Assembly: GCF_038024095.1 (NCBI RefSeq)
Contig: NZ_CP150668.1
Location: 1,426,001-1,490,000, forward strand
Reading direction: 5' to 3'
Source of the DNA: Polaribacter tangerinus
GTDB lineage: Bacteria > Bacteroidota > Bacteroidia > Flavobacteriales > Flavobacteriaceae
DNA: 64,000 bases
Shown here: piece by piece, positions 1 to 64,000 of the stretch
How positions within the stretch are numbered: the first letter of the stretch is position 1
Layout: each line of letters starts with the position of its first letter
The notes under the pieces: model-generated
The model's database searches: none
Told to the model about the DNA's origin: nothing
The model's input: only the letters and a program-made list of their open reading frames with translations
Position numbers and translations under genes: made by a program

Positions 1-354
1 ATTGATTTGATTGAAGGTAAAAGTGAATTTTGGAGTAAGAAGAGAGTTGATACTAACTACAAACACGAAGTTCAAACGATTAAAAAAATTGAATACTTAG
101 TCTATCCATTAATTAAAAGAGATTTGATTAAATGTTTAGAATCTGAGGGAAGTTTAGAACCTTTTATGAATAGTACTGTAAAGGGTATGGATTACTTAAA
201 TGAATTGTATTTGAACTCTGAATTTTATGAGGAACCTAAAGTCATAGAAAAAAAGGAATCAAAAGGATTCTTCTTAGGTTATCTTCCAAATGGTAAACCA
301 ATTTATGGTAAGAAGAAATCTAAAAAAGAAAAAGGTAATGAGGAGGGTAAATAA
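1..354 (+). CDS. Partial protein of unknown function (C-terminal part)
   Basis: The frame is open to the first base of the window, so this is probably the C-terminal end of a longer protein; the first possible start inside the window is a TTG at 7. About 117 residues are visible. They are charged and end in a lysine-rich tail after a GYLPNGKPIYGKKK stretch. I recognise no family. It belongs to the accessory patch behind glmS together with an HTH protein and a recombinase-like fragment, so a mobile-element origin is possible but only inferred. Confidence 0.5.
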   Translation: MDLIEGKSEFWSKKRVDTNYKHEVQTIKKIEYLVYPLIKRDLIKCLESEGSLEPFMNSTVKGMDYLNELYLNSEFYEEPKVIEKKESKGFFLGYLPNGKPIYGKKKSKKEKGNEEGK

Positions 355-513
355 ACAGTAATAATTGATATCAAATTCAATAAATAAAAGGACTACATCA
401 ATCAACAAAGAAACACTTTTTCATTAACTGATATAGTAATCACAATTCTTTTATTCTTTATATTATATCAAATAGTGATTCAATCTTATTTTGATACTGT
501 AATTATTTTTGAA

Positions 514-699
514 TTACACTAAGGTGTGATTTTGTTTCATTTGATTTTCCCACTCTAATAAATCCGTTTTCCTGATATACTTTTTATGAGATGAAATTTC
601 TATCATAGGTAAACCAAACCTTTTTCTCCATTCTTCTATGGTGGTTCTGTTTACATTGTACATCTTCATTAGTTGTTGTTTTGTTATTCTTTCTTCCAT
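514..699 (-). CDS. Small helix-turn-helix DNA-binding protein (excisionase/MerR-like)
   Basis: This 61-residue protein is almost entirely one winged-HTH unit: residues 6-30 (TKQQLMKMYNVNRTTIEEWR) look like the helix-turn-helix, and residues 38-52 (SHKKYIRKTDLLEW) like the wing and last helix of excisionase-type HTH_17 proteins. Such small proteins commonly regulate or direct excision of mobile elements. It overlaps the end of the upstream gene by 16 bases, so the two are translationally linked. A short inverted repeat (TGTAATT at 498-504, AATTACA at 512-518) overlaps its stop codon. The role in this locus is inferred. Confidence 0.6.
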   Translation of the reverse strand: MEERITKQQLMKMYNVNRTTIEEWRKRFGLPMIEISSHKKYIRKTDLLEWENQMKQNHTLV

Positions 700-896
700 T
701 GTTTTTCTTCTTCTTTTTTTAATAATTCTTTGAATAGTTTTTGATATCCTTCTTTATCTTTCTTTATTCGATAGGGTTCAAGTTCATCTGAGAAGTTCTT
801 AATCAATTCTGATTTTCTGATTAACTCCTCTGTGAATTCTTTTGGATTTTCTTTAATCCAGTTTAATGTTTCAATATTTAATTTAGTTTGTTTCAT
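684..896 (-). CDS. Small charged protein of unknown function
   Basis: A 70-residue, lysine- and glutamate-rich, probably all-helical protein. I chose the ATG at 896 over a start at 929 because the extra residues look unlike the rest and include Cys and hydrophobics. It precedes the small HTH protein and overlaps it, giving a two-gene unit. No family recognised. Small charged partners of HTH proteins are often mobile-element accessory genes, but nothing in the sequence decides this. Confidence 0.4.
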   Translation of the reverse strand: MKQTKLNIETLNWIKENPKEFTEELIRKSELIKNFSDELEPYRIKKDKEGYQKLFKELLKKEEEKQWKKE

Positions 897-1308
897 CTTT
901 AAACAGTTATTATAAATAGGATAAACCATTATTTTATTTTGATTGAATTTTTAACTCTTAGAGTATAATCAGTATTAGATACACCAATCCCCTTTAAGAA
1001 TTTCACCTCTTTTTTGAATCAATTATAAATTTCCTCAGACCAGTTCGATTGAATCACCCATATCTGATTTATAGTATAATCATTTTTGATACTATCGGAG
1101 AAACCTCTTCCGTTATGTTTAGATATTATTTCAATCTTACAGAATACTATCCGACGTCTAACCCACTAACTATTCCTCAGAACCCTCGTGGGTGGTTGGT
1201 ATTTTACCCTATGATGGATACCAGTATCTAATATAAGTATCACGAAGTGTAGGAAAACGTAAAAAAAGTGAAGTATTTTTATCTAGAAGGGTAAGAAAAA
1301 AGTTAGTA
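897..1308. other. 412-bp region with no convincing gene
   Basis: No credible coding frame was found; a 60-codon plus-strand frame at 1049-1231 starts with TTG and has no protein-like features. It holds a hairpin with 7-bp arms ATAGTAT (1071-1077) and ATACTAT (1089-1095), and a short palindrome GATAC-CA-GTATC at 1217-1228. GC content is locally higher around 1150-1200. It could be the remains of a mobile element or an attachment region. Confidence 0.3.
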
Positions 1309-1638
1309 TTACCTTATTTCCTCAATAATCGGAACAGAAACCTCAACAATATCCTTTCTATTAATTCTCTCTTCTCTTATCTTTCCCTTCTTATAAATGG
1401 AATGAATATGGTTGTTTTTAAATACATTACCACGAGGTGTTTTTAACCCTTCCTCATTTAGAATTTGAGATATCTTTCTGTATCCAATAGGGGTAAGGAT
1501 ATCTTCTTTATACTTACAAATTCTATTGAATAAATATTGTTGATATTCAGTATAATTAGATTCCCAAAGATGTGTGGTTGTAATTGATATTGAGAAACTT
1601 AACATCCATTTTATGGAGTAAGGATTACCAACACACAT
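1309..1638 (-). CDS. Recombinase-domain-like fragment
   Basis: 109 residues. The middle (about 55-85: YRKISQILNEEGLKTPRG then KNNHIHSIYKKGKIR) resembles the 'recombinase' segment found after the catalytic domain of large serine recombinases, which recognises DNA. The N-terminal resolvase domain with its catalytic serine is absent, so this is either a decayed recombinase or a small stand-alone DNA-binding protein. The first ATG lies two bases behind the glmS stop codon; an ATG at 1605 (MLSFSIS) is an equally good start. Its position directly behind glmS suggests insertion there. Confidence 0.45.
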   Translation of the reverse strand: MCVGNPYSIKWMLSFSISITTTHLWESNYTEYQQYLFNRICKYKEDILTPIGYRKISQILNEEGLKTPRGNVFKNNHIHSIYKKGKIREERINRKDIVEVSVPIIEEIR

Positions 1639-1640
1639 AT

Positions 1641-3497
1641 CTACTCCACTGTAACAGATTTAGCCAAGTTTCTAGGCTGATCTACATTTTTACCTAACAT
1701 TACAGCAATATGATATGACAATAATTGCAACGGAATAGTAGTTAATAATGGGGTTAAAGCCTCTTCAGTTTCTGGGATTTCTATAACGTGATCTGCAATT
1801 TTTCGAACTTGTGTATCACCTTGTGTAACTATAGCAATAATTTTACCTGATCTAGACTTTATCTCCTGAATATTGCTAACCACCTTTTCGTAATGCCCTT
1901 TGTTAGTAGCTATTACAAAAATTGGCATATTTTCATCAATTAGAGCAATTGGTCCATGTTTCATCTCTGCTGCCGGATATCCCTCTGCATGAATATAAGA
2001 GATTTCCTTTAACTTTAAAGCACCTTCTAATGCTACCGGAAAATTAAATCCTCTACCTAAATACAAACAATTAGGAGCATCTTTGTAAACGGCTGCAATT
2101 TCTTTTACTTTATCATCTATTTTTAACAAGTCTGCTACTTTATTCGGAATTAGCTGCATATTTTGCAAATACATTCTAAATGCCGAGTTAGATAATGTTC
2201 CTTTAGACTTTGCTAACTTTAAAGAAATAAGAGTAAGTAGTGTTATTTGAGTAGTAAATGCTTTGGTAGAGGCAACTCCTATTTCGGGCCCTGCATGTGT
2301 ATACGCACCTGCATGAGTTTCTCTAGCAATAGAAGAACCTACAACGTTACATATACCAAAAACAAAGGCGCCTTTAGATTTTGCTAATTTAATAGCCGCT
2401 AATGTGTCTGCTGTTTCTCCAGATTGAGAAATTGCAATTACAACATCATTTGCAGTAACAATAGGATTTCTGTATCTAAATTCTGAAGCATATTCTACCT
2501 CTACAGGAATCCTAGCCATATCTTCTAAAAGATACTCTCCCACCAAACCTGCATGCCAAGAAGTACCACAAGCCACAATAATTATTCTATTGGCATTTAA
2601 AAACTTCTGTAAATGATCGTCTATTCCAGACATTTTAATAAGTCCTTCGTCAGGTAACATTCTACCTCTAAAAGTATCTGTGATTGCCTTTGGTTGCTCG
2701 TAAATTTCTTTGAGCATAAAATGATCATACCCTCCTTTTTCTATTTGCTCTAAACTTAATTTTAACTTCTGAATATTGGCATCTACAAGAGAATCGTCTT
2801 TAATTTTACGAACTTTAATCCCTTTATTCAACTTAATTATTGCTAATTCTTCATCTTCTAAATAAATAGCATTTTTGGTATATTCTATAAAAGGAGAGGC
2901 GTCTGAAGCAATAAAAAACTCAGAGTTTCCTTCTCCAACTCCAATAGCAATGGGGCTTCCTAAACGTGCAACAACAATTTCGTCTGGTTTAGTTTTGTCG
3001 AAAACAGCAATAGCATATGCACCAATAACATTGTTTAACGCCAATTGTACTGCTTTACCTAATTTACAGTTCTCTTCTTTTTTTACTTCTTCTATAAGAT
3101 TGATAAGAACTTCGGTATCGGTATCACTTTTAAAAGTATATCCTCTAGTTATTAATTCTTTCTTTAAAGAATCGTAGTTTTCTATTATTCCGTTATGAAC
3201 AATTACTAAGTCGGATGATTTTGATAAATGTGGATGCGAATTTACATCATTTGGCACACCATGTGTTGCCCAGCGTGTGTGACCTATACCTATGTTTCCT
3301 TTTTTTCTTTCTTCTTCTTTATTGGTAATAACCTCTAAATCCGAAACTTTCCCCTTTGTTTTTGTAAGCTGAATATTTTTTCCATCATAAATCATTATCC
3401 CAGCACTGTCATAGCCACGATATTCCAATCTTTTTAATCCGTTTACTACAATTGGATAGGCGTCTCTATTACCTATATATCCTGTAATTCCACACAT
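1641..3497 (-). CDS. glmS: Glutamine--fructose-6-phosphate aminotransferase (isomerizing)
   Basis: Makes glucosamine-6-phosphate from fructose-6-phosphate and glutamine, the first step towards UDP-GlcNAc for peptidoglycan and LPS, in the cytoplasm. At 618 residues it is full length: an N-terminal class II glutamine amidotransferase domain with the catalytic Cys2 (MCGITGYIGNR), then two SIS sugar-isomerase domains (around 290-420, with SQSGETADT, and 460-600), ending in the conserved PRNLAKSVTVE. It follows the DUF4270 gene by 27 bases and is probably co-transcribed with it. No glmS ribozyme-like leader fits in that gap. Confidence 0.98.
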   Translation of the reverse strand: MCGITGYIGNRDAYPIVVNGLKRLEYRGYDSAGIMIYDGKNIQLTKTKGKVSDLEVITNKEEERKKGNIGIGHTRWATHGVPNDVNSHPHLSKSSDLVIVHNGIIENYDSLKKELITRGYTFKSDTDTEVLINLIEEVKKEENCKLGKAVQLALNNVIGAYAIAVFDKTKPDEIVVARLGSPIAIGVGEGNSEFFIASDASPFIEYTKNAIYLEDEELAIIKLNKGIKVRKIKDDSLVDANIQKLKLSLEQIEKGGYDHFMLKEIYEQPKAITDTFRGRMLPDEGLIKMSGIDDHLQKFLNANRIIIVACGTSWHAGLVGEYLLEDMARIPVEVEYASEFRYRNPIVTANDVVIAISQSGETADTLAAIKLAKSKGAFVFGICNVVGSSIARETHAGAYTHAGPEIGVASTKAFTTQITLLTLISLKLAKSKGTLSNSAFRMYLQNMQLIPNKVADLLKIDDKVKEIAAVYKDAPNCLYLGRGFNFPVALEGALKLKEISYIHAEGYPAAEMKHGPIALIDENMPIFVIATNKGHYEKVVSNIQEIKSRSGKIIAIVTQGDTQVRKIADHVIEIPETEEALTPLLTTIPLQLLSYHIAVMLGKNVDQPRNLAKSVTVE

Positions 3498-3524
3498 AAT
3501 ATTGCAATTTTATTGATTGATTTT

Positions 3525-5144
3525 TTAATTCTTAACCGTGTAGGAAATCTTAAGCTTAGCTCTTCTTTCTCCGTTTAAAGTTTCATCACCATTTAAAATA
3601 GAAACTGCTTTGGGGTTCCAGTTGTAATTTGTAAAAATAGTATCTGTAATTTGCGTATCTGAACTGTTATAAACTTTTAATCTTAATGGTGGATTGTAAC
3701 TTGTTGCACCACTTAAAATATCTGATAAATAATCTGATATGCCAAAAATATACCTATCTTTCTTATTGTTTTCTCTTCTTAACCTTCCATCAAAAGAAAC
3801 AATTCCTTCACTTAAAATATCTTTCACATGGCTAGCTACAATCTTTCCGTTTGCATCCTCGCCTCTTTTATATAAATACAATTGATTTGCTACATTACTA
3901 GTATCCGATGCCTGATTGATGTAAAACGTAAGTTCTGCATCATTTATCAGCCAATTTTTACTTCTTAACGCAGCAATTTGAGCAGTTGATAAAATTTCTA
4001 CTTTTGCCTCTGAACCTGCAGCTCCTTGCAATACAACTTGATTGTTTGCAGGATAAGTTTTATGGTTCATTTTGTAGCTATTATTTATAATTCCGCCCAA
4101 CTGAAAAGTATGCTTTTGCTTTATAACTGTATCTATTTGGCTAGAATTTGCCTTAAAGTAAGTGTTTGTATAATAAACTTCTATAAGTGGCCTTAAACTT
4201 TCTGAACTTGAGTTTCTTAAATTAAATGAAATTAAAGAACCACCTCTTTTACCTGAAGCATGTGTTTTTTCTTTTGCCTCTAAAATAATTCCTCTAAAAT
4301 AATTATTAAAAGCATCTTGAGATGCAAAATTTGGGGTGTTATAATTGTCTAAAAAAACTTCTTTTACAAAAGTTTCTTTTAACGGAATTATTGCCATTGG
4401 AAATGGCAAATCTGAACTTGTTGTATATTTTATAGTATCTGTATCGTGTAAATCTCCCAAACTATTTCTACGCTTAATTATTACCAAAGTATCATTAGGA
4501 TTAGGCATAAAATCCATGTTATCTACCGCTGTTAAAGAAGTATTTTTTGTTTGATATACCTCATCTGTTGCAAAATAATTTACCTTAGATGGATCTAAAG
4601 GATTTAAATTATTTAAGTACGTTTCTAGCTCGTAGATATTTAGAGTAAATGGCAAAGAAGTATCGCCAATTACAGAGTCTAATTTAAAGACAGGTCTTGT
4701 AGTTCTAGACTCTAAAGTTACTTGGTAAGGCAATTTAATAAAAGCAGTATCGATACTTGTTTGTACCGATAAATTGTCTGGATTGGCATAACTTGTAAGC
4801 GATAAATCTGGATTAATATTTACTTGAGACACTATAGATGCCTCTATATTTTCATACGAATCACTTATGTAAGTACCTAACAAATATTGCCCTTGAAAAC
4901 CAAAAAACGGTGTTTGGTTTAAAGCCAAACCATCTGCACGCAAACGCTCTATTGGTGCGTTGGTAACCACTACATCTAAAATAGTATCGTTAGTAGTAAA
5001 TTTAGTATTGGTAACAACACCAGAATTTATATTTGTAAAATCTTCTTCGCAAGAAACAATACTTGCCAACCCCAATAACAAAACACCTAAATAGGTGCTT
5101 TTTCTTAATATTTTTCTCACTGTAAAATAATTATTGCGCTGCAA
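3525..5144 (-). CDS. DUF4270 family lipoprotein
   Basis: 539 residues with a lipoprotein signal: positively charged start, hydrophobic stretch, and a lipobox ending at Cys32 (LASIVSC) followed by acidic residues. The rest is beta-rich with many Asn, Thr and Ser, as in secreted or surface Bacteroidota proteins. It matches the DUF4270 family, which in flavobacteria sits between the starch-synthase-like gene and glmS. Function is unknown; envelope polysaccharide metabolism is only suggested by the neighbours. Its start overlaps the preceding gene's end by 14 bases. Confidence 0.8.
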   Translation of the reverse strand: MQRNNYFTVRKILRKSTYLGVLLLGLASIVSCEEDFTNINSGVVTNTKFTTNDTILDVVVTNAPIERLRADGLALNQTPFFGFQGQYLLGTYISDSYENIEASIVSQVNINPDLSLTSYANPDNLSVQTSIDTAFIKLPYQVTLESRTTRPVFKLDSVIGDTSLPFTLNIYELETYLNNLNPLDPSKVNYFATDEVYQTKNTSLTAVDNMDFMPNPNDTLVIIKRRNSLGDLHDTDTIKYTTSSDLPFPMAIIPLKETFVKEVFLDNYNTPNFASQDAFNNYFRGIILEAKEKTHASGKRGGSLISFNLRNSSSESLRPLIEVYYTNTYFKANSSQIDTVIKQKHTFQLGGIINNSYKMNHKTYPANNQVVLQGAAGSEAKVEILSTAQIAALRSKNWLINDAELTFYINQASDTSNVANQLYLYKRGEDANGKIVASHVKDILSEGIVSFDGRLRRENNKKDRYIFGISDYLSDILSGATSYNPPLRLKVYNSSDTQITDTIFTNYNWNPKAVSILNGDETLNGERRAKLKISYTVKN

Positions 5145-5940
5145 CTAAATCAGCATAAAAATTTAAATAACTTTCTTTAAAATTTTCTTCTTGAAATCCT
5201 AAAACCGGAATTTCTTTAGACTCAATAAAAGAAACCAATTCTTCTGAAATATCTTCACTACCATGAATTATTGCATCAGAATTTTCGATGGCACTCTTTA
5301 AAATATTAGTATGGCTAGGGACTTTTACAGTTTCAATTTTGTTATTTTTATGAAGATCGAAAGTTAATTTATCTGCTAACTTTTCATCTAAATTACCTTC
5401 AAATGGATTGTTATATATAGACGTAATTATTTTACTTTCTGTAAACAATGGCTCTTCATTGTAAAACTCTCTTAAATAAAGTGGTAGCAAAGAGGCCATC
5501 CAACCATGAACATGAATAATATCTGGCGCCCAATTTAACTTTTTAACAGTTTCTACAACTCCTTTTGCAAAAAATATTGCACGCTCATCATTATCTTCAA
5601 ACAATGCATCATCTTCATCTGTAAAAACAGCCTTTCTTTTAAAATACTCTTCGTTATCTATAAAGTAAACTTGCATTCTTTCCTTTGGAATAGAGGCTAC
5701 TTTAATAATCAATGGCATATCCATGTCATTTACAACCAAATTCATCCCAGATAAACGAATTACTTCATGTAACTGGTGCCTTCTTTCGTTAATTACACCA
5801 AACCTTGGCATAAAAATTCTGGTTTGTACTCCTTTAGAATGCGCGTTTTTAGCCGCATTAAATGCGGTTGATGATAACTCTGTTTCCGGTAAATAGGGAA
5901 CTACTTCTGAGGAAACATATAATATTCTCTTGTCCTTCAT
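5131..5940 (-). CDS. Starch-synthase-like N-terminal domain protein (GT5 half)
   Basis: 269 residues matching the N-terminal Rossmann half of glycogen/starch synthases (VSSEVVPYLPETELSS near 8-24, HVHGWMASLLPLYLRE near 143-158). The usual enzyme is about 480 residues and needs a C-terminal nucleotide-sugar-binding half, which is missing. The ADP-glucose motif KTGGL is also absent (LPETELSST stands there). So it is unlikely to be a glycogen synthase by itself, although databases usually label it so. A TACTTTTG box lies at 5967-5974. It leads an operon with DUF4270 and glmS. Confidence 0.75.
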   Translation of the reverse strand: MKDKRILYVSSEVVPYLPETELSSTAFNAAKNAHSKGVQTRIFMPRFGVINERRHQLHEVIRLSGMNLVVNDMDMPLIIKVASIPKERMQVYFIDNEEYFKRKAVFTDEDDALFEDNDERAIFFAKGVVETVKKLNWAPDIIHVHGWMASLLPLYLREFYNEEPLFTESKIITSIYNNPFEGNLDEKLADKLTFDLHKNNKIETVKVPSHTNILKSAIENSDAIIHGSEDISEELVSFIESKEIPVLGFQEENFKESYLNFYADLVAAQ

Positions 5941-5966
5941 TAAATCAAACTCTTTTATGAGATTGC

Positions 5967-5974
5967 CAAAAGTA
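5967..5974 (-). promoter_or_regulatory. -7 box of the starch-synthase-like/DUF4270/glmS operon
   Basis: On the minus strand this reads TACTTTTG, matching the Bacteroidota TAnnTTTG -7 consensus, 27 bases before the start codon. A clear -33 TTTG at the right distance was not seen. It is divergent from the panC box 40 bases away. Confidence 0.45.
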
Positions 5975-6006
5975 CAAATTTTTATGCTAATATCGTGTTA
6001 AAATGG

Positions 6007-6014
6007 TAAGTTTG
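6007..6014 (+). promoter_or_regulatory. -7 box of panC
   Basis: TAAGTTTG matches the Bacteroidota TAnnTTTG consensus and lies 23 bases upstream of the panC ATG. No clear -33 element. Confidence 0.45.
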
Positions 6015-6037
6015 CACTCCTTATCAACATTTTTAGA

Positions 6038-6892
6038 ATGAAAATTTTTAATACAAAAAAAGACATAACAAACTGTCTTTTAGAATATAAAACAAAAAAA
6101 CAACCCATTGGCTTTGTGCCAACTATGGGAGCTTTACACCAAGGGCACTTGTCTTTAATAAAAGAGGCAAAGGCAGAAAATGAAGTGGTTGTAGTGAGTA
6201 TTTTTGTAAATCCGACACAGTTCGATAATTCGAGCGATTTAGAAAAATATCCTAAAACCCTAGAAAAAGATATTGAGCTGTTAAAAAGTATAAATTGCGA
6301 TTTCTTATTTGCTCCTACTGTTGATGAAATATATGCAGAAAATATAATATCTGAAAGCTTTAATTTTGATGGTTTAGAGCATCAAATGGAAGGAGAATTT
6401 AGAACTGGACATTTTAATGGTGTTGGAACCATAGTAAAAGCACTATTTCAAATAATAATGCCAAATAACGCATATTTTGGTGAAAAAGATTTTCAGCAAT
6501 TACAAATTGTAAAAAAAATGACTGAACAACAAAAGTTACCAGTTGTTGTGAAAGGTTGTGAAATTTACAGAGAAAAAGACGGACTAGCAATGAGTTCTAG
6601 AAATGTAAGACTTACAAAAGAACATAGAAAAGCAGCTCCATTTATATACAAAACCCTGCTACAAGTTCAAACATTATTTACTCAAAAAAGTATTTTAGAA
6701 ATTAATAGCTGGGTAAAAAAAGAATTTGAAAAACAGCCTTTGCTAAAATTAGAATATTTTTGCATTGCAAACACCCAAACTTTGCAAGCTGCAACAAATA
6801 AAAAGCAAGACACCGAATACCGTGCATTTATGGCAGTTTTTGCAGGAGAAATTAGACTTATAGACAATATTAAATTAGAGAATTGTAACTAA
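6038..6892 (+). CDS. panC: Pantoate--beta-alanine ligase
   Basis: Joins pantoate and beta-alanine with ATP to give pantothenate, the coenzyme A precursor. 284 residues, the usual length. The ATP-binding HxGH motif is in [14 protein letters not shown] (about 27-40), and the KMSKS-like MSSRN follows near 185. The neighbouring panD makes its beta-alanine substrate, so the pair forms a pathway operon with a 20-base gap. Confidence 0.97.
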
Positions 6893-6912
6893 AAAATTCC
6901 TATTTTTACCAA

Positions 6913-7263
6913 ATGTTAGTACAAGTAGTAAAATCTAAAATCCACCGTGTAAAAGTTACAGGTGCAGATTTAAATTACATAGGAAGCATAACCATTGATG
7001 AAGACTTAATGGATGCTGCCAATATTATTGAAGGCGAACGCGTTCAAATTGTAAATAATAACAACGGAGAACGTTTAGAAACCTATGCAATTCCGGGTCC
7101 AAGAGGCAGCGGTGAAATCACTTTAAACGGCGCCGCGGCAAGAAAAGTTGCCAAAGGTGATGTATTAATTTTAATAGTTTATGGCTTTATGGAGTTAGAA
7201 GAAGCCAAAAACTTTAAACCTTCATTGGTTTTTCCTAATGAAGAAGACAATACCTTAACTTAA
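6913..7263 (+). CDS. panD: Aspartate 1-decarboxylase (pyruvoyl enzyme)
   Basis: Decarboxylates aspartate to beta-alanine for pantothenate synthesis. 116 residues, normal length. The self-cleavage site that generates the pyruvoyl cofactor is Gly24-Ser25 in YIGSITID; the catalytic Tyr region ([21 protein letters not shown]) is intact. It sits between panC and a membrane protein whose start is 2 bases after the panD stop. Confidence 0.97.
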
Positions 7264-7265
7264 TT

Positions 7266-8207
7266 TTGAACATTAAAAAAATATTAAAACTTATCGTGCC
7301 CCTTTTAATAGGTGGTTTTTTGGTATGGTATTCAATTGCAGATATCTCTCTAGAAATACTTGCCAATTATTTTAAAGAAGCAAATTACGGATTCGTCTTT
7401 TTAGGACTGCTTTTTGGTATATTAAGTCATTTATCGAGAGCCTACAGATGGAAATTTATGCTTGCTCCGTTGGGGTATACTCCAAAATTTGGCAATAGCG
7501 TTTTAGCAGTTTTAGTAGGCTATTTAGTAAACCTAGCGATACCAAGAGCAGGAGAAATTTCTAGAGCAACAGTAATGACAAATTATGAGAAAATTCCTTT
7601 CGAAAAAGGATTCGGAACTATTGTTGCAGAACGAATTGCCGACCTTGTAATGATGCTCTTGATTTTGGCAATTACACTTTTTGTTCAGTTCGATTTTATA
7701 TATAACCTTTTATCGAAAAACTTTAATCCAACAAAAATTGGTATTGGAATAGTTTTTTTAATAATTGGTTTTTTAATATTTACCAATTTTGTTAAAAAAG
7801 CAAACAGTGGATTTCTACTAAAAATTAAAACTTTTGTAATAGGATTAATAGAAGGTATTACAAGTATTTTTAGAATGGAAAATAAATGGCCTTTTATTTT
7901 TCATACCCTTTTTATTTGGTTAATGTATATTGCTATGTTTTGGGCAACAATACCAGCCATTAATAATTTAACAGTGCCTTTTGGTGGGGTTTTAATAGGT
8001 TTTATTGCGGGTGGGTTTGCAATTGCTGCTACTAATGGCGGCATTGGTTTGTATCCAATTGCTGTGGCAAGCGCCTTAGCATTATTCGATATTTCTGAAG
8101 AAATGGCCACCGCTTTTGGGTGGATTATGTGGACTGCGCAAACAGTAATGGTTATAGTATTTGGTGGCTTGGCCTTTTTAATACTCCCTATTTACAACAA
8201 GAAATAA
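7266..8207 (+). CDS. UPF0104/AglD-type flippase-like integral membrane protein
   Basis: 313 residues with seven or eight hydrophobic helices and the family pattern RAYRWKFML near 60 and NLAIPRAGEISRATVMTNYE near 95. This is the family of the membrane part of lysylphosphatidylglycerol synthase (UPF0104). The soluble aminoacyl-transferase part is absent. Members are thought to move lipids or lipid-linked sugars across the inner membrane; the substrate here is unknown. It starts with TTG (NIKKILK), two bases behind panD, so it is probably translated from the pan transcript. Confidence 0.75.
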   Translation: MNIKKILKLIVPLLIGGFLVWYSIADISLEILANYFKEANYGFVFLGLLFGILSHLSRAYRWKFMLAPLGYTPKFGNSVLAVLVGYLVNLAIPRAGEISRATVMTNYEKIPFEKGFGTIVAERIADLVMMLLILAITLFVQFDFIYNLLSKNFNPTKIGIGIVFLIIGFLIFTNFVKKANSGFLLKIKTFVIGLIEGITSIFRMENKWPFIFHTLFIWLMYIAMFWATIPAINNLTVPFGGVLIGFIAGGFAIAATNGGIGLYPIAVASALALFDISEEMATAFGWIMWTAQTVMVIVFGGLAFLILPIYNKK

Positions 8208-8279
8208 ATTGTTTTATCATTTAAAATGTATGCTATTAAGTACTATTTATAGTAGTCATTTTCTAACATTAAAACTTTG

Positions 8280-8287
8280 TAACTTTG
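8280..8287 (+). promoter_or_regulatory. -7 box of radA
   Basis: TAACTTTG matches TAnnTTTG and lies 27 bases before the radA ATG. No good -33 partner was seen. Confidence 0.4.
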
Positions 8288-8314
8288 CATTTATCAAATT
8301 AAAAACCACTAAAA

Positions 8315-9676
8315 ATGGCTAAAACTAAAACGACTTTTTTCTGTCAGAACTGTGGTACTCAACATGCAAAATGGGTAGGACAATGTGGCGCTTGTAAAGA
8401 ATGGAATACTATCGTTGAAGAAATTATTCAAAAAGAAGAAAAAAGAGTTTGGAAACAGTCTACCTCTGCAAAACAGCATATAAACAAACCTCTTAAAATT
8501 GCAGATATTGTTCTTAATCCAGAAGAGAGAATTATAACTAATAATAAAGAATTAGACACTGTTTTAGGTGGTGGCTTAGTAAAAGGTTCTGTTACCCTTT
8601 TGGGAGGTGAGCCAGGTATTGGAAAATCTACATTATTGCTTCAAGTAGCCCTAAATATTAGTCAGAAAGTTTTGTATGTTTCTGGAGAGGAAAGTCAGTC
8701 TCAAATAAAAATGAGAGCCGAAAGATTAGACGATAAAAACTCTAATTGTTTAATACTTACAGAAACAAATACACAGCAAATTTTTAAAAATATTGAAGAA
8801 ACAGCTCCAGAAGTTTTAGTTATAGACTCTATACAAACACTCCATACAAATAACATCGAGGCTTCTCCTGGAAGCATTTCTCAAATTAGAGAAACAAGTG
8901 CAGAATTGATAAAATTTGCTAAAGAAACGGCAACTCCTGTTTTATTAATTGGTCATATTAATAAAGAAGGTAACATTGCTGGACCAAAAATTTTAGAACA
9001 TATGGTAGATGTAGTTTTACAGTTTGAAGGAGATAGAAATCATACCTATAGAATTTTAAGAAGTCAGAAAAACCGATTCGGTTCAACATCTGAACTAGGT
9101 ATTTACGAAATGTTATCTAACGGACTAAGAGAAATTTCTAATCCTTCTGAAATATTAATTTCTAAGAAGGATGCCGATTTAAGTGGAACGGCTATTGCCT
9201 CTACTTTAGAAGGGATAAGACCTCTAATGATAGAAATTCAATCTTTAGTTTCTACCGCAGTTTATGGGACTCCGCAACGCTCTACAACAGGTTATAATTT
9301 AAAACGGTTAAATATGATATTGGCAGTTTTAGAAAAAAGAGCAGGTTTTAAATTGGGTGCAAAAGATGTTTTTTTAAATATTACTGGTGGTATAAATGTA
9401 GATGATCCTGCGATAGATTTGGCTGTAGTTGCAGCTATTTTATCTTCAAACCAAGATATTGCCATTAATCCAAACGTATGCTTTGCTGCAGAAGTAGGTT
9501 TGGCAGGTGAAATAAGACCGGTTTCTAAAATTGACCAACGAATACTAGAGGCCGAAAAACTAGGTTATAAAACTTTTGTAGCCTCTAAATACAACAAAAT
9601 AAGTGCTAAAAATTTAGCTATTAAATTAGTACTAGTAGGTAAAATTGAAGAGGCTTTTGCTACATTATTTGCTTAA
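8315..9676 (+). CDS. radA: DNA repair protein RadA (Sms)
   Basis: ATPase and hexameric helicase that processes recombination intermediates by branch migration. 453 residues, normal length. The N-terminal zinc finger uses Cys10, Cys13, Cys24 and Cys27; the Walker A is GGEPGIGKST at 97-106; Walker B-like VLVIDSIQT follows near 160; the RadA-specific KNRFG motif is near 253; the C-terminal Lon-protease-like domain lacks protease residues. It is a single gene ending before a terminator shared with hemD. Confidence 0.97.
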   Translation: MAKTKTTFFCQNCGTQHAKWVGQCGACKEWNTIVEEIIQKEEKRVWKQSTSAKQHINKPLKIADIVLNPEERIITNNKELDTVLGGGLVKGSVTLLGGEPGIGKSTLLLQVALNISQKVLYVSGEESQSQIKMRAERLDDKNSNCLILTETNTQQIFKNIEETAPEVLVIDSIQTLHTNNIEASPGSISQIRETSAELIKFAKETATPVLLIGHINKEGNIAGPKILEHMVDVVLQFEGDRNHTYRILRSQKNRFGSTSELGIYEMLSNGLREISNPSEILISKKDADLSGTAIASTLEGIRPLMIEIQSLVSTAVYGTPQRSTTGYNLKRLNMILAVLEKRAGFKLGAKDVFLNITGGINVDDPAIDLAVVAAILSSNQDIAINPNVCFAAEVGLAGEIRPVSKIDQRILEAEKLGYKTFVASKYNKISAKNLAIKLVLVGKIEEAFATLFA

Positions 9677-9739
9677 AAAAAACTAGTTACATAACAATAA
9701 AACACATCTCCTTAAAACAATCGTTTTTTAAAAAACAAA

Positions 9740-9769
9740 AAAGCCAAACATTTGTAAATGCTTGGCTTT
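9740..9769. terminator. Bidirectional terminator between radA and hemD
   Basis: Hairpin with arms AAAGCCAA (9740-9747) and TTGGCTTT (9762-9769), one A-C mismatch, then CATTT/AAATG inside and a 2-base loop. A-rich before and T-rich after, between convergent genes. Confidence 0.75.
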
Positions 9770-9789
9770 ACTGTATATTTATTATTATT

Positions 9790-10536
9790 TTATTTTTTAT
9801 TAACTGATTTGATATATTTTTCTAGAGCCATAGTCATAGAAGGAGTTTCTGGAGTAGGCGCCTCTATATCGCATCTTAAACCGGCATCAGTAACTGCTTT
9901 GACGGTAGAGTTTCCGAAGGCAGCAATTCTAGTATTATTTTGTTTAAAATCTGGAAAATTTTGAAGTAAAGATTCTATTCCCGACGGACTAAAGAAAACT
10001 AATATGTCATAAAACACATTTTCTAAATCAGACAAATCACTTACCACAGTTCTGTACAAGTCTAAACGCTGCCATTTAACACCTAACTTGTCCAATTCTT
10101 CTGGAATTAATGGTTTTAATTTATCTGAAGATGGAAGTAAAAAGTTTTCAGTTTTATGCTTTTTTATAAGCTTGGTAAGATCTGGAAAAGTTCTATTTCC
10201 TACATAAATTTTACGCTTTCTATACACCACATATTTTTGCAAATAATAGGCAACAGCTTCAGACTGACAAAAATATTTCATATCGTCTGGTACCTTAAAA
10301 CGCATTTCTTCTGCAATTTTAAAGAAGAAGTCAACGGCATTTCTACTTGTTAAAATAATAGCAGAAAAATCTTTTAGATCAATTTTTTCTGCACGAACTT
10401 CCTTTACAGGAATTCCTTCTACATGTATAAAAGACCGAAAATCAATCTTTACTTTTTGTTTATCAGACAAATCAAAATAGGGGGAAGTTTCTGTCTTGGG
10501 TGCAGGTTGCGATACTAAAATCGTTTTCACTTTCAT
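9790..10536 (-). CDS. hemD: Uroporphyrinogen-III synthase
   Basis: Closes and rearranges hydroxymethylbilane to uroporphyrinogen III, the tetrapyrrole branch point. 248 residues with the loosely conserved two-lobe HemD pattern: ILTSRNAVDFFF near 63-74, NFLLPSSDK near 130, and VFFSPSGIESLLQNF near 183 with the Ser-Pro-Ser-Gly turn typical of the family. It follows the DUF4271 gene by 18 bases and is probably co-transcribed with it. Family divergence makes residue-level proof weak, but the pattern and context fit well. Confidence 0.88.
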   Translation of the reverse strand: MKVKTILVSQPAPKTETSPYFDLSDKQKVKIDFRSFIHVEGIPVKEVRAEKIDLKDFSAIILTSRNAVDFFFKIAEEMRFKVPDDMKYFCQSEAVAYYLQKYVVYRKRKIYVGNRTFPDLTKLIKKHKTENFLLPSSDKLKPLIPEELDKLGVKWQRLDLYRTVVSDLSDLENVFYDILVFFSPSGIESLLQNFPDFKQNNTRIAAFGNSTVKAVTDAGLRCDIEAPTPETPSMTMALEKYIKSVNKK

Positions 10537-10554
10537 ACGCTTTGGTTTTTAAAG

Positions 10555-11175
10555 TTAAAGCATCAATTTAAACAGTATTAATAGCGGTGCTATTTCAAGG
10601 GTGCAAATGTACAAAATAAAATAAAACAACTTACTAAAAATCAGCTTTTTGTTATGGAATACCTGTAAAATAAATCTTACAAAAAATAAAAACACGGTAC
10701 AAAAGTATAGTACAAAAGGACTTAGTTTACTGAAAAAAGTAATTGTAAAGAGAATAAAAAGCCAAAAACATAGAGCATAAAAATAGGCTGCTTTAGAAAC
10801 CAAGTAAAATTGGACGTCTTTCTGAATAAAAAAAAGCTTAGAAATGGCTAATTCTATCAAACTTTTAAACAAAAAGTATAAAAAAACAACCAATAGTATT
10901 TTAAAATAACAACCCTTATCAAAAGTAAAATTATAATTGGTATTGGCTAAAAACAACAACAGTACAAGTGATAATACACTTATAGAAAAAAGAAAAAGTA
11001 AAGCGTTAAAAAATCGAAAATAAGTTCGCTCTTCTTCGACTTCTTTTTCAATGAAGCTTTTTGTAAAAAAGGCGAAAAAAAATCCTTTTAACCTTTCGGC
11101 ATCTGTAGATTTTAAAACAACAATAATACCAATTAGTACTACTATCAAAATAGTTGTCCAGTTTGTATTTATCAT
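10555..11175 (-). CDS. DUF4271 family integral membrane protein
   Basis: About 206 residues, with roughly six hydrophobic helices and many Phe and Leu. It fits the DUF4271 family, which is found just upstream of hemD in flavobacteria. Function is unknown. I chose the ATG at 11175 (MINTNW) because the longer frame begins with GTG at 11196. It is divergent from the mannosyltransferase, and the two starts are about 100 bases apart. Confidence 0.75.
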   Translation of the reverse strand: MINTNWTTILIVVLIGIIVVLKSTDAERLKGFFFAFFTKSFIEKEVEEERTYFRFFNALLFLFSISVLSLVLLLFLANTNYNFTFDKGCYFKILLVVFLYFLFKSLIELAISKLFFIQKDVQFYLVSKAAYFYALCFWLFILFTITFFSKLSPFVLYFCTVFLFFVRFILQVFHNKKLIFSKLFYFILYICTLEIAPLLILFKLML

Positions 11176-11241
11176 TGTTTTTTCGAGTGCCTGCACTTTG
11201 TTTGTTTGCTATATTTTTACAAAATTAGTAATTAAAAAATG

Positions 11242-11249
11242 TATATTTG
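11242..11249 (+). promoter_or_regulatory. -7 box of the mannosyltransferase-pyrC run
   Basis: TATATTTG matches TAnnTTTG. It lies 27 bases before the ATG at 11276 and rules out the upstream in-frame start at 11051, which would put the promoter inside the coding region. Confidence 0.5.
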
Positions 11250-11275
11250 TATTCTTACCTCATGAAATTCAATTT

Positions 11276-12004
11276 ATGTCAGAAGCGTTAGTAATTATCC
11301 CCACATACAACGAAAAGGAAAATATTGCGGCTATTATAAAAGCTGTTTTTAATCAAGACAAAGCATTTGATATTTTAGTAGTTGATGACAATTCTCCTGA
11401 TGGTACCGCTTTGATAGTTGAAAAACTAATGGTTACATTTCCTGAAAAATTATTTTTAGAAAAAAGGAAAGGTAAAAACGGATTAGGTACTGCGTATATT
11501 CATGGTTTTAAGTGGGCACTATCGAGAGAGTATGAATATATTATTGAAATGGATGCAGATTTTTCTCACAACCCAGCAGATTTAGTGCGCTTATACGATG
11601 CTTGTAGTACTGGAAATGGTGATGTTTCTGTGGGTTCTAGATACCTAAACAACAAAGTAAATGTTGTAAATTGGGATATTAAAAGACTTTTACTTTCTTA
11701 CTTTGCCTCTAAATACGTTCGCTTTATTACAAGAATACCTCTGTATGACACCACCGCAGGATTTGTTTGCTGGAAACGTAAAGTTTTAGAAACCATAAAT
11801 TTAGAACAAATTAAATTTGTAGGTTATGCTTTTCAAATAGAAATGAAATTTAAGGCATGGAAACATCAATTTAAAATAAAAGAAGTTTCTGTAGTTTTTA
11901 CAGACCGAAACTTAGGGGTTTCTAAAATGAGTGGAAATATTATTTCTGAAGCCTTATTCGGAGTTATAAAAATGAAATTAAACGGATTACCAAAAAATAA
12001 ATAA
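11276..12004 (+). CDS. Polyprenol monophosphomannose synthase-like glycosyltransferase (GT2)
   Basis: 242 residues of the Dpm1-like GT2 family, which transfers mannose or a related sugar from the GDP form to a polyprenyl phosphate at the inner membrane. Visible motifs: VIIPTYNEKENI near 7, LVVDDNSPDGTA near 38, IIEMDADFSHNP (the DxD-type metal site) near 91, and GSRY near 119. No C-terminal membrane segment, as in bacterial soluble forms. Its stop overlaps the pyrC start (TAATG), so translation is coupled. The actual sugar is inferred. Confidence 0.88.
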   Translation: MSEALVIIPTYNEKENIAAIIKAVFNQDKAFDILVVDDNSPDGTALIVEKLMVTFPEKLFLEKRKGKNGLGTAYIHGFKWALSREYEYIIEMDADFSHNPADLVRLYDACSTGNGDVSVGSRYLNNKVNVVNWDIKRLLLSYFASKYVRFITRIPLYDTTAGFVCWKRKVLETINLEQIKFVGYAFQIEMKFKAWKHQFKIKEVSVVFTDRNLGVSKMSGNIISEALFGVIKMKLNGLPKNK

Positions 12005-13341
12005 TGAGTACTTTCTTAATAAAAAATGCTAAAATAGTTACCGAAAACAAGACTTTTAAAGGAGATGTTTTAATCGAAAATAATTTTATAAAGAAAGTTG
12101 CAACTGCCATTACTGCACCTGAAAACACTACTGTTATAAATGCCAATGGCAACTATCTAATACCCGGTTTTATAGATGATCAGGTACATTTTAGAGAACC
12201 CGGTCTTACACACAAAGCAACTATTGCCACAGAGAGTAAAGCGGCTGTTGCTGGAGGAATTACCACGTTTATAGAAATGCCAAACACTGTGCCACAAGCA
12301 ACTACACAACAGTTGTTAGAAGAAAAATTTAAAATTGCAGCGAAAGATTCGTACGCAAATTACTCTTTTATGTTTGGTGGCACAAATGATAATTTAGAAG
12401 AATTGCTAAAGACCGATCCAAAGAAAGTAGCAGGAATTAAGCTTTTCTTGGGCTCATCTACCGGAAATATGTTGGTCGATAACCAAGAAGTTTTAGAAAA
12501 AATATTTTCATCTACAAAAATGATTATCTCTGTGCATTGTGAAGATGAAGCCACAATTCGAGAGAATACTGCGAAATTTAAAGAAAAGTACGGAGAAAAT
12601 ATTCCTATAAAATACCATCCTATTATTAGAAGTGAAGAGGCATGTTACATATCTTCCTCTAAAGCCATAGAACTGGCAAAAAAAACAGGGGCGAGATTGC
12701 ATGTTTTTCATTTATCTACTGCCAAGGAAACTCAGTTGTTTAGAAATGATATTCCGTTAGAAGAAAAACAAATTACTGCAGAGGTTTGTATACATCACCT
12801 GTGGTTTAACGATCGAGATTATGATACAAAAGGAACGCATATTAAATGGAATCCAGCTGTAAAAACAGAACAAGATAGACTTGGTTTGTGGGAAGCTCTT
12901 TTAGATGACAGAATAGATGTTTTAGCTACCGATCATGCGCCTCATACGTTGGCTGAAAAAAATAACAATTACTTAAATGCTCCTAGTGGCGGACCTCTTG
13001 TACAACATGCCGTTATTGCCCTGTTGGAAAAAGTAAAAGAAGGTGTTATTTCTATTGAAAAATTAGTAGAAAAAATGAGCCATAATCCTGCAAAATTATT
13101 TCAAATTGAAAAAAGAGGCTTTATAAAAGAAGGTTTTTATGCCGATTTAGTTTTAATAGATACCAATAAGCCACAAACTGTTTCTAAAGAAAACTTACTA
13201 TATAAATGTGGTTGGTCTCCATTTGAAGGTACCACATTTTCATCTACCATAACCCATACATTTGTAAACGGCCACCTAGTATATAATGACGGTACTTTTA
13301 ATGAAACAGTAAAAGGAAAACGTATTACATTTAATAGATAA
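12004..13341 (+). CDS. pyrC: Dihydroorotase
   Basis: Cyclises carbamoyl-aspartate to dihydroorotate in pyrimidine synthesis. 445 residues, the longer class I (multifunctional-type) form. Metal-site signature DDQVHFREPG near 58-67, IEMPNT near 91, lysine of IKLFLGSS near 148, later histidines in SVHCEDE and LHVFHLST, and LATDHAPHT near 303 with the catalytic Asp. Coupled by a one-base overlap to the glycosyltransferase and followed two bases later by a DUF4296 lipoprotein. Confidence 0.93.
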   Translation: MSTFLIKNAKIVTENKTFKGDVLIENNFIKKVATAITAPENTTVINANGNYLIPGFIDDQVHFREPGLTHKATIATESKAAVAGGITTFIEMPNTVPQATTQQLLEEKFKIAAKDSYANYSFMFGGTNDNLEELLKTDPKKVAGIKLFLGSSTGNMLVDNQEVLEKIFSSTKMIISVHCEDEATIRENTAKFKEKYGENIPIKYHPIIRSEEACYISSSKAIELAKKTGARLHVFHLSTAKETQLFRNDIPLEEKQITAEVCIHHLWFNDRDYDTKGTHIKWNPAVKTEQDRLGLWEALLDDRIDVLATDHAPHTLAEKNNNYLNAPSGGPLVQHAVIALLEKVKEGVISIEKLVEKMSHNPAKLFQIEKRGFIKEGFYADLVLIDTNKPQTVSKENLLYKCGWSPFEGTTFSSTITHTFVNGHLVYNDGTFNETVKGKRITFNR

Positions 13342-13343
13342 TA

Positions 13344-13799
13344 ATGAAAAAAGAGCTATTTTTTTTACTCACCTTTGTACTATTATATTCTTGTACGAGC
13401 AATACTATTTTCGAAAAACCAAAAGATTTAATACCTAAAGATACAATGCAAATGCTGTTACAAGAAATGGTAATAGCTTCTAGCGCAAAATATATTAAAA
13501 CTAAAAATCAGCAAAAAAATATTAATTATATGCCTTTTGTTTATGAAAAGTATAAAATTGATAGTACGCGTTTTAACAGTAGTAACTTTTACTATATGTC
13601 TAAAATTGATTTGTATCAAGAAATTCTAGAAGCTAGTAAAAATAGCTTAGAAAAAAGAAATAAAGTTTTTAAAAGAGAAAAATTGGTGTTAGACTCAATT
13701 AGAAAAGACTCTGTAGATAAAGCTAGGGTCGAAATAAAAAGACTAGATAGTTTAAAAAGGATACAAATATTAGACAGTTTAAAAAGAATTAAAAAATAA
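13344..13799 (+). CDS. DUF4296 family lipoprotein
   Basis: 151 residues with a lipobox ending at Cys17 (VLLYSC). Residues 25-110 match the DUF4296 type found behind pyrC in flavobacteria (LIPKDTMQMLLQEMVIA). The C-terminal tail is a charged helix with DSLKRI-like repeats. Function unknown; periplasmic location is inferred from the signal. It starts two bases after the pyrC stop. Confidence 0.78.
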   Translation: MKKELFFLLTFVLLYSCTSNTIFEKPKDLIPKDTMQMLLQEMVIASSAKYIKTKNQQKNINYMPFVYEKYKIDSTRFNSSNFYYMSKIDLYQEILEASKNSLEKRNKVFKREKLVLDSIRKDSVDKARVEIKRLDSLKRIQILDSLKRIKK

Positions 13800-13804
13800 A
13801 CTGT

Positions 13805-14797
13805 TTACCATTTTCTACAAATTTCTTTTATTACATTGTCTATGCTTTCAAACTTAAAAGACAATTGCTCTTCTATTTTTTGAGATGAATATTTAGAAAC
13901 TGAATGAGCACTTTGTGCAGAATATTTTGATAGTATAGGAGTTTTTTTTGTAAAAAAAGAAGTTACCATAGCAACCCTCCAAAGCAAAGAAGTAACCCAA
14001 GGTTTTATTTTTATAGAAGGTCTTTTTTTTCCCAAACCGTCTGCAATGGCAAAAAATATTTCTTTGTAAGATTTGTTCTCGGAAACTACAATAAATCGTT
14101 CATTTTCAATAGAAGAATTCATTAATAAATACATTGCTTTAACCACATCATTTACCCCTACAAAACCAGTAACGCCTTCAGTATAATATTTCAAGCCTTT
14201 ATGTATTTGACTAAACAATTTACCAGAACCTGATTTAAAAAAGCCACTGCCTAAAATTACACCAGGATTTACTATGACTACAGCAACGTTTTCTTGACTG
14301 GCGCGCCACATTTCCATCTCTGCACCAAATTTAGTAATCGAATATCCACTATTATCTGCCTCTTTATTCCATTCATTTTCTTCGGTAATTAAATCCGTTT
14401 TTAACGCATCGCCAACAGCAGCAATAGAACTTACAAAACAAATTTTTTCTACTTTGGCATCTATTGCCAAGTTTGCAATAATAGCAGAACCATGAATATT
14501 TACTTTTCTCATTTCTTTGTAATCTTTCGGATCAAAAGAAATAAAAGCAGCACAATGGTACACTTTTGTAATACCAACAAAAGCAGGAATCATAGCAGGA
14601 ACCTCTGTAATATCTGCTTTAAACCACTCTATTTTAGAGAATAATAATGAGGCATCTTTGTCTTGAGAAAAGATTTTTTTTACGGCAGTAATCTTTTCTT
14701 CAGTTCTATAAATAGCCCGAATATGTTCATTTTGCTTTGTTAAATAGTATAACAAATGAGCACCTACCAAACCTGTTCCTCCTGTAACTAAAATCAT
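13805..14797 (-). CDS. NAD(P)-dependent epimerase/dehydratase (extended SDR)
   Basis: 330 residues. N-terminal nucleotide-binding GxxGxxG in VTGGTGLVGAHLL (4-16), the SDR YxxxK in GYSITKFGAEM near 152, and the acidic-to-Ser catalytic region in FVSSIAAVG near 123. The family acts on nucleotide sugars, flavonoid-like ketones or steroids; the C-terminal half resembles the dihydroflavonol-reductase-like group. Substrate not decidable. Convergent with DUF4296, with only 5 bases between the stops. Confidence 0.85.
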   Translation of the reverse strand: MILVTGGTGLVGAHLLYYLTKQNEHIRAIYRTEEKITAVKKIFSQDKDASLLFSKIEWFKADITEVPAMIPAFVGITKVYHCAAFISFDPKDYKEMRKVNIHGSAIIANLAIDAKVEKICFVSSIAAVGDALKTDLITEENEWNKEADNSGYSITKFGAEMEMWRASQENVAVVIVNPGVILGSGFFKSGSGKLFSQIHKGLKYYTEGVTGFVGVNDVVKAMYLLMNSSIENERFIVVSENKSYKEIFFAIADGLGKKRPSIKIKPWVTSLLWRVAMVTSFFTKKTPILSKYSAQSAHSVSKYSSQKIEEQLSFKFESIDNVIKEICRKW

Positions 14798-14830
14798 ACT
14801 GCTAATTTATGGTTTTTTCGTTGATAAGTT

Positions 14831-14838
14831 TATCTTTG
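14831..14838 (+). promoter_or_regulatory. -7 box of tyrS
   Basis: TATCTTTG matches TAnnTTTG and gives a leader of about 55 bases before the tyrS ATG. The -33 region is not obvious. Confidence 0.4.
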
Positions 14839-14897
14839 TTGCAATTATAAAGACCTTATAAATAAAAACCTTTTTTGGTTTAAAAGACCTATTTACA

Positions 14898-16190
14898 ATG
14901 ACAAATTTTGTTGAAGAATTACGCTGGCGAGGATTATTACATGATATTATGCCAGATACAGAATCTTATTTATTAGAAAATAAAACCGCAGGTTATATTG
15001 GTTTCGACCCAACTGCAGATTCTTTGCATATTGGTAGTTTAGTACAAATTTTTATACTTAAACATTTTCAAAATGCTGGCCACAGACCCATTGCTTTAAT
15101 TGGTGGTGCTACAGGAATGGTGGGTGATCCTTCTGGAAAATCTGCAGAACGTAATTTATTAGATGAAGAAACATTAGCAAAAAATATTGCGGGTGTTCGA
15201 GAAAACTTAGAACGCTTTTTAGACTTTGATGCTACTGCAGATAATAAGGCAGAACTAGTAAATAATTACGATTGGATGAAAGATATTTCTCTAATAGATT
15301 TTGTTCGAGACACCGGAAAACATATTACCGTAAATTATATGATGGCAAAAGATTCTGTAAAAAAACGATTAAGTTCAGAATCTTCTGTAGGAATGAGTTT
15401 TACAGAATTTACCTATCAATTATTTCAGGGTTATGACTTTTACCACCTATACAAAGAAAAAAACTGTATGTTGCAAATGGGAGGTTCAGACCAATGGGGT
15501 AATATTACTACAGGTACAGAATTGATAAGAAGAAAAGCACAAGGAAAAGCATATGCCATTACTGTACCTCTGGTAACCAAAGCAGATGGCACGAAATTTG
15601 GTAAAACAGAAGGCGGTAATGTTTGGTTAAATGCTAACAGAACTTCTCCGTACAAGTTTTACCAATATTGGTTAAATTCTTCGGATGAAGATGCAGAAAA
15701 TTTTATTAAAAAATTTACTTTTCTTGATAAAGAAACTATAGAAAATCTAATAATAGCCCATAAAGAGAGTCCACATTTACGATTATTACAAAAAAAATTG
15801 GGCGAAGAAGTTACCACTCTAACACATGGTAAAGATGCCTACGAAAATGCTTTAAAAGCATCTAATATTCTTTTTGGAAAATCTACAGCATCTGATTTAA
15901 AATCTATAGATGAACAAACTTTTTTAGATGTTTTTGACGGTGTGCCTCAGGCTAATGTTAGTATTACTGATGTAGAAAACGGCTTAGATATGATTGGTGC
16001 TTTAGCAGCAAAAACTAACTTTTTATCCTCTAATGGTGAAGCTAGAAGAGCACTAAAAGAAAATGCTATTTCTGTAAACAAAGAAAAAGTAAAAGAAAAT
16101 TTTACCATTACTAAAACAGATTTAATTGCCAATAAATATGTATTGTTACAACGTGGTAAAAAAACATATTACTTGCTAGTAGTTCAGTAA
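14898..16190 (+). CDS. tyrS: Tyrosyl-tRNA synthetase
   Basis: Charges tRNA-Tyr. 430 residues, normal for TyrS type 1. The class I HIGH motif appears as HIGS (44-47), tyrosine pocket in GFDPTADSLHIG, QMGGSDQWGN near 195, and the KMSKS loop as KFGKT near 235. The C-terminal S4-like RNA-binding domain (about 360-430) is present. Ends at a strong bidirectional terminator. Confidence 0.97.
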   Translation: MTNFVEELRWRGLLHDIMPDTESYLLENKTAGYIGFDPTADSLHIGSLVQIFILKHFQNAGHRPIALIGGATGMVGDPSGKSAERNLLDEETLAKNIAGVRENLERFLDFDATADNKAELVNNYDWMKDISLIDFVRDTGKHITVNYMMAKDSVKKRLSSESSVGMSFTEFTYQLFQGYDFYHLYKEKNCMLQMGGSDQWGNITTGTELIRRKAQGKAYAITVPLVTKADGTKFGKTEGGNVWLNANRTSPYKFYQYWLNSSDEDAENFIKKFTFLDKETIENLIIAHKESPHLRLLQKKLGEEVTTLTHGKDAYENALKASNILFGKSTASDLKSIDEQTFLDVFDGVPQANVSITDVENGLDMIGALAAKTNFLSSNGEARRALKENAISVNKEKVKENFTITKTDLIANKYVLLQRGKKTYYLLVVQ

Positions 16191-16210
16191 TTTTTTTTGA
16201 AATAATTAGA

Positions 16211-16238
16211 AAAGGGCTAAAGTTTGCTTTAGCCCTTT
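16211..16238. terminator. Bidirectional terminator, tyrS / YHS gene
   Basis: Perfect 12-bp stem (AAAGGGCTAAAG at 16211-16222 with its complement at 16227-16238), loop TTTG, T-run after it. It lies between the convergent tyrS and YHS genes. Confidence 0.88.
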
Positions 16239-16247
16239 TTTGTTCTA

Positions 16248-16685
16248 TTAATTTTCAACTATTTTTTGCCAGTTAATAACTGCTTGTTTTTGAAGTTGTT
16301 CAGGACCTTCTTTCTTCCATAATTTATAAGTATTTGTACCCCAAGAATTGTAAAACAAATACAATTTACCATTTCTAACTTCAAAAGTTTTGGGGTTAAT
16401 ACTAACCTTATCGCCATTTTTACCAATAGCATATGCACAATATCCACCAAACTGAGGGAAATATTTATTAGGGTTTTCTTTAAATAACTTTAAATTTTTT
16501 TCTGATGAAAACTTTAATTTTACACCATTATAATTGGTTGTAAATTTTTTATTTCCTTCTACTGCTTTATTCGAAAAATAGGCAACTAGATCGTAACCTT
16601 CTGCAATAAATCCTTTTTTTAAATTATAATTTTTTTGTGAAAAGACGCTGCTAGAAATTAGCAATAATACTAGTAATTTTTTCAT
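16248..16685 (-). CDS. Secreted YHS-domain protein (copy 1)
   Basis: 145 residues with a signal peptide (MKKLLVLLLISSSVFSQ). The body is a YHS-type domain: GFIAEGYDLVAYF, KLKFSSEKNLKLFKENPNKYFPQFGGYCAYAI. In metal-handling YHS proteins, Tyr-His-Ser and nearby Cys or Asp bind metal; here the family Cys is kept in GGYCAYA. It is probably periplasmic. It is paralogous to the gene just upstream (28 bases away), sharing a near-identical central stretch. Function unknown, metal binding inferred. Confidence 0.78.
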   Translation of the reverse strand: MKKLLVLLLISSSVFSQKNYNLKKGFIAEGYDLVAYFSNKAVEGNKKFTTNYNGVKLKFSSEKNLKLFKENPNKYFPQFGGYCAYAIGKNGDKVSINPKTFEVRNGKLYLFYNSWGTNTYKLWKKEGPEQLQKQAVINWQKIVEN

Positions 16686-16713
16686 ATTAGGGTTATTTGT
16701 TTATTAATTTAGT

Positions 16714-17133
16714 TCAGTTTTCAGTTGCTTTTATTTTTAATAAATCTGGCTTTTCATCTAACCAACTTTCTAGCTTGTTAAAAAACCATTTGTTATAAAA
16801 TAAATACAATTTACCATCTCTTATCTCAAAAGTAGTTGGGTTTATTTCTTTTCGTTCGCTGCGAGTGGCAATCGCATATGCACAAAACCCACCACACTGT
16901 GGAAAATATTTTTTGGGGTTTTCTTTAAAAAGCTTTAAATTTTTTTCTGATGAAAATTTTAATTTTACACCGTTATAACTTGTTAAAAACGAATTGTTTC
17001 CCTCTTTAGGCTTACCATCAGTAAAATAAGAAACTACATCATAGCCATTTGCTATAAAGCCTTTTTCTAAATTATACTCTTGCCCAACCAAAGATATGTT
17101 ACAGAAAAATAGCAAAAAAAGTAACTGTTTCAT
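16714..17133 (-). CDS. Secreted YHS-domain protein (copy 2)
   Basis: 139 residues, signal peptide MKQLLFLLFFCNISLVGQ, then the same YHS layout (GFIANGYDVVSYF, KLKFSSEKNLKLFKENPKKYFPQCGGFCAYAI). It differs from its neighbour by an extra Cys before GG, so it has CGGFC where the other has FGGYC. It comes first in the presumed two-gene unit. The two probably arose by tandem duplication. Confidence 0.78.
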   Translation of the reverse strand: MKQLLFLLFFCNISLVGQEYNLEKGFIANGYDVVSYFTDGKPKEGNNSFLTSYNGVKLKFSSEKNLKLFKENPKKYFPQCGGFCAYAIATRSERKEINPTTFEIRDGKLYLFYNKWFFNKLESWLDEKPDLLKIKATEN

Positions 17134-17175
17134 ATAAAAAGATTTTTTAAAATAGACGCAACAGCTTTCAAGAAC

Positions 17176-18150
17176 TTACAAAACCATCAAATTACAGCCT
17201 CTAATATCTGAGGCATCAAAACGCCCTATCACTTCAAAAGAGCCATCATTATATACTTTGCCTAAGTCTTGAGTTGCTATAAAAGAGCAGGAATTATAAT
17301 TTGCTAAATCTATAATATTAATTCCGCCATTTTTACCAAAACTATTTATAGTAAGAGCATCTTCGGTATCTCTTGTTAAAACTTTCATCCATGGTGGTGT
17401 TGTAAAAATACCGTTTCCTTTAGAATAAGCCTGACTTAATAACTCTGTCATTCCGTATTCTGAATGAATTTTTTCTACACCAAATCCGCTTTTTAAAATA
17501 TCATGTAATTCTTGTCTAACCAACTCTTTTCTTCTCCCTTTCATGCCTCCAGTTTCCATAACTATGGTGTTTTTTAACTGAAATTTTTGGAGTTCTATTA
17601 AGTCTAATAAGGCAAAAGAAACTCCTATTAAAAGTATTTTCTTTCCCAATTTTTCAAATGCTAATAACTTTGTAGCTAATTCTTTGTAGTTATTTAAATA
17701 AAATCCGCTTTCTTCATTTTTAGATTTTCGAATTAAATCATCCACCATAAATACTAAAGAAGAGCCTTTTCTTTCTAAATAATTTGGCAACAATGCCAAT
17801 ACTATATACTCTTCTATATTTCCATAAAAATGGGTAAATCCTTTTAAATAACTATCTCTATAAAGTTGAATATCTGTAACAAAATGTTTACTTGTAATTG
17901 AACTAGTTGTTCCCGAACTTGTAAAAATTTCTTGTACTTCGTCTTTAGAAGATACAATTTGTCGAGACTTAAAAAACTGAATTGGTAAAAAAGGAATTTC
18001 AGAAAGCTGGGTAACGTCTGAAGGGTGTACATATAACAAATCACAAAAAGAACGATACACCTTATTGGTATTAAATTGATGTTTAAAAGTTGCTAAAGCC
18101 TTATTTTTAAACTCGTATTCGTTGCTAATAGTAAATATTTCGTCTCTCAT
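17176..18150 (-). CDS. LuxE-like acyl-protein synthetase family protein
   Basis: 324 residues resembling the LuxE/acyl-protein synthetase branch of the ANL adenylating enzymes, which activate fatty acids as acyl-AMP in bioluminescence. Seen here: the Ser/Thr/Gly-rich phosphate loop FTSSGTTSSITSKH near 79-92 and HSEYGMTELLSQAYS near 228-242 (the YGxTE adenylate motif). No luxC or luxD homologue is nearby, so light production is not implied; in flavobacteria the gene is usually alone. Which acid it activates is unknown. Confidence 0.78.
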   Translation of the reverse strand: MRDEIFTISNEYEFKNKALATFKHQFNTNKVYRSFCDLLYVHPSDVTQLSEIPFLPIQFFKSRQIVSSKDEVQEIFTSSGTTSSITSKHFVTDIQLYRDSYLKGFTHFYGNIEEYIVLALLPNYLERKGSSLVFMVDDLIRKSKNEESGFYLNNYKELATKLLAFEKLGKKILLIGVSFALLDLIELQKFQLKNTIVMETGGMKGRRKELVRQELHDILKSGFGVEKIHSEYGMTELLSQAYSKGNGIFTTPPWMKVLTRDTEDALTINSFGKNGGINIIDLANYNSCSFIATQDLGKVYNDGSFEVIGRFDASDIRGCNLMVL

Positions 18151-18159
18151 AAATTGTTA

Positions 18160-18167
18160 CAAAAATA
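18160..18167 (-). promoter_or_regulatory. -7 box of the LuxE-like gene
   Basis: Reads TATTTTTG on the minus strand (TAnnTTTG consensus), 9 bases before the ATG, which implies a very short leader. Confidence 0.4.
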
Positions 18168-18303
18168 AGATATATTCATTCAGTTTATTAATTATTCTTT
18201 CAGTTTAAAATTTAATTTAACGACAATTTTTAAGTCTTTACCGAAAAAAAATTAATACTTTTTTTGTTATGAGTAATTTTGAAAAAAATTAATTTCTTAT
18301 TCT

Positions 18304-18648
18304 ATGACTTTTGTAGAAAGTACTTACAGAACCTTTAGTGGTCTTAAAAAAATAGTTGAACCTAAAGTTAAAAAATACTACCAAAAAGTTATTTATAAGG
18401 ATAAAAAACCAGCCTACTTTATAGATTATTACAACCTAGAAATAGAGTCGAACGCAATGATGAATAGTTTGGTGCTTTGTACTGATCAAAGTTTAGAAGA
18501 GGTTTTAAAAATTATCAGTAAAAAGAATAATGTACAACTATCTGTTCCTAAAATTTCTAGAATTGGATTTCAAAAAAGAATTAGTTCAGAAAGTACAGAC
18601 CTTCGTTTGCCACCAATTCCCACAAAATGGCTTCGTTATTCTTTGTAA
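18304..18648 (+). CDS. Protein of unknown function (114 aa)
   Basis: 114 residues, no signal peptide, mixed charged and aromatic, ending in LPPIPTKWLRYSL. No family recognised. A TAATTTTG box (18274-18281) lies 22 bases upstream. Its last 13 bases overlap the end of the convergent isoaspartyl peptidase gene. The reading frame is clean, has normal composition and its own promoter-like box, so I take it as a real gene. Confidence 0.6.
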   Translation: MTFVESTYRTFSGLKKIVEPKVKKYYQKVIYKDKKPAYFIDYYNLEIESNAMMNSLVLCTDQSLEEVLKIISKKNNVQLSVPKISRIGFQKRISSESTDLRLPPIPTKWLRYSL

Positions 18649-19688
18649 ATTTTAACCACTAAATTTCCTTTATCATCCATTGAAGCTCGGTACATTCCGG
18701 CTGTGTTAAACTCGAAACTCATATGTCCGTTTTTATCTAAAGCCACAACACCTCCTGTGCCTCCTAACTTTGTTAATTTTTCTTGAATTACATTTTGTGT
18801 AGCATCTTTTAAGGTTTTTTGTTGATACTCCATTTGTGCAGAAATATCATAAGCCACCTGACTTCTAATAAAATATTCTCCCCAGCCAGTAGATGAAACT
18901 CCGCAAGTTTTATTGTTTGCATAAGTTCCTGAACCAATAATGGGAGCATCTCCAATTCTTCCCCATCGTTTATTTGTCATTCCTCCGGTAGAAGTACCCG
19001 CAGCAATATTTCCATTTTTATCTAATGCAACGCAACCTACAGTACCAAACTTAGCATTTTTAATATCTGCATCATAAAAAGCTACTTTTTTTGCATCGTG
19101 ATCTAAGGCTGTTTGTTGCTTATGCTTAATTCTTTGCAAAGTTTTAAATCTATTTTCTGTGAAAAAATAACTTGGATCTACTATTTCTAAGCCCTTTTCT
19201 TTTGCAAAAGTAGAAGCACCATCACCAGAAAGCATTACATGATCTGAATCTGTCATAACTTTTATAGCTAATTCAATAGGACTTTTTACATCTTTTACTC
19301 CTGCTACAGCACCAGCATTTAACGTTTTCCCATCCATAAATGATGCATCTAGCTCATTGGTCTCGTCGTGTGTAAAAACGGCTCCTTTACCTGCATTAAA
19401 TAATGGAGACTCTTCCATTACCTGAATTGTTTTCATAACAGCTGCAGTGCTAGTTCCTCCATTTTTTAAAATTTCATATCCTGTTTTTATTGCTTCGGTT
19501 AATTTTTCTTTATAGGCAGCCTCTTTTTCTGCCGACATATTTTTCTTCAAAATAGTTCCTGCTCCTCCATGAATAATAATAGCAAACTCATTTATTGATT
19601 TTGTAATTGCCTTATTTTGCTTGTCTGCTTGAGAGGTACAAGCAACCGAAACCCACAAAATTGAAATAATTATAAGTAGTTTTTTCAT
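18636..19688 (-). CDS. Isoaspartyl peptidase/L-asparaginase (Ntn hydrolase), lipoprotein
   Basis: 350 residues of the plant-type asparaginase family, which hydrolyses beta-aspartyl peptides and asparagine after self-cleavage. Signal with lipobox at Cys17 (LWVSVAC), so it is membrane-anchored, probably periplasmic. Self-cleavage occurs before the Thr of KFGTVGCVALD (about residue 215); the substrate-binding GTSTGGMTNKRWGRIGD and GSGTYANN follow. Its 3' end overlaps the convergent 114-residue gene. The lipoprotein form suggests scavenging of peptides outside the cytoplasm. Confidence 0.9.
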   Translation of the reverse strand: MKKLLIIISILWVSVACTSQADKQNKAITKSINEFAIIIHGGAGTILKKNMSAEKEAAYKEKLTEAIKTGYEILKNGGTSTAAVMKTIQVMEESPLFNAGKGAVFTHDETNELDASFMDGKTLNAGAVAGVKDVKSPIELAIKVMTDSDHVMLSGDGASTFAKEKGLEIVDPSYFFTENRFKTLQRIKHKQQTALDHDAKKVAFYDADIKNAKFGTVGCVALDKNGNIAAGTSTGGMTNKRWGRIGDAPIIGSGTYANNKTCGVSSTGWGEYFIRSQVAYDISAQMEYQQKTLKDATQNVIQEKLTKLGGTGGVVALDKNGHMSFEFNTAGMYRASMDDKGNLVVKIYKE

Positions 19689-19798
19689 GATATTTGTTTA
19701 AAATAAAACAATATTGATTGTTTTTGTTAAATTTTTTATTAGTGAAATTATTCGTAATTTAGAGCCACTAAGTTAAACAACTAAAACAGCATTACAAA

Positions 19799-21340
19799 AT
19801 GACAAATTTTGGAATAACAGAAACCTTAGCCGAACTAGGTTTAAAGGAAATAAATAATGGAACCTCTACAGGTTCTAATCACTTTTCTAACGGAGAAATT
19901 ATAGAAAGTTACTCTCCTGTAGATGGTAAACTAATTGGCAAAGTAAAAACGACCACTAAACAAGACTATGAAAAAGTAATTAATGCTGCCACAAAAGCAT
20001 TTTTATATTTTAGAGAAATGCCAGCTCCTCAAAGAGGTGAAATTGTAAGGCAGTTTGGCAATAAACTTAGACAAAAAAAAGAAGCTTTAGGAAAATTAGT
20101 TTCCTATGAAATGGGAAAATCTTACCAAGAAGGATTGGGAGAGGTACAAGAAATGATAGACATTTGCGATTTTGCTGTAGGGTTATCAAGACAATTAAAT
20201 GGTCAAACAATTCCTTCAGAAAGACCTGGCCATGTTATGAGAGAGCAATGGCATCCTGTAGGAATTGTAGGCATTATTTCTGCCTTTAATTTTCCGGTTG
20301 CTGTTTGGGCATGGAACACTGCTTTAGCATGGATTTGTGGTGATGTTTGTATTTGGAAAGGCTCTGAAAAAGCACCTTTGTGCACAGTTGCTTGTCAGCA
20401 AATTATTGCACAAGTTTTAAAAGAAAATAACTTACCTGAAGGAATTTCTTGTATTATTAACGGAGATTACAAAGTAGGTGAAATGATGACAGAAGATATC
20501 AGAATTCCTCTTATTTCTGCCACCGGATCTACCAAAATGGGAAGAATTGTAGGCGCAAAAGTTGCACAACGTTTTGGTAAATCTTTATTAGAGTTAGGAG
20601 GTAATAACGCCATTATTATTACACCAACAGCCGATTTAAAAGTAGTTGTTCCGGGAGCAGTATTTGGCGCCGTAGGAACTTGCGGACAACGCTGTACCTC
20701 AACCAGAAGGTTAATTATTCATGAATCTGTATATGATAAAGTAAAAGATGCAATTGTGGGTGCTTACCAACAAATTAAAATAGGAAACCCTTTAGATGAA
20801 AACAATCACGTTGGTCCGTTAATAGACAAAGATGCCGTAAACACCTATTTAAACGCCATAGAAAAGGCAAAAAAAGAAGGTGGAAATGTATTGGTTGAAG
20901 GTGGCGTTTTAAAAGGAAAAGGATACGAGTCTGGTTGTTATGTAAAACCAGCAATTATTGAAGCCGAAAATCATTTTGAAATTGTACAACACGAAACTTT
21001 TGCACCTATTTTATACTTGATGAAATATACGGGAAGTATAGAAAATGCAATTGAAAAGCAAAATGGTGTTGCGCAAGGTTTGTCATCTGCAATAATGACG
21101 AATGAAATGAAAGAAGCTGAAAAATTCTTGTCATATGCTGGTTCAGATTGTGGTATTGCCAATGTAAATATTGGAACTTCTGGTGCAGAAATTGGTGGCG
21201 CTTTTGGTGGTGAAAAAGAAACTGGTGGCGGACGAGAATCTGGCTCTGATGCTTGGAAAGTGTATATGAGAAGGCAAACAAACACCATAAATTATTCAGA
21301 TGAATTGCCTTTGGCACAAGGTATTAAATTTAACTTGTAA
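19799..21340 (+). CDS. ALDH7-type aldehyde dehydrogenase (alpha-aminoadipic semialdehyde/piperideine-6-carboxylate type)
   Basis: 513 residues, closest in layout to the ALDH7A1/AmaB group that oxidises alpha-aminoadipic semialdehyde in lysine degradation. NAD-binding and catalytic features: SATGSTKMGR near 240, LLELGGNNAIII near 263 (Glu), and GTCGQRCTSTRR near 298 with the nucleophilic Cys. Substrate choice is by family resemblance only. Stand-alone gene, followed by its own terminator at 21396-21421. Confidence 0.85.
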   Translation: MTNFGITETLAELGLKEINNGTSTGSNHFSNGEIIESYSPVDGKLIGKVKTTTKQDYEKVINAATKAFLYFREMPAPQRGEIVRQFGNKLRQKKEALGKLVSYEMGKSYQEGLGEVQEMIDICDFAVGLSRQLNGQTIPSERPGHVMREQWHPVGIVGIISAFNFPVAVWAWNTALAWICGDVCIWKGSEKAPLCTVACQQIIAQVLKENNLPEGISCIINGDYKVGEMMTEDIRIPLISATGSTKMGRIVGAKVAQRFGKSLLELGGNNAIIITPTADLKVVVPGAVFGAVGTCGQRCTSTRRLIIHESVYDKVKDAIVGAYQQIKIGNPLDENNHVGPLIDKDAVNTYLNAIEKAKKEGGNVLVEGGVLKGKGYESGCYVKPAIIEAENHFEIVQHETFAPILYLMKYTGSIENAIEKQNGVAQGLSSAIMTNEMKEAEKFLSYAGSDCGIANVNIGTSGAEIGGAFGGEKETGGGRESGSDAWKVYMRRQTNTINYSDELPLAQGIKFNL

Positions 21341-21395
21341 GAAGTTTTTAGTTATACTTGTAATTATACATCACTTATTTAAAATATAATTTTAT

Positions 21396-21421
21396 CAACC
21401 CAACTTTAAAAAGTTGGGTTG
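21396..21421 (+). terminator. Terminator of the aldehyde dehydrogenase gene
   Basis: Perfect 11-bp stem (CAACCCAACTT at 21396-21406 with AAGTTGGGTTG at 21411-21421), 4-base loop, then a T-rich run. Same stem core as the atpG terminator. Confidence 0.82.
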
Positions 21422-21537
21422 TTTGCTTTTAAACTCAATTTAAAAACTCTCTTTTCTTTTAAATGCACTAAAAAGTGAACCTATGTTAGTATAATATCCT
21501 CATACAAAAAAGTGGCACGAAATTCTTCAAAAAAATA

Positions 21538-21563
21538 AAACCCAACTTAAAAAAGTTGGGTTT
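21538..21563 (-). terminator. Terminator of the ATP synthase operon
   Basis: Perfect 11-bp stem (AAACCCAACTT at 21538-21548 with AAGTTGGGTTT at 21553-21563), 4-base loop. Read on the minus strand it is followed by a long T-rich run (21525-21537). It lies beyond the tandem repeat that follows atpG. Confidence 0.82.
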
Positions 21564-21573
21564 ATTATAAATA

Positions 21574-21720
21574 TTAACTTCGCTTACGCTGCGTTTAATT
21601 GTTCAATGCCTCAGCTGTTTTGATCATTTAACTTCGCTTACGCTGCGTTTAATTGTTCAATGCCTCAGCTGTTTTGATCATTTAACTTCGCTTACGCTGC
21701 GTTTAATTGTTCAATGCCTC
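21574..21720 (-). repeat. Tandem repeat made from the 3' end of atpG (39-bp segment, three copies)
   Basis: A 54-bp unit occurs at 21574-21627 and 21628-21681, followed by its first 39 bp at 21682-21720; copies are identical. The last, genuine copy holds the final codons of atpG (EALNN and stop) plus 21 bp after the stop. The two downstream copies repeat this, each preceded by the same 15 bp that starts with ATG on the minus strand, creating two identical 10-codon micro-frames (MIKTAEALNN; 21649-21681 and 21595-21627). The region 21341-21702 otherwise contains only two terminators. Confidence 0.95.
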
Positions 21721-22569
21721 CGCACCACCAACAATTTCTAAAATTTCGTTTGTAATTGCAGCCTGACGTGCTTTGTTATACGTTAATAACAACTCATCTC
21801 TTAATTCTGTTGCGTTATCTGTGGCTTTATGCATTGCAGTCATACGAGCACCATGTTCAGAAGCAAAACTATCTCTTAACGCTTTATAAAGTTGCATTTT
21901 TAAAGACTTAGGAATTAAATCTAAAATAATTTCTTCTTTAGATGGCTCAAAAATGTAATCTGAATTTACGGTACTTACTTCAGAAGTTTCGATTGGCTTT
22001 ATTGGCAAATACTGTTCTACTTGCGGAATTTGAGTGGCAGCATTTTTAAATTGATTGTAGATAATTTCAATTTTATCATACGTTCCCTCTTCATACTTTC
22101 TCATTAAATCTTCTGCAATTACAGCTACATTATCAAAAGTTAAATCATCATAAATGTCGTTATTTTTTGAAACAACATTATACTCTTTTGATAGAAGATC
22201 TCCACCTTTTTTTCCAATAGATAAAATATCTACAGATGTATTGGCATATTTTTGACCTATTACTTTAATGGTTTCTTTTGTAATTGAAGAGTTAAAACCC
22301 CCACATAATCCTCTATTTGAAGTTACTACAACTAACAATACTTTAGATACATCTCTTTGGGTAGAAAAAGTCCCGCCCACATCACTATCTAAGGTAGCGC
22401 TTAAATTTTGTAATAATTCTGTAAGCTTAGACGAATACGGTCTCATAGCCGTAATTGCATCTTGCGCTTTTTTCAACTTTGCAGCAGACACCATTTTCAT
22501 GGCAGATGTAATCTGCATTGTCGATTTTATAGAGGTTATTCTATTACGTATTTCCTTTAAATTTGCCAT
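21703..22569 (-). CDS. atpG: ATP synthase F1 subunit gamma
   Basis: Central rotor shaft of the F1 motor. 288 residues. The conserved N-terminal MANLKEIRNRITSIKSTMQITSAMKMVSAAKLKKAQ and the C-terminal helix with MTAMHKATDNATELRDELLLTYNKARQAAITNEI are both intact. Last gene of the minus-strand ATP synthase run, 67 bases after atpA. Its final 18 coding bases are part of a tandemly repeated segment. Confidence 0.98.
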   Translation of the reverse strand: MANLKEIRNRITSIKSTMQITSAMKMVSAAKLKKAQDAITAMRPYSSKLTELLQNLSATLDSDVGGTFSTQRDVSKVLLVVVTSNRGLCGGFNSSITKETIKVIGQKYANTSVDILSIGKKGGDLLSKEYNVVSKNNDIYDDLTFDNVAVIAEDLMRKYEEGTYDKIEIIYNQFKNAATQIPQVEQYLPIKPIETSEVSTVNSDYIFEPSKEEIILDLIPKSLKMQLYKALRDSFASEHGARMTAMHKATDNATELRDELLLTYNKARQAAITNEILEIVGGAEALNN

Positions 22570-22636
22570 ATTTTAGTTATTAGTTGTTTGTCATTAGTTA
22601 AGAGAAACACAATTACTTCTCTAAAAACACTAACTA

Positions 22637-24214
22637 CTAATTAAAATGCTTTGAAATTTCTGCAGCTGCTTCTTCTAGTACTGTAATCGCTTCTGGAGTT
22701 AACTTACCAGACTTAAGTACATCTAAAGTATCTCTGTGCTTTGCATTTAAATAATCTATATAATCTTTTTCAAACTTTTTTACCATTTCTACTGGCACAT
22801 CTTTTAACAAGTTTTTAGAACCTGCATAGATAATAGCAATTTGGTCTTCTACAGAAAAAGGATCGTTTTGTGCTTGTTTTAAAATTTCAACATTTCGCTG
22901 TCCTTTAGAAATTACACTCATTGTAGCAGCATCTAAATCTGAACCAAATTTAGCAAATGCTTCTAATTCTCTAAACTGAGCTTGATCTAACTTCAAAGTT
23001 CCAGATACTTTTTTCATGGCTTTAATCTGAGCATTTCCTCCAACACGAGATACCGAAATACCTACGTTAATTGCCGGACGAACACCAGAGTTAAATAAAT
23101 CTCCATCTAAGAAAATCTGACCATCGGTAATAGAAATTACGTTGGTAGGAATATATGCAGATACATCTCCTGCTTGTGTTTCTATAATTGGTAATGCTGT
23201 TAAAGAACCTCCACCTTTTACAATTCCTTTTAAGGAAGCTGGTAAGTCGTTCATTTCGCTAGCAATTTTATCGTCATTAATAACTTTTGCTGCTCTTTCT
23301 AACAATCTAGAGTGTAAGTAAAATACATCTCCTGGGTATGCTTCACGTCCTGGTGGTCTTCTTAACAATAAAGAAATTTCACGGTAAGCAACTGCTTGTT
23401 TCGATAAATCGTCATAAATAATTAAAGCTGGCCTTCCAGAATCTCTAAAATACTCTCCAATAGCGGCTCCTGCAAAAGGTGCATAAACTTGCATTGCTGC
23501 AGGGTCAGATGCATTTGCAGCAACAATTGTTGTATATGCCAAAGCACCTTTTTCTTCTAAAGTATTTGCAATAGCAGCAACTGTAGAGGCTTTCTGACCA
23601 ATAGCAACATATATACAATATACTGGCGCACCAGCATCGTAAAATTCTTTTTGATTTAAAATAGTATCTATAGCTACAGTAGATTTACCCGTTTGACGGT
23701 CTCCAATAATCAACTCACGCTGACCTCTACCAACTGGTATCATTGCGTCGATAGACTTAATACCTGTTTGTAATGGCTCTGTTACTGGCTCTCTATAAAT
23801 AACTCCTGGTGCTCTTCTTTCTAAAGGCATTTCATAGGTTTCTCCAGAAATTGGTCCTTTACCATCAATAGGATTTCCTAAAGTATCTACCACTCTCCCA
23901 ACAATTCCTTCACCAGCCTTTAAAGAAGCAATACGTTCTGTACGTTTTACAGTAGATCCTTCTTTAATAGAAGTAGAAGCTCCTAATAATACAACCCCTG
24001 CGTTATCTTCTTCTAAGTTCAAAACAATACCTTCCAATCCGTTTTCGAATTCTACTAGTTCACCGTATTGAACATTAGATAAACCGTACACACGTGCTAT
24101 ACCGTCACCTACTTGTAAAACAGTTCCTACTTCATTTAAAGTAGCTTTTGCTTCAAAATTTGTTAATTGTTCCTTTAAAATTGCTGATACTTCAGCTGGT
24201 TTAATACTTGCCAT
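22637..24214 (-). CDS. atpA: ATP synthase F1 subunit alpha
   Basis: Non-catalytic nucleotide-binding subunit of F1. 525 residues. Walker [10 protein letters not shown] near 172-180, [16 protein letters not shown] near 265-280, and the alpha signature [14 protein letters not shown] near 370, which supplies the arginine finger to the beta subunit. Beta and epsilon genes (atpD, atpC) are not in this run, as is usual for Bacteroidota, where they are encoded elsewhere. Confidence 0.99.
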
Positions 24215-24311
24215 CTTATTTTAGTTTTTAGCGTAAGCTTTTGGCTTTTAACTATTTACTTTTATTTTAATTTTGCTTTTACTACTAAATGCTATCGTTG
24301 TAAAAAGCTGA

Positions 24312-24869
24312 CTATATTTTTGGAATGTAATGACTATTGTCAAATTCCTTTTTCAATTCGTTTAAATAATTAGAAATACTAGCATCGTACTGTAAATCTC
24401 CAACACGTAAAATAAATCCGCCTAAAATAGTGGCATCAATCTCATTTACAAGTTTTGCCTTATCTCCGGTTAAAGCTTCAATTTTTGCTAGAACATCTTT
24501 TTCTACAGCTGGTGTTAAAGGGACAGCTGTTGTAACTTTTGCTTCTTTTATATGCTTATCGAAATCATAAATAATTGCAAACTGCTTTGCAATAGATGGT
24601 AACATTGCTATTCTTTTATTGTCTTTTAATAAATGAAATAAACCTAATGTTACATTACTTACTTTACCTTCAAATAAAGCATATAAGACCTTTATTTTTT
24701 CTGATGATTTAACAATTGGACTTTTTAACATCACCTCAAAAACATCATTTTCTGAAATAATTGTAGAAATAAATAACATATCATTATTTACATCAGTCTC
24801 TACCTTAGTATCTTTTGCAAGGTTTAAAATTGCTTTTGCGTAACGTAATGCTGCTCTTGCGTCTTTCAT
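24312..24869 (-). CDS. atpH: ATP synthase subunit delta
   Basis: Peripheral stalk protein joining subunit b to the top of F1. 185 residues. Family features: N-terminal RAALRYAKAILNLA and the C-terminal GGFILRVGDLQYDASISNYLNELK motif. Six bases separate it from atpF. Confidence 0.96.
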   Translation of the reverse strand: MKDARAALRYAKAILNLAKDTKVETDVNNDMLFISTIISENDVFEVMLKSPIVKSSEKIKVLYALFEGKVSNVTLGLFHLLKDNKRIAMLPSIAKQFAIIYDFDKHIKEAKVTTAVPLTPAVEKDVLAKIEALTGDKAKLVNEIDATILGGFILRVGDLQYDASISNYLNELKKEFDNSHYIPKI

Positions 24870-24875
24870 TGATAC

Positions 24876-25376
24876 CTAGTTTAAAGTAACATCTTTTAAA
24901 ATACCTTCTACTAATTGTAGCTGATCTTCTTTGTTAGATAACTCTTTTTTAATTACAGTTTCTGCAATTCCAATAGACAATTCTGCAACACTTTTCTTAA
25001 TTTCTGCTAATGCAGCTTGCTTTTCTTGCTCTATAGAAGCGTGTGCTTTTTCTATTAAAGCGGCCGTTACTTCTTTTGCTTCTTCTTTTGCTTCTGCAAT
25101 CATTGCTTCTCTAATGTCTCTCGCCTCTTTCATCATTGCATCTCTCTCGGCTCTTGCTTCTTTAAGCATTTGCTGATTGTCTGACTGAAGATTTTGCATT
25201 TCTTTACGTGCATTTTCTGCAGATTTTAATGCCTCTTCTATACCAGATTCTCTTTCTTCTAAAGAATTTAAAATTGGTTTCCAAGCAAATTTACCTAATA
25301 CTACTATTAATACTATTAAGATAAATACTAGCATAAAAAACAACCCAGGTGAAAAATCGTTTAATAAAGTGTTCAT
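24876..25376 (-). CDS. atpF: ATP synthase F0 subunit b
   Basis: Peripheral stalk. 166 residues: one N-terminal membrane helix (about 12-30, FFMLVFILIVLIVVLGKFAW), then a long Ala/Glu/Lys-rich coiled coil (40-150). It follows atpE after an 84-bp gap that contains a strong hairpin, unlike the 6-bp gap to atpH. Confidence 0.96.
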   Translation of the reverse strand: MNTLLNDFSPGLFFMLVFILIVLIVVLGKFAWKPILNSLEERESGIEEALKSAENARKEMQNLQSDNQQMLKEARAERDAMMKEARDIREAMIAEAKEEAKEVTAALIEKAHASIEQEKQAALAEIKKSVAELSIGIAETVIKKELSNKEDQLQLVEGILKDVTLN

Positions 25377-25410
25377 TTTGTTACTTAATTATTTTGTTGT
25401 TGTTTAATTT

Positions 25411-25453
25411 AAAAACACTTTCTGTAACCAACCGTTACAGAAAAGTGTTTTTT
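25411..25453 (-). promoter_or_regulatory. Strong hairpin between atpE and atpF (attenuator or 3'-end stabiliser)
   Basis: Arms TCTGTAAC (25421-25428) and GTTACAGA (25434-25441) with a 5-base loop, extended outward by CACTT/AAGTG and A/T pairs with one bulged base, about 18 pairs in all. On the minus strand it is followed by a T-rich stretch, so it looks like an intrinsic terminator inside the operon, just after the gene whose product is needed in most copies. Confidence 0.75.
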
Positions 25454-25460
25454 CTTTGTT

Positions 25461-25655
25461 TTAAGCAGGGTTTCCTAAGATTAAAGCACCAAATGCTAAA
25501 CCTTCTAATAAAGCTCCGATGATAATCATTGCTGTTTGAATTTTTCCAGCTGCTTCTGGCTGACGAGCAATACCTTCCATTGCTTTACCACCAATTTGAC
25601 CTAGTCCGATTCCTCCACCGATTACGATTAATCCTGCTCCAATTAAATTGTACAT
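25461..25655 (-). CDS. atpE: ATP synthase F0 subunit c
   Basis: Membrane rotor ring subunit. 64 residues, shorter than the E. coli protein (79): two helices joined by the polar loop ARQPEA (30-35). The ion-binding carboxylate is Glu51 in [10 protein letters not shown]. The Ser/Thr after that Glu and the helix-1 Gln that mark sodium-type rings are absent, so a proton ring is expected. Confidence 0.97.
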
Positions 25656-25766
25656 ACTATTGATTTTTATATATTAATTAAACAAACTCTATTTTTTATT
25701 TTATACTCTTACGAGTTTTTCAGGCTGCTCCCGAAACAAAAAAAAGCAATACTTTTAAAAGCTTTT

Positions 25767-26900
25767 CTAATGGTGTTCATGTTCTTCTACAGCCATACCT
25801 ATAAATAGTGATGACAACATTGTAAAAATAAACGCTTGTAAAAAAGCTACTAATAACTCAATTACAAATATAAACAACGATAACACTAAAGACATTCCTG
25901 TAGATGCTACCGGACCAAAAGCTTCTTTCATAGTTACCATTAATGCAATTAAACTCATTAACACAAAGTGCCCTGCTGTAATGTTTGCAAACAAACGCAC
26001 CAATAAAGAAAATGGCTTAATAATTACAAAACCAACCAATTCTATAACTGCTAAAATTGGCCTTAGTAAATAAGGTACTCCAGGCATCCAGAGTGTGTGC
26101 GCCCAAAAATCTTTACTTGCGCTAAATATGTAAATAATAGCGGTAAAAATTGCCAAACAAGCAGTAACTGCTATTTGCCCTGTTACGTTAAACCCTAAAG
26201 GCGTTAAACCTAATAAATTTAAAACCCAAATAAAGAAAAACACAGTTAATAAAAAGCCCATGAACTTTTTATATTTTTTCTCTCCAATGTTTGGTCTTGC
26301 AATTTCGTCTCTTACATATAATACCAAAGGCTCTAAAACTCTTCCAAAACCTTTAGGAATATCTCTAACCTTGTACTGTTTTGCCAAACGAGTAAAACCA
26401 AAAAGAAGTAACAAACCTGCTAATAAAATACCAACTACACTTTTTGTTATCGAAAAGTCGATTACTTTTGATGCATTAGCAGCATGATGATCTTCATCGA
26501 AAGAAACCGCTGTTTCGTTAGCATTTAATTCGTAAATTTTTGAGTGAATTTTAGCAAATTTTAAACCTTCTTTTTCTACCACCACATGACCATCATCGTT
26601 ATGATGAAATTCAGAAGACATAAAGGTAACTAATCCTTTAGAAGACCAGATAATTACAGGCAATGGAAAGCCAAAGTGTTTTCTTTCTCCAGCGTTTGAG
26701 GTATATGAAAATAGTGCAAAATCATGAGAATCTTTCAAGTGATGCTTTATGTAAGCCTTTACTTCTTCCTTTGTATTTACCTGACCGCCTTCTTCTTGGG
26801 AAGAGCTTTTCTTATCGGATTCTAATGCAAAAGTTGTACTTGTAATAAGTGCTATTACTGCTATTGTAAGAAACTTGATTGTTTTTTGTGCAATCTTCAT
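25767..26900 (-). CDS. atpB: ATP synthase F0 subunit a, with N-terminal extension
   Basis: Stator half-channel protein. 377 residues, about 100 more than E. coli. It opens with a signal-peptide-like helix (1-25) and a hydrophilic, His-rich stretch (about 26-145, with HHLKDSHD, EFHHNDDGH, DEDHHAAN). The membrane domain follows, with the essential arginine in LLVRLFANITAGHF and a C-terminal EEHEHH. Extended a subunits are known in Bacteroidota; what the periplasmic part does is unknown. Confidence 0.95.
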   Translation of the reverse strand: MKIAQKTIKFLTIAVIALITSTTFALESDKKSSSQEEGGQVNTKEEVKAYIKHHLKDSHDFALFSYTSNAGERKHFGFPLPVIIWSSKGLVTFMSSEFHHNDDGHVVVEKEGLKFAKIHSKIYELNANETAVSFDEDHHAANASKVIDFSITKSVVGILLAGLLLLFGFTRLAKQYKVRDIPKGFGRVLEPLVLYVRDEIARPNIGEKKYKKFMGFLLTVFFFIWVLNLLGLTPLGFNVTGQIAVTACLAIFTAIIYIFSASKDFWAHTLWMPGVPYLLRPILAVIELVGFVIIKPFSLLVRLFANITAGHFVLMSLIALMVTMKEAFGPVASTGMSLVLSLFIFVIELLVAFLQAFIFTMLSSLFIGMAVEEHEHH

Positions 26901-26980
26901 TATAATAATACGCTTTCTAAATTCGGCGCAAAGGTAAGGAATAATTCAAAACTACAAATGTTTTTTTTAAAATTAAAATT

Positions 26981-27370
26981 TTAGGAATTCCTCTTTAAAA
27001 TGAAAATTACAAACAGCAACTCTACAAACAGAAAAATAATAGTGGTAGCTACTATAGAAAGTTTAAAGTTAGGGGCTAAATTAGTAGCTTTTACAAATGG
27101 TTGATAAAACACTGCAGTAAACACAATAATTTTTAACATGAGAGCTCCAAGATAAATAAAACCAAGCTGACCTACTAACTTTTGAACACTCTTTAAAAAC
27201 AATAAATTAATACAGATTAATATTGAAAAGCCTGAGTGAAAAAGATATATTTTCTGAAGAATTTCTGCTGTATTTTTTGACACATTAGAAAACAGCATTT
27301 TGTGCGCTTCTAGGCCCAAAAAATAAAGCAAAATAAATGCTATAAGTAGTCGAACAAGTATTTTAATCAT
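26981..27370 (-). CDS. Small membrane protein of the ATP synthase operon
   Basis: 129 residues, four hydrophobic helices. It sits where many operons have an AtpI-like assembly protein, between atpZ and atpB, and overlaps atpZ by 8 bases. I recall a flavobacterial DUF (DUF6168) at this place but cannot confirm membership. A helper role in c-ring assembly or ion import is inferred from position only. Confidence 0.7.
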   Translation of the reverse strand: MIKILVRLLIAFILLYFLGLEAHKMLFSNVSKNTAEILQKIYLFHSGFSILICINLLFLKSVQKLVGQLGFIYLGALMLKIIVFTAVFYQPFVKATNLAPNFKLSIVATTIIFLFVELLFVIFILKRNS

Positions 27371-27581
27371 TAATTTTATTTGCTTGTTTTATAAGCGCAT
27401 AGGTTGCTATAAATACCGCCAACAAGGTTACCAAACCTTTTAAAAAGGTTGTTTCAAGTAAGTTATCTAACCATTTACCAAGTAAAAAGCCTAAATAAAT
27501 GGTTATACCCATTTGTAAACCTGCACCAGAAAGTGCAATGGCTTTATGATGCGTTTTTTTCGGCTTGTTGTTTTTTGTCAT
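27363..27581 (-). CDS. atpZ: AtpZ/AtpI family protein
   Basis: 72 residues with two membrane helices and the family pattern GAGLQMGITIYLGFLLGKWLD (about 19-39), ending before the small membrane protein. In other bacteria AtpZ and AtpI assist ring assembly or carry Mg/Ca ions. It overlaps the bactofilin gene by 38 bases in another frame, and no later Met gives a complete first helix, so the overlap looks genuine. Confidence 0.8.
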   Translation of the reverse strand: MTKNNKPKKTHHKAIALSGAGLQMGITIYLGFLLGKWLDNLLETTFLKGLVTLLAVFIATYALIKQANKIND

Positions 27582-27966
27582 TATTCTGACTTAATTCTTT
27601 TAAGGCTCCTTTCATTGCACAAGTTGCATTAAAAGTAGCTCCTGGCTCTATAGATAGTTTCCCAATAGTTACATCTCCAGAAATATTAGCAGTAGCTTTA
27701 ATGGTTAAAGTTTTAGATACCAATAATTGTCCGGAAAATTTTCCTTCTATATCTGCATTACCGGCTTCTACAGTGCCTTTTATAGCGCCATCTGTACCAA
27801 TTATTACTCTACCAACGGTCTTTAAAGTTCCTTCTAAAATTCCGTCTATACGAAAATCTCCTTCAGAAGTAATATCTCCTATAAATGAAGAATTTTTTGC
27901 AATTACATTTCGTTCCATAGTTTTTTGATGCTGTTTTTCGCTGTTTTTGTCTTTATTATTAAACAT
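27544..27966 (-). CDS. Bactofilin (polymer-forming cytoskeletal protein)
   Basis: 140 residues. The core (about 20-120) is a right-handed beta-helix with short repeats: SFIGDITSEGDFRIDGILEGTLKTVG, VIIGTDGAIKGTVEAGNADIEGKF, TISGDVTIGKLSIEPGA. Flanking ends are charged and disordered. Bactofilins polymerise without nucleotides and organise cell-shape or envelope machinery. It follows sprE by one base and overlaps atpZ. Confidence 0.9.
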   Translation of the reverse strand: MFNNKDKNSEKQHQKTMERNVIAKNSSFIGDITSEGDFRIDGILEGTLKTVGRVIIGTDGAIKGTVEAGNADIEGKFSGQLLVSKTLTIKATANISGDVTIGKLSIEPGATFNATCAMKGALKELSQNNDKKQQAEKNAS

Positions 27967-27967
27967 G

Positions 27968-30196
27968 TTAATTATCTAATTTTTTTAAAATTATTAGGGC
28001 TTGCTTTCCTTGTGCTGTGGTAGGGTAATTAACCGCTACAAACTCCAAGGATTTTTTGTAGTTTTCTTTGGTGTCACTTTTTCCTATAGCATAGGCTTTT
28101 ATCAATTGTAACTTAGGAACCAATTTCGAGTTTTTTACAAATGGTAAAATGTTAATTACCCTGTCTATTACTTCGCTATAATTCTCTTTTTTGTACAAAT
28201 AATAAATGTCTTTATATAATTTTTCTGTGGCCGTTTCTTCTTTAGCATCAGTAATTTTTTTCTCAGGATTTTTTATAATCTGAGCAAAAACTGTTGTTGG
28301 ATACTCTGTAAGAATTACATTTTTATAAATTGCCGCTTTCTCCTTATTGTTTAGTTCTTTATAAATTTCATATAAATGCCAATTTGCAGGCAGTATTAAT
28401 TCTTTTGAACTAGCAAACTTTAAAACACTCTCCAACCTATCTATGGCTAACTTTTTATTGTTAAACTGGGTTTTATAAATCAATCCTAATTCGAACAAGC
28501 CCTTGTTTCTGTCTTGTATTAATGTGTCTATTTTTTTTGCTGATGTTGGTATGGATGCCAAATAACTCTCTAAATTATAACGTTCGTTTTTCTGTGCGAC
28601 GATAGCCGAATCTTTTGTGGTTTTAGATAATTTTGCTTGAAAAGACCAACGCCAATCATCTGCCAATTGTCTTTTTCCCCATATTTTTTGAAATTCTGTT
28701 TTCCCAAAACCTAAAGATTTGATATTGTAAAAATACCATTTTCCTTTATTTATTGATTGTAAAGAATTGGTGTTTCCTGCAAACGCAATTTGGTTTAACC
28801 TTAATTGAGCTGCTTCGGCATCCTTTTTCTTTAAAGTTGCTATAAAATCTTCAAAATACTCTTTTTGTGCTTCTTTTGGCATTGCAGCAATTTTTAAAAT
28901 ACTGTCATTTTTAGCCACCAATTTTTCATATTTTATAAGTGATGCCAAGTTTTTATGCTTTCTTTTTACTTTTCTAACACGCAAGTTTAAACTATCGGTA
29001 GAAGTTTTTACAACACTATCATAATAACTACTTGCTAACATATAATCTGAATTTTTAAAGTAGATATTTCCTAGTTTTTCAAAAGTAAGAACTTGCTGCT
29101 TTTCTTCGGTATTTTTTGCTCTTAAAGATTTATTGTAAGTAGCAATTGCGAGAGAAATTGAGTCTTGTTTCTCATATAAATTTGCTAGTTGATAATACAA
29201 TTTATTCAAATAAGGCCTATTTTCTCTTTTCTTAATTAACTTTTGAAGAGATGCTACATATGTTTCCGATATAGAATCATTATTTGCAATAGTACTTGCC
29301 AAAGCAATATTTGCATGAATTTTGTATTTGTATGGCGCCTTTTTAAATGATATTAGTTTTTGAAAAACCAAAGCTGCTGAATCTTTTTTATTTTCTTTGG
29401 CATACATTTGCCCCAAAATAAACATGTTTCTTGCTGTTTGCTCTTTATTTTTTTGTGTTCTAATAGCTAATTGTAAATGCTTTTTTACTTTTTGTAGGCT
29501 ATCTGCTTTCTGATAAGCCATCGCCAAAGCGGTGTGCCCTTGTTCTTTAATTTTGTCTGGTAAATTAGACTCTAAACTATCTCTTACCTCTAGTAAAAGT
29601 TTTAATGTTTCTATAGCAAATTGCTCGTTATCCATTCTAATATTTGCCTTTGCTCTCCAGATTTTTGTTTCTGCAATTAAACTAGCATTCGGGTAGTTTG
29701 CAATTACATAATTAAATGCCTCTACTGCAGGCACAAATCTTTGGGTGTAATAACGGGCTTTACCGAGTAATAAATAAGCATCATCTATTTGACGGTTTCT
29801 TTCTAAACCATCAATATTCATGGCATGTTTTTGAATAGCTTTTACTGCTTTTTCTTCTGCTCTGTCAAAAGGAGTCGCTGGTTTTTGAGCATCTGTTGCT
29901 GTTTGTGAATTACCAAAACCTGCACCAGGTCCGCTATTTTTAAAGCTGGGCGCAACAATTTTTCGGTCATCAAAAGTAATGGGTTCTATGGGTAATTGCT
30001 CAAACCAATCATCTTTAAAACCGTCTGCTATGCCTTGTAAACCTTCTTCGAAAGCCTCTTCTCCATTAAATAATATGTTATATTTAGTTGTTAAAACATG
30101 ATAATTTCTATTGATAACAGTATCTTTTTTTGTACTACATGCGTACAAAGCAACTGAAACAATAGTAACTAATAATATTTTTAAAGTATATTTCAT
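27968..30196 (-). CDS. sprE: Type IX secretion lipoprotein SprE/PorW (TPR protein)
   Basis: 742 residues with a lipobox at Cys20 (VALYAC). The N-terminus contains the SprE/PorW pattern RNYHVLTTKYNILFNGEEAFEEG and a proline/glycine-rich segment (about 75-110), then many TPR-like helices through the whole protein. SprE is needed for gliding motility and secretion of adhesins in Flavobacterium johnsoniae; PorW is its Porphyromonas counterpart. Its position upstream of bactofilin and the atp genes is a flavobacterial arrangement. Confidence 0.85.
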   Translation of the reverse strand: MKYTLKILLVTIVSVALYACSTKKDTVINRNYHVLTTKYNILFNGEEAFEEGLQGIADGFKDDWFEQLPIEPITFDDRKIVAPSFKNSGPGAGFGNSQTATDAQKPATPFDRAEEKAVKAIQKHAMNIDGLERNRQIDDAYLLLGKARYYTQRFVPAVEAFNYVIANYPNASLIAETKIWRAKANIRMDNEQFAIETLKLLLEVRDSLESNLPDKIKEQGHTALAMAYQKADSLQKVKKHLQLAIRTQKNKEQTARNMFILGQMYAKENKKDSAALVFQKLISFKKAPYKYKIHANIALASTIANNDSISETYVASLQKLIKKRENRPYLNKLYYQLANLYEKQDSISLAIATYNKSLRAKNTEEKQQVLTFEKLGNIYFKNSDYMLASSYYDSVVKTSTDSLNLRVRKVKRKHKNLASLIKYEKLVAKNDSILKIAAMPKEAQKEYFEDFIATLKKKDAEAAQLRLNQIAFAGNTNSLQSINKGKWYFYNIKSLGFGKTEFQKIWGKRQLADDWRWSFQAKLSKTTKDSAIVAQKNERYNLESYLASIPTSAKKIDTLIQDRNKGLFELGLIYKTQFNNKKLAIDRLESVLKFASSKELILPANWHLYEIYKELNNKEKAAIYKNVILTEYPTTVFAQIIKNPEKKITDAKEETATEKLYKDIYYLYKKENYSEVIDRVINILPFVKNSKLVPKLQLIKAYAIGKSDTKENYKKSLEFVAVNYPTTAQGKQALIILKKLDN

Positions 30197-30418
30197 AAAT
30201 TTAATAACCTCTTTACTAAAACTAAATTCTTATGAAAATAGTATATAGTAAGGGCGTAAAAATACTAATAAAATAAGAATAGGCTAATGGTACGTATTTT
30301 TTATTAAATAGCAACGAAATAATACACACAAAAACAATACTGTAAAAGTGTGCACAAAAATAATTTTACAACAAATTACTATTATTAAAGTTAGTTTCTG
30401 TGAAGTAGTAACCGCTTT

Positions 30419-31114
30419 TTAAACAGAAAAATAGGCCTCTAACTCTTTTAAAGTTTCTGCAGAAGTTGCTATGTCTTTTACTAAATTTCCTTTATCTAAT
30501 ACCACAATTCGCTCACAAACTTCGGTAACATGGGTTAAATCATGACTAGAAATAAGCACTGTTACTTCTTTGTTATCGGTTAGTGTTTTAATAATATTTT
30601 TTAATCTTATTTGGGTAGTCGGATCTAAATTTGCAAAAGGCTCGTCTAAAATTACTACTTGCGGATTTCCCATCATTGCTGCTACAATGCCAACTTTTTT
30701 CTGATTTCCTTTACTTAAATCTCTTAAATATTTTTTCTTCCCAAGAATTTCATCATTAAAAAAATCTGAAAAATCTGCTAGAAAAGTAGTAATATCGGCA
30801 TTGTTCATTCCTCGTAAATCGCCAATAAACTCAAAATACTCTTCTGGTGTTAAATAACCAATTAAAAAAGATTCATCTATAAAAGAGCCTGTAAAAGATT
30901 TCCAAGTTTCGTTTTCGCTTACTAAAATATCATTGTTTGTAATGCTACCCGTTGTTGGTCTAATTAAGTCTAATAATATATTAAAATAAGTTGTTTTTCC
31001 TGCACCGTTGTTTCCTACTAACCCGAAACTTTGTCCTTTAGGAATTTCTAAAGAGGCAATATTTAAAACAGTGGTTTGTCTGTATTTTTTTGAAAGTTCT
31101 GTAGTCTTTATCAT
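30419..31114 (-). CDS. ABC transporter ATP-binding protein
   Basis: 231 residues, one ATPase domain. Walker A GNNGAGKTT (35-43), signature DLSKGNQKKVG in place of LSGGQ (about 138-148), Walker B VVILDEPFANLDP, and the switch His in ISSHD. This group (with a YxxG-type gap and GNNGAGKTT) drives exporters or membrane remodelling systems. Partner of the permease upstream; the gap is 10 bases. Last gene of the PadR operon. Confidence 0.92.
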   Translation of the reverse strand: MIKTTELSKKYRQTTVLNIASLEIPKGQSFGLVGNNGAGKTTYFNILLDLIRPTTGSITNNDILVSENETWKSFTGSFIDESFLIGYLTPEEYFEFIGDLRGMNNADITTFLADFSDFFNDEILGKKKYLRDLSKGNQKKVGIVAAMMGNPQVVILDEPFANLDPTTQIRLKNIIKTLTDNKEVTVLISSHDLTHVTEVCERIVVLDKGNLVKDIATSAETLKELEAYFSV

Positions 31115-31124
31115 AATGTAATCG

Positions 31125-32591
31125 TTAGTTATTTTGATTAAAAGCGTGTATCATTTTGTATTTAGTAGCGATGTACCTTTTGGTAATTAATTTCATAAAA
31201 ACCTTATGAAAAGCTAGTCCAATAAAGCCTAAAGCTGCAATGGTGAGTGTAGCAATTTCGAAACTTACCCACCAATTTATAAGTGCAAAAAGTGCCATTG
31301 GAAAAGCCATAAGCGGTATTCCTATAAGCCACTGAACGGCTCCAGTGCCTTGATAATTAAAAGCTGCTTTTTGATCTAAATCTATTTTTTTTCTATTAAA
31401 AGACCCTCCTAAAAGCAACACGTAAGTATTTACACCTATGTTATAAATCATTGCTGCAAAATGCACTACTAAAATTTTCCATCCGAAGTATACATAAGGA
31501 ATGCCAAGTAAAAACAGTACAATAACACTTATTGTCATTAATGTAAATTTAGATTTTAAATAGCGTTCGTACTTAAAATTCTGACTCATCAGCATGTTAA
31601 AATATCCACTATCCCAAGCAGGAATAAATTGTCCGAAGTTGATTAAAAAAGCACCCGTAGAAAAAACGCCAATAAAAATAAAAAAGGACTCTTTGTCGGC
31701 ATAAATAGGGTTTGGATAAAATATTAACCCATATAAAAGTGCCATTATTAGCATCCAAACCGAAGATTTTGTTCTCTTGTTTCGCCACATTAAACGCAAA
31801 TCGTTTTTTATAAATGGCGCTACATCACCTAGTTTGTCTGTCCAAGATAAATCGGATGCGTTTACTTGTTTTACTTTTTTAGAAACAACTTCATCTAAAT
31901 AAAATAAACCTAAAAGTTGTTTAAAATTTAAACGATATAAAAACATCAACACAAGAATAGCTATCGTGGCATAAATGGGGTTTTCGTATATATAGTAAAA
32001 CCATTTACCTACATAGGCAGGCAAATTAAATATTTGGTAATATTGTACTAAAAACCCACCAATTAAAAGGACTAATAAGAAGCCAAAAGCACTATTATTT
32101 TTATTGATAAGAAAGTTTAAATAATTTACAATTTGTATGAGTAAAATCATAAAAAATAACCACCCCAAAACTCCTTCTACATCATATCCTTCCTTTATGA
32201 GAACTATGGCAAAAGGAATATAAAAAAAGAGCGACATTATATTGAAAAAAGAGGCTGCAGATTTTATTAAAATATAATGAACTATCGTACTTTTTTTAAT
32301 GTTTAAAGTAAGCAGTGGCTGCACATTCATTAAAGGTAGTTTTTGCATTAAAAACCTAAAAATTAAATCGCCGATTACCGCATATAATAAAAATGAGTTT
32401 ACCACTACAAAAGGGTCTTGTGTTGGGTACATTTCTTTTAAGCCAAAGTATGCACCAATTCCCATTAATAAAAACATAACAACAAAATACAGTGCAAAAA
32501 AGCCAATTAGTATTTTTAAACCTATGCTTTTACCAAAAGAGGCTGCTCTGTAAAACTGTTTCCATTCTAATTTTAAAAAATGTGAAATCAT
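31125..32591 (-). CDS. DUF5687-type ABC transporter permease
   Basis: 488 residues with about twelve hydrophobic helices and a cytoplasmic loop near 235-265. It matches the large, flavobacterial ABC membrane proteins known as DUF5687 in length and in the start ISHFLKLEWKQFYRAASFGKSIGLKIL. It is expected to form the channel with the following ATPase. Cargo is unknown. It follows the last of four small paralogous membrane proteins by 51 bases. Confidence 0.82.
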   Translation of the reverse strand: MISHFLKLEWKQFYRAASFGKSIGLKILIGFFALYFVVMFLLMGIGAYFGLKEMYPTQDPFVVVNSFLLYAVIGDLIFRFLMQKLPLMNVQPLLTLNIKKSTIVHYILIKSAASFFNIMSLFFYIPFAIVLIKEGYDVEGVLGWLFFMILLIQIVNYLNFLINKNNSAFGFLLVLLIGGFLVQYYQIFNLPAYVGKWFYYIYENPIYATIAILVLMFLYRLNFKQLLGLFYLDEVVSKKVKQVNASDLSWTDKLGDVAPFIKNDLRLMWRNKRTKSSVWMLIMALLYGLIFYPNPIYADKESFFIFIGVFSTGAFLINFGQFIPAWDSGYFNMLMSQNFKYERYLKSKFTLMTISVIVLFLLGIPYVYFGWKILVVHFAAMIYNIGVNTYVLLLGGSFNRKKIDLDQKAAFNYQGTGAVQWLIGIPLMAFPMALFALINWWVSFEIATLTIAALGFIGLAFHKVFMKLITKRYIATKYKMIHAFNQNN

Positions 32592-32642
32592 AATGTTAGT
32601 ATATAATTTAGTTATTTATAAGTAGTAAATATATTGTTTTTG

Positions 32643-33350
32643 TTACAACCCTTTTACCAATTTGTATTCTGGATACGTTTCTAACAACAATGCTTCTGCC
32701 TTTTTTGGAATTACATAGGCAGAAACATAAAAGAAAATAAGTAATAAAGTAGTACAAAATGACGTAAGTAGCAACCAGTTATTGTCTAAACTACTAAAAT
32801 TAAATTTCATCATGTTTACAATATTAAATATGTTTACAAAAGCAAGGCTAGAAAACGTTTGCCTTGTGGTGCCAATCATAGCCTCTAATAAAAATACTTT
32901 TTCGTTTTCTATTTTTTTATTTTTTTGATGTTTTCTTTCGCTGTGTTGCTTTATTAAATCTGTAATACAAATAATTAAAAGTGAACCTAACACTATATAT
33001 TCGGAATATGGAATTTTTAAAACCAAATAAAGACCAACAAAAATTGCTATTGTTAGAAGTAGCTTAGGCATGGTAAACCATACCTTAAAAAAACGCCATA
33101 AAATTTTACGATATCTTTTGTTCATCTGCTTTTGTTTGGCGTCTACTACATCCATAAAACCAAAAACACCAAATTTTTTAAAAGATGTATCTCTTGCTTC
33201 TTCAAAAGATAAATTGGGTTGTGTTGCCCAAATTTGCTCAATATCATTTGCCAAATGATCTACCAATTCTGTTTGAATATCGTAATGATATACATAATGT
33301 TGCCTGGTAAACTTATAGAGACTTTGTATTTCTGTTGCTGATAATTTCAT
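32643..33350 (-). CDS. Four-helix membrane protein with HAAS-like N-domain (paralogue D)
   Basis: 235 residues. The N-terminal cytoplasmic domain (1-90) holds the motif shared by four adjacent genes, here YDIQTELVDHLANDIE (about 23-38), and a basic linker. Four membrane helices follow (about 92-110, 115-132, 165-185, 195-220). HAAS-type helical domains occur in membrane proteins beside PadR regulators; the assignment is by motif style and context, not proven. It is last of the four and nearest to the ABC permease. Confidence 0.7.
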   Translation of the reverse strand: MKLSATEIQSLYKFTRQHYVYHYDIQTELVDHLANDIEQIWATQPNLSFEEARDTSFKKFGVFGFMDVVDAKQKQMNKRYRKILWRFFKVWFTMPKLLLTIAIFVGLYLVLKIPYSEYIVLGSLLIICITDLIKQHSERKHQKNKKIENEKVFLLEAMIGTTRQTFSSLAFVNIFNIVNMMKFNFSSLDNNWLLLTSFCTTLLLIFFYVSAYVIPKKAEALLLETYPEYKLVKGL

Positions 33351-33354
33351 GTGT

Positions 33355-34029
33355 TTAAACTACTATATTAGGGTATTGTTTCTGAACCTCTTTCTTGTTT
33401 TTTTGATACACAATAGCACAAGACCAATAACATAAAATTAACAATACCAAAATAACTAAGTGTATATTGTTGTGTGTAGCATTTGCATAACTTTCTTGGT
33501 TTCTAAAAGTGGTAGATTGTGCAAAAAATGAAGCTGATAAATTAACAAACTGAAAAAGAGAATTGTTCATGTTTATTTTTAAAAAAAGTGTATTAGTTTG
33601 TCTGTTTATGAGTAAACGGATTAACAGTGCAATTACAAATATTACATAGAGGTAAATAATAAGTCCGAAAAAATCTTCTGAACTACTAAACCAATTCATA
33701 ATTAAATACAAAACATAAAATAATGCACCAGAGATTATAATTTTAGGTAATTTAAAAAATTGCCAAAAATGTTTTAAAGACATTTTAAAAAATTGCTTTT
33801 GTACATTGTTTGTCTTTTCTTTTAAAAGTTTACTAAAACCATTTTTTGAAAAGTTTTTATGAATATGCCGAATCTCACTTTTAAAATCTAATGTTGGATT
33901 CTCGTCTAGTTTGTTTTCTAAAATATTGGCAAAATGATCTACAATTTCTGCTCTAACATCGTAATACTTTATGCCAGAAACATAAATATAGTTATCTATT
34001 TGCAATAGCTGTTCTTTGGTTAATTGCAT
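33355..34029 (-). CDS. Four-helix membrane protein with HAAS-like N-domain (paralogue C)
   Basis: 224 residues, same plan as its neighbours: YYDVRAEIVDHFANILE at about 22-38, then a basic stretch and four hydrophobic helices, the third being weak. Its start overlaps the end of paralogue B by 10 bases, and 4 bases separate it from D. Confidence 0.7.
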   Translation of the reverse strand: MQLTKEQLLQIDNYIYVSGIKYYDVRAEIVDHFANILENKLDENPTLDFKSEIRHIHKNFSKNGFSKLLKEKTNNVQKQFFKMSLKHFWQFFKLPKIIISGALFYVLYLIMNWFSSSEDFFGLIIYLYVIFVIALLIRLLINRQTNTLFLKINMNNSLFQFVNLSASFFAQSTTFRNQESYANATHNNIHLVILVLLILCYWSCAIVYQKNKKEVQKQYPNIVV

Positions 34030-34679
34030 TTCCCTAAAAGTTTATAGTTTCTAATTACTCTTTGATGTTTTTTGTAGAAAATATAATAATTACATACAGA
34101 AAATAAATAAGCAGAAAACATACTAATATGTATTGCATTTATTTCTTTAGGGTTGCTAAGAAATACCATAGCTACTAATAAACCAAGAAATACATTTAAA
34201 CTTTGTGTTTTTAAAACAAAACTAAATGTTGTTTTATGTGTGTTTGTCTTTGTAAAAAAAAGATAAAAGAAAGTAAAAAGTGCACTAATTATAACAGCTT
34301 TAAAAACTACTACAGGAAAAAATTCTATCGTGCTTTTAACTGAATAATTAAAAGAAGATAACGTAATTAATGGAAAAAAGTACGAAAATAGTAACGTGAA
34401 AAAATATTTCTTATAAATTTTTTTGGCTTTGTTAATTATAATTCTGGGTGCAGAAAAGTGTAGGCCGAAGTACAAACTAGAAGATTCATCTAATTGATGA
34501 TTCCATAACTTTTTAACTTGACAAAAAGCAACTGAAAAGTCTATATTTTTATTTTCAATCTTTTCTTCAATATCTGAAATAATATGATCTAATATTTCAG
34601 ACCTGATATCTAAATAATTAAAGTTTTTAACCTCTAAATATTTTTCTACTAAATAAGTTTGCCTAGCTGTTAATTGCAT
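34020..34679 (-). CDS. Four-helix membrane protein with HAAS-like N-domain (paralogue B)
   Basis: 219 residues with YLDIRSEILDHIISDIE at about 22-38 and four hydrophobic helices from about 90. The N-terminal MQLT start is shared with paralogue C, suggesting that these two split most recently. Its ATG overlaps the stop of paralogue A (TAATG), so translation is coupled. Confidence 0.7.
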   Translation of the reverse strand: MQLTARQTYLVEKYLEVKNFNYLDIRSEILDHIISDIEEKIENKNIDFSVAFCQVKKLWNHQLDESSSLYFGLHFSAPRIIINKAKKIYKKYFFTLLFSYFFPLITLSSFNYSVKSTIEFFPVVVFKAVIISALFTFFYLFFTKTNTHKTTFSFVLKTQSLNVFLGLLVAMVFLSNPKEINAIHISMFSAYLFSVCNYYIFYKKHQRVIRNYKLLGKCN

Positions 34680-35332
34680 TATTTGTATAGTTTTTTTAGT
34701 GAATTTAACTTAATAATTGTTTTTTTATACAATCTATAACCAGAGTAAAAGGCAACATAATGAATCATCAAAAGAAAAAACCAACCTACCTTCTGAATGG
34801 TTTCTGGTAAATGACTAAAAAAAGTTGGAAAGACATTTAATATCAAAAAACTCAATACCAAATATATAGTACTGTAATCTAAATTTACAGACCGACCATA
34901 CTTTTTGTTTGATGATTTAATAAACTCAATTAACACAAGTGTTAAAGGAGTGACAAATAGAGTAAAGCACACTACTTCAAATTGCTGAAAAGTAATATTT
35001 TCAGATAAAATATAAAGTAACATAGTTGCACTTAAAAAAAGAATAACATTTTTAACACACTTAAAAAAATTCAAAAACCCTTTGTGATACTCTCTTCTAA
35101 ACCAAGTATTTACATTTTTCCACCCTAAGGCATTTAAGTAGGCTAAATTTCCTAACCAACCTATCTCTACCAAAGAATTCTTAAAAGCACTTTTGAAATT
35201 AATAGATTTAGAATCATGCTCAATAATAGACACAATATGGTCTATCATCTCAATTCTTAGATCCCAATATTTTATTCCTTTCTTTTTAAGGTACTCATCT
35301 ATAAATACTATTTCTTTTTCACTAATATCCAT
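34679..35332 (-). CDS. Four-helix membrane protein with HAAS-like N-domain (paralogue A)
   Basis: 217 residues with YWDLRIEMIDHIVSIIE at about 22-38 and four hydrophobic helices (about 90-110, 117-138, 155-172, 183-203). First of the four and one base behind the PadR gene, so its synthesis is tied to the regulator. The conserved Asp-His in all four copies is the clearest candidate functional pair. Confidence 0.7.
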   Translation of the reverse strand: MDISEKEIVFIDEYLKKKGIKYWDLRIEMIDHIVSIIEHDSKSINFKSAFKNSLVEIGWLGNLAYLNALGWKNVNTWFRREYHKGFLNFFKCVKNVILFLSATMLLYILSENITFQQFEVVCFTLFVTPLTLVLIEFIKSSNKKYGRSVNLDYSTIYLVLSFLILNVFPTFFSHLPETIQKVGWFFLLMIHYVAFYSGYRLYKKTIIKLNSLKKLYK

Positions 35333-35333
35333 C

Positions 35334-35672
35334 TTATTCTAAACTAAATTTCGGATTTACCAAGTGTTGCATCGTTCTTAAAAACTCTTGCATTTCGGCT
35401 AATTTATGTACCGTTTCTTTTGTGCCACTATCTGTTAACTTATAATACTTTCTTAATCTATTACCTACTTTTGCAACCTCTACCTCTAACAAACCATCGG
35501 CCTCTAATTTATGTAATGCTGGGTACAAAGCGCCCTCGGTAATTTTTAATTCTCCTTTAGTTATTTCTTTTACATGTTGTGTAATTTCATAACCATACAT
35601 TTTACTATTGCTAGCCAATAATTTTAATATAATAGTTTGTAAAGAACCTTTGTATAATTTTTGATTTCCCAT
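35334..35672 (-). CDS. PadR family transcriptional regulator
   Basis: 112 residues, the short PadR form. The winged HTH includes QTIILKLLASNSKMYGYEITQHVKEITKG (about 11-39) and ITEGALYPALHKLEADGLLEVE (40-61), followed by the wing and a C-terminal dimerisation helix (80-105). PadR proteins repress neighbouring transporter genes and release DNA on binding a ligand. It leads a seven-gene operon and most likely controls it through the inverted repeat at 35756-35778. Confidence 0.93.
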   Translation of the reverse strand: MGNQKLYKGSLQTIILKLLASNSKMYGYEITQHVKEITKGELKITEGALYPALHKLEADGLLEVEVAKVGNRLRKYYKLTDSGTKETVHKLAEMQEFLRTMQHLVNPKFSLE

Positions 35673-35751
35673 AGTATGGTTTGTACTTTTTAATGGCTAC
35701 TATTTTTAAGTTAAAATGTAGTTTTTTACTTCTAGATTAATAATGATAAAA

Positions 35752-35778
35752 CAAATATACATAATTTTCTTATGTATA
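35752..35778 (-). promoter_or_regulatory. PadR operon promoter with overlapping perfect inverted repeat
   Basis: The -7 box reads TATATTTG on the minus strand (35752-35759), 80 bases before the PadR start. A perfect inverted repeat, TATACATAA (35756-35764) and TTATGTATA (35770-35778) with a 5-base spacer, overlaps this box and fills the spacer towards a weak -33 (TTTT, 18 bases upstream). A protein bound here would block RNA polymerase. Confidence 0.7.
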
Positions 35779-35811
35779 AAACTCTTAGGTATGTTGTTTT
35801 TTTGAAAAAAA

Positions 35812-35838
35812 AATCCTGAAAAAATTTTTTTCAGGATT
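35812..35838 (-). terminator. Terminator of thioredoxin gene
   Basis: Arms AATCCTGA (35812-35819) and TCAGGATT (35831-35838) plus inner A/T pairs; on the minus strand it is followed by a T-run. It lies 27 bases past the thioredoxin stop. Confidence 0.82.
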
Positions 35839-35865
35839 AAATAATGTTTAAAAAATGGGTAAAAA

Positions 35866-36225
35866 CTATTTTTCTACCTTTAATACTTCTGCAATAATTT
35901 TTTCTAATTCTGCTTTCGGTAGCGCTCCATTTGCCATTTGCGGTTCTCCGTTCATAGGGCAAAATAACATAGAAGGAATGCTTCTTATTGCAAATGCAGC
36001 TGCCAACTCTTGTTCTGCCTCTGTATCTACTTTATAAATATCTATTTTACCTTCATACTCTTTAGACAACACTTCTAATACTGGGGCCAAGGCTTTGCAT
36101 GGGCCACACCAATCTGCATAAAAGTCAATTAAAACTGGTCGTTTTCCTTCAAACTTCCATGTTTTATTTTGTTCGTAGTTAAATACTTTCTCTAAAAATG
36201 TTGCTTTTGTTAAGTTTTCTGTCAT
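35866..36225 (-). CDS. trxA: Thioredoxin
   Basis: 119 residues with the active-site motif WCGPCK (about 39-44: DFYADWCGPCKALAPV) and the cis-Pro loop in IRSIPSMLF. No signal peptide, so it is cytoplasmic; it reduces protein disulfides and can supply electrons to ribonucleotide reductase. Single gene with its own terminator. A small inverted repeat (TTCGG 36240-36244, CCGAA 36250-36254) lies 15 bases before its start. Confidence 0.95.
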   Translation of the reverse strand: MTENLTKATFLEKVFNYEQNKTWKFEGKRPVLIDFYADWCGPCKALAPVLEVLSKEYEGKIDIYKVDTEAEQELAAAFAIRSIPSMLFCPMNGEPQMANGALPKAELEKIIAEVLKVEK

Positions 36226-36401
36226 TTTACTTTCTTTTCTTCGGCATTTCCGAAATTCGTATAAATTGTACTTTTACAAAAATAGTCGTTTTTAATAGAC
36301 TTCAATTACAAACTAATAAGTATAATTAAATTAACGCCTTTTAAGCAGGTTAATAGCATACAAAAAAGCTATGATTCCTATAAAATTATTATTTTTACAA
36401 T

Positions 36402-37331
36402 ATGCTAAAGGTTACCAATGTTAGTTTTTCTTATTCAAAGAACAAACCTGTTTTAAAAGACTTTAATTTCTCTCTAAAAAAAGGGGAACATTTGTGTGTT
36501 ATGGGAGAAAGTGGTTGTGGAAAATCTACACTTTTAAAAGTAATTTATGGTTTGTTAGATTTAGAAAAAGGAAGCATTTTTTGGAACGAAAATCGCGTTT
36601 TAGGGCCCGAACATTACCTAGTTCCCGGAATGGATTTCTTTAAATATGTAGCACAAGATTTTGACTTGATGCCTTATATCTCTGTAACGGAAAATATAAA
36701 AAAATTCCTATCGAGGTTTTACCCAGAAGAAAGTGAAAAACGAACTCAAGAGCTTTTAGAAGTAATAGAAATGAAGGCTTATGAAAACACTAAAGTTAAA
36801 AATTTAAGTGGAGGCCAAAAACAACGGGTTGCCATTGCAAGAGCTTTGGCCAAAGAACCAGAACTATTGCTGCTAGATGAACCTTTTGGTCAAATAGATA
36901 ATTTTAAAAAAAATACCTTAAGAAGAAATTTATTTTCTTACCTAAAAGAAAAAAATATTACTTGTATTGTAGCTACGCACGATAAAAATGACGCTCTTTC
37001 TTTTGCAGATAAATTGTTAATTATTAGAAATAATAGCATGCTAGAACATGCTAGTCCGAAAGAGATTTACCAACACCCAAAAAATAGGTATATAGCCTCT
37101 TTATTTGATGATGTAAATGCTATTTTTTGGAATAACAAAAAGGTTTTGTTATACCCAAATCAACTAAAAATAATTGAAAAATCTAAGCATAAAGCAATTG
37201 TTAAAAACGCCTACTATAAAGGTGCTTATTGGCTTTTAGAAGTAGATTATAATCAACAAAAAATATTTGTAAATCACCCAAAAAACATTTCAGTTAACGA
37301 GCAAATTTACCTTCAACTTACAGAGGTTTAA
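36402..37331 (+). CDS. ABC transporter ATP-binding protein with C-terminal accessory domain
   Basis: 309 residues. ATPase domain at 1-215: Walker A GESGCGKST, signature NLSGGQKQRVAIARAL, Walker B LLLLDEPFGQID, switch His in VATHD. The remaining 90 residues look like a small beta domain (KNAYYKGAYWLLEVDY...), similar in place to the TOBE domain of importers of the CysA/PotA kind. No permease gene adjoins it, so the substrate is open. Convergent with the GreA-like gene. Confidence 0.88.
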   Translation: MLKVTNVSFSYSKNKPVLKDFNFSLKKGEHLCVMGESGCGKSTLLKVIYGLLDLEKGSIFWNENRVLGPEHYLVPGMDFFKYVAQDFDLMPYISVTENIKKFLSRFYPEESEKRTQELLEVIEMKAYENTKVKNLSGGQKQRVAIARALAKEPELLLLDEPFGQIDNFKKNTLRRNLFSYLKEKNITCIVATHDKNDALSFADKLLIIRNNSMLEHASPKEIYQHPKNRYIASLFDDVNAIFWNNKKVLLYPNQLKIIEKSKHKAIVKNAYYKGAYWLLEVDYNQQKIFVNHPKNISVNEQIYLQLTEV

Positions 37332-37334
37332 TGC

Positions 37335-37796
37335 TTAATAAATACCTTTAATTTTTATCTGCTTTCCGTTTATATTTATAACCTCATTTTGTTGCTTTCC
37401 TAACAATAATTTACCTAATGGTGATGCCGCAGAAATTGCATAAAATTCTTGATTATCTACTACTAATTTACCTGCAGAAATTAAAAGAAAATAAGTATGT
37501 AAATCTGTATAAATAATACTTCCTAAATGCACATTTTTAGCATTTTTATTATGGTTTCCTGCAGCAGAAAACCGTTCTAGAACAAGCTTCATTTTTTGAA
37601 CATTAGCAAGCTGTAACCCTGCCTTTTCCATTTCTAACTGCAACATAGCCCTTCCTGTTTCATGCTTATCTCCGGCAGAGCTTTTTGTTTCTGATAATAA
37701 TGCCTTTCTGTTAGAAGTAATAATAGCGTTTATTGTTTGTAATTGGGTATTTACAAAAGTGGCACAAAGAGCAAAAAGTTGTTCTTTAACTTGCAT
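37335..37796 (-). CDS. GreA/GreB C-terminal-like protein
   Basis: 153 residues. The N-terminal half is helical (ETKSSAGDKHETGRAMLQLEMEKAG, 36-60); the C-terminal half (about 85-150) resembles the FKBP-like end of transcription factors GreA/GreB, with VHLGSIIYT, YFLLISAGK and ISAASPLGKLLLGKQ. Databases often name relatives '3-oxoacyl-ACP synthase', which the sequence does not support: no thiolase fold and no catalytic Cys/His. It overlaps the phosphopantetheinyl transferase gene by 11 bases. Confidence 0.7.
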   Translation of the reverse strand: MQVKEQLFALCATFVNTQLQTINAIITSNRKALLSETKSSAGDKHETGRAMLQLEMEKAGLQLANVQKMKLVLERFSAAGNHNKNAKNVHLGSIIYTDLHTYFLLISAGKLVVDNQEFYAISAASPLGKLLLGKQQNEVININGKQIKIKGIY

Positions 37797-38358
37797 AATT
37801 TCCTTTTAAAATAGCATAAGCAGCAAAATTACCGTGGTGTGATTTAGAAATAGAAATTGTGTTTTCTGTTGAAGCTAGATAAAGTTTTGGTACCCCTAAT
37901 GTAGATTTTTTAATAAATGATTTGTTAGAAAAGTTGGCTGAAATTTTAGCATTTAAAAACTCAGAAGAGTTTGTGCCTTTTTCCAAGCTACAAATGGCAA
38001 ATTTTACATTGTCTAGAATATTATTTGATGCTATTGTATGAATATATGCTGATGTTATTTTCGAAGAGGTAAAATAAGTGTAAGTGTCTATAGAAACCAC
38101 CCCTGTTCTTTTGGTTAGCATTTTGCTAACAAATTTTTTAGGAGCAAAAAACCTTTTTTCCACTTTTTGAGTATAGCATTTATAGGCTGCTTCTTTCATG
38201 CTCCAATACAATAATACTTGTAAAAAAGGTCTTTCATGCATCAAAATACTATGAATTTCTTTGGGTGTAAATTGTTTTTCTAAAAAGCCTTTTCGCATCC
38301 AGTTTGTTTGCGACTTTGCTAACTTTATATCAACAATATCATTGCCTACATTACTCAT
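37786..38358 (-). CDS. 4'-phosphopantetheinyl transferase superfamily protein
   Basis: 190 residues. It moves phosphopantetheine from CoA to the Ser of an acyl carrier protein. Magnesium and substrate motifs: VGNDIVDIK (3-11) and WSMKEAAYKC (about 54-63, the KEA motif). It overlaps both neighbours, the carrier protein gene (8 bases) and the GreA-like gene. It most likely activates the carrier encoded next to it. Confidence 0.88.
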   Translation of the reverse strand: MSNVGNDIVDIKLAKSQTNWMRKGFLEKQFTPKEIHSILMHERPFLQVLLYWSMKEAAYKCYTQKVEKRFFAPKKFVSKMLTKRTGVVSIDTYTYFTSSKITSAYIHTIASNNILDNVKFAICSLEKGTNSSEFLNAKISANFSNKSFIKKSTLGVPKLYLASTENTISISKSHHGNFAAYAILKGNYAS

Positions 38359-38602
38359 GTAACTTTTGCTTAATTACCGCTATTGTTTCTTTTACAGATA
38401 GCATTTTTTCCATAGAATCGTTATCTATTTGTATATTAAAAGCATCTTCTACATCTAAAATAATATCAACTAAATTGGCAGAATTTATTTCTAAATCATT
38501 TATAAAATCGGTGTTTTCGTTTATGTTTTTTAAAGCTTCTTCATTCTGAACATATGGTGTTACTATAGCCGTTAGCTTTGTGGTAATTTCTTTATTTGTC
38601 AT
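38351..38602 (-). CDS. Acyl carrier protein
   Basis: 83 residues with three-helix ACP layout. The phosphopantetheine site is Ser41 in DLEINSANLVDIIL; the usual DSL is NSA here, marking a specialised carrier rather than the housekeeping AcpP. It lies between a ketosynthase (89-base gap) and its own transferase. Confidence 0.9.
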   Translation of the reverse strand: MTNKEITTKLTAIVTPYVQNEEALKNINENTDFINDLEINSANLVDIILDVEDAFNIQIDNDSMEKMLSVKETIAVIKQKLHE

Positions 38603-38691
38603 TTTTAAAATTTTCTATTGTTCCTGCAAAAAAGGAAAAAATATTATCTACTAATTTAATAATTAAAAATAACCTTTTTAAAATAAAGAAG

Positions 38692-39966
38692 CTATGAATA
38701 CTTTTTAAAAATAACACAGGCATTTACATCTCCAAAACCAAAGCTTGCTTTTGCAACAATCTGTAACTCTTTTTTTAACATCGCTGTCGGTATTTTGCTA
38801 GGAGAAATAAGCTTGGTGATTTCAGGATGAATGTCGTCGCAATTTATATTAGGAAACACAAATTGTTCTTTAATTTGCAAAACTGAAGCCACAGACTCTA
38901 TAGCGCCAGAGGCCGCTAAACAATGACCAATCATTGATTTTAATGAGTTAATTAACGGAAAATTATCTTCATTTCTTTGCAAAGCTTTTGTCCAATTTTC
39001 TATTTCCAAAGCATCTTTAGTTGTAGCAGTTAAATGCCCATTTATAAGATCTATATCATTGGCAGCTATTTTAGCATCTGCAATTGCATTTGTAATACAT
39101 TTTTGAACCGCTAAAGCATTTGGTGCCGTTAATGTACCTCCATTTCTTTGCCCACCAGAATTTATATTTCCACCTAAAACCTCTGCATAAATAGGTGCGT
39201 TTCTCTCTAAAGCACTCTCTAAAGACTCTAAAACTAGCGCACCGGCACCGCTTCCTGGTACAAAGCCAGCCGCTGTTTTACTCATTGGTCTTGAACCTTT
39301 TTCTGGATTTTCGTTATATTTATAACTCATTACTCTCATAGCATCGAAACCTCCCCAAGTGTACAAACTACTATCACTAGAACTACCCACTAACATTCTT
39401 TTTGCTTTGCCTGCTTGTATTCTTTCAAAACCTAATAGTAGTGCTTCTGTACCAGTAGTACATGCCGACGAGTTGGTGGTTACAATGTTTCCAAGACCTA
39501 GAATTCCACCTAAATAAGCAGATACTCCGCTTGCCATTGTTTGTACGACAGACGTGCTACCTAAACGTCTTACATTTAGGTCGTCAATCTTGTAAATAGC
39601 CTCTCTAAACTTTTCTATCCCAGAGGTTCCTGTTCCAAAGATTAGGCCCGTATCATAATCTAAATCTGATTTTTCATCAACTATAAAACCGGCATCTTTC
39701 CATGCATCTATACCTGCCATACACCCATACAAAATAGAGGTGCTATGAAAACCTCGTAATTGTAAAGGAGTTAAATATGCTGCTTTTTGGGTTTCGGAAA
39801 CACTCGGAATTCCACCAATACAACAAGAAAAACCTTTGTCTTTTAAATGCTGATGAAATGCAATGCCCGAAACACCTTTTTTTAAAGAATCTGTAAAGTT
39901 TTTTAAACCCACTCCGTTCGGTGCCACCACACCTAACCCAGTAATTACTACTCTATTTTTCATCAT
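38692..39966 (-). CDS. Beta-ketoacyl-ACP synthase (FabF/KAS II-like)
   Basis: 424 residues, full-length. Condenses an acyl group with malonyl-ACP. Catalytic triad is present: Cys169 (TTNSSACTTGTEA), His311 (NGHLTATTKDALE, where typical enzymes have HGT), and His348 (SMIGHCLAASGAIE). Internal position suggests a dedicated pathway with the adjacent carrier protein and hotdog enzyme. No chain-length-factor partner is seen. Confidence 0.9.
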   Translation of the reverse strand: MMKNRVVITGLGVVAPNGVGLKNFTDSLKKGVSGIAFHQHLKDKGFSCCIGGIPSVSETQKAAYLTPLQLRGFHSTSILYGCMAGIDAWKDAGFIVDEKSDLDYDTGLIFGTGTSGIEKFREAIYKIDDLNVRRLGSTSVVQTMASGVSAYLGGILGLGNIVTTNSSACTTGTEALLLGFERIQAGKAKRMLVGSSSDSSLYTWGGFDAMRVMSYKYNENPEKGSRPMSKTAAGFVPGSGAGALVLESLESALERNAPIYAEVLGGNINSGGQRNGGTLTAPNALAVQKCITNAIADAKIAANDIDLINGHLTATTKDALEIENWTKALQRNEDNFPLINSLKSMIGHCLAASGAIESVASVLQIKEQFVFPNINCDDIHPEITKLISPSKIPTAMLKKELQIVAKASFGFGDVNACVIFKKYS

Positions 39967-40008
39967 GCAACATCGTTTTTAAAATTTATACAGATTTTTT
40001 AAATCCAT

Positions 40009-40452
40009 TTATTCTACTATAACCATTCCAGCTATTTCACCTTTACAAACTAGTTTACCTTTTTCATTTTTCATTTTTACATGGCATTTTAATTTATTGA
40101 ATCTAAAATATTCTTTTTCTGAAACTACCGTTATTTTTTCATTCGGATAAACTGGTAAAAAAAAATCTATTTTACTTGATGTAAGGGCTATTTTTGGCAA
40201 TTTTTTTTCCGATAGGATTGCTTCTTTTAGAAGAAAAATACCCAAACAAACAAGCCCTATCTGCGCCATTGTTTCGGTTAAAATTACGCCAGGTGTAACA
40301 GGATTATTTTTAAAATGACCTTTGTAAAAATAACTGTTCTCGTGAAATGTATAATTGCCAGTAACTCCATTTTCTGAAACTTCTGTAAGCTCATCTACAA
40401 ATAAAAAAGGCTTTTGATAAGGTAATTTGGCAAAAATCTGCTTGGTAGTCAT
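40009..40452 (-). CDS. FabZ-like hotdog dehydratase
   Basis: 147 residues with the hotdog pattern YKGHFKNNPVTPGVILTETMAQIG (about 43-66): catalytic His in GHF and Glu in LTET, as in FabZ/FabA dehydratases of 3-hydroxyacyl-ACP. First gene of the five-gene carrier-protein operon. Thioesterase activity would be an alternative for this fold, but the His/Glu pair favours a dehydratase. Confidence 0.85.
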   Translation of the reverse strand: MTTKQIFAKLPYQKPFLFVDELTEVSENGVTGNYTFHENSYFYKGHFKNNPVTPGVILTETMAQIGLVCLGIFLLKEAILSEKKLPKIALTSSKIDFFLPVYPNEKITVVSEKEYFRFNKLKCHVKMKNEKGKLVCKGEIAGMVIVE

Positions 40453-40519
40453 TTATTCTCTATTATAATCAATTTCGTTAAAGTTATAAAAATAAACAAT
40501 TAAAATTAGGACTATATAA

Positions 40520-40556
40520 AAAATAGCTGAGCAGTTATTAACTACTCAGCTATTTT
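40520..40556 (-). terminator. Terminator of the TonB/GDSL operon
   Basis: Stem of 12 bp (AAAATAGCTGAG at 40520-40531 with its complement at 40545-40556), with a further AGTT/AACT pair inside. A T-run follows on the minus strand. It is 26 bases past the GDSL gene stop. Confidence 0.87.
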
Positions 40557-40581
40557 ATAACTATTTAAAAATAAAAAGTTT

Positions 40582-42129
40582 TTATCTTAAGGCAGCAGAA
40601 TATATTGCTGGATAATCATCTGCCTTTGCCAAACCATTGGTAGCTGTGGTAAAATTAGAACCAAATTTAATATCTATCGCTTCTAAAATTTTGTTAGCCA
40701 TTAAAGCATAACCTCTACCTGTTAAGTGAATTCCGTCTAAACTAACCAAACCACCGGTTACTAAACCAGTTGTCATATTATAGTTATCGAATTTAATTCC
40801 GTTTGTTGCTTCTCTTAAAATAGCATTTAAATCTACCAAAGCAACATTATCATTGGCGCCTGCAACAGATACTATTGTTTCATTATAAGCAGTAGTTGCT
40901 TTTTGAATACTTGCTAGTTCTGTAGCAGTAATCACCCACTTGTCTTCTAGTGGTAATGCAACACCATTAACACTCAAAGGATTGTTAGGATTTGCTAAAG
41001 TTCCTATAAAAGAAGAGCTTGGCAACACTAATAAATCATCTGCAGTGGCTTGTCTGTACTGTGGTAGCATTGCAAAAGCAGGATTAATAGCTCCTAAATT
41101 TGTTAAATCTTCATCTACAATAACCACCGCATTTTGTCCTGCAGCGAAAGATATTGTTCGTTTTGCAACCTCTGCATCTGCTTGTTCTTTAGTAAAAACA
41201 CCTGCTTGTACCAATGCTCCGAATGCTTGTTGAATTCCTCCATTATACTGTGCATAGGCTCCATTTACAGCTGCAGCTGTTGCTGCATCTAAAGGCACAG
41301 GATTGTATGGCACTGTGGTAAAATAAGGCAATAAAGTAATGTCTGGTACTGTGGCAATAACTCCTTTTGCACCTCCGGCAGTCATGGCATCTACCATGCC
41401 AGTAAATACTTGGTTAAATACTAACGGATTTGTAATATCGTTTGGCCCGTAAGTTGCAGGATTTAAATTCCCTGTAGGGTTGGCTGCTGTTGGAGATTGA
41501 TCTACACCAACTCCTCCTGAAGTTGCATAACCTAAAACATCATTTCCACCAACTTCCGAAAGGGTAAAAAATGTTGGTTGTTGCGTCATTGCGTCTGCTA
41601 TAACACTTGTAGATGCGCTAGATGCCATTCTTCCGAAATAAGGATTTAAAGTACCATAACCAGCAAAAGTTAAGTGAAAACTTTTTGCTCCAGGAACTCC
41701 AAAATTATTAAAAGAAGTACCTGCTGCTCTTTGACCAATAACAGTTGTTGGTGTTGCGTTTAATCTTGCAGGTCCTGCACCATTAAAAAACAATCTTGGT
41801 TCTTGTGCTACGTTTCCTGCTAACACTAAACCACCAATATTATCATTCATTAAAGGTTGATTAAAATCGCCACCACCTGCCATTGCAAACTTCTTAGCAA
41901 GTGTATTTGGAAAAGAGTTTTCTTGTGCTTTAATAAAAAGTGCACCATCTGTAAAACCTGCGGTAAATGAAGCACCTACAGCCACATATTTAGAAAAGTC
42001 TAATCCGTTTGCATTTAATGCTACTACCGGAGGTGTTTCTTCTAAAATTGGGTCTAGTTCATTGTTTACATCACAAGAAGCAACACCAATTGATAAAAGA
42101 AATAATCCTATATATTTATAATTTTTCAT
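40582..42129 (-). CDS. SGNH/GDSL-like hydrolase lipoprotein
   Basis: 515 residues with a lipobox at Cys19 (GVASC). SGNH blocks: YVAVGASFTAGF (about 49-60; the usual GDS is GAS, keeping nucleophile Ser54), SEVGGNDVLGYAT near 192 (Gly-Asn block), and DGIHLTGRGYALMA near 478 with Asp and His. These enzymes cleave esters of lipids or sugars. An insertion of about 250 residues separates the blocks. It is 18 bases behind the TonB receptor, so both likely serve one substrate. Confidence 0.85.
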   Translation of the reverse strand: MKNYKYIGLFLLSIGVASCDVNNELDPILEETPPVVALNANGLDFSKYVAVGASFTAGFTDGALFIKAQENSFPNTLAKKFAMAGGGDFNQPLMNDNIGGLVLAGNVAQEPRLFFNGAGPARLNATPTTVIGQRAAGTSFNNFGVPGAKSFHLTFAGYGTLNPYFGRMASSASTSVIADAMTQQPTFFTLSEVGGNDVLGYATSGGVGVDQSPTAANPTGNLNPATYGPNDITNPLVFNQVFTGMVDAMTAGGAKGVIATVPDITLLPYFTTVPYNPVPLDAATAAAVNGAYAQYNGGIQQAFGALVQAGVFTKEQADAEVAKRTISFAAGQNAVVIVDEDLTNLGAINPAFAMLPQYRQATADDLLVLPSSSFIGTLANPNNPLSVNGVALPLEDKWVITATELASIQKATTAYNETIVSVAGANDNVALVDLNAILREATNGIKFDNYNMTTGLVTGGLVSLDGIHLTGRGYALMANKILEAIDIKFGSNFTTATNGLAKADDYPAIYSAALR

Positions 42130-42147
42130 AAAGTTGTCTGTTTATTT

Positions 42148-44799
42148 TTAGTTATTAATTGTCCAAGAAAGGTAATATTGAGAACCTATTGCACCAACAC
42201 CAGGAGCACTTAAATACTCTTGTCCTGTTAAGTTAGAACCTCCTAACTTAAATACCGATTTCATAGAAGGAACTGCGTAATTTATTTGTGCATCTAACAC
42301 AATTCTTTCTTCTATAGTACCATCTATAAAAGTAGATTCCCATCGGTACTCATCTTGCCATCTTGCATTAAAGTTAAAGCCGAAGTTTTTAAATAAATTA
42401 GTTTTACCAAACTGAAACTTTAGTTTATGTTCTGGTGTGTTAAAACCTGCCTCAAAATCTGGGTTTGCAGCTTGGTCGAAATCAAATTTTGCGTAGGTAT
42501 AATTTAATCCAACATCAAAACCATTAAATATTTTTGTATTTAAACCAATTGTTGCACCATAAGAACTTATATCTGCAGTTGAGTTTGTATATAATTGAAA
42601 TATTTTTGCTCCACCAGTAGTATTGTAAGGCACAATTACGTTGGTATTGGCAATAAAATCTTCGTATTGATTATAGTAAACACTTAAATCTATAACCAAT
42701 CTTTTGGTGTTTACTGTGTTTACCAAACCTCTATACCCAACTTCGAAAGCGGTTACTTTTTCTGGTTTTACAAAATCTACATTTGCTTTTTGAGTACCTC
42801 CACTAGCAACCGTAAATGCATTGTTGTATGCATCTCTACCAGTAATTGTGTATGTTTGACCGTCTGTATTATCTGTAAATGTTGTACTATATCTATCTAA
42901 ATTGTCTTCTACACCACCTAATAAAATAGCGTTTCCTACATCTAATCCAATATATTGATCTTGTGTTGTTGGGTTTCTAAAACCTGTTTGAAAAGAAGCT
43001 CTAAAGTTCTGATTCTTATTTTCTCCACCTGCATAAGCAAAAGAGATTCTTGGCGAAAAGTTTCCTTTAAAGTTTTGTGCTTTGTCATAACGAATAGAAG
43101 CAGTAACTTTTAAACGATCTTCTTCTAAGAAATTCTTTTGTGCTTGCGTATAAATTCCATATTCATCGTAGTTAATTGGCCCGTCTGCATCAGTAAAAAT
43201 GTTACCGAAAGAGTTTAGCGAATAACGTCTGTAAGAACCACCAACCTGAATTTCTGCAAATTCTATTTGGTCCTGAAAATTGTAGTTTGCATCTGCATGG
43301 TACAATTTAGTTTCATCTCTAAACTTTGCCCCAGTAATTAAGTCTGGGTCTGAAGTTATTTTGTTAAATGCTTGTTCAAAAGCTGCTGTACCAGGTATTA
43401 ATCGGTTTCTGTCTGCAAAAGCTCTTGCTGCTGTATGAGAACCAGAAGATAAATATGCACCTGCATATTCGGTAAACCAGTTTTGGTCTGAGCTCCATGC
43501 TCTGTTAATGTTTAATGCAGCAAACAAAGTGTTGTAAGAGTCACCAGCATTTTCGCTAGTTGTATATCCTCTTACAAAGAAGTTTTTACCTTTTACTTCT
43601 AATTTGTGTTGTTGCATTAAAAAGTTTTGAATGCTATACTTTTGTCCTCCTAAATACTGTGTATCTCCAGTACCAATTTTAGAGTTCCAGATAACTTCTA
43701 AACGATCGTCTCCGAAAGGACGATAGTTAAGAGAACCACCAAATTTAACACTGCTTACGCCATAATCCATTAAATCTCTTTCGTTGTAACCGGTTCTACT
43801 TATTCTACCAATTGTACCTCCTAAGTCTGTTGCGGCAACATCACCATAAACATTCACACCATTGTAATCATTATCTGTTTCTCTGGTTCCTGCTATGTAT
43901 TCATCTCCGTTGGTATTTCTGTAATCTGTTGCAAACCAATCCGTACCTTCTAAGACAGATAAAGTTGCTTTTGCTGCAAATTTGTCTGAAAAAGCATATG
44001 CCATTCTAATATTAAAATCGGTAAACTCGTTGTTTCCACCAGCTTCCTGACTTGTAATTCCTCCTTTTAAAGAAACACTTATTCCTTGATCGTTAAAAGG
44101 ATTTTTACTCGTCATAAACATAATACCATTAAATGCGTTTGCACCATATAATGCCGAAGAAGCACCTGGTAATAATTCTACTGTATTTACATCTAATTCA
44201 GACATTCCTAATAAGTTTCCTAAAGCAAAGTTTAATGCTGGAGAAGAGTTGTCCATACCATCTACTAACTGCATAAAACGCGTGTTAGAAAAGGTGGCAA
44301 AACCTCTAGTGTTTACAGACTTAAATGTTAAACTGTTTGTGTTTACATCAACTCCTTTTAAATTTTCTAAGCCATCATAAAAAGACGGAGCAGAGGTGTT
44401 TTTAATTGCTCTAGAATCCATTCTTTCTATGGTAACTGGAGACTCCATAATTCGTTCTGGAGTTCTAGAAGCAGAAACTACAATTTCATCTAAAGAAGTT
44501 TCGTTTTCTGTTAATGAAACTACTAACTTTTGGTTGTTTTTTGTAATCGCTACTTTTTCCATTTTATATCCTAAAACAGATATTTCTATGTTAAAAGGTG
44601 GGGTATCTGAAACTTTCAGAACAAAATTTCCATCAAAATCTGTTGTTGTTCCTACTGCTTTGTTTTCAATTTTAATGTTGGCTCCCGGAAGCGTTTCGCC
44701 TGTTTTTGCATCTTTAACTGTACCAGTAACAGTGGTTTGCGCAACCATTGTAAAACTACTGAACGCAATAAATGCAAGTAATAAAATCTTTTTTATCAT
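42148..44799 (-). CDS. TonB-dependent receptor with carboxypeptidase-like N-domain
   Basis: 883 residues from the ATG at 44799, which begins a proper signal peptide (MIKKILLLAFIAFSSFTMVAQ); the frame upstream lies across the promoter. Order: CarboxypepD_reg-like domain (about 22-105), plug (about 110-230, with LDEIVVSASRTPERI and RGFATFSNTRFMQLVDGMD), then a 22-strand barrel ending in aromatic SWTI. Imports a substrate through the outer membrane. Paired with a GDSL-like hydrolase; no SusD partner. Confidence 0.92.
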   Translation of the reverse strand: MIKKILLLAFIAFSSFTMVAQTTVTGTVKDAKTGETLPGANIKIENKAVGTTTDFDGNFVLKVSDTPPFNIEISVLGYKMEKVAITKNNQKLVVSLTENETSLDEIVVSASRTPERIMESPVTIERMDSRAIKNTSAPSFYDGLENLKGVDVNTNSLTFKSVNTRGFATFSNTRFMQLVDGMDNSSPALNFALGNLLGMSELDVNTVELLPGASSALYGANAFNGIMFMTSKNPFNDQGISVSLKGGITSQEAGGNNEFTDFNIRMAYAFSDKFAAKATLSVLEGTDWFATDYRNTNGDEYIAGTRETDNDYNGVNVYGDVAATDLGGTIGRISRTGYNERDLMDYGVSSVKFGGSLNYRPFGDDRLEVIWNSKIGTGDTQYLGGQKYSIQNFLMQQHKLEVKGKNFFVRGYTTSENAGDSYNTLFAALNINRAWSSDQNWFTEYAGAYLSSGSHTAARAFADRNRLIPGTAAFEQAFNKITSDPDLITGAKFRDETKLYHADANYNFQDQIEFAEIQVGGSYRRYSLNSFGNIFTDADGPINYDEYGIYTQAQKNFLEEDRLKVTASIRYDKAQNFKGNFSPRISFAYAGGENKNQNFRASFQTGFRNPTTQDQYIGLDVGNAILLGGVEDNLDRYSTTFTDNTDGQTYTITGRDAYNNAFTVASGGTQKANVDFVKPEKVTAFEVGYRGLVNTVNTKRLVIDLSVYYNQYEDFIANTNVIVPYNTTGGAKIFQLYTNSTADISSYGATIGLNTKIFNGFDVGLNYTYAKFDFDQAANPDFEAGFNTPEHKLKFQFGKTNLFKNFGFNFNARWQDEYRWESTFIDGTIEERIVLDAQINYAVPSMKSVFKLGGSNLTGQEYLSAPGVGAIGSQYYLSWTINN

Positions 44800-44826
44800 A
44801 ATTTGAATTAATTTGTTAACTATATG

Positions 44827-44854
44827 CAAAATACAATTTTTTTTCAAATGTCAA
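44827..44854 (-). promoter_or_regulatory. Promoter of the TonB/GDSL operon
   Basis: On the minus strand TTG (44852-44854), an 18-base spacer, then TATTTTG (44827-44833), one base shorter than TAnnTTTG. It lies 28 bases before the ATG at 44799 and excludes the longer frame starting at 44847. Confidence 0.4.
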
Positions 44855-44961
44855 TTATTTCATGTTTTATTTTGAACTTTAAGTAAAATAAGCTGTGCTA
44901 AAAAACAAATACTACAATAGATAGAATGTTGTTTTTTTAATAAAAAAAGGTTTAGTTGTTG

Positions 44962-44969
44962 TACATTTG
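44962..44969 (+). promoter_or_regulatory. -7 box of ribF
   Basis: TACATTTG matches TAnnTTTG, 20 bases before the TTG start of ribF. Confidence 0.45.
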
Positions 44970-44989
44970 TAGTTAAAAAGTCTGTTTTT

Positions 44990-45934
44990 TTGAAACGTAT
45001 AAATTCTATTTCAAACTTTTCTACTACAGAAAAAACATTTGTAACCATTGGTACTTTTGATGGTGTTCATTTTGGGCATCAACAAATACTAAAAAAACTT
45101 GTTGCTGAAGCCAAAAATGCAGGAAAAAAAAGTGTTCTTCTAACGTTTTTTCCACACCCAAGAATGGTTTTACAAAAAAACGCCAAAATTGCTTTAATAA
45201 ATACTATTGATGAACGTGCAAACTTGTTAGAAAAAATAGGTTTGGATTATTTAATCATTCATCCTTTTAGTGAAGAGTTTTCTAAAACAACAGCCTTAGA
45301 ATTTGTCGAAAATATACTGGTTAAAAAATTTCATATTTCTAAATTGATTATTGGTTACGACCATCATTTTGGTAAAAATAGAGAAGGAAATATTGCGCAA
45401 TTAACCGCTTATAGCAAACAATATAATTTTACTGTAGAAGAAATTCCGGCGCAAGATATTGATAATGTTTCTGTAAGTTCTACTAAAATTAGAACTGCTT
45501 TAAATAACGGTAATCTTGCAACTGCAAATCATTTTTTAGGGTATCCTTTTATGCTTAATGGAAAGGTAGAAAATGGTAAACAATTAGGAGGTAAAATTGG
45601 CTTTCCTACTGCAAATATCGCTATTAAAGAAAGCTATAAATTAATTCCTAAAACAGGCGTTTATGTTGTAAAAGCGAACATAAATAATAAGGTGGTTTTT
45701 GGAATGATGAATATTGGTTACCGACCAACAATAAATGGTAATCATCAAACTATTGAAGTTCACTTTTTTGATTTTGATAAAAACATTTATCAGAAACACA
45801 TTACAGTACAATTGCTTTATTTTTTAAGAGATGAACAAAAATTTAATAGTATCGAAGCGCTTACTCTTCAACTAAAAAAAGATGAGCAACTTGCAAGAAA
45901 TTACATTTCTAAAAAACTAGAAATTAGCAATTAA
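44990..45934 (+). CDS. ribF: Bifunctional riboflavin kinase/FAD synthetase
   Basis: Converts riboflavin to FMN and then FAD. 314 residues: N-terminal FAD synthetase with GTFDGVHFGHQQIL (about 22-35) and SSTKIR, then the C-terminal riboflavin kinase with KIGFPTANIA near 200. Starts with TTG (KRINSISNF); the promoter box just upstream supports this start. Normal length. Confidence 0.96.
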   Translation: MKRINSISNFSTTEKTFVTIGTFDGVHFGHQQILKKLVAEAKNAGKKSVLLTFFPHPRMVLQKNAKIALINTIDERANLLEKIGLDYLIIHPFSEEFSKTTALEFVENILVKKFHISKLIIGYDHHFGKNREGNIAQLTAYSKQYNFTVEEIPAQDIDNVSVSSTKIRTALNNGNLATANHFLGYPFMLNGKVENGKQLGGKIGFPTANIAIKESYKLIPKTGVYVVKANINNKVVFGMMNIGYRPTINGNHQTIEVHFFDFDKNIYQKHITVQLLYFLRDEQKFNSIEALTLQLKKDEQLARNYISKKLEISN

Positions 45935-46028
45935 ACAACTATTTAATTGAGTAAAATTTGATTGTTTTAAAAGAATATTGATTGTTTTTTTATTCTATAA
46001 AATTTTATTAAAAACACGTCTAAAACTA

Positions 46029-46036
46029 TATATTTG
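46029..46036 (+). promoter_or_regulatory. -7 box of serS
   Basis: TATATTTG matches TAnnTTTG, 20 bases before the serS ATG; no clear -33. Confidence 0.45.
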
Positions 46037-46056
46037 CAGTTCATAATTTTTTAAAT

Positions 46057-47331
46057 ATGTTACAAGTACAATTTATTAGAGAGCACAAAGAAGCCGTTTT
46101 AGAAGGCTTGAAAAAACGTAATTTTCAAGAAGCAGAAGTTTTGGTTGAAAAAGTGTTAACTACAGATGAAAATAGAAGAGCAACCCAAGTTTTTCTTGAT
46201 GATATTTTAGCAGAATCTAACAAATTGTCTAAAGAAATTGGCGGGCTTTTTAAAAGTGGAGAAGTGCAAAAAGCAACTCTTTTGAAACAAAAAACAACCG
46301 CCCTAAAAGAACAATCTAAAGAGCTCTCTGAAAAGTTATCTGGTTTTTCAGACGCACTTCAAAACTTACTATATCAAATACCAAACATACCTCACAGTTC
46401 TGTAAAAGAGGGAAACTCTGATGAAGATAACGAAATTGTTTTCTCTGAAGGCAATATTCCTAACTTAGCAAAAGATGCTTTGCCACATTGGGAATTAGCA
46501 AAAAAATATGACATTATAGATTTTGAGCTAGGAACTAAAATTACAGGCGCTGGTTTTCCTGTTTATAAAGGAAAAGGTGCTCGATTACAACGCGCCTTAA
46601 TCAACTATTTTTTAGACAAAAATATTGCTGCAGGCTACAAAGAATATCAAGTTCCACATCTTGTAAATGCAGCATCTGCAACAGCAACAGGACAACTACC
46701 AGATAAGGAAGGGCAAATGTACCACGCCGCCCTAGACGATTTATATTTAATACCTACAGCAGAGGTACCAATTACCAATATGTTTCGTGATAACTTATTA
46801 CAAGAATCTGACTTTCCTATAACTGCTACCGGATACACACCTTGTTTTCGAAGAGAAGCTGGTAGTTACGGTGCGCATGTAAGAGGTTTAAATAGATTGC
46901 ATCAGTTCGATAAAGTAGAAATAGTAAGAATTGAACATCCAAAAAATTCTTACAATGCACTAAATGATATGGTGGAACATATTAAAGGAATTTTACGTGA
47001 ACTAAAATTACCTTACAGAATTTTACGCCTTTGCGGTGGAGATACTGGCTTTACATCTGCTTTAACTTTCGATTTTGAACTATTTTCTACAGCCCAAAAC
47101 CGTTGGTTAGAAATTAGTTCTGCCTCTAATTTTGAAACATTTCAAGCAAACAGGCTAAAGTTACGTTTTAAAAATAGTGATGGTAAAAGTGAACTTGCTC
47201 ACACTTTAAACGGTAGCTCTTTAGCGCTACCTAGAGTTTTGGCAGGAATTTTAGAAAACTACCAAACAGAAAACGGAATTAAAATACCCGATGTTTTAGT
47301 ACCTTATTGTGGCTTTGAATACATCAACTAA
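46057..47331 (+). CDS. serS: Seryl-tRNA synthetase
   Basis: Charges tRNA-Ser. 424 residues: an N-terminal coiled-coil arm (1-110) that contacts the tRNA, then the class II catalytic core with motif 2 in PCFRREAGSYG (about 264-274) and motif 3 GSSLALPRVLAGILENYQ near 387. Its stop is seven bases before the stop of a convergent 47-residue gene. Confidence 0.97.
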   Translation: MLQVQFIREHKEAVLEGLKKRNFQEAEVLVEKVLTTDENRRATQVFLDDILAESNKLSKEIGGLFKSGEVQKATLLKQKTTALKEQSKELSEKLSGFSDALQNLLYQIPNIPHSSVKEGNSDEDNEIVFSEGNIPNLAKDALPHWELAKKYDIIDFELGTKITGAGFPVYKGKGARLQRALINYFLDKNIAAGYKEYQVPHLVNAASATATGQLPDKEGQMYHAALDDLYLIPTAEVPITNMFRDNLLQESDFPITATGYTPCFRREAGSYGAHVRGLNRLHQFDKVEIVRIEHPKNSYNALNDMVEHIKGILRELKLPYRILRLCGGDTGFTSALTFDFELFSTAQNRWLEISSASNFETFQANRLKLRFKNSDGKSELAHTLNGSSLALPRVLAGILENYQTENGIKIPDVLVPYCGFEYIN

Positions 47332-47338
47332 ATAATGG

Positions 47339-47482
47339 TTAATTAGCTATTACTGCTAACATTAATTTTTTGTATTTATTCATTTCTAAAAGCGCATTTA
47401 AATAAGCACTTATTTGTCCGTTTTTCATAAAAGAAATAGCCTTTCTTTTGGCGTTTTGATGTTTTTTATAAAGTGAATTCAT
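47339..47482 (-). CDS. Small conserved-looking protein, 47 aa
   Basis: A short frame from ATG at 47480-47482 to TAA at 47339-47341: 47 residues starting MNSLYKKHQNAKRKAISFMK and including NGQISAYLNALLEMNKYKKLM. It is helical, basic, with no stop-prone or repetitive look, and ends against serS with a 7-base gap. I recall similar small proteins beside serS in other flavobacteria but cannot check. No TAnnTTTG box was found upstream. Confidence 0.6.
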   Translation of the reverse strand: MNSLYKKHQNAKRKAISFMKNGQISAYLNALLEMNKYKKLMLAVIAN

Positions 47483-47604
47483 ACGGTAAAAATTTGGTTA
47501 ATTTTTGTCATCTATATAAACAATAGACAATTTTTATGCCAAAATGTTACTGTTAATTCTAAAAAAAGAGATTGGTTTAATAATTATTTAACAAAATTGT
47601 TAAT

Positions 47605-47612
47605 TATCTTTG
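47605..47612 (+). promoter_or_regulatory. -7 box of the TPR gene
   Basis: TATCTTTG matches TAnnTTTG but ends only 7 bases before the ATG at 47620, implying a leaderless or nearly leaderless mRNA. Confidence 0.45.
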
Positions 47613-47619
47613 ATTTTAT

Positions 47620-49443
47620 ATGAAAAAACTGCTCATTCTTATCGTTACCCTATGTAGCTTTTTTTTACATGCTCAAAGCAATCCTAAAGGGACTCAAAAC
47701 GAATATCTTTTAGCAGAAAACTATTACCGAGAAGGCGCCTATGAGAAGGCGGCACAATTTTATAGGAAACTTTATAACAAAAGTCCTTTTAATACTTCTT
47801 ATCTCTCTCGATTATTATCTTGCTACCAAGAAACTGAAAATTATAACTTGGCAGAGAAATTACTAAAAGAGAAAATTTCTACCAATAGCAATCAGGTCTT
47901 TTTACATGTTTATCTAGGGTATAATTATCAAAAACAGCAGTTGTTAGATAAAGCCAATGAAAACTATGAAATAGCTCTAAACTCACTTAAAGAAAATGCT
48001 CCAAATAATAATTATGGCGGACTTATTGGAAGGATTTTTAAAGAATATAATTTATTAGACAAGGCAATTTTGGCGTACGAAAAAGCTATGCTTATTAATA
48101 AAAATGCCAACTATAGTTTTCAAATTGCTCAAATTTACGGAGAACAAGGAAACTATAAAAAAATGTTCGAATCTTATATTAATTTAGTAGATAACAACAA
48201 TGAATATGTAAACCTTTTACAAAGATATACTAGTAAATATATAACAGATGATGCCGAAAACGAAGCTAATATTTTGTTTCGTAAAACCTTATTAAAAGCA
48301 TCTGTAAGCAAACCAAAACCTGTTTGGAATCTTTTACTAAGCTGGTTGTTTACCCAACAAAAAGAGTATGATAAAGCATTGGTTCAAGAAAAAGCACTGT
48401 TTCAAAGAAAACCAGAAGATTTAAGTGCCATTTTTATGCTTGGTAAAATAGCTTTTGAAAATAAAGAATATGAAACAGCAAACAGTTGCTTTGAGTTTGT
48501 AATAGAAAAATCGCCATACAGAGAAGATAAAATAGCAGGTAATTTATTTAAAACAAAAATTGCAATTGCTAATAATAATACTGATACAAATACGCTATTT
48601 TTAAGGTTATTTAAAGAATATGGCATTAATCAAGAAACATTAAAATTGCAAATTGCCTATGCCGACTTTTTAACTTTTACAGAAAATAAACCAGAAAAAG
48701 GAAGGGAAATATTAGAAGATGCCATACGCTTTGCCAATTCTAAATTTGATAAAGCAAGAATAAAGCTAAAATTAGGAGATATTTTAGTTTTTACAGGCAA
48801 CTATAATAAAGCACTTATTTATTTTTCGCAAGTGCAAACGCAACTAAAAAATGATGAACTGGCACAAGAAGCTCGTTTTAAAGTAGCACAAACTAGCTAT
48901 TTTAAAGGAGATTTTAGTTGGGCTAAAGCACAACTAAAAGTGCTTAAAGGCGCTACAACACAACTTATTGCCAATGATGCAGTAGCTTTATTTTTAAAAA
49001 TTACAGACAATGAACCTGTAGATAGTATTCCGTCTGGCTTAAAAAAGTTAGCAAATGCAGAACTATTGGCTTTTCAAAACAAAAACAAAGAAGCTTTAGA
49101 TGAAATTGAAAAATTATTTAAACCCAATGATATCTTTAAAAATGGTTTAGATGCTAGCAAAGTAATTTACGATGATGTACTTTATTTTATGGCAAAAATT
49201 CTTTTAGAAGAAAAGAAATATGATTTGGCAATTAAAAACTTACAAGAAATTATAAATACTAATCCAGAGGGCTATTTAGCAGATGATTGTTATTTTATGA
49301 TTGCAGAAATACATCACTATAATTTAAAAAATTTAGAAGAAGCAAAAAATAATTATCAGAAAATACTATTTGATTTTCCTGCTAGCATTTACTTAGTAGA
49401 TGCCAGAAAGAAATACAGAAAATTAAGAGGAGACGCACTTTAA
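47620..49443 (+). CDS. Secreted TPR-repeat protein
   Basis: 607 residues with a signal peptide (MKKLLILIVTLCSFFLHAQ) and tetratricopeptide repeats across the protein (YLLAENYYREGAYEKAAQFYRKLYNKSP, ILFDFPASIYLVDARKKYRKLRG and others). Periplasmic scaffold type; partner unknown. It is followed 17 bases later by the DUF4286 gene and probably transcribed with it. Confidence 0.85.
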   Translation: MKKLLILIVTLCSFFLHAQSNPKGTQNEYLLAENYYREGAYEKAAQFYRKLYNKSPFNTSYLSRLLSCYQETENYNLAEKLLKEKISTNSNQVFLHVYLGYNYQKQQLLDKANENYEIALNSLKENAPNNNYGGLIGRIFKEYNLLDKAILAYEKAMLINKNANYSFQIAQIYGEQGNYKKMFESYINLVDNNNEYVNLLQRYTSKYITDDAENEANILFRKTLLKASVSKPKPVWNLLLSWLFTQQKEYDKALVQEKALFQRKPEDLSAIFMLGKIAFENKEYETANSCFEFVIEKSPYREDKIAGNLFKTKIAIANNNTDTNTLFLRLFKEYGINQETLKLQIAYADFLTFTENKPEKGREILEDAIRFANSKFDKARIKLKLGDILVFTGNYNKALIYFSQVQTQLKNDELAQEARFKVAQTSYFKGDFSWAKAQLKVLKGATTQLIANDAVALFLKITDNEPVDSIPSGLKKLANAELLAFQNKNKEALDEIEKLFKPNDIFKNGLDASKVIYDDVLYFMAKILLEEKKYDLAIKNLQEIINTNPEGYLADDCYFMIAEIHHYNLKNLEEAKNNYQKILFDFPASIYLVDARKKYRKLRGDAL

Positions 49444-49460
49444 ACTTAAATAATAAAATT

Positions 49461-49790
49461 ATGTACATCTACAATGTAACAATGAATATAGATGAAAATA
49501 TTCACAAAGAATGGCTTTTATGGATAGAATCTCATATTACAGCAGTTTTAGATACCGGTAAATTTACAGCCGCAAAATTAACCCAAGTTTTAGTTGATGA
49601 AGATATGGGAGGCACTACATACTCTGTTCAATACTCTGCAAACTCAAGAGAAGATTTAGACAATTATTATAAATTGCATGCAGATGATTTACGACAAGAA
49701 GCGGCTCAAAAATTTGGCAACAAAATGCTTGCTTTTAGAACAGAATTAAAAATTGTAAATAACTATTATGCCACTGCGAAAAAACAATAA
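49461..49790 (+). CDS. DUF4286 family protein
   Basis: 109 residues matching the DUF4286 pattern (YIYNVTMNIDENIHKEWLLWI...YSVQYSANSREDLDNYY). Function unknown; small soluble protein. An alternative start at the second Met (49482) would remove the conserved first strand, so the first ATG is preferred. It overlaps the next gene by 23 bases. Confidence 0.8.
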   Translation: MYIYNVTMNIDENIHKEWLLWIESHITAVLDTGKFTAAKLTQVLVDEDMGGTTYSVQYSANSREDLDNYYKLHADDLRQEAAQKFGNKMLAFRTELKIVNNYYATAKKQ

Positions 49791-49983
49791 AAGCATCACT
49801 TTTCTAGCAAAAAACAGTAAAATCATAAATTTTATAGGGCTTTTGCTAATTGTTTTAGGCGCCGTAATAAGCTACTTCAATTGGAATGTAGAGCCAGAAG
49901 AAACTATTGGTGGTTTTTGTTGCGGATTAGGTTTTGGTTTGCTAATTATAGGCCTTACAGCAAACGAAAAAACTAAAAACTAG
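49768..49983 (+). CDS. Small two-helix membrane protein
   Basis: 71 residues with two hydrophobic helices (about 18-36 and 48-64, the second rich in Gly and Cys: GGFCCGLGFGLLIIGL). Basic N-terminus. It overlaps DUF4286 by 23 bases, suggesting coupled translation, and ends overlapping the convergent outer-membrane gene. No family recognised. Confidence 0.6.
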   Translation: MPLRKNNKSITFLAKNSKIINFIGLLLIVLGAVISYFNWNVEPEETIGGFCCGLGFGLLIIGLTANEKTKN

Positions 49984-50824
49984 CTTCTAAACCAATAGAA
50001 AAAGCTTCTATTTTTGGTTTGCCAAGTTTAAAACCTTCATACCCAACAGCTATTCGATAATTTTTTATATGATATTTTAACAGTAATTTTGTAGTATTTA
50101 CTGGTAAATTATTCATTGTTGCCCATTTATGAGAGGCAACCATACTTATGGGTTTTGTAACAAAAAGTTCTCCTCCAAAACCAAATAAAGCTCTCGTTTT
50201 ATTTACAGAACTAAAAACTCTGGTAAAGCCAATACCAAACCACGCATCGAAACGCTGAGTTCTAACTCTATGATATTTTAATAATGAAGAAAACATTTCG
50301 AAATTTGTTTTATCAGTAGCCAACTTTTCTCTAAAAACAACATAATTCGCATCGAGTGCAAAGCGTTTTAAAAACCGAAAATTTACACCTAAATTATTAC
50401 CATATAATTGTTTGTTTTCGACCAAAAAACGATTGTAAATATCAAATCTAGTAATATTATAATCGGTTGTATTTGTGTAAATAAAATTACCGTAACTTGG
50501 TTTTTTATAAGGATAATTAGCAATTTCTGCATCACTCATTCTTTTGCCTTTTTCCCAAGGAGACTCTACAAATACGGCAAAAACAGTATACCCAAAAACA
50601 TACCAAACAGCTCTTAAAAAAGGATTTTCTATATCGTCTGCAAACCTATTATTATTTGAAACAATTGTAGTATTTCTAGAGGTTGTAATAGAAACACTAG
50701 TGTTTGCAGTAGTATTTGAGCTGTTTAAACTTTTTTTTGCGCTATTTAATTTTCCGTTTTGCGAAGTAAGTTGAAAGCAATATAAGAGGGTTACAAAAAC
50801 AGTTAATACACATTTCTTTTTCAT
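49973..50824 (-). CDS. Outer-membrane beta-barrel-like protein
   Basis: 283 residues from the ATG at 50824, which starts a signal peptide (MKKKCVLTVFVTLLYCFQLTSQ); the frame extends upstream to 51079 only by chance over rsmA. The mature part has a Ser/Thr/Asn-rich linker, then alternating beta strands and a C-terminal Phe (LEASF), typical of outer-membrane barrels. Function unknown. Confidence 0.72.
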   Translation of the reverse strand: MKKKCVLTVFVTLLYCFQLTSQNGKLNSAKKSLNSSNTTANTSVSITTSRNTTIVSNNNRFADDIENPFLRAVWYVFGYTVFAVFVESPWEKGKRMSDAEIANYPYKKPSYGNFIYTNTTDYNITRFDIYNRFLVENKQLYGNNLGVNFRFLKRFALDANYVVFREKLATDKTNFEMFSSLLKYHRVRTQRFDAWFGIGFTRVFSSVNKTRALFGFGGELFVTKPISMVASHKWATMNNLPVNTTKLLLKYHIKNYRIAVGYEGFKLGKPKIEAFSIGLEASF

Positions 50825-50877
50825 AAAATAGATTTTTAAAAAAAATACTAATCCAAAAATTATGCCGAATTTAACTG

Positions 50878-50885
50878 TACCTTTG
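50878..50885 (+). promoter_or_regulatory. -7 box of rsmA
   Basis: TACCTTTG matches TAnnTTTG, 25 bases before the TTG start of rsmA. Confidence 0.45.
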
Positions 50886-50910
50886 TAACTAAAGTATAAA
50901 TAGAAGTATT

Positions 50911-51714
50911 TTGTCTGTAAAAGCAAAAAAACATTTAGGTCAGCATTTTTTAACCGATGAGGGTATTGCAAAAGATATTGCAAACACCTTAACAGAAAAT
51001 GGATACGAAAATATTTTAGAAATAGGTCCAGGTATGGGCGTATTAACAAAATACCTTTTACAAAGAAAGTCGAAAACAACAGTAATAGAATTAGACCGAG
51101 AATCTATTGCTTACTTAAATGATGTTTTTCCGGTAGAACAATTAAACCTAGTTACTTCAAAAGACAAGTTTGAAGTAATAGAAGGAGATTTTTTAAAGAA
51201 AGACTTACTTCAATTATTTCCAAACAAACAGGTAGCAATTATTGGTAATTTCCCTTACAATATTTCTACTCAAATTGTTTTTAAAGCAATTGAAAATAGA
51301 GATTTTGTACCAGAATTTGCCGGAATGTTTCAAAAAGAAGTAGCCCAAAGAATTGCAGAAAAACAAGGCAGTAAAATATATGGTATTTTATCTGTTTTAA
51401 CACAAGCTTTCTACGATGTAGAATACCTTTTTACGGTTCCGCCAAGCGTCTTTAACCCACCGCCTAAAGTAGATTCTGGCGTTATAAGACTTATTAGAAA
51501 AAAAGATTACTCGCTTCCAGTAGATGAAAAACTATTTTTTAGAGTTGTTAAAACAGCTTTTAATCAACGAAGAAAAATGTTGCGTTCTAGCCTAAAATCT
51601 TTTAATCTTTCCGATTCTTTAAAAGAAGCTACTATATTTGCAAAAAGACCGGAACAATTATCGGTAGAAGAATTTATAGAATTGACTAAAAAAATTGCAA
51701 AGGATGGCATTTGA
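50911..51714 (+). CDS. rsmA: 16S rRNA (adenine1518/1519-N6)-dimethyltransferase
   Basis: Dimethylates two adjacent adenines near the 3' end of 16S rRNA (KsgA). 267 residues. [11 protein letters not shown] near 6-16, SAM motif [11 protein letters not shown] near 39-49, and catalytic NFPYN (about 115-119, NLPY-type). Starts with TTG. Overlaps mgtE by 11 bases. Confidence 0.96.
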
Positions 51715-53053
51715 AATTACAGCAGATTTTCTAGAAAAAATTGTCGGACTCATCTATGAGAAAAATGATTCAGCAATAAAAAAATTATTTGCAGAGGTTC
51801 ACTTTGCAGATATTGCAGAGGTTTTAGACGAAGTAAATTTCGAAGAAGCAATTTATATCATTAAGCTTTTAGACAGTGAAAAAACATCTGAAATTCTTAC
51901 AGAATTAGATGAAGATATTCGAGAAAAAATATTAGAAAACTTGTCTGCACAAGAAATTGCAGATGAAGTTGGCGAAATGGATACCGATGATGCCGCAGAT
52001 ATTATTGGAGAACTGTCTGAAGAACGTCAGAAAAAAGTAATAAATGCACTAGAAGATGATGATTTAGCTGCCGATATTAAAGAACTTCTGTCTTACGAAG
52101 AAAATACCGCCGGTGCTTTAATGGCTAAAGAATTGGTAAAAGTGTATGAAACATGGACTGTTGCTGGATGTATGCGTAGAATACGCGGACAAGCAAAAGA
52201 AGTAACCAGAGTACACTCAATTTATGTCGTAAATAAAGAAGATAAACTAGTTGGTAGACTTTCTTTAAAAGATTTAATTATTGCAAAATCCGACCAAAAA
52301 ATTGCCGACATTGCTAAAGACACTGTAGATTTTGTAATGGTAGATGAAGAGGATGAAACGGTAGCAAAAATTATGGCAAAGTACGATTTAGAAGCCATAC
52401 CCGTTGTAGATAAAAACCATGTTTTATTAGGTAGAATTACTATTGATGATATTGTTGATGTTTTAAAAGAAGAAGCCGATAAAGATTACCAAATGGCAGC
52501 TGGTTTAACTCAAGATGTAGACTCTGATGATAGTATTTTACAACTTACTAAAGCACGTTTACCGTGGCTTTTTCTTGGCTTAATTGGAGGGGTTGGTGCT
52601 TTTATTATTATGGAAGGCTTTCAAAGTGTTTTTGCAAAATATGCAACACTGTTTTTCTTTACACCACTTATTGCTGCTATGGCAGGAAATGTTGGGGTAC
52701 AATCTTCTGCAATTATTGTACAAGGCTTGGCAAATGATGATGTAAAAGGAAGTATTAATAGTAGACTTTTTAAAGAAATGCTATTAGCTGCATTAAACGG
52801 TATTATTTTAGCCTTATTTTTATTTCTTTTTGTTTGGGCTTATCAAGGTAAACTAGACCTTGCAATGGCAATTTCTGTATCTTTAGTAGTTGTTATTATT
52901 ATTGCAGGTCTTATTGGTACTTTTGTGCCTTTATTTTTAAATAAAAGAGGTATAGATCCTGCAATTGCAACAGGACCATTTATAACAACCTCGAATGATA
53001 TTTTCGGAATTTTAATCTATTTTATGATTGCTAAATTAATTTTAGGAATATAA
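51704..53053 (+). CDS. mgtE: Magnesium transporter MgtE
   Basis: Mg2+ channel gated by cytosolic magnesium. 449 residues: N-domain (about 15-125), two CBS domains (130-250), and five membrane helices (285-449) with [20 protein letters not shown] and the Asp-bearing pore ending [18 protein letters not shown] chose the ATG at 51704 over a TTG at 51695. It overlaps rsmA. Confidence 0.94.
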
Positions 53054-53076
53054 AATTCACAAAAGTATATAAAACA

Positions 53077-53104
53077 AAAAAAGTCCTTTAAAAAGGACTT
53101 TTTT
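53077..53104. terminator. Bidirectional terminator, mgtE / nrdA
   Basis: Stem AAGTCCTT (53081-53088) and AAGGACTT (53093-53100) with a 4-base loop, extended by A/T pairs on both sides. Between convergent genes. Confidence 0.85.
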
Positions 53105-53123
53105 GTTTTACTGTATAGAACCA

Positions 53124-54902
53124 TTATCCTTCACAACTTGCACATTCTTTCTTTTGTTTAAATTTCTGTGCTGCATTCATACTGTGTTGATAATACATCG
53201 ATTTTACACCTAATTTCCATGCTGTAATATATACATCATTCACTTCTTTAATTGGCATATCTGGATGCACCATAATGTTGATAGACTGACCTTGATCGAT
53301 ATGATTTTGTCTGTTCGCTGCCTGATATACAATTACTTTTTGGTCTATTTCAGAATAAGTTCTAAACACATCTTTTTCTGCTTCAGTTAAAAAGTCTAAA
53401 TGTAGTACAGAACCATCGTTGTCTCTAATACTTCTCCAAACGTCTTTTGTGTTCATCCCCTTTTCTTCTAAAACTTTTTCTAAAATAGGGTTTTTAATAG
53501 TCGTTTTAATTTTAGCAATATCTTTTACATAAATATTAGACCATATTGGCTCAATTCCTTGAGAAACTTGACCTAAAATAAAAGCAGATGATGTTGTTGG
53601 TGCAACAGCATTTAAAGTAGTGTTTCTTCTACCATAACCCTTTAAAATTGCTGGCTCACCATATTTAACTGCCATTTCTTCAGATGCTTTGTACGACTTT
53701 TCTTTAATCAATTTAAAGATTTCGCTATTGAGTTCGTAAGCTTCTGGGCTATCAAAAGCCAACATTTTAGACTGTAATAAAGAATGCCAACCCAAAGCGC
53801 CCAAACCTAAAGCTCTGTTGTCTTTAGCAAAGTTGTAAGCTTTCTCCATAAAACGGAATGTAAACTGGTCATCTCTATTATCAGAATCTTTATAAACCTC
53901 TAACTTAGTAATAAACTCTTCCATTACAGCGTCTAAGAAATACGTTAGTGTTTCTACAGCGTCAGTATCTTTCCACTTATCATAATGTAATAAGTTTATT
54001 GATGATAAGCAGCAAACAAAAGACCAATCGTCATTAGATGGTAACATAATCTCTGTACACAAGTTACTTGCATAAATTTCATGCTTTTTGTCTTTGTAAA
54101 CATCTACCGTACCATTGTTTGCGTTATCTCTAAATAAAATATATGGATATCCTATTTCTCCTCTACGCTGTAAAATTTTTGCCCAAATACTTCTTTTTTC
54201 TACATCTCCAGAAATCATTTCTTCCATCCATTGGTTACCAACAGTTACACCATGAGTTAACTCTTGAATAGGGTTTCCTTCTGTTCCAATTTCTAAAAAC
54301 TCTTTAATATCTGGATGATCTACTGGTAAATATGGGGAAAAACGACCTCTTCTAACAGAACCTTGACTTACAACATCTACCATTTTTTCGAAGAGTTGCA
54401 TAATATGTACTGATCCAGAAGACGAACCATTGTTTTTTACTTCAGCTCCTCTTTCGCGAAGTTTACCAAAATAACCCGAAGTACCTCCACCTAGTTTAGA
54501 CATCATTCCTACTTCTGATTGAGAGAATAAAATATCTCCCATATCATCTGCTACATGAGAACCAAAACAACTAATTGGCAAACCTCTTTTTTTACCAAAG
54601 TTAGACCAAACCGGAGACGCCAACGAATAATAACCCGCTGCCATGTACTTGTAAAATTTATCTGAAAATCCGTCTATTTTTAAAATACGTTCTGCATTAT
54701 CTGCAATTTCGCGTATTCTTTGCTCTGGTGTTGTATCTTTAGTTAAATAACCCGATTCTAAAAATTTACGGCTATTTTCTGTTAACCAAGTAATTTCTGG
54801 GTCTTCATTGTTTTTCAGCATCTCTTTTCTAGCGGCGTTTCTTGCTTGAATTAATTGTTCGTGTGCTGTAAGTTCTGTTGTTTTTGTATCGTTCTGGTTC
54901 AT
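53124..54902 (-). CDS. nrdA: Class I ribonucleotide reductase, large subunit without ATP-cone
   Basis: Reduces ribonucleoside diphosphates to deoxy forms. 592 residues, clearly shorter than E. coli NrdA (761) because the N-terminal ATP-cone is missing. Active-site pieces are present: PISCFGSHV, ASNLCTEIMLP with the radical Asn-Cys-Glu, VCCLSSINL, and the C-terminal redox pair CASC near the end. It follows nrdB by 3 bases. Confidence 0.95.
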   Translation of the reverse strand: MNQNDTKTTELTAHEQLIQARNAARKEMLKNNEDPEITWLTENSRKFLESGYLTKDTTPEQRIREIADNAERILKIDGFSDKFYKYMAAGYYSLASPVWSNFGKKRGLPISCFGSHVADDMGDILFSQSEVGMMSKLGGGTSGYFGKLRERGAEVKNNGSSSGSVHIMQLFEKMVDVVSQGSVRRGRFSPYLPVDHPDIKEFLEIGTEGNPIQELTHGVTVGNQWMEEMISGDVEKRSIWAKILQRRGEIGYPYILFRDNANNGTVDVYKDKKHEIYASNLCTEIMLPSNDDWSFVCCLSSINLLHYDKWKDTDAVETLTYFLDAVMEEFITKLEVYKDSDNRDDQFTFRFMEKAYNFAKDNRALGLGALGWHSLLQSKMLAFDSPEAYELNSEIFKLIKEKSYKASEEMAVKYGEPAILKGYGRRNTTLNAVAPTTSSAFILGQVSQGIEPIWSNIYVKDIAKIKTTIKNPILEKVLEEKGMNTKDVWRSIRDNDGSVLHLDFLTEAEKDVFRTYSEIDQKVIVYQAANRQNHIDQGQSINIMVHPDMPIKEVNDVYITAWKLGVKSMYYQHSMNAAQKFKQKKECASCEG

Positions 54903-54905
54903 AGT

Positions 54906-56180
54906 CTAAAATAAATCGTCGCTAGTTATACTTTTTGTTCTTTTACTGTAGTTAATAGATCTTTTTACAAAGAAATCTCCGTGCTTGGTTCCTATAATCT
55001 CATCATCAAACCAATCTGTTTGAGCCAATAATTCTTCATCAACATCAAATATTTTCGGAATACCAATACTTCCTAAAGAGTTGTTAAATCTATTTTTTAT
55101 AAATTCTTTAATAACATTTTTAGGTAAAAAGTCTAATTCTCCATTTTCAAAAATCCAGTCAATAATTTTACTTTCAGACAAATATGCTTCTTTACAAGTT
55201 TCTTGTACAATTAAACTGTGGTCTTCATCAAACCATTCTGGATTTTCTTCTTTGATAATTTTAATTAAGTCGATACCAAAATCTCCATGAATTTGCTCTT
55301 CTTTAGAGGTTGCTTCTACAACATTAGAAATTCCTTTAAGCACATTTTTATGCTTGTTAAATGCCATGATAATTAAAAACTGAGAAAACAATGATACATG
55401 CTCTATAAATAAAGAAAACAATATTATAGACTCTGAAAACTCTTTGTTATCCTCGCTATTTACATTTTTTAATGCACGTTCTAAATAGTTTACGCGGCGC
55501 ATCATTACAGGGTTTTTCTTTAAGTTTTTAAACTCATTGTTTAAACCCAAAATTTCTAATAAATGAGAATATGCGTCATGATGACGAACTTCACTTTCTG
55601 AAAAAGTAGAACCAACGGCACCAATTTCTGGTTTTGGCATTTTTTTATAAATGTCTCCCCAAAAAGTTTTTACTGCAACTTCTATTTGAGAAATTGCTAA
55701 CATCGTATTTTTTATAGCACTTCTTTCTACTTCTGTTAGTGTAGCTTTAAAATCTTGAATATCGCTTGTGTAATTAAATTCTGTGTGAATCCAGTATGAG
55801 TGTCTAATAGCATCTACATACTCATTTAAGGCTGGATAGTCGTATGGCTTTAAGTTTAAGCGCTTTTCGAAAATATTACTTTTTCTAATACGGCTTTGTT
55901 CGTTTCTGTATAAGATGTAGGCTTTAGCAACATCATGAAACGGACTATCCATTAACTTAAATTCTACAATATCTTGTACCTGTTCTACCGTGGGCGTGTA
56001 ATCGGGTTCTTTTAACTTCCTTTCCAATAAAGTTCCGTTTACAATGTTTGCGATGGCTACTGCATCTCTTCTTGTACCATTATTTACAGAAAGCATCGCT
56101 TTTTCGATGGCTTTTGTAATTTTTTCTAATTCGAAAATACTCGTTTCAGAATCTCTTTTGATAATTTGTGTAATTTCCAC
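54906..56180 (-). CDS. nrdB: Class I ribonucleotide reductase, small subunit with N-terminal ATP-cone (NrdBi type)
   Basis: 424 residues if it starts at the GTG at 56180 (VEITQIIKRDSE); the longer frame begins with a TTG lying in a possible promoter (AATCTTTG). An ATP-cone covers about residues 1-100 (IIKRDSETSIFELEKITKAIEKA ... YILYRNEQS), followed by the diiron/dimanganese ferritin-like core with ESEVRHHDAYSHLL, FIEHVSLF and EEQIHGDFG metal-ligand motifs. This architecture is known for the NrdBi subclass in flavobacteria (Leeuwenhoekiella blandensis) and fits class Id with a manganese cofactor. Confidence 0.92.
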   Translation of the reverse strand: MEITQIIKRDSETSIFELEKITKAIEKAMLSVNNGTRRDAVAIANIVNGTLLERKLKEPDYTPTVEQVQDIVEFKLMDSPFHDVAKAYILYRNEQSRIRKSNIFEKRLNLKPYDYPALNEYVDAIRHSYWIHTEFNYTSDIQDFKATLTEVERSAIKNTMLAISQIEVAVKTFWGDIYKKMPKPEIGAVGSTFSESEVRHHDAYSHLLEILGLNNEFKNLKKNPVMMRRVNYLERALKNVNSEDNKEFSESIILFSLFIEHVSLFSQFLIIMAFNKHKNVLKGISNVVEATSKEEQIHGDFGIDLIKIIKEENPEWFDEDHSLIVQETCKEAYLSESKIIDWIFENGELDFLPKNVIKEFIKNRFNNSLGSIGIPKIFDVDEELLAQTDWFDDEIIGTKHGDFFVKRSINYSKRTKSITSDDLF

Positions 56181-56540
56181 GACAGACAGGGGTATTAAAT
56201 GATTAATATAAGCTTGTAACAAAGATTAGAATTTTTGCTCCAAAATGAAAGTCATAGTTATTCACATTTGCCTTGAAGTTTTTAACAAAAAGCACTTTTT
56301 TTCGAAGATTATAAAATTTTAACATTTTTTTAATTAATTGCAAATCAATTGATTAATTCGTTAAAAAATGACCATTTGTTGCTATAGCTTACAATGCACA
56401 AACTTACTTTTTGAATGATAATAAAGGATCCTTTTTATTTAAAAAAAGAACCTATTTAGATTTTGTAAACATAACCAAGAAACCAGAAAATTATTTTTGT
56501 TGATTTATTTTTGAAGTATCTTTGTAACAAATTATTTATA
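56181..56540. other. 360-bp divergent spacer between nrdB and ctaA
   Basis: Contains the ctaA promoter on the plus strand and, on the minus strand, a near-consensus AATCTTTG box by 56222. A loose AT-rich inverted repeat lies around 56329-56359, and an imperfect hairpin around 56428-56455. No NrdR box pair was recognised. No coding frame seen. Confidence 0.45.
56496..56524 (+). promoter_or_regulatory. Promoter of ctaA
   Basis: TTTG (56496-56499), a 17-base spacer and TATCTTTG (56517-56524): the best match in the window to the Bacteroidota -33/-7 consensus. It lies 16 bases before the ATG at 56541. Confidence 0.65.
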
Positions 56541-57560
56541 ATGAAAAGTAGGTTTCCAAAAATTGTTCAAGTTGCTATAATTTCGGTGTATTTAATTTTT
56601 TTAGCAGGTTCTGTCGTACGGATGACAGGCTCGGGAATGGGATGCCCAGATTGGCCAAAATGTTTTGGCTATTACATTCCTCCAACCTCTGAAGATCAAA
56701 TTACCTGGAAACCCAATACCTCTTATAAAAAAGGTATTATCATTATAAGAGAGGAAACCTTATATGTAGCAGATCACGCCATAGAGTCTGGCGCAAATTT
56801 TAATCCCGAAAACTGGTCGGCATATACAAAGCACGACTACAATAAGTTTAACAAGTTTCATACTTGGACAGAATATATAAATAGACTTGTTTCTGTATTA
56901 GCTGGTTTTGTGTTTCTTTTTTTAATATACGGTGCTTTTAAAAATAGAAAAAAAGATACAAGAATTCCAATATTAGCTTCCTTAGCATTTTTGTTAATGC
57001 TTTTCGAGGCATGGTTAGGAAAAACAGTAGTAGACAGCAACTTAAACCCAACTACTATTACTATTCATATGGTGGTGGGTCTTATAATTATTGCTCTTTT
57101 ACTTGCCCTAAAGTTTATTGTTTCTAACAAAAAAACCTTCAAATACAACAAAACTTTTAACACCTTACTTATTGTGTCGGTTGTTTTTTCTTTAATTCAA
57201 ATTGCTATGGGAACTCAAGTTCGGCAGTTTATAGATGAGCAGGTAAAATTATTTGGTTTCGAAAACAAAAACCATAGTTTAATGAATCCTAGTTTTAAAT
57301 TCTACTTCCACAGATCTTTTACAATTGCTATTGTACTTGTCAATTTAGGGTTATTTTATCTTAATCAAGTTAAAAATCTAGGCTATAAGTTGGTTAATTG
57401 GATTGTATTCTTAATCTTTTTAGAAACAATTACAGGAATTTTAATGTATTATGCCGCAATTCCTATTGGTACACAAGCTATTCATTTAATGGCTGGAGCA
57501 CTAATGTTTGGAATGCAATTTTATCTATGGATGCAAAATAGATTTGGAAAAGTAGCGTAA
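56541..57560 (+). CDS. ctaA: Heme A synthase (COX15/CtaA family)
   Basis: Oxidises heme O to heme A for cytochrome oxidase in the inner membrane. 339 residues from the ATG at 56541 (start 30 bases upstream excluded by the promoter). N-terminal GSVVRMTGSGMGCPDWPKCFG with the family Cys pair, His in FNKFHTWTEYINRL, and later paired His residues in eight hydrophobic helices. A loop of about 60 residues after helix 1 contains a WKPNTSYKKGIIII stretch, as seen in flavobacterial members. Confidence 0.92.
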   Translation: MKSRFPKIVQVAIISVYLIFLAGSVVRMTGSGMGCPDWPKCFGYYIPPTSEDQITWKPNTSYKKGIIIIREETLYVADHAIESGANFNPENWSAYTKHDYNKFNKFHTWTEYINRLVSVLAGFVFLFLIYGAFKNRKKDTRIPILASLAFLLMLFEAWLGKTVVDSNLNPTTITIHMVVGLIIIALLLALKFIVSNKKTFKYNKTFNTLLIVSVVFSLIQIAMGTQVRQFIDEQVKLFGFENKNHSLMNPSFKFYFHRSFTIAIVLVNLGLFYLNQVKNLGYKLVNWIVFLIFLETITGILMYYAAIPIGTQAIHLMAGALMFGMQFYLWMQNRFGKVA

Positions 57561-57585
57561 ACTACCCTAAAAAGATTTTTAGGAA

Positions 57586-58008
57586 TTATGGGTGTGCATT
57601 TACCCACACATCACCATCAGAAAAATACTCCTTTTTCCAGATTGGAACTGTTTCCTTTAAAGTGCCTATAGCAAATTCACAGGCTTCAAAAGCGGCCTTT
57701 CTATGTTTGGCAGAAACCGTAATAATTACGGGAATTTCTCCAATAAACAAGGTGCCTTCTGCATGATGAATAGCAATTTTATGAATGGAAAATTTTTCTA
57801 ATGCTAGCGTAGCAATTTTTTGCATTTCTTTTATTGCCATTGGTTTATATGTAGAAAACGCTAACTTTTTAACTTCCTTACCATGGGTGTCGTTTCTAAC
57901 AGTGCCAACAAAGGCTACAATTCCTCCACATGTTGCATCATCTACAAAACGATAGCAAGCCTGTAAATCTAATTTATTTAACGTTATTTTAATGGAAGTT
58001 CGCTGCAT
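57586..58008 (-). CDS. moaE: Molybdopterin synthase catalytic subunit
   Basis: Adds the dithiolene sulfurs to cyclic pyranopterin with MoaD. 140 residues from the ATG at 58008; the frame reaches 58032 but the promoter box lies between. GGIVAFVGTVRN near 28, IHHAEGTLFIGE near 80, KHRKAAFEACEFAIGTLKETVPIWKKE with the catalytic lysines. moaD follows 0.4 kb away, beyond a gene on the other strand. Confidence 0.93.
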   Translation of the reverse strand: MQRTSIKITLNKLDLQACYRFVDDATCGGIVAFVGTVRNDTHGKEVKKLAFSTYKPMAIKEMQKIATLALEKFSIHKIAIHHAEGTLFIGEIPVIITVSAKHRKAAFEACEFAIGTLKETVPIWKKEYFSDGDVWVNAHP

Positions 58009-58015
58009 ATAACAA

Positions 58016-58045
58016 CAAAAATAGCAAAACAAATTTGTATTTTTG
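58016..58045. promoter_or_regulatory. Divergent -7 boxes for moaE (-) and DUF3817 (+)
   Basis: TATTTTTG on the minus strand at 58016-58023 (8 bases before the moaE ATG) and TATTTTTG on the plus strand at 58038-58045 (49 bases before the DUF3817 ATG). Both match TAnnTTTG. Confidence 0.4.
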
Positions 58046-58093
58046 TCTTCTTGTTAACTACATCTTGTAATTACTATTTTTTATCTAAAAATT

Positions 58094-58366
58094 ATGAAAA
58101 ACATATTTAGAATTGTAAGTTTCTTAGAGGGCATTTCGTACTTATTGCTTTTGTTTGTTGCTGTACCAATAAAATATTTTCAAGGAAACGACTCTTATGT
58201 AAAAATGTTAGGAATGCCACACGGAATTCTTTTTATGTTATACATTGTATTGGCAATTGTTATCCAAAAACAAATGAAATGGAATTTTAAGGATATGGTA
58301 ATTGTTCTTTTAGCGTCTATTTTGCCTTTTGGAACTTTTTATGTTGATAAAAAATACTTACAGTAA
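58094..58366 (+). CDS. DUF3817 family membrane protein
   Basis: 90 residues with three hydrophobic helices and the DUF3817 pattern (FRIVSFLEGISYLLLLFVAVPIKY ... MPHGILFMLYI). Function unknown; often near respiratory or cofactor genes. It sits between moaE and moaD on the opposite strand. Confidence 0.8.
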   Translation: MKNIFRIVSFLEGISYLLLLFVAVPIKYFQGNDSYVKMLGMPHGILFMLYIVLAIVIQKQMKWNFKDMVIVLLASILPFGTFYVDKKYLQ

Positions 58367-58389
58367 CAATTTACTATATAAAAAAGTAT

Positions 58390-58632
58390 CTATCCTCCGC
58401 TAACTGGCGGAATTACAGCAACAACATCACCATCGGCTAGTAAAATACTATCTGTTGCATACGCTTCATTTACGGCAATTGCATAGGTTGTAAGGTTGGT
58501 GAGATTTGGGTATTTTTCTATTAAGAGTTGTTTAAAATCTTTTACAGTAACTTTTTTATCTAAAGAGAAAACAGTTTCTGAAGTTTCTACCAAATCTGTG
58601 GTTATTCCAAAAAACAAAACAGTTACATTCAT
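58390..58632 (-). CDS. moaD: MoaD/ThiS family sulfur carrier (molybdopterin synthase small subunit)
   Basis: 80 residues with a ubiquitin-like fold and the C-terminal Gly-Gly (PPVSGG) that is adenylated and thiocarboxylated. Nearness to moaE supports MoaD over ThiS. 13 bases downstream of the DUF5686 gene. Confidence 0.88.
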   Translation of the reverse strand: MNVTVLFFGITTDLVETSETVFSLDKKVTVKDFKQLLIEKYPNLTNLTTYAIAVNEAYATDSILLADGDVVAVIPPVSGG

Positions 58633-58645
58633 ACATCAAAAATAA

Positions 58646-61111
58646 TTAAAAGAGATTTATTCTAAAAACAAATCCATTTTCTGTGAAAGTACCATAAGTA
58701 GCTTTTACATATTCTACTCGCAAAAAACGCCATTTTCCAAAACCTACATTTGCAAGACCTACAGAATACTCTGTATACGGTTTTTTATCTGCCATAAATA
58801 AGGCTTTTCCTCCTGCTACTAGGTGAAAATTTAACTTGTTTAACAGTGGTATTTTTCCTAAAAAAGCCCCTCTAAAGTTATGTTCTACATGCATTTCTGC
58901 ATATTTATCATTGGTATAAAACTTGTAATATTCTAACAGATTAAAACTATTTAATGTTCTATCTATCGGAAATAACAGTTGGTTTCCGTTTGCTTGAAGC
59001 TTATCCATAAAAGCAATATCTTTCTTCTCTAAAAAAGCACCTCCTCTTAAGTGATAAGAAAAGTTACCATATATTCCTGTGTTGATATCTTGACGAATAT
59101 TAGCTACCAGTAAATCGGAATTTAAATTAGTATTTTCTGCACCAAATGTTTTTCTATAATTTAAAGATAGTGTTGGGTATTTACTATTTCCTTCACGTTG
59201 TTTTCTGTCTGGATACGAAATATATTTTTGTGAAAAAATAATGGTAGTACCTACATTTAAGGTAGCAATTGTGTGCTCGTTAAAAGCAGGATTGGTAAAA
59301 TCTGAAACAGCCAACGGATTGTTAGATGTGTAGCCATTAACGCTTTGTTTGGCAAAAGAATAATTTGAAGTATTAAAAAGTGGCGTTCTTTTGGCATATT
59401 CTAATGATGACGAAAGATAAACTCCGTTTCTAATTTCTTCGGAGTAGCCAATTCTTGCAAAGGTTTTTTCATAAATTTTTAAAAAGTTTAACCTGTAAAA
59501 CAAAGACGCTATTGTATTATTTAAGTTCATTATTGGCTCTCTGCTATTAAACTGTTCTGTAGTAATTCCTCCAGAAATTGCCAATCTTGGTTTCGACAAA
59601 TTATCCCATTTCTTGTTAAAATAAAAAGTGGGTCTTACTTTTTTTTCTGAAAAACCATAATTTACATCAACACTAGCATTCCACCATTTTCCTTTTTTGT
59701 TTAATTGCTTAAAATAGCTAAATCCTGCAGAAGAATAAAATCCTTGTACGGTGTTAAAACCTGAATTAAATAAAGGTCCGTTGTAAGAAAACGTTTTATT
59801 TTCATAAGAATTTCTATGAGAATATCCTGTAATAGGATCTGACCAACCAAACTTATTTCCTTTGGCGTCTATCGAGTCTAAATACTTTTTAGACTTTCTT
59901 AGTGTTTTTATACTATCTTTTATTTTGTAGTCTTCAACCTCTTCTTGTGTTAAAGCCACTGGCCTTAATTTGTTCCAAAAAACACTGTCTTTTTCTGTAG
60001 CATTCTTTTCAAAAGAAAGTACTTCATTAGTAAAAGTACCTTCTAAAAAATTTGGCTTAAAATTATAATCGGAATAAGTGTAAGAAAACTTTCCGTTAGG
60101 CTTAAATCCGAAAATTGAGATATCAAAATCTATTACCTGACTAATTAAAACCCATGCGTTTATTTTATCGGAATAATTATACCCTTGTTTAAGCTTTAAC
60201 GAATTTACAATCGGAATGTTTACTTGTGCGCCAGTGGTAGATAAATCGGCTCCATAAAGTGCCCAATCGTCTTCTACAATATAAACAAATCCTTCAAAAA
60301 CACGGGCTCCTTTTCGTTTAGGAATTAACTGTATTTTATTAATTAACTTGCCATTCTTATCGTAAAAAGTTCCTACTAATTTATATTTATAATATGAAAA
60401 AGCATTGATAGAAATAGGTGAAATTATATCGTTAAAAACAGCTATTGTATTTTGGTATAAATCTATATTTGAATCTTCTGCTCTGTTAAAACTTACACCA
60501 TTGTCTTGCCCAGAAACCTTAGAAGCTACAATTCTTTCTTTAAATCTTTTTGGTTTTTTTTGATACGATATTTCAGAAAAAGTTTCCGATAAATAAATAA
60601 TTCCACTTCTTGTAGAATCTAAACCTCCACCAAAATCTCCCGTAGACTGTCCGAAAAATTTTTCTGGAGCATCTTTTATTCTTGTTAAACCTCTCGAATA
60701 AAACTTTGCAGTATAATTGGCATATTTGTTTGTGTTAATATCTTTATTTGCAATGGTATTTCTTATAATTCTATTTGCAGGATTGTCTTTAGTAGAAATA
60801 GTAATTTCATTTAACTGTACGTTTTCTTCTTTTAAAACGGCATCTAAATTAAAAGGAAATTTAGTAATTACTATCTCTTTCTTTAAAGTTGTATATCCTA
60901 AAAACTGAAAAACAACTGTGTATTTTCCTGCTTTTTGTAGTTTTAAAATATAGTCTCCATTATCATTTGTAGTCGTTCCGGTAATTGTATTGTTTAAATA
61001 AACACTTACAAATGGTAGTGGTTCTCCTTTAATATCTGTAACTGTCCCCTGAACTTGAGCATTAAAAACGCCCGTTATAAGTAAGGTAAATAATAAAATA
61101 TGTTTTTTCAT
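58646..61111 (-). CDS. DUF5686 outer-membrane protein with carboxypeptidase-like N-domain
   Basis: 821 residues from the ATG at 61111 (MKKHILLFTLLITGVFNAQ signal peptide). A CarboxypepD_reg-like domain (about 20-105: GTVTDIKGEPLPFVSVYLNN) is followed by a DUF5686 body and a C-terminal barrel-like half ending in FRINLF with terminal Phe. TATGTTTG at 61131-61138 (minus) supports this start. Function unknown; surface or outer-membrane location is likely. Confidence 0.85.
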   Translation of the reverse strand: MKKHILLFTLLITGVFNAQVQGTVTDIKGEPLPFVSVYLNNTITGTTTNDNGDYILKLQKAGKYTVVFQFLGYTTLKKEIVITKFPFNLDAVLKEENVQLNEITISTKDNPANRIIRNTIANKDINTNKYANYTAKFYSRGLTRIKDAPEKFFGQSTGDFGGGLDSTRSGIIYLSETFSEISYQKKPKRFKERIVASKVSGQDNGVSFNRAEDSNIDLYQNTIAVFNDIISPISINAFSYYKYKLVGTFYDKNGKLINKIQLIPKRKGARVFEGFVYIVEDDWALYGADLSTTGAQVNIPIVNSLKLKQGYNYSDKINAWVLISQVIDFDISIFGFKPNGKFSYTYSDYNFKPNFLEGTFTNEVLSFEKNATEKDSVFWNKLRPVALTQEEVEDYKIKDSIKTLRKSKKYLDSIDAKGNKFGWSDPITGYSHRNSYENKTFSYNGPLFNSGFNTVQGFYSSAGFSYFKQLNKKGKWWNASVDVNYGFSEKKVRPTFYFNKKWDNLSKPRLAISGGITTEQFNSREPIMNLNNTIASLFYRLNFLKIYEKTFARIGYSEEIRNGVYLSSSLEYAKRTPLFNTSNYSFAKQSVNGYTSNNPLAVSDFTNPAFNEHTIATLNVGTTIIFSQKYISYPDRKQREGNSKYPTLSLNYRKTFGAENTNLNSDLLVANIRQDINTGIYGNFSYHLRGGAFLEKKDIAFMDKLQANGNQLLFPIDRTLNSFNLLEYYKFYTNDKYAEMHVEHNFRGAFLGKIPLLNKLNFHLVAGGKALFMADKKPYTEYSVGLANVGFGKWRFLRVEYVKATYGTFTENGFVFRINLF

Positions 61112-61130
61112 ATTAGGTATTTCTTTAATG

Positions 61131-61138
61131 CAAACATA
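61131..61138 (-). promoter_or_regulatory. -7 box of the DUF5686 gene
   Basis: TATGTTTG on the minus strand, 19 bases before the ATG at 61111. Confidence 0.45.
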
Positions 61139-61202
61139 AAGTTTCCATTTCAATCTTATGTTTAAAAACTGTTAAACCACTGTTTTATACGCTATACAAA
61201 AG

Positions 61203-62219
61203 TTACTGTTTGGTGGAGTCTCTAATTATTAAATCTGTCTCTAAAATATGCTCTTTATAAGTAATTCCTTTATTTTTTTTCTTGTCTTTAATTTGCTTGT
61301 ATAAAATTTTAAACGCTTTTTTTCCCATTTGAAAACCAGGCTGATTTATAGTGGTTAATGAGGGCGATATAACCGAAGACATAAACCAATTACTAAAGCC
61401 TACGACATTTATTTGGTCTGGAATTTTAATGCCCATTTGAGTGAGTGCCGAAATGGCACCAATAGCCACTAAATCAGTATTGATAAAAATTCCGTCTACA
61501 TCATTATGATCTTTTAAAAGCTGCTTTGCATAAAAAGCACCTTCTTCAAAACTCATATCTTTTAATAGGTATACCAGAGATGCATCATAGGTAATATTGT
61601 GGTCGGTTAGCGCTTGTTTATATCCCAAAAACCGGTCTATAGAGTTTTGAGGTAATAAAGGACCTCTAAAATGTGCAATTCTAGTACAACCAATACTTAT
61701 TAGGTGAGCTGTTGCTTTGTATGCAGCCTTTCTATCATCTATAATTACCTTAGAACACTTTACTACTTTGGCAATTTTATCGAACATTACCAATGGCGTT
61801 TCTTGTTCTGTAATTTCGGTTAAGTGTTTAAAGTCTGCCGTTTCATTTGCAAGAGAAATTAAAATACCATCCACTCTTTTACTTAACAATAAGTTTAACT
61901 GCTTTTTTTCTAATTCATAAGATTCGTTAGATTGTAAAGTAATTACTAAATATCCTTTTTTTTCTGCCTGAGAAATAATTCCTTTAATAACACTTGAAAA
62001 AAAGTGATGAACAATTTCAGGAATAATCAACCCAATAGTTTTAGATTCTTTAGTTCTTAAATTTACCGCAAAAGCATTGGGTTTGTAATTTAATAAAGAA
62101 GCGGTTTCTCTAACGAGCTTTCTTGTCTTCTTACTAACATCCGGATATTCTTTTAACGCCTTTGAAACCGTGGTTATAGATATGCCTAATTCTTCTGCTA
62201 TTTGCTTGAGTGTTACCAA
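61203..62219 (-). CDS. LacI family transcriptional regulator
   Basis: 338 residues. N-terminal LacI HTH: TLKQIAEELGISITTVSKALKEYPDVSKKTR (3-33) with hinge helix KPNAFAVNLRTKES; then a periplasmic-binding-protein-like effector domain (60-335). It binds sugars or related ligands. Divergent from a TonB receptor with two CGAAAACGTTTTCG operators between, so it probably controls uptake of a carbohydrate and its own gene. Ligand unknown. Confidence 0.92.
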   Translation of the reverse strand: MVTLKQIAEELGISITTVSKALKEYPDVSKKTRKLVRETASLLNYKPNAFAVNLRTKESKTIGLIIPEIVHHFFSSVIKGIISQAEKKGYLVITLQSNESYELEKKQLNLLLSKRVDGILISLANETADFKHLTEITEQETPLVMFDKIAKVVKCSKVIIDDRKAAYKATAHLISIGCTRIAHFRGPLLPQNSIDRFLGYKQALTDHNITYDASLVYLLKDMSFEEGAFYAKQLLKDHNDVDGIFINTDLVAIGAISALTQMGIKIPDQINVVGFSNWFMSSVISPSLTTINQPGFQMGKKAFKILYKQIKDKKKNKGITYKEHILETDLIIRDSTKQ

Positions 62220-62262
62220 TATAAAATGAATTATTTAAAAAAATTGTACTTATTTTACTGGC

Positions 62263-62270
62263 TAAATATA
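62263..62270 (-). promoter_or_regulatory. Possible -7 box of the LacI-family gene
   Basis: TATATTTA on the minus strand, one base off TAnnTTTG, 43 bases before the start. The operators begin 16 bases upstream of it, covering its -33 area, which would suit autorepression. Confidence 0.35.
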
Positions 62271-62285
62271 CACATTTTTATTTTT

Positions 62286-62319
62286 CGAAAACGTTTTCGG
62301 TAAATCGAAAACGTTTTCG
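62286..62319. promoter_or_regulatory. Two LacI-type operators
   Basis: CGAAAACGTTTTCG occurs at 62286-62299 and again at 62306-62319; both are perfect 14-bp palindromes with the central CG typical of LacI/GalR sites. The second extends to an 18-bp palindrome (62304-62321). Centres are 20 bp apart, about two helical turns, so two dimers could bind on the same face. Confidence 0.85.
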
Positions 62320-62354
62320 ATTTATTTATATGATAAAAAATTGGTTCATAAAAA

Positions 62355-62362
62355 TACATTTG
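62355..62362 (+). promoter_or_regulatory. -7 box of the TonB receptor gene at the window end
   Basis: TACATTTG matches TAnnTTTG, 40 bases before the ATG at 62403. The operators lie 35 to 70 bases upstream of it, a position more typical of activation than of direct blocking. Confidence 0.45.
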
Positions 62363-62402
62363 ACAAGAAAACTATTAACTTTTTATTAAATTCACAGTTA
62401 AA

Positions 62403-64000
62403 ATGAAAAAACAACCACACTTTAAACTTGCTGTACTGATAGTCTTTTTACTATCGACTACCGTTTTTGTTGCACAATCAACAATTTCTGGAACAGTAAA
62501 AGATCAAAATGGAGACTTGATTCCTGGAGTGAATGTCTTATTAAAAGGAACTTCTAAAGGAGCTACCACAGATTTTGATGGAAACTATGAAATTAAAAAT
62601 GTAACCGACGGCACTTACACCATTATTGCCTCTTACATTGGTTACGATAATTTTAAAAAAGAAATAACTGTAGCCGGTAATTTAAACCTAAATATTGTTA
62701 TTAAAGAAAATGCAGAATCTTTAGACGAAATTATTATTACAGGAGTTACAAACCCAAGGTCTAAAATAGAGTCTAGTATTTCAATAACTACAATTAAACC
62801 AAATGTTGTAGCACAATCTGCACCAAGAACAACTGCAGAAATATTTAGAACAATTCCGGGTATTCGTTCAGAATCTTCTGGTGGAGAAGGAAACTCTAAC
62901 ATTGCCGTAAGAGGTGTGCCAGTATCTTCTGGTGGTTCTAAATATGTACAACTTCAAGAAGACGGGTTACCAGTACTTTTATTTGGTGATATGTCTTTCG
63001 CTACCGCAGATATTTTTACTAGATTCGACAACAGTATTGGAAGAATTGAAGCAATAAGAGGTGGTTCTGCATCTACAGCATCTTCAAACGCTCCGGGTGC
63101 AATCATTAACTTAATTAGTAAAACAGGAAAAATTGAAGGCGGTGCCATCGGTACTACTTTTGGTTTAGATTACGACTCTTTTAGAACAGACTTTAACTAT
63201 GGCGCACCAATTGCAGAAGGTTTGTACTTTCATGTTGGTGGGTTTTATAGAGTTGGTGAAGGAATAAGAGAAACTGGCTTTACAGCAAACAATGGCGGAC
63301 AATTTAAATTTAACTTAACCAAAGAGTTTAAAGACGGATATATACGTTTAAATGCTAAATTTTTAAATGATAGAACTGCTGCATTTTTACCTATGCCAAT
63401 AGCTGTTTCTGGCACAAATAGTAACCCTACTTGGGAAAACGCTGCCAATTTTAGCGCAACAAGAGGAACTTCTCACACACCTTACTTAACCCAAAATGTT
63501 GGTTTAGGTGCAGACGGACAATTAAGAAGATCAGACGTTTCCGACGGTATGAACCCTGTTTCTAAATCTATCGGGCTAGAAGCTTCTTTTAATTTAGCCG
63601 AAGGATGGAAAATTAAAAACAATGGTCGTTTTTCTATTAACAACGGTAACTTCGTATCTCCATTTCCTGCTCAAGTAGCAAGCGCAAGTGATATTGCAGC
63701 TTCTTTTGGAGCAGGCACAACACTGCAATTTGCCAACAATGGTGCAGCTGTTGCAGCAAATAGTTTAGTTTCTAGAATTCATATGTTCGATGTTGAATTA
63801 AACAACTTTAATAACTTTATGAATGACTTTAAATTATCTAAATCTTTCGATAAAGTAAACGTAACACTTGGATATTTTAAATCGATACAAAACGTTTCTA
63901 TGTCTTGGTTATGGAACTCTTACCTGCAAGAGGTATCAGACAGTAATGCACGTTTAATTAACGCTTTTGATTCTGCAAACAATGCATTAAGTGAAAATGG
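62403..64000 (+). CDS. TonB-dependent receptor (partial, runs off the window)
   Basis: At least 532 residues are visible with no stop. Signal peptide (MKKQPHFKLAVLIVFLLSTTVFVAQ), CarboxypepD_reg-like domain (about 27-110, GTVKDQNGDLIPGVNVLLKG), plug (about 115-240: LDEIIITGVTNPRSKIESS, IPGIRSESSGGEGNSNIAVRGV, RIEAIRGGSASTASSNAPGAIINLIS), then the barrel. Imports a ligand across the outer membrane; regulation by the divergent LacI protein suggests a sugar. No SusD-like partner is visible in the window. Confidence 0.93.
   Translation, partial: MKKQPHFKLAVLIVFLLSTTVFVAQSTISGTVKDQNGDLIPGVNVLLKGTSKGATTDFDGNYEIKNVTDGTYTIIASYIGYDNFKKEITVAGNLNLNIVIKENAESLDEIIITGVTNPRSKIESSISITTIKPNVVAQSAPRTTAEIFRTIPGIRSESSGGEGNSNIAVRGVPVSSGGSKYVQLQEDGLPVLLFGDMSFATADIFTRFDNSIGRIEAIRGGSASTASSNAPGAIINLISKTGKIEGGAIGTTFGLDYDSFRTDFNYGAPIAEGLYFHVGGFYRVGEGIRETGFTANNGGQFKFNLTKEFKDGYIRLNAKFLNDRTAAFLPMPIAVSGTNSNPTWENAANFSATRGTSHTPYLTQNVGLGADGQLRRSDVSDGMNPVSKSIGLEASFNLAEGWKIKNNGRFSINNGNFVSPFPAQVASASDIAASFGAGTTLQFANNGAAVAANSLVSRIHMFDVELNNFNNFMNDFKLSKSFDKVNVTLGYFKSIQNVSMSWLWNSYLQEVSDSNARLINAFDSANNALSEN

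Follow-up and report, generated by a model that had tools for sequence, protein, structure and literature searches.

We propose, with a probability of about one half, that the locus described here is a PadR-coupled, HAAS-like multi-sensor unit, with a single PadR repressor shared by several membrane proteins. The locus was analysed in a 64,000-nucleotide stretch of the genome of the marine flavobacterium Polaribacter tangerinus (the window), where a padR gene precedes four tandem genes for membrane proteins, M1 to M4, and an ABC pair with a DUF5687 permease. The PadR and M genes form one unit, and the ABC pair is separable from the array and has a leader motif of its own.

Results

The seven genes lie on the minus strand, with the sizes and order that an earlier reading of the sequence alone (the sequence-only reading) had claimed, and the ORF coordinates reproduce its gaps of 1, -1, -10, 4, 51 and 10 bases. 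The 112-aa regulator (35334..35672) belongs to the PadR family (PF03551, E 2.4e-21; 75.9 bits, cut-off 27). From ORFs, alignment and family tree, it is followed by M1 (34679..35332, 217 aa, subfamily K1), with a head of approximately residues 1-80 and then a membrane tail, M2 (34020..34679, 219 aa, subfamily K3) and M3 (33355..34029, 224 aa, subfamily K7). The last gene of the array is M4 (32643..33350, 235 aa), of subfamily K4, the terminal class. The permease (31125..32591, 488 aa; PF18940, E 2.8e-182) and the adjoining ATPase (30419..31114, 231 aa; PF00005, E 1.7e-22) confirm the pair as a DUF5687 ABC-type system. The previously given end of the locus, 35778, takes in the operator described below, and Rfam gave no match within 27-39 kb of the window.

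That the four M proteins of 217-235 residues are paralogous is confirmed by alignment (M2-M4 are 22-23% identical to M1), by BLAST (M4-M3, E 1.7e-11) and by their placement in the same family tree as 216 further M genes, which one HMM had collected. The motif Y-x-D-[IVL]-x-x-E-[ILM]-[VIL]-D-H, reported for all four at residues 22-32, is complete in three, but M4 has H at position 22. Invariant columns among the four proteins are residues M1, D24, E28, D31, H32, E38, F46, F86, F90, F137 and K204; across 57 M sequences of all classes only E28, D31 and H32 are invariant. Of the four membrane helices previously described, three appear as clear segments in each protein, but the fourth falls below the hydropathy threshold. 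K4 members are last in their own array in 31 of 31 cases, and the terminal-class alignment (58 sequences: the window's M4 and the terminal M from 57 of the 80 named loci) has an invariant FGxFGF (F60, G61, F63, G64, F65). A PDB sequence search returned no significant match.

The M head may be HAAS-like, as profile-profile comparison suggests, although direct model searches did not recognise it. HAAS, DUF1700 and perm_prefix models from Pfam and NCBIfam, at E up to 10, matched none of M1-M4 or five diverse relatives, in the same run in which the positive control L123 matched PF22564; any such model was likewise absent among the 25 commonest of the 114 Pfam and 48 NCBIfam families for the 58 terminal-class proteins. 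The GxP motif of the third HAAS helix is absent from M heads, the terminal class having FGxFGF instead. When profiles were aligned, the M head aligned to the HAAS-type perm_prefix profile (29 of 30 loci, L178 left out) over 74 columns with a score of 25.8 and an hhalign probability of 41%, as against a mean of 9.7 and a maximum of 15.5 for 200 column-permuted controls, 15.1 for the reversed profile and 15.3 for a PadR profile. The score against Bacteroidota HAAS (22 HAAS-type loci minus L130, L141 and L149) was 24.7 (37%, 34 columns), that against DUF1700 was 13.4 (0.9%), and a thin HAAS set of eight sequences gave a probability of 0.9%. On the same scale, DUF1700 and perm_prefix score 36.6 (92%), Bacteroidota HAAS and DUF1700 28.7 (69%), and Bacteroidota HAAS and perm_prefix 21.0 (14%). 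The 21 PadRs that score best against the window-type PadR profile all adjoin perm_prefix proteins.

Control by PadR, also part of the sequence-only reading, is supported by a conserved palindrome upstream of padR. In the window this 21-bp operator (35757..35777) reads ATACATAA-N5-TTATGTAT (minus strand ATACATAAGAAAATTATGTAT), and a second, imperfect copy with 3 mismatches (35772-35792) overlaps it 15 bp further upstream. The best site upstream of padR scores 13-16 of 16 in 88 of 90 loci, and the PadR itself has a median identity of 82% to its relatives (68 loci). A TAnnTTTG-type -7 promoter box, TATATTTG (35752..35759, minus strand), shares 3 bp with the downstream end of the operator; such a box, the consensus of which is taken from the available part of PMC9723704, lies in or at an operator-like site (score of at least 12) in 76 of 90 padR upstream regions, and TATATTTG may well act as a promoter. 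Genome-wide there is a single exact operator site. A wider regulon was considered and rejected: with up to 3 mismatches the pattern gave 38/32 hits, and the reversed pattern 30/30.

The M family is present in 51 of 199 family genomes and almost always accompanies PadR: both occur in 49 genomes, M only in 2, PadR only in 5 and neither in 143 (Fisher 3e-38). A standalone padR gene goes with the head protein in 49 of 51 M genomes, the others being G089 and G507, which has a fragment, and 98 of 103 M matches lie within 3.5 kb of a PadR hit. No M was detected in 5 of the 54 PadR genomes. In loci L180 and L181 PadR and the operator are retained immediately in front of DUF5687 and M is absent; PadR therefore serves some purpose without M. 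An array comprises 1-7 M genes, one named locus having 7, and of the 50 genomes whose match is uninterrupted, 41 carry 1-2 copies, seven carry 3 and two carry 4. In view of these counts, the description of a fourfold array as unusual in flavobacteria is partly right.

Head and tail of the M proteins evolve differently, with head identity of 38-77% against tail identity of 19-46%, and the head above the tail in 10 of 10 subfamilies. In three of seven double arrays both heads fall into one clade of two to three genes (L043, 2 genes, support 97; L069, 3 genes, 97; L025, 3 genes, 95), whereas a clade of the two tails is rejected (AU p 2.9e-8, 4.7e-51 and 8.4e-16, respectively); head exchange has therefore taken place in these three arrays. 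It is a minority event: in the other four double arrays the two heads do not group together in the head tree, and for 187 of 197 array genes neither head nor tail has its nearest neighbour in its own array.

The ABC pair is preceded by a conserved leader, TGTAAC-N17-TACTTA (32619..32647, minus strand), with the M4 stop codon TAA inside TGTAAC. This hexamer occurs in 70 of 78 DUF5687 leaders, where it lies at -60 to -45 in 66 cases, and in 8 of 9 unlinked DUF5687 loci; its overall frequency in the loci is 0.27 per kb per strand. The leader is a putative promoter of the pair. Since the pair has this separate leader and no PadR operator, a single seven-gene operon, as first read, is not supported. 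An operator-like match at the DUF5687 leader (13/16 in the window, 9-12 in 21 other loci) was taken as chance. An ECF-sigma promoter was set aside as an idea only; the window leader lacks the CGT box of the ECF motif given in the available part of PMC9723704.

Discussion

According to our hypothesis, PadR would bind the tandem palindrome that covers the padR promoter and keep padR-M1-M2-M3-M4 repressed. The conserved M head would be cytosolic and dock PadR, and the fast-evolving tail would meet a membrane signal, which may be a membrane-active compound or envelope damage. A signalling M protein would remove PadR from the operator, and the operon would thus induce itself. Several M proteins with different tails could then form an OR gate over several stimuli, and selection, together with head exchange by gene conversion in some arrays, would keep the heads compatible with the single PadR as the tails diverge. 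The downstream DUF5687-ATPase exporter, which has a promoter-like leader of its own, would gain further expression through read-through where it is adjacent. We infer this sequence of repression, docking, sensing, release and read-through. A broader version, which we consider decidedly doubtful, is that of a receptor repertoire: one conserved repressor would read a set of membrane receptors; their transducer heads would be kept interchangeable, in part by gene conversion, and their membrane parts would diversify under an arms race against membrane-active agents, so that each lineage would have up to seven detectors of its own.

Several known arrangements resemble the locus. The HAAS-PadR dyad of PspC and DUF1700 types, put forward as an alternative to two-component systems, also has a standalone PadR next to a membrane protein whose N-terminal head is helical, and in the available part of its description (PMC11237479) communication between these two is proposed rather than measured. 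In three annotated DUF1700 examples PadR lies directly upstream of the DUF1700 gene. In contrast to the dyad, HAAS models do not recognise the M heads, up to seven tandem membrane proteins share one PadR, and M1-M4 have no PspC, ToastRack or DUF4097 parts; a true HAAS-PspC-ToastRack protein (PF22564, 27.7 bits, cut-off 27) adjoins another PadR in the same genome. The nearest branch for both M head and PadR is that of PadR with perm_prefix permeases (NF038403, perm_prefix_1), where PadR is found in 23 of 30 loci. There the head sits on a large protein, most open frames being of 800-960 aa, whereas in the window it is joined to a short membrane tail, and a gene of its own encodes the permease. 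The Listeria LltR operon (PadR, DUF1700, DUF4097) is autorepressed and includes a DUF1700 membrane protein, its operon being up ~100-fold in the PadR mutant; it has a single DUF1700 protein, and in the available part of PMC6624303 no array and no ABC pair were seen.

The first alternative, possible if somewhat doubtful, is that the M proteins are outputs rather than sensors: PadR would sense a small molecule in its own pocket, and the M proteins would be membrane-protective or immunity effectors with tails suited to particular membrane-active agents. LmrR-like PadRs sense small molecules in this manner. The genome's only strong operator is that of the padR-M operon, so that on this account derepression would mainly produce M proteins. 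Fast tail evolution, the patchy presence of the family with internal stops in 12 of 103 M matches, and the five genomes with PadR but no detected M are consistent with it, as is a very weak match between M3 and an immunity-protein family of NCBIfam (E 0.019, 14.4 bits, cut-off 350). However, a contact between head and PadR better accounts for head conservation across all subfamilies and for how tightly PadR and M are coupled.

A second alternative, put forward in the sequence-only reading, is that the DUF5687 exporter uses the M proteins as alternative subunits or regulators. Their relatives are indeed syntenic rather than scattered, with DUF5687 in 62 of 80 named loci and M within 300 bp of DUF5687 in 35 of 51 M genomes, and the two are enriched together (47/4/96/52, Fisher 1.1e-4). 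Yet 96 of 143 DUF5687 genomes have no M match, the array is separate from the pair in Tenacibaculum-type loci, and L188 has an array and no pair. Since DUF5687 thus mostly occurs without M, and given the separate Tenacibaculum-type arrays, a need of the transporter for M is not supported; with the separate, operator-free leader of the pair, this makes an accessory role unlikely. The window pair is a plain member of the DUF5687-ATPase family (PF18940) and differs only by the array upstream. Ordinary lineage-specific tandem duplicates under weak constraint, without multi-input logic, would suit the variable copy number, interrupted genes and patchy distribution, but are very improbable in view of old subfamilies including the terminal class, head conservation and exchange, and the conserved PadR and operator.

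In nature many tails occur on one head type with one PadR and one operator, and some heads have been exchanged; head-PadR docking and tail specificity should therefore be separable by simple swaps. The locus is a candidate membrane-stress switch in Flavobacteriaceae; no such switch is described for this family in the titles and abstracts of the literature searched. No paper in the collection searched contains the term DUF5687. An anti-phage system was considered and rejected: in PADLOC the membrane part of M4 matched KwaA weakly (E 2.4e-4), PadR had weak matches to HTH models, and the ATPase had many matches through shared domains. A 742-aa protein, which we take to be 'SprE-like', carries TPR repeats according to Pfam.

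Results and Discussion

The sequence-only reading had described seven tightly packed minus-strand genes, and both the ORFs and their gaps are borne out by our ORF check (30419-35672): PadR, four paralogous membrane proteins (M1-M4, each with a conserved N-terminal head and a variable membrane tail), a DUF5687 permease and an ATPase, the last two being the ABC pair. Family assignment is firm for PadR, for DUF5687 and for the ATPase, and M1-M4 matched no curated family over its cut-off; D24, E28, D31, H32 and E38 are invariant in their aligned heads. The membrane part of M4 (32643-33350) gave a weak PADLOC match to KwaA over residues 117-178 (E 2.4e-4), which probably reflects composition. Searches of the own genome found no additional M genes, a single DUF5687 and, besides the PadR of the window, one other PadR. 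The second PadR (genome C1:532276-532825; loci L002, L123) precedes a 558-aa protein that carries HAAS, PspC and ToastRack domains, and the two are a classical HAAS-PadR dyad, the proposed signalling pair of membrane protein and PadR, in the same genome as the array.

We claim that the M array and its PadR work like such a dyad; the claim concerns their working, not HAAS membership, with HAAS defined as in PMC11237479. As to the HAAS similarity proposed earlier for the M proteins, curated HAAS models failed to match the heads; a profile of 29 permease-prefix (HAAS-type) heads aligned collinearly with the M head over 74 columns, its score of 25.8 exceeding all controls, though at a probability of 41%, and falling among the values obtained for accepted HAAS pairs. 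Independently of this comparison, the top 21 of 51 hits in a PadR profile search were PadRs beside permease-prefix proteins.

According to our hypothesis PadR would repress its own operon, the conserved heads would dock PadR and the variable tails would sense; release of PadR would lead to self-induction and, where the array adjoins the ABC pair, to read-through into the exporter. The titles and abstracts searched contained no description of this array. The main rival explanation is that PadR itself is the sensor and the M proteins an array of effectors, and it is favored by the occurrence of PadR without M in some genomes. Among 199 family genomes (M in 51, close PadR in 54, DUF5687 in 143), PadR and M go together, with both in 49, M only in 2, PadR only in 5 and neither in 143. 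In the PadR-only genomes PadR lies directly before DUF5687 (L180, L181), is separated from it by a ∼135-aa gene (L182, L183), or occurs without it (L184). M and DUF5687 are enriched together yet separable (both 47, M only 4, DUF5687 only 96, neither 52), as in L188, where PadR and two M genes occur without DUF5687. No more than 300 bp separated M from DUF5687 in 35 of the 51 M genomes, some of the rest being split over contigs, and 12 of 103 M matches had internal stops.

Conservation differs along the locus and within the M proteins. Median identity to the window across 68 loci was 82 for PadR, 78 for the ATPase, 53 for DUF5687 and 48 for the terminal (last-in-array) M, PadR exceeding the ATPase in 59; a neighboring thioredoxin was as conserved as PadR (median 84, 23 loci). 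A tree of 220 M genes resolved ten supported groups and left some genes ungrouped; most members of K4, K5, K6, K9 and K10 close their arrays, which members of the five others almost never do. Heads were more similar than tails within every group, and ten profiled same-array pairs had similar heads and much less similar tails. Nearest head and nearest tail both lay outside the own array for 187 of 197 array genes, the own array supplying the head alone for 8 and the tail alone for 2. Head clades of 2, 3 and 3 genes hold both terminal-class heads of L043, L069 and L025 (support 97, 97 and 95), and their tails were rejected as clades, the pairs having been chosen after the heads were seen; we read this as head gene conversion. 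In four of the seven arrays with two terminal-class genes the head tree does not join the pair.

M was present in 20 of 39 related genomes (the window's own counted), including 17 of the 24 classed as own or same genus, and the regions fetched showed three layouts: an array that lies upstream of the ABC pair, an array located elsewhere in the genome, and an ABC pair with no array. In other families, L040 and L041 carry PadR and one M without the ABC pair, and L039 carries PadR and an M-like ORF of 139 aa. A scan of species genomes confirmed 302 loci, of which the best 80 were used (7 from genomes already in the earlier relatives set); these belong to Polaribacter, Tenacibaculum, Winogradskyella, Lacinutrix, Lutibacter and other genera, which we take to be Flavobacteriaceae. 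Among these best 80, PadR occurs in 78 (the sequences of the exceptions, L042 and L056, start near M) and DUF5687 in 62; of the 18 others, three sequences stop shortly past M (L063, L112, L114) and Tenacibaculum accounts for 14 of the remaining 15. Fragments included, they hold one M ORF in 17 loci, two in 28, three in 25, four in 4, five in 4, and six and seven in one each. At L023/L076 and L185 the M genes are interrupted and PadR and DUF5687 intact, signs of ongoing loss.

The palindromic operator upstream of padR consists of two overlapping sites 15 bp apart, and the genome holds one exact site. Out of 16, the best site per locus scored 16 in 34 of 90 loci, 15 in 38, 14 in 13 and 13 in 3, the lowest being 11 (L048) and 10 (L040). 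The box TAnnTTTG, given as the -7 consensus of Flavobacterium psychrophilum in PMC9723704, occurs in 77 of 90 padR upstream regions, in or at the operator site in 76; the window's own box shares 3 bp with the operator.

Between -200 and +90, TGTAAC was found in 70 of 78 DUF5687 leaders, 66 of them at -60 to -45, and the stop codon of the window's M4 falls within it. At five of the eight loci whose leader lacks it, an inserted gene of 134-137 aa separates DUF5687 from the last M (about 6.73-7.15 kb in L088, L108, L110, L115 and L118; DUF2059 in the one tested, L088). Of the 9 leaders that are not linked to an array, 8 retain TGTAAC, so the motif belongs to the ABC pair.

In many mapped loci of the best 80 of 302 the ABC pair is followed by a 742-aa TPR protein (27968-30196 in the window), which we assume to be SprE/PorW-like; the exporter would thus adjoin a gene for type IX secretion or for gliding. 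At 37335-42129, Pfam places in a row a phosphopantetheinyl transferase, a beta-ketoacyl synthase, a FabA-like dehydratase and a GDSL-like protein, together with a small acyl-carrier-like ORF, itself without a Pfam match, after the transferase; we presume this to be perhaps a pigment cluster of the aryl-polyene or flexirubin type.
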